NCBI GenBank assembly: GCA_021157445.1
Contig: JAGGWM010000122.1
Location: forward strand, 1 to 7,816
Direction: 5' to 3'
From: Thermococcus sp.
Lineage (GTDB): Archaea > Methanobacteriota_B > Thermococci > Thermococcales > Thermococcaceae
Length of the DNA: 7,816 nt
A program made the position numbers and the translations under genes. The first letter of the stretch is position 1; the number at the start of each line of letters is the position of its first letter. Positions 1 to 7,816 of this stretch are shown here, one piece after another. The notes under the pieces were generated by a model. It was not told the origin of the DNA and did not search any database. It worked only from the letters and a program-made list of their open reading frames with translations.

Positions 1-324
1 AACTGGGGACAAAGATATTTCCTCCCATAGGCTCATGCACTCTTTAATCCCTGGGGCCTTATCAGGGGAACCTATAACTATGAAATCAGGATGGCTTTCT
101 CCTACCCAAGAAGTACAAGATTCGCACGAATCTCCACCAATTCTATTTTCACATAATAGATATTTCCCCAGTTCTACCGCCAGCTTTTTCTGCAAAAAAC
201 CTGGAATTATACAGGCAAAATTAGTATCTCTTATATTATGCTTGACTTCAGCCACTATGGAAATAAAAGATTCCTGAAGATAAGATTGCTCTTCTTCACT
301 GGCAGCTACATTTTCTTTTGACAT
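1..324 (-). CDS. holB: DNA polymerase III delta' subunit (HolB-like), N-terminal 108 residues, partial at window edge
   Basis: This is the clamp-loader delta' subunit, which helps load the sliding clamp during replication. Only residues 1-108 are in the window; the 3' end lies beyond base 1. The frame is open from ATG 324-322 to the edge. Seen: a degenerate P-loop region around residues 39-47 (IIPGFLQKK, without the GxxGxGK pattern), then LLC at 56-58, C67 and C70, then HPDF at 78-81, and GIKECMSLWEEISLSP (92-107). The spacing matches the delta' zinc module followed by the HPD and 'I..I..L...L' segments of the family. The fourth expected zinc Cys is Trp73. The start is supported by GAGGAG (340-335), 10 nt upstream. 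It overlaps the end of tmk by 29 bp in another frame, and tmk-holB is a common bacterial pair. The identification rests on motif order and context, because most of the AAA+ domain is outside the window. A DnaX-like protein is the main alternative, but the absent Walker A argues against it. Confidence 0.8.
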   Translation of the reverse strand, partial: MSKENVAASEEEQSYLQESFISIVAEVKHNIRDTNFACIIPGFLQKKLAVELGKYLLCENRIGGDSCESCTSWVGESHPDFIVIGSPDKAPGIKECMSLWEEISLSPV

Positions 325-919
325 ATTTTCTTAGCTCCTCCATAAGCTGCAATTGCACAAACTTTTCATCTCCATTTGCATCTATTCTTCTTATTCGTTC
401 CGGGTTCTTCTCCCAAAGCATTCTGTAACCTTCAGCTATGCGCTTTAATAATTCCAAGTCCTGTTCAATTCTATCCATGTTTCCTCTTTTCGAAAGCCTT
501 TTTACGGCTGTCTCAATCGATACATCAAACCAAAAAGTTAAATCAGGTTCTGGCAACTTTGCTACATTTATAATTGTTCTTACATCTTTTTCAGGCAAAC
601 ATCTGCCCCATACTTGATATGCTAACGTAGAATCATTATATCTTTCTGAAATAACTATTCCGCCATTCTTCAGGATGGGAGAAATTACTCTAGCTACATG
701 CTCACATCTGTCAGATATAAAAAGAAACAATTCTGTCCACGGATTCTCAAAGTGGCTTTTTATTATAGTGCTTCGCAAAGACGCGCCGCCAGGCCACCCT
801 CCAGGCTCATGGGTAAGTATGACATTATCTGTCTTCCAAATACCTCTTACCATTCTTGCAATATGCTTAGCTTGCGAACTTTTTCCAGATCCATCAATTC
901 CTTCCAACGTAATAAACAT
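296..919 (-). CDS. tmk: Thymidylate kinase (dTMP kinase)
   Basis: It phosphorylates dTMP to dTDP with ATP in the cytoplasm, a required step of dTTP synthesis. The 207-residue length is typical. Seen: N-terminal strand MFITLEG followed by the P-loop GIDGSGKS (7-14); the EPGG motif (38-41); FISDRCEHV (68-76), matching the substrate-side helix that usually reads 'ADR..HV'; SERYNDSTLAYQ (91-102), the family's DRY/DSS.AYQ motif with Glu in place of the first Asp; PDLTFWFDV (125-133), the strand before the LID; and RGNMDRIE (145-152) in the LID region. Unusual positions are His37 before EPGG, where Arg is common, and Trp42 after it, where Thr is usual. The ATG at 919-917 gives the canonical N terminus. 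Its Shine-Dalgarno is poor: the closest purine-rich stretch, AAGGTGG (939-933), lies 13 nt upstream and partly in a small stem. It follows mlaD by 46 bp and overlaps holB by 29 bp. Confidence 0.96.
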   Translation of the reverse strand: MFITLEGIDGSGKSSQAKHIARMVRGIWKTDNVILTHEPGGWPGGASLRSTIIKSHFENPWTELFLFISDRCEHVARVISPILKNGGIVISERYNDSTLAYQVWGRCLPEKDVRTIINVAKLPEPDLTFWFDVSIETAVKRLSKRGNMDRIEQDLELLKRIAEGYRMLWEKNPERIRRIDANGDEKFVQLQLMEELRKYVKRKCSCQ

Positions 920-936
920 AACTTACTCAATGCCAC

Positions 937-989
937 CTTATCGTTATAAGCTTGCTTGGATTGTTTCAAAACTTGTAAAACAATCCAAG
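937..989 (-). repeat. Perfect 12-bp inverted repeat over the mlaD stop codon, plus a small stem before tmk
   Basis: Positions 955-966 (CTTGGATTGTTT) are the exact reverse complement of 978-989, with an 11-nt loop. In mlaD mRNA this would form a 12-bp stem containing the last codons and the stop (968-966). A second small stem, CTTAT/ATAAG with a 4-nt loop (937-950), follows just before the weak tmk ribosome site. On the minus strand the sequence after the large stem is CAAGCTTATAACG, with no T tract, so it is not a standard intrinsic terminator. It could be a processing or stability element separating mlaEFD from tmk-holB, or could tune tmk translation. That role is inference. Confidence 0.6.
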
Positions 990-2258
990 AGAATCCCTTA
1001 CATCTGAATCTCTTTCTTGATGTTTAAAAAACAATCCCCAATCTTCGTCCAGAGCATATTTGCCCTCTACAGAGAAACTACCACCTGCTTCGTCCCACCA
1101 TTCCGAGCTTATCACGAAATTACCCGTGGAGAAATTAGGGTTATAAGATAGTCCAAAACCAAAATAGTCATTTATAGCCCCAGAAACAAATCTCCAATTT
1201 CCATAGTCATATCCCACAACCCCTGTAAATCCGGGTTCATCACCTATATTTGCCATCCCCATAACTAAAGAGTATGGAGATCCTACCTTGCTCAAGCGAA
1301 CATAAGTATCAAATATGGGATCTTTCCTATCCAAATCCTCATGTAGATATAAATCTCCTTCAAGATTTATAGATTCTATAAAAGAAAGGGTTTTATTTGC
1401 CCTATCCGCTAACTCAGACAATTTTTTCAAGTTTAAGCCGCTATCTGAGTTATTATCATTTAAACCTAAGACAAATTCTTTTATTGAAATCGCCATCTCT
1501 TGTGTAGATTCTGCAGCTTCCTTAATTTTTAGGACAGTCTGCCTTATATCTCTTCCTGCCTTTCTATCGTTATCAAAGTCAGAGACTATAAAATTCAATC
1601 TTCTAGATAACTCTTCAACATTCTTAACAAGCTTTGCAACATCCTCCTTATTCTCTTCTACCATCATATTCATATTCACAGATAACTCCTCAAAAGAGTT
1701 AGCCGCTTCTCCCACAGAACTAGCAGCATTGATAATTGCAGGTTTGGCCTCTTTTATAAAGCTATCCATATTATCTGCCGCCTGCGAAAGGTTCTCTAAA
1801 AAATTGTTTACCTTTAAAAATGTTGCTTTTATATCTCCAAGTCCTTCCTCTATATCTTCAAGTATTTCATCAAAGGACGGAGGCAAAACTCCTCTTACTC
1901 TAACTCCAGGTTGTAATAATTTTTTGGAAGTTCCCCTTATTATTTTTACCCTAGGCTCCCCTAATAACCCTCCAGTATCTATAGTAAATTTACTATCTAC
2001 AGGCACTGGCACTTCCTCTTTCAGGCCCACTCTAACTAATACTCCTCTATCCAATAATTTCATTGCATTCACTTGACCAGATTCTATTCCTGAGACCAAA
2101 ACTGGCGAGCCAATGTTCAACCCCATGGCATCTTCGAACACTATATCTAGCTGGTATCCACTTTCTCCAAAACGTAAGCCCCCACTAAAAGACACTAACA
2201 CACCAAGCAAGATTATCGCCATAAGAGCAAAAGTTCCTATTTTTATCTCTCTGGTCAT
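966..2258 (-). CDS. mlaD: MCE-family lipid transport protein MlaD, long form with C-terminal outer-membrane-type beta domain
   Basis: This is the lipid-conducting partner of an MlaEF ABC transporter, 430 residues against about 180 in E. coli MlaD. Seen in order: a transmembrane helix at about 7-24; an MCE domain at about 34-108, including GYQLDIVFEDAMGLNIGSPV and the GGLLGEPRVKI segment (96-106); LPPSFDEILEDI (125-136), then a long Ser/Asn/Glu-rich helical section to about 297; and finally a beta-rich segment (298-430) full of alternating aromatic strands. It ends in SLGLFYKF, which fits the polar-x-Gly-x-x-aromatic-x-aromatic signal recognised by the BAM machinery. It therefore probably spans from inner to outer membrane. 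The start at ATG 2258 is chosen for GGAGGAG (2272-2266) 7 nt upstream and an ATGA overlap with the mlaF stop; the frame extends upstream to 2333, inside mlaF. The MCE assignment is firm. The barrel is inferred from strand pattern and the terminal signature. Confidence 0.93.
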   Translation of the reverse strand: MTREIKIGTFALMAIILLGVLVSFSGGLRFGESGYQLDIVFEDAMGLNIGSPVLVSGIESGQVNAMKLLDRGVLVRVGLKEEVPVPVDSKFTIDTGGLLGEPRVKIIRGTSKKLLQPGVRVRGVLPPSFDEILEDIEEGLGDIKATFLKVNNFLENLSQAADNMDSFIKEAKPAIINAASSVGEAANSFEELSVNMNMMVEENKEDVAKLVKNVEELSRRLNFIVSDFDNDRKAGRDIRQTVLKIKEAAESTQEMAISIKEFVLGLNDNNSDSGLNLKKLSELADRANKTLSFIESINLEGDLYLHEDLDRKDPIFDTYVRLSKVGSPYSLVMGMANIGDEPGFTGVVGYDYGNWRFVSGAINDYFGFGLSYNPNFSTGNFVISSEWWDEAGGSFSVEGKYALDEDWGLFFKHQERDSDVRDSLGLFYKF

Positions 2259-3022
2259 AGTAATTCTCCTCCACGCACTGAAACAAGCCCCGACGAAAAA
2301 CGCTTTACCTCCGTGTTGCTCGTTTCCCTCCACTCTTCACAAGTTCCACGCCAAACAACTCGTCCATTTTCCATCAAAACTAATCTGTCAGCTATGCCTA
2401 GTGCTGACACCATGTCGTGGGTTACAACTAAAACTGCTACTCCAAACTTCCTACACAAATTTACAATCAAGGCATCTATATGTCTTGCAGTCAAGGGATC
2501 CAATCCAGTTGTAGGTTCATCTAACAACAAAACCTCCGGTTCGTGAACTAAGGCTCTTGCTATCGCAACTCGCTTCCTCATGCCACCGGAAAGCTCAGAG
2601 GGGTACAAATTACTTACATTTCCTAGTTCTACATGTTTTAATATTTCCTTCGTCTTCTCTTCTATAGTTTCCCTATCCGCTATTCCTTTACAATACTTTA
2701 ACGGAAATGCAATATTTTCCCCTACAGTTAAGGAGTCAAACAAAGCTCCACCTTGAAAAACCACACCTAGTCTCTTCCTAAAAGCAGTTATTTCCCTTTC
2801 ATCTGTAGCAGATGTTATCTGAGCCTCAAAAAACTTAATTCGTCCCTTTTGTATCTTCTGCAAGCCAGCAACAACCCTGAGTGTCGTAGTCTTACCACAC
2901 CCAGAGGGCCCTAATATACACTTCACCTCTCCCATGCTTAAAGATAAGTTTACTTCTTTTAATGCTCTCTTTTCTCCAAAAAACACTGATACTTCTTCAA
3001 GCATTACGATGGGAGTACTCAA
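2255..3022 (-). CDS. mlaF: ABC transporter ATP-binding protein MlaF (phospholipid transport)
   Basis: This cytoplasmic ATPase drives the MlaE permease. With the TTG start at 3022 it is 255 residues, normal for the family. Seen: Walker A GPSGCGKT (38-45), Q-loop VFQGGALFDSLTV (88-100, with the GALFDSLTV stretch typical of the Mkl/MlaF subfamily), signature LSGGM (144-148) followed by RKRVAIARAL, Walker B VLLLDEP (164-170) and the switch His in VTHD (H202). All catalytic residues are present. The TTG start (3022-3020) forms a TTGA overlap with the mlaE stop, has GGGGGGA (3036-3030) upstream, and gives MSTPIVMLEEVSVFFG, which resembles usual MlaF N termini. Alternatives are ATG 3004 (lacking six residues, no clear ribosome site) and an ATG at 3091 that would overlap mlaE by 73 bp. 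The 4-bp overlaps at both ends indicate translational coupling with mlaE and mlaD. Confidence 0.95.
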   Translation of the reverse strand: MSTPIVMLEEVSVFFGEKRALKEVNLSLSMGEVKCILGPSGCGKTTTLRVVAGLQKIQKGRIKFFEAQITSATDEREITAFRKRLGVVFQGGALFDSLTVGENIAFPLKYCKGIADRETIEEKTKEILKHVELGNVSNLYPSELSGGMRKRVAIARALVHEPEVLLLDEPTTGLDPLTARHIDALIVNLCRKFGVAVLVVTHDMVSALGIADRLVLMENGRVVWRGTCEEWRETSNTEVKRFSSGLVSVRGGELL

Positions 3023-3798
3023 CCAGTTATCCCCCCAAACAGAAGGCTTGAAAGGATATAGTTCGTGGCTAATATCAGCATATTGCTCCACACAACGGCT
3101 CTCGTAGTAGCCACTCCTACTCCTTTAGCCCCTTGTCCTGCTCTGAACCCCTGAGTGCAAGCAGAAGTAGCTATCAAGAGTCCAAACACAGCAGCCTTAA
3201 AAATCCCCCCCCATATATCGTAGGGATCCAAAAGAACTTCCAAAGATTTCTTAAAAATATGAGAGTTTACACCATGAGATAATACATACAAAAAAGCTCC
3301 CCCTATACCTATAAAATCTGAAAAGATAGTCAAAGCTGGTAACATTATAAAACTCGCTAGCAACCTTGGTGCACCAACAAAGACCACGTCATCTAAACCG
3401 AAGGCCTTAAGGGCATCTAATTGCTCAGTGACTTTCATGGAACTTATTTCTGCAGCCATTGACGCTCCTACTCTTCCGCTAACCACCAATCCTGTAAGCA
3501 CCGGTGAAAGCTCCCTCGTTATACTTAAACCTATTACGCCTCCTATATAACCAGTTGCCCCAAACTTTATAAATTGATCTATAGTTTGAACCGCAATGAC
3601 CATTCCAGTAAAAGCGCTTGTGATAGCTACCATAAATACTGAGCTAACACCTATACGCTCCATTTGCTCCGAAAAATCCTGCAAACTCCAGGTCTTTGAA
3701 ACTAGCCCACTTATGATTTTGAAGAAAATAATAAAAAATACGCCGAGGCTTTCAACCGTTACTATAATCTCGTGCCCCAGCCAACTGATAAACTGCAA
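3019..3798 (-). CDS. mlaE: ABC transporter permease MlaE (phospholipid transport)
   Basis: This is the inner-membrane permease of the Mla system, expected to work as a dimer with MlaF and an MlaD hexamer. The protein is 259 residues, as usual for the family. Seen: an N-terminal amphipathic/hydrophobic stretch (about 8-30), FTGMVIAVQ (63-71), then the highly conserved core RELSPVLT (95-102), GRVGASMAAE (108-117), and KVTEQLDAL (122-130), followed by PRLLAS. Further hydrophobic segments lie at about 146-172, 200-213 and 236-256. No ATG suits the 5' end. TTG 3798 is chosen because GGAAGGGGG (3814-3806) lies 7 nt upstream. An in-frame TTG at 3819 would add seven residues but has no ribosome site. 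It lies 30 bp after the S55 gene and overlaps mlaF by 4 bp (TTGA). The family call is secure; only the start is uncertain. Confidence 0.94.
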   Translation of the reverse strand: MQFISWLGHEIIVTVESLGVFFIIFFKIISGLVSKTWSLQDFSEQMERIGVSSVFMVAITSAFTGMVIAVQTIDQFIKFGATGYIGGVIGLSITRELSPVLTGLVVSGRVGASMAAEISSMKVTEQLDALKAFGLDDVVFVGAPRLLASFIMLPALTIFSDFIGIGGAFLYVLSHGVNSHIFKKSLEVLLDPYDIWGGIFKAAVFGLLIATSACTQGFRAGQGAKGVGVATTRAVVWSNMLILATNYILSSLLFGGITG

Positions 3799-3828
3799 AC
3801 CTCGGCCCCCTTCCAGCAAAGCAAAAAT

Positions 3829-5598
3829 CTAATTATTTCTTTGCTTACCTGATACCTTGACCAACTTCCTCAAAAGACCATCTACGTAATAATTGGATTT
3901 ATAAACTTTCAAAAGCCCCTTTTCCATCTTTTCCTTTTTTATTTCACTTAAAAGCCTTTTATCCTGCTCCTCTGCTTTCGCTTCCCATGGGGCCCTATTG
4001 GGTGATCCATCATATCTAAGTTCTACAACAAGCTCATTATTAGCTTCCATGGAATCCAACTCACGCAAGAGTTCCTTTAAATCCGTAATGGCCCTCCAGC
4101 CTTGCAATAACGACTCCTGAGAAGGTTCTTCTATACCTCCACCTCTTACCACTACTTCGTAAGTTCCTACAGCATCTTCAGGCATATTTAATACGAATTT
4201 CTTTTCTACTGCTCTTCCTCTGAACGGGCGCATTTTTACAGTTATCTCAAAAGGTTCACCTGGTTTTAAAGGCTCTTTTGGCACAGTCAACCCTTCTATG
4301 AGGAGAATTCTAGGTTCTTGCGTTACTTCTACATCGATATGAACTCCGAAAGGATTTATCTCATAATAAGGGTTTAACATGATAGCTTTAGTAATATCTA
4401 TGGCCTCAGAGAACATGTCCTTTCCCAAATCCTTATCTGAATAAAAGATGTTTGATCTCCTCCAACCATCAACCAGAGATCTACCTTCTATTTCCAGGTC
4501 AACTTTTGCTGTCCCTTCTCCTTTCCTCTCCCAAATATTATCCCATAATCCAACTAAAATGTTATCAAGAAGATTACTTAAGAGAAAAGGGTCGTTAACG
4601 AATTGAAACCGTTTCTTGACAACCTTACCGGTATCTTTGTCTTTCATACTGAGGGAGAAATCAAACGCTGGAGGAATCTTTCCCAAATATCCCCCAATAG
4701 CCTGAGGCCTGTCCTGCGTTACTACACCTACAATTTCGGTGGGAGTTCCTATTTTAAAAGGGGCCTCTAGGCTCGGTATAACATCATGTATCCAAGCTTT
4801 TGCTACAGGATAATAAACGGCACCACGGTTCAAAAATGGATGAGCAAAAGCCAGGAAACGTCCGTCGGTAGATAAAGCTGTTAATGTTCCTGTAGCCGCA
4901 ATGGAGACATCTCCCCAAGCTAATAGAACACTAACAGCATCTCCCGGAATGAGTTTTGCATTTAGGTTAACTGGTAAAGAAGAAACATTAAAAGAGCCTG
5001 GCAACATGGAGTAGCTGACATTTAGCTTTTGGCCTATCCCACTAGCACCACGATCACTGAGTCCATATATAGTCATGGGGGTCGACAGATTACCCGCTTT
5101 TTTAGCGTTGCTTTCTTTTTTTTCATCACTGCTTTCAATAGATATTTTAATTGGTCCCTTCAACTCGACAGCTCTATCAGGCCAGTTCCAAATTGATGCC
5201 ATTTCAGATATAGGGGTCACAAGCCCTTTGTTATGTTCGCTGAAATGCCAACCATACCCTATAGCGCCAACAAGTTTACCGTTTATGAAAACAGGACTTC
5301 CACTCATCCCTGCAGCAATTCCCCCTGTTTTTTCTATGACTGGGCCATAGGCTTGAATTAGTATCAATTTGTGCGGCAAGTCAGCTGATGGCAGCACGCT
5401 TAAAACTTTCACAGGAAATGTAACTACCTTTTGACCTTTAATGACCGTGTAGGCAACTCCTTCCATGCCTGCCTTAATATCTTCAACGGGCATCACTGGA
5501 ACCTTTGAGTTGAATATTTTTGGCTGTGCAAAAGATGGTGACGAACAAAAGATAATAAGCAGCAGAGAGATCAAGATCCTTAATAGAAACCTATCCAT
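3829..5598 (-). CDS. Exported SpoIVB-like peptidase S55 domain protein
   Basis: This is a secreted protein of 589 residues. Seen: a signal peptide (MDRFLLRI, a hydrophobic core to about 17, then SPSFA at 20-24 before Gln25), with likely cleavage near 24/25. The lobe at about 35-135 holds TGGIAAGMSGSP (91-102) and NGKLVGAIGYG, matching the serine lobe of SpoIVB; Ser99 is the likely nucleophile. A linker rich in Glu/Lys/Ser follows at about 150-170. A second lobe (about 200-320) contains GTLTAL..DGRFLAFAHPF with His253, resembling SpoIVB's histidine lobe. The remainder has a beta-sandwich-like region (about 425-490, including LKPGEPFEITV) and a charged tail. Relative to SpoIVB the two lobes are in reverse order. 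ATG 5598 is chosen for GGAGGA (5611-5606), 7 nt upstream, and for the signal peptide; a longer frame from 5631 would add 11 residues. It is 34 bp after prfB and 30 bp before mlaE. Proteolytic activity and substrate are unknown. Confidence 0.85.
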   Translation of the reverse strand: MDRFLLRILISLLLIIFCSSPSFAQPKIFNSKVPVMPVEDIKAGMEGVAYTVIKGQKVVTFPVKVLSVLPSADLPHKLILIQAYGPVIEKTGGIAAGMSGSPVFINGKLVGAIGYGWHFSEHNKGLVTPISEMASIWNWPDRAVELKGPIKISIESSDEKKESNAKKAGNLSTPMTIYGLSDRGASGIGQKLNVSYSMLPGSFNVSSLPVNLNAKLIPGDAVSVLLAWGDVSIAATGTLTALSTDGRFLAFAHPFLNRGAVYYPVAKAWIHDVIPSLEAPFKIGTPTEIVGVVTQDRPQAIGGYLGKIPPAFDFSLSMKDKDTGKVVKKRFQFVNDPFLLSNLLDNILVGLWDNIWERKGEGTAKVDLEIEGRSLVDGWRRSNIFYSDKDLGKDMFSEAIDITKAIMLNPYYEINPFGVHIDVEVTQEPRILLIEGLTVPKEPLKPGEPFEITVKMRPFRGRAVEKKFVLNMPEDAVGTYEVVVRGGGIEEPSQESLLQGWRAITDLKELLRELDSMEANNELVVELRYDGSPNRAPWEAKAEEQDKRLLSEIKKEKMEKGLLKVYKSNYYVDGLLRKLVKVSGKQRNN

Positions 5599-5632
5599 AC
5601 TCTTTTCCTCCGTAAATAAGATAAAAAACAAA

Positions 5633-6752
5633 CTAGTCTTCTTTCACTTTGTTGCTTCTCTTTCGCCTTTTCAACTCTGCGAAAATAAAATCATCTAAAT
5701 CCCCATCTATTACAGCTTGAATATTGCCCTTTTCCAGCCCGGTACGATGGTCTTTTACCAAAGTGTAAGGGTGAAAAACATAGGAACGTATTTGGCTCCC
5801 CCAACCTATCTCCTTTTTCTCTCCTTGGATTTGTTCAAGCTGTTCCTGTCTTTCCTGCAACATCCGTTCATACAAACGGCTCTTCAACACTTTCATTGCC
5901 ACTTGCCTATTCATGTGCTGAGATCTCTCATTCTGGCAGCTAACCACTATCCCTGTAGGTATATGAGTTATTCTAACCGCAGAATCTGTCATATTAACAT
6001 ATTGTCCTCCCGCTCCCCCGGCCCTAAAGGTATCTATTTTTAAATCTTCAGGGTTGATATTAATCTCCACGTCCTCCGGGAGCTCTGGAGAAACGTTAAT
6101 TGAAGCAAAACTAGTATGTCTTCTTTTTGCCGTGTCAAAAGGTGAAATCCTTACAAGCCTATGGACACCTCTCTCGCATTTCAGGAATCCATAAGCAAAG
6201 GAGCCAAAAACATGAAAGGTTACAGATTTTATCCCTGCTTCCTCCCCTTGAGTTATTTCAAGGATTTTAGTTTTAAATCCCTTGTTTTCAGACCATCTAA
6301 GGTACATTCTATAAAGGATTTCTGCCCAATCTTGAGAATCAAGCCCACCTGCTCCAGGATGAATGCTAACTATTGCATTAGAATCATCATATTCCTCGTC
6401 AAGCAACAGCATAACTTGTTCCTCGTCTATCCTCTTGTTAAGCTTTTCTGCTCTTTCGTAAAACTCTCTCTCTAAAGCTTCATCTTGTTCCATTGTCAAT
6501 AACTCAGCTATGGTCTCCAAATCTTTGAACTCATTCATCATCTCTTGCCATTTGTTATAACGATCCTGGAGCAAAGCCAACTTTTTAGTTAGTTCCTGAG
6601 CATCATCTCTGTCCCAGAATCCTTGTTCTGTTGTTTTATCGGTAATTTTTTCTATTTCTGCTTTCAACGAATTCGGGTCAAAGGCTGTCCTGCAGCTCTA
6701 TTACCGAAGAGCGCAGTTCCTCCAATATTGTAGATATAGGCAGCAGTGTCAT
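5633..6752 (-). CDS. prfB: Peptide chain release factor 2, full length via programmed +1 frameshift
   Basis: RF2 ends translation at UGA and UAA codons. The gene is split: a 24-codon leader frame (ATG 6752 to TGA 6678) ends in CTT TGA C. A +1 shift there continues as Asp-Pro-Asn-Ser-Leu into the main frame to the TAG at 5635-5633, giving 372 residues, the usual RF2 length. Seen: an N-terminal helical domain; SIHPGAGGLDSQDW (129-142); the stop-recognition tripeptide SPF (203-205), which marks RF2 and not RF1 (PxT); the catalytic GGQ (248-250) in FRAGGAGGQYVNMTDSA; and a conserved C-terminal VKDHRTG. The leader start has a strong AAGGAGGAG (6766-6758), 5 nt upstream. Annotating only from the TTG at 6667 would lose 28 residues. 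Expression is probably autoregulated: low RF2 slows UGA termination and favours the shift. It heads the minus-strand gene run and is divergent from birA. Confidence 0.97.
6677..6691 (-). promoter_or_regulatory. prfB programmed +1 frameshift site
   Basis: The slippery CTTTGAC (6683-6677) contains the in-frame TGA (6680-6678) after a CTT Leu codon, identical to the classic prfB site. An SD-like AGGA (6691-6688) lies 4 nt before CTT. In E. coli the stimulator is a stronger AGGGGG about 3 nt before CTT, so this stimulator is weak. The frames before and after join only by skipping the T at 6680, and both sides encode typical RF2 sequence. Confidence 0.95.
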
Positions 6753-6779
6753 TTGAACTCCTCCTTAACTAACCCTTTC

Positions 6780-6809
6780 ATTATATAATGTGTCTTGTTC
6801 TTATGTGAC
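6780..6809 (-). promoter_or_regulatory. Candidate promoter for the prfB-S55-mlaEFD-tmk-holB run
   Basis: On the minus strand a perfect -10 TATAAT (6785-6780) follows an imperfect -35 GTCACA (6809-6804, 4 of 6 matches to TTGACA) with an 18-bp spacer. Transcription would start near 6773, leaving a leader of about 20 nt that contains the prfB ribosome site. The -10 lies in the palindrome CATTATATAATG (6779-6790). The call rests on consensus matching only. Confidence 0.5.
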
Positions 6810-6811
6810 TT

Positions 6812-6840
6812 TTGCTATTAATGGACTATCATTATATCAT
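6812..6840 (+). promoter_or_regulatory. Candidate birA promoter
   Basis: A -35 TTGCTA (6812-6817) and -10 TATCAT (6835-6840) are separated by 17 bp, each with a partial consensus match. A start near 6847 would give a leader of about 30 nt ahead of ATG 6877, including AGGAGG (6864-6869). The -35 box is back to back with that of the minus-strand promoter, 2 bp apart. I found no clear BirA-type operator (paired TTGTAAAC-like half-sites) in the 124-bp intergenic region. Confidence 0.4.
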
Positions 6841-6876
6841 CACTCACAGAGGAAGGATGAATTAGGAGGCCGCAAA

Positions 6877-7816
6877 ATGCTTAAATCTAACACGACGAAA
6901 AAAAAAGTATTAAAGATTCTTCTAGAAAGAGAAGGCGATATAGTTTCTGGCTCAGAATTGAGCTCTTTATTGAAAGTATCAAGACAAACTATATGGAAAG
7001 CCATAGAATCTTTAAGGGAAGAAGGGTTTTACATCGAGTCAATACCTCATCAAGGATATAGATTGTTGAACAAAAGCAATGCCGACCTTAGCCCCACCTG
7101 GATAGAGCTTTCCCTTGACGATATATCATGGGGACATCCTGTTTTGTACTGGGATTCTTTAGATTCCACTCAAGAACCTGCCAAATCCCTAGCACGCCAG
7201 GGAGCAAATGAAGGAATTGTTATCCTAGCAGGAGAACAAAAAGCAGGCAGAGGAAGACTTGGACGAGAATGGCTATCGCCTGAAGAAGGGAGTATAAGCC
7301 TTTCCGTGATATCTCGCCCTAATATAGACCCCAGTTTTTTGCAGCTTTTGAGTTTATCAACGGCTATAGCAGTACACGACTGCTTAGAGGAACTATTCAA
7401 TATAGATCTTGAACTTAAATGGCCCAACGATATTTTATGGAAAGGAGCTAAGATTTGCGGAATCTTGATTGAAGCTTCGAGCGAACCTGGCAAAGTACAC
7501 TATGCCATCATAGGAATAGGTTTAAATGCCAACCTAAATCCAAAAACCTTAAGTGCAGTAAATAAACCGGCTACATCTCTTAAGGCCATACTGGGACGCA
7601 AGGTTCATAGAGGAGAAATAGTAGCAGCATTGGTAAGACAACTTCAGAAAAAAATTAATAACTTGGAAAAACCAGAAGGAATTACGGAATGTATAAGAAA
7701 GTACTCAAAGTTGTGTTCGACTTTGGGAATGCAAGTAAAAATAGAACAAGACAATCAAGTTATTAAGGGTATTGCAGAAGGCATTTCACCACTGGGTAAC
7801 CTCATAGTGAGGTCTG
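6877..7816 (+). CDS. birA: Bifunctional biotin-[acetyl-CoA-carboxylase] ligase / biotin repressor BirA, partial at the 3' end
   Basis: It activates biotin to biotinyl-5'-AMP and attaches it to biotin carboxyl carrier proteins. The N-terminal DNA-binding domain suggests it also represses biotin genes. The window holds 313 codons; the end lies past 7816, probably close, since the C-terminal cap domain has begun. Seen: a winged helix-turn-helix (about 8-64: SGSELSSLLKVSRQTIWKAI then GYRLL); DSTQEPAK (96-103); the biotinyl-AMP loop GRGRLGREW (124-132, following QKA); KWPNDIL (181-187); KICGILIE (192-199); GIGLNAN (213-219); and GIAEGISPLGNLIV (298-311), the start of the C-terminal SH3-like domain. 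The usual STN tripeptide reads STQ. ATG 6877 is set by AGGAGG (6864-6869), 7 nt upstream. It is divergent from prfB. Confidence 0.96.
   Translation, partial: MLKSNTTKKKVLKILLEREGDIVSGSELSSLLKVSRQTIWKAIESLREEGFYIESIPHQGYRLLNKSNADLSPTWIELSLDDISWGHPVLYWDSLDSTQEPAKSLARQGANEGIVILAGEQKAGRGRLGREWLSPEEGSISLSVISRPNIDPSFLQLLSLSTAIAVHDCLEELFNIDLELKWPNDILWKGAKICGILIEASSEPGKVHYAIIGIGLNANLNPKTLSAVNKPATSLKAILGRKVHRGEIVAALVRQLQKKINNLEKPEGITECIRKYSKLCSTLGMQVKIEQDNQVIKGIAEGISPLGNLIVRS

Follow-up and report, generated by a model that had tools for sequence, protein, structure and literature searches.

The stretch of DNA analysed here (7,816 bases, hereafter the window) carries genes for MlaE, MlaF and an MlaD of 430 residues. 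A ten-stranded outer-membrane barrel is predicted for the C-terminal 134 residues of this MlaD, and we consider it likely, with a probability close to four in five, that this MlaD bridges both membranes, replacing MlaC and MlaA. A single-protein bridge across the envelope had been proposed in an earlier note on this sequence. The barrel fold, at the level of structure prediction, and the finding of MlaA and MlaC in 0/185 Synergistota genomes each speak in favor of that proposal; the bridge itself stands as a prediction. The design is one already described in Veillonella parvula, encountered here in another phylum, and the protein likely moves lipids without the separate carrier proteins of E. 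coli.

Gene order and architecture of the long MlaD

Seven genes follow one another on the minus strand of the window: prfB (5633-6667), an S55-peptidase-like gene (3829-5598; Pfam PF05580, 48.1 bits) whose product has, by eye, a signal-peptide-like start, the permease gene mlaE (3019-3819; Pfam MlaE, 236.9 bits), the ABC ATPase gene mlaF (listed at 2255-3091, with a true start probably further in; Pfam ABC_tran, 122.7 bits), the MCE protein gene mlaD (966-2258; Pfam PF02470), tmk (296-919) and a holB-like gene with its start cut (1-324; DNA_pol3_delta2, 26.5 bits, just below the cut-off of 27). On the plus strand, a frame recognized by eye as birA-like begins at position 6790. As had been claimed, no mlaA, mlaB or mlaC lies beside mlaD in a Pfam scan of the seven minus-strand frames of the window. 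The start of mlaD was placed at the ATG at 2256-2258 on the basis of a ribosome-binding site (GGAGGAG, seven bases upstream), the shared ATGA in which it overlaps the stop codon of mlaF, and the starts of homologues, which confirms the 430-residue reading; a GTG-started frame of 455 residues, simply the longest reading in the list of open reading frames, was set aside.

MlaD begins with a predicted transmembrane helix (residues 3-26, 2181-2252 on the minus strand; AlphaFold2 model), hydrophobic by eye in those homologues that have this part, which is followed by the only MCE stretch that Pfam recognizes in the protein (residues 35-109, 1932-2156, minus; PF02470, 53.1 bits against a cut-off of 25.1). 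Residues 129-295 (1374-1874, minus) form a putative amphipathic helical section, as judged from the AlphaFold2 models and a helical hydrophobic moment exceeding that of shuffled sequences. It places 146 residues in helix, which would measure about 22 nm if fully extended; its shape is unsure because block pLDDT is 36-64 there in the better model. A Pfam hit of this section to Bacillus_HBL (20.4 bits, cut-off 29.1) was dismissed as generic helix similarity.

The C-terminal domain (residues 297-430, 969-1370, minus) is predicted to be an outer-membrane beta-barrel on the basis of models, fold matches and face composition. Two AlphaFold2 models were computed, both of the monomer, from 17 and 24 aligned sequences; from residue 291 onward, block pLDDT ranges over 58-83 for the former and 64-87 for the latter. 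Both contain ten strands, the first spanning residues 297-308 and the last 419-429, and neither the count of about eight to nine strands given in the earlier note nor a beta-sandwich is borne out by them; the stretch 298-430 had been located correctly (969-1367 plus the stop codon). The alternation of aromatic or hydrophobic with polar residues noticed at the outset also holds, with a two-residue alternation of 0.794 against 0.494 +/- 0.116 in domain shuffles (p 0.008), in a test that is partly circular because strand borders were taken from the model. The best fold matches of the domain in the 24-sequence model, among them omptins and OpcA, are outer-membrane barrels; this search, on which we rely, was a re-alignment of Foldseek's own candidates from the better model. 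With the 17-sequence model, the outer-membrane barrels among the 14 best rows had TM-scores of only 0.22-0.31 (by target length), and weak matches in a viral structure library, several of them annotated as outer-membrane barrels, were left unused. Pfam returned no match to the domain alone at E-values up to 10, and a protein search with residues 292-430 retrieved near relatives only. A ten-stranded lipid-binding barrel of the nitrobindin or lipocalin type would share this strand number, and would act in the periplasm as a soluble collector of lipids outside the outer membrane. We hold this to be quite improbable. The presence of a lipid-facing girdle on the predicted barrel was judged from sequence.

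The predicted outer-membrane barrel ends in SLGLFYKF (969-992, minus), which fits the pattern of a BAM beta-signal. The 32 mlaD loci found in 31 genomes include 30 complete frames (30 loci, 29 genomes, some of them close kin). GxxYxF forms the very end of 29 of these, a recurrence beyond chance in support of the terminal beta-signal read earlier, and in the remaining one (L085) GVFYQF stands two residues short of the end; 28 of the 29 also match a stricter beta-signal pattern. A related MlaD with a predicted barrel domain, 70% identical, is that of Thermovirga lienii. Residues G425, Y428 and F430 are invariant in the alignment (A2), and the motif is kept even in a deep clade (G117-G120) whose MlaD is 22-26% identical to that of the window over the best aligned stretch. 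Two frames are incomplete: that of L046 runs off its contig, and that of L063 (G125, contig C41) stops early, inside the barrel region and close to the contig end, through either sequencing error or decay.

Provenance of the contig and distribution of Mla proteins

The window is contig C59 of a bin (G000) of 1,160,150 bases and 61.37% completeness that appears to be archaeal. Contig C58 of the same bin, the sole diagnostic contig among the few sampled, carries a TgtA-like tRNA-guanine transglycosylase (TGT_C1, TGT_C2 and PUA domains), NurA, Rad50 and Mre11, a set that we take to be archaeal. PF02470 was found in 0/114 other genomes of the bin's phylum, and the window PrfB had matches in 0/60; both results would be unexpected for a bacterial phylum. 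The window itself aligns without gaps over 7816/7816 bases, at 99.35% identity, to a 271,765-base contig of Thermovirga sp. GB_MAG10_013 (G115), a heat-loving member of the Synergistota. Judged by this alignment, the contig is mis-binned Synergistota (Thermovirga) DNA. The archaeal-looking genes of contig C58 and the two empty searches of the bin's phylum could also be read as signs of an assembly artefact, such as a chimeric contig within an archaeal bin, a reading that we regard as exceedingly improbable: the full-length gapless match to Thermovirga confines the error to binning, the same gene order is found again in other genomes, and for the mlaD gene itself the artefact is already refuted.

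Since the contig is mis-binned, the question of MlaA and MlaC belongs to the phylum of G115. A search of G000 itself, which found neither protein, was set aside given the archaeal appearance of that bin and was redone in the Synergistota. Here, profile-level searches detected MlaA in 0/185 genomes and MlaC in 0/185, whereas the earlier note had named a complete mlaA/mlaC set elsewhere in the genome as the finding that would speak against a bridge; among 14 control genomes run alongside, E. coli and Caulobacter gave signal. MlaD (PF02470) is present in 31 of the 185 genomes and MlaE in the identical 31, the two being either co-present or co-absent, and neither was detected in the other 154. LpxC was found in 166/185 genomes (30/31 with mla and 136/154 without), the misses being expected as some genomes are small or fragmented. 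Given its presence in 136 of the 154 genomes lacking mla, loss of LPS does not account for the absence of Mla.

Comparison with known systems and a putative bridge

The long barrel-bearing MlaD of V. parvula, named in the earlier note, is real and a close match. According to PMC10665443, its 419 residues (430 in the window) include a transmembrane helix, one MCE domain, a helical stretch of about 150 residues and, by prediction, a barrel of ten strands, the layout predicted here; its system consists of MlaEFD without MlaA and MlaC, just as mlaE, mlaF and mlaD lie together in the window and neither MlaA nor MlaC was found. The two differ in host phylum (Synergistota versus Negativicutes) and in neighborhood, the window operon lying between prfB with the S55-like gene and tmk, whereas that of V. 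parvula is described as directly upstream of tolC and tamB. They differ also in the kind of evidence at hand: the isolated V. parvula barrel co-located with an outer-membrane control in sucrose gradients (PMC10665443), while the window MlaD is known from sequence and model. The same paper infers a barrel in 103 MlaD sequences widely spread across diderm Terrabacteria and an ancestral status for such a bridge, on which the present data inform within the Synergistota only. The stem "Synergist" is absent from its main text, although the supplement may list Synergistota; among the matches listed for literature that links MlaD or Mla to this phylum or to Thermovirga, no report of the case besides PMC10665443 was found.

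The six-component Mla system of E. coli (MlaA to MlaF) differs in having an MlaC chaperone and an MlaA lipoprotein, each undetected in all 185 Synergistota genomes, and an MlaD of 183 residues that lacks a barrel (PMC10665443). Mce1 of Mycobacterium smegmatis (8fed, 8fef) is among the top matches of the window MlaD by both sequence profile and fold, and likewise combines an MCE domain with a long helical needle. The predicted span across the periplasm likens the window protein to two further MCE proteins, PqiB and LetB, which are not known to have a barrel. These have several MCE domains per chain (PMC10665443), against one in the window MlaD. In Mce1, as described in PMC9882608, six different chains contribute one strand each to a shared six-stranded barrel, as opposed to ten predicted strands per chain here.

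If MlaD assembles as solved MCE proteins do, a ring of six copies would sit on MlaE in the inner membrane. Their amphipathic helices would bundle into a hydrophobic tunnel through the periplasm, and their barrels, folded by BAM, would hold the assembly in the outer membrane at its distal end. A barrel of ten strands leaves too little room for a lipid, so that phospholipid would gain access to the tunnel below the barrels, at their foot, from where MlaF may move it at the expense of ATP, likely from the outer to the inner membrane if the direction proposed for V. parvula applies. A MlaD that bridges the membranes in this way would thus replace MlaC and MlaA. That phospholipid does not fit the barrel also agrees with a role as mere outer-membrane anchor or envelope tether, lipids then bypassing MlaD or using other partners as well; PMC10665443 leaves the role of the barrel open and reports most long MlaDs to be barrel-less, and MlaD was not detected in 154/185 Synergistota genomes. 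We nevertheless think a tether unlikely, as mlaD sits within one operon with the core of an ABC transporter, MlaD and MlaE occur together in the same 31/185 genomes, and the helices are amphipathic, as MCE tunnels would require. It has been published that most diderm bacteria may move phospholipids by a three-part transporter with an envelope-spanning MlaD; the preferred reading of MlaD as a lipid-conducting bridge extends this idea with a densely sampled phylum.

The mla locus and its empty counterparts

The genes mlaE, mlaF and mlaD are found in this order on one strand in all 32 mla loci, and the S55-like gene lies upstream of mlaE in 31 of them; in the remaining one (L049, G120) mlaE is truncated by the contig start, and S55 adjoins the rest of mlaE, which lies on contig C92. 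A tmk gene is visible downstream in 25/32 loci, and prfB in 24/32. Some of the loci without a visible tmk or prfB end at contig edges, the contigs of G116 and G120 being short; in G117, G118 and G119, with 10-17 kb read, neither gene was found near mla. An S55-like relative occurs in 169/185 genomes, including 31/31 with mla (E up to 0.001).

The corresponding sites were inspected in 20 of the 154 genomes without mla, hand-picked from S55 matches rather than drawn at random. S55 is retained in all 20 and preceded by prfB. In 12 (L065-L071, L075, L077-L079 and L084), prfB, S55 and tmk are closed up without mlaEFD, tmk lying at most 65 bases past S55. Five others (L074, L076, L081, L082 and L083) showed no tmk near S55, the sequence of L076 stopping 607 bases past it. 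The last three (L072, L073 and L080) carry a 1.5-kb insert that was considered as a substitute lipid transporter and instead encodes, on the opposite strand, an aminopeptidase-like protein; the products in L073 and L080 are 39% identical to a Pfam M18 protein of L048, and that of L072 is 94% identical to that of L073. A related gene, also on the opposite strand, follows mlaD in four deep mla-bearing loci (L045, L047, L048 and L049). Because related aminopeptidase-like genes thus follow S55 in three loci without mla and mlaD in four loci with it, deletion of mlaEFD is favored over its insertion, and the gene arrangement suggests that the sites without mla arose through loss.

Quick, unrooted trees of PrfB (44 loci) and S55 (48 loci, leaving out two S55 frames shorter than 450 residues and the second locus of G127) each require at least two changes between presence and absence of mla. 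As the trees are unrooted and, in that of S55, the deep clade is joined by a long branch (L050), we infer, rather than observe, loss over gain of mla. At somewhat less than even odds, the ancestor of the Synergistota may have had a single-protein barrel bridge, with most lineages having lost mlaEFD from a fixed place and kept lipid A synthesis; an LPS diderm could therefore drop the MCE route, and another system, perhaps one involving the S55-like protein, would compensate. Mla absence is tied in PMC10665443 mainly to LPS loss or atypical envelopes, with some LPS-bearing phyla lacking Mla; here, presence and absence contrast inside one phylum and at one locus. MlaD and MlaE are detectable in 31 genomes and undetected in 154, most of both groups having LpxC; this provides a natural within-phylum comparison, by which what a barrel bridge is required for becomes testable among relatives. 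We note that one genome with mla, G127, has two mla loci of related type (L060 on contig C53 and L092 on contig C15) and is possibly a mixed bin.
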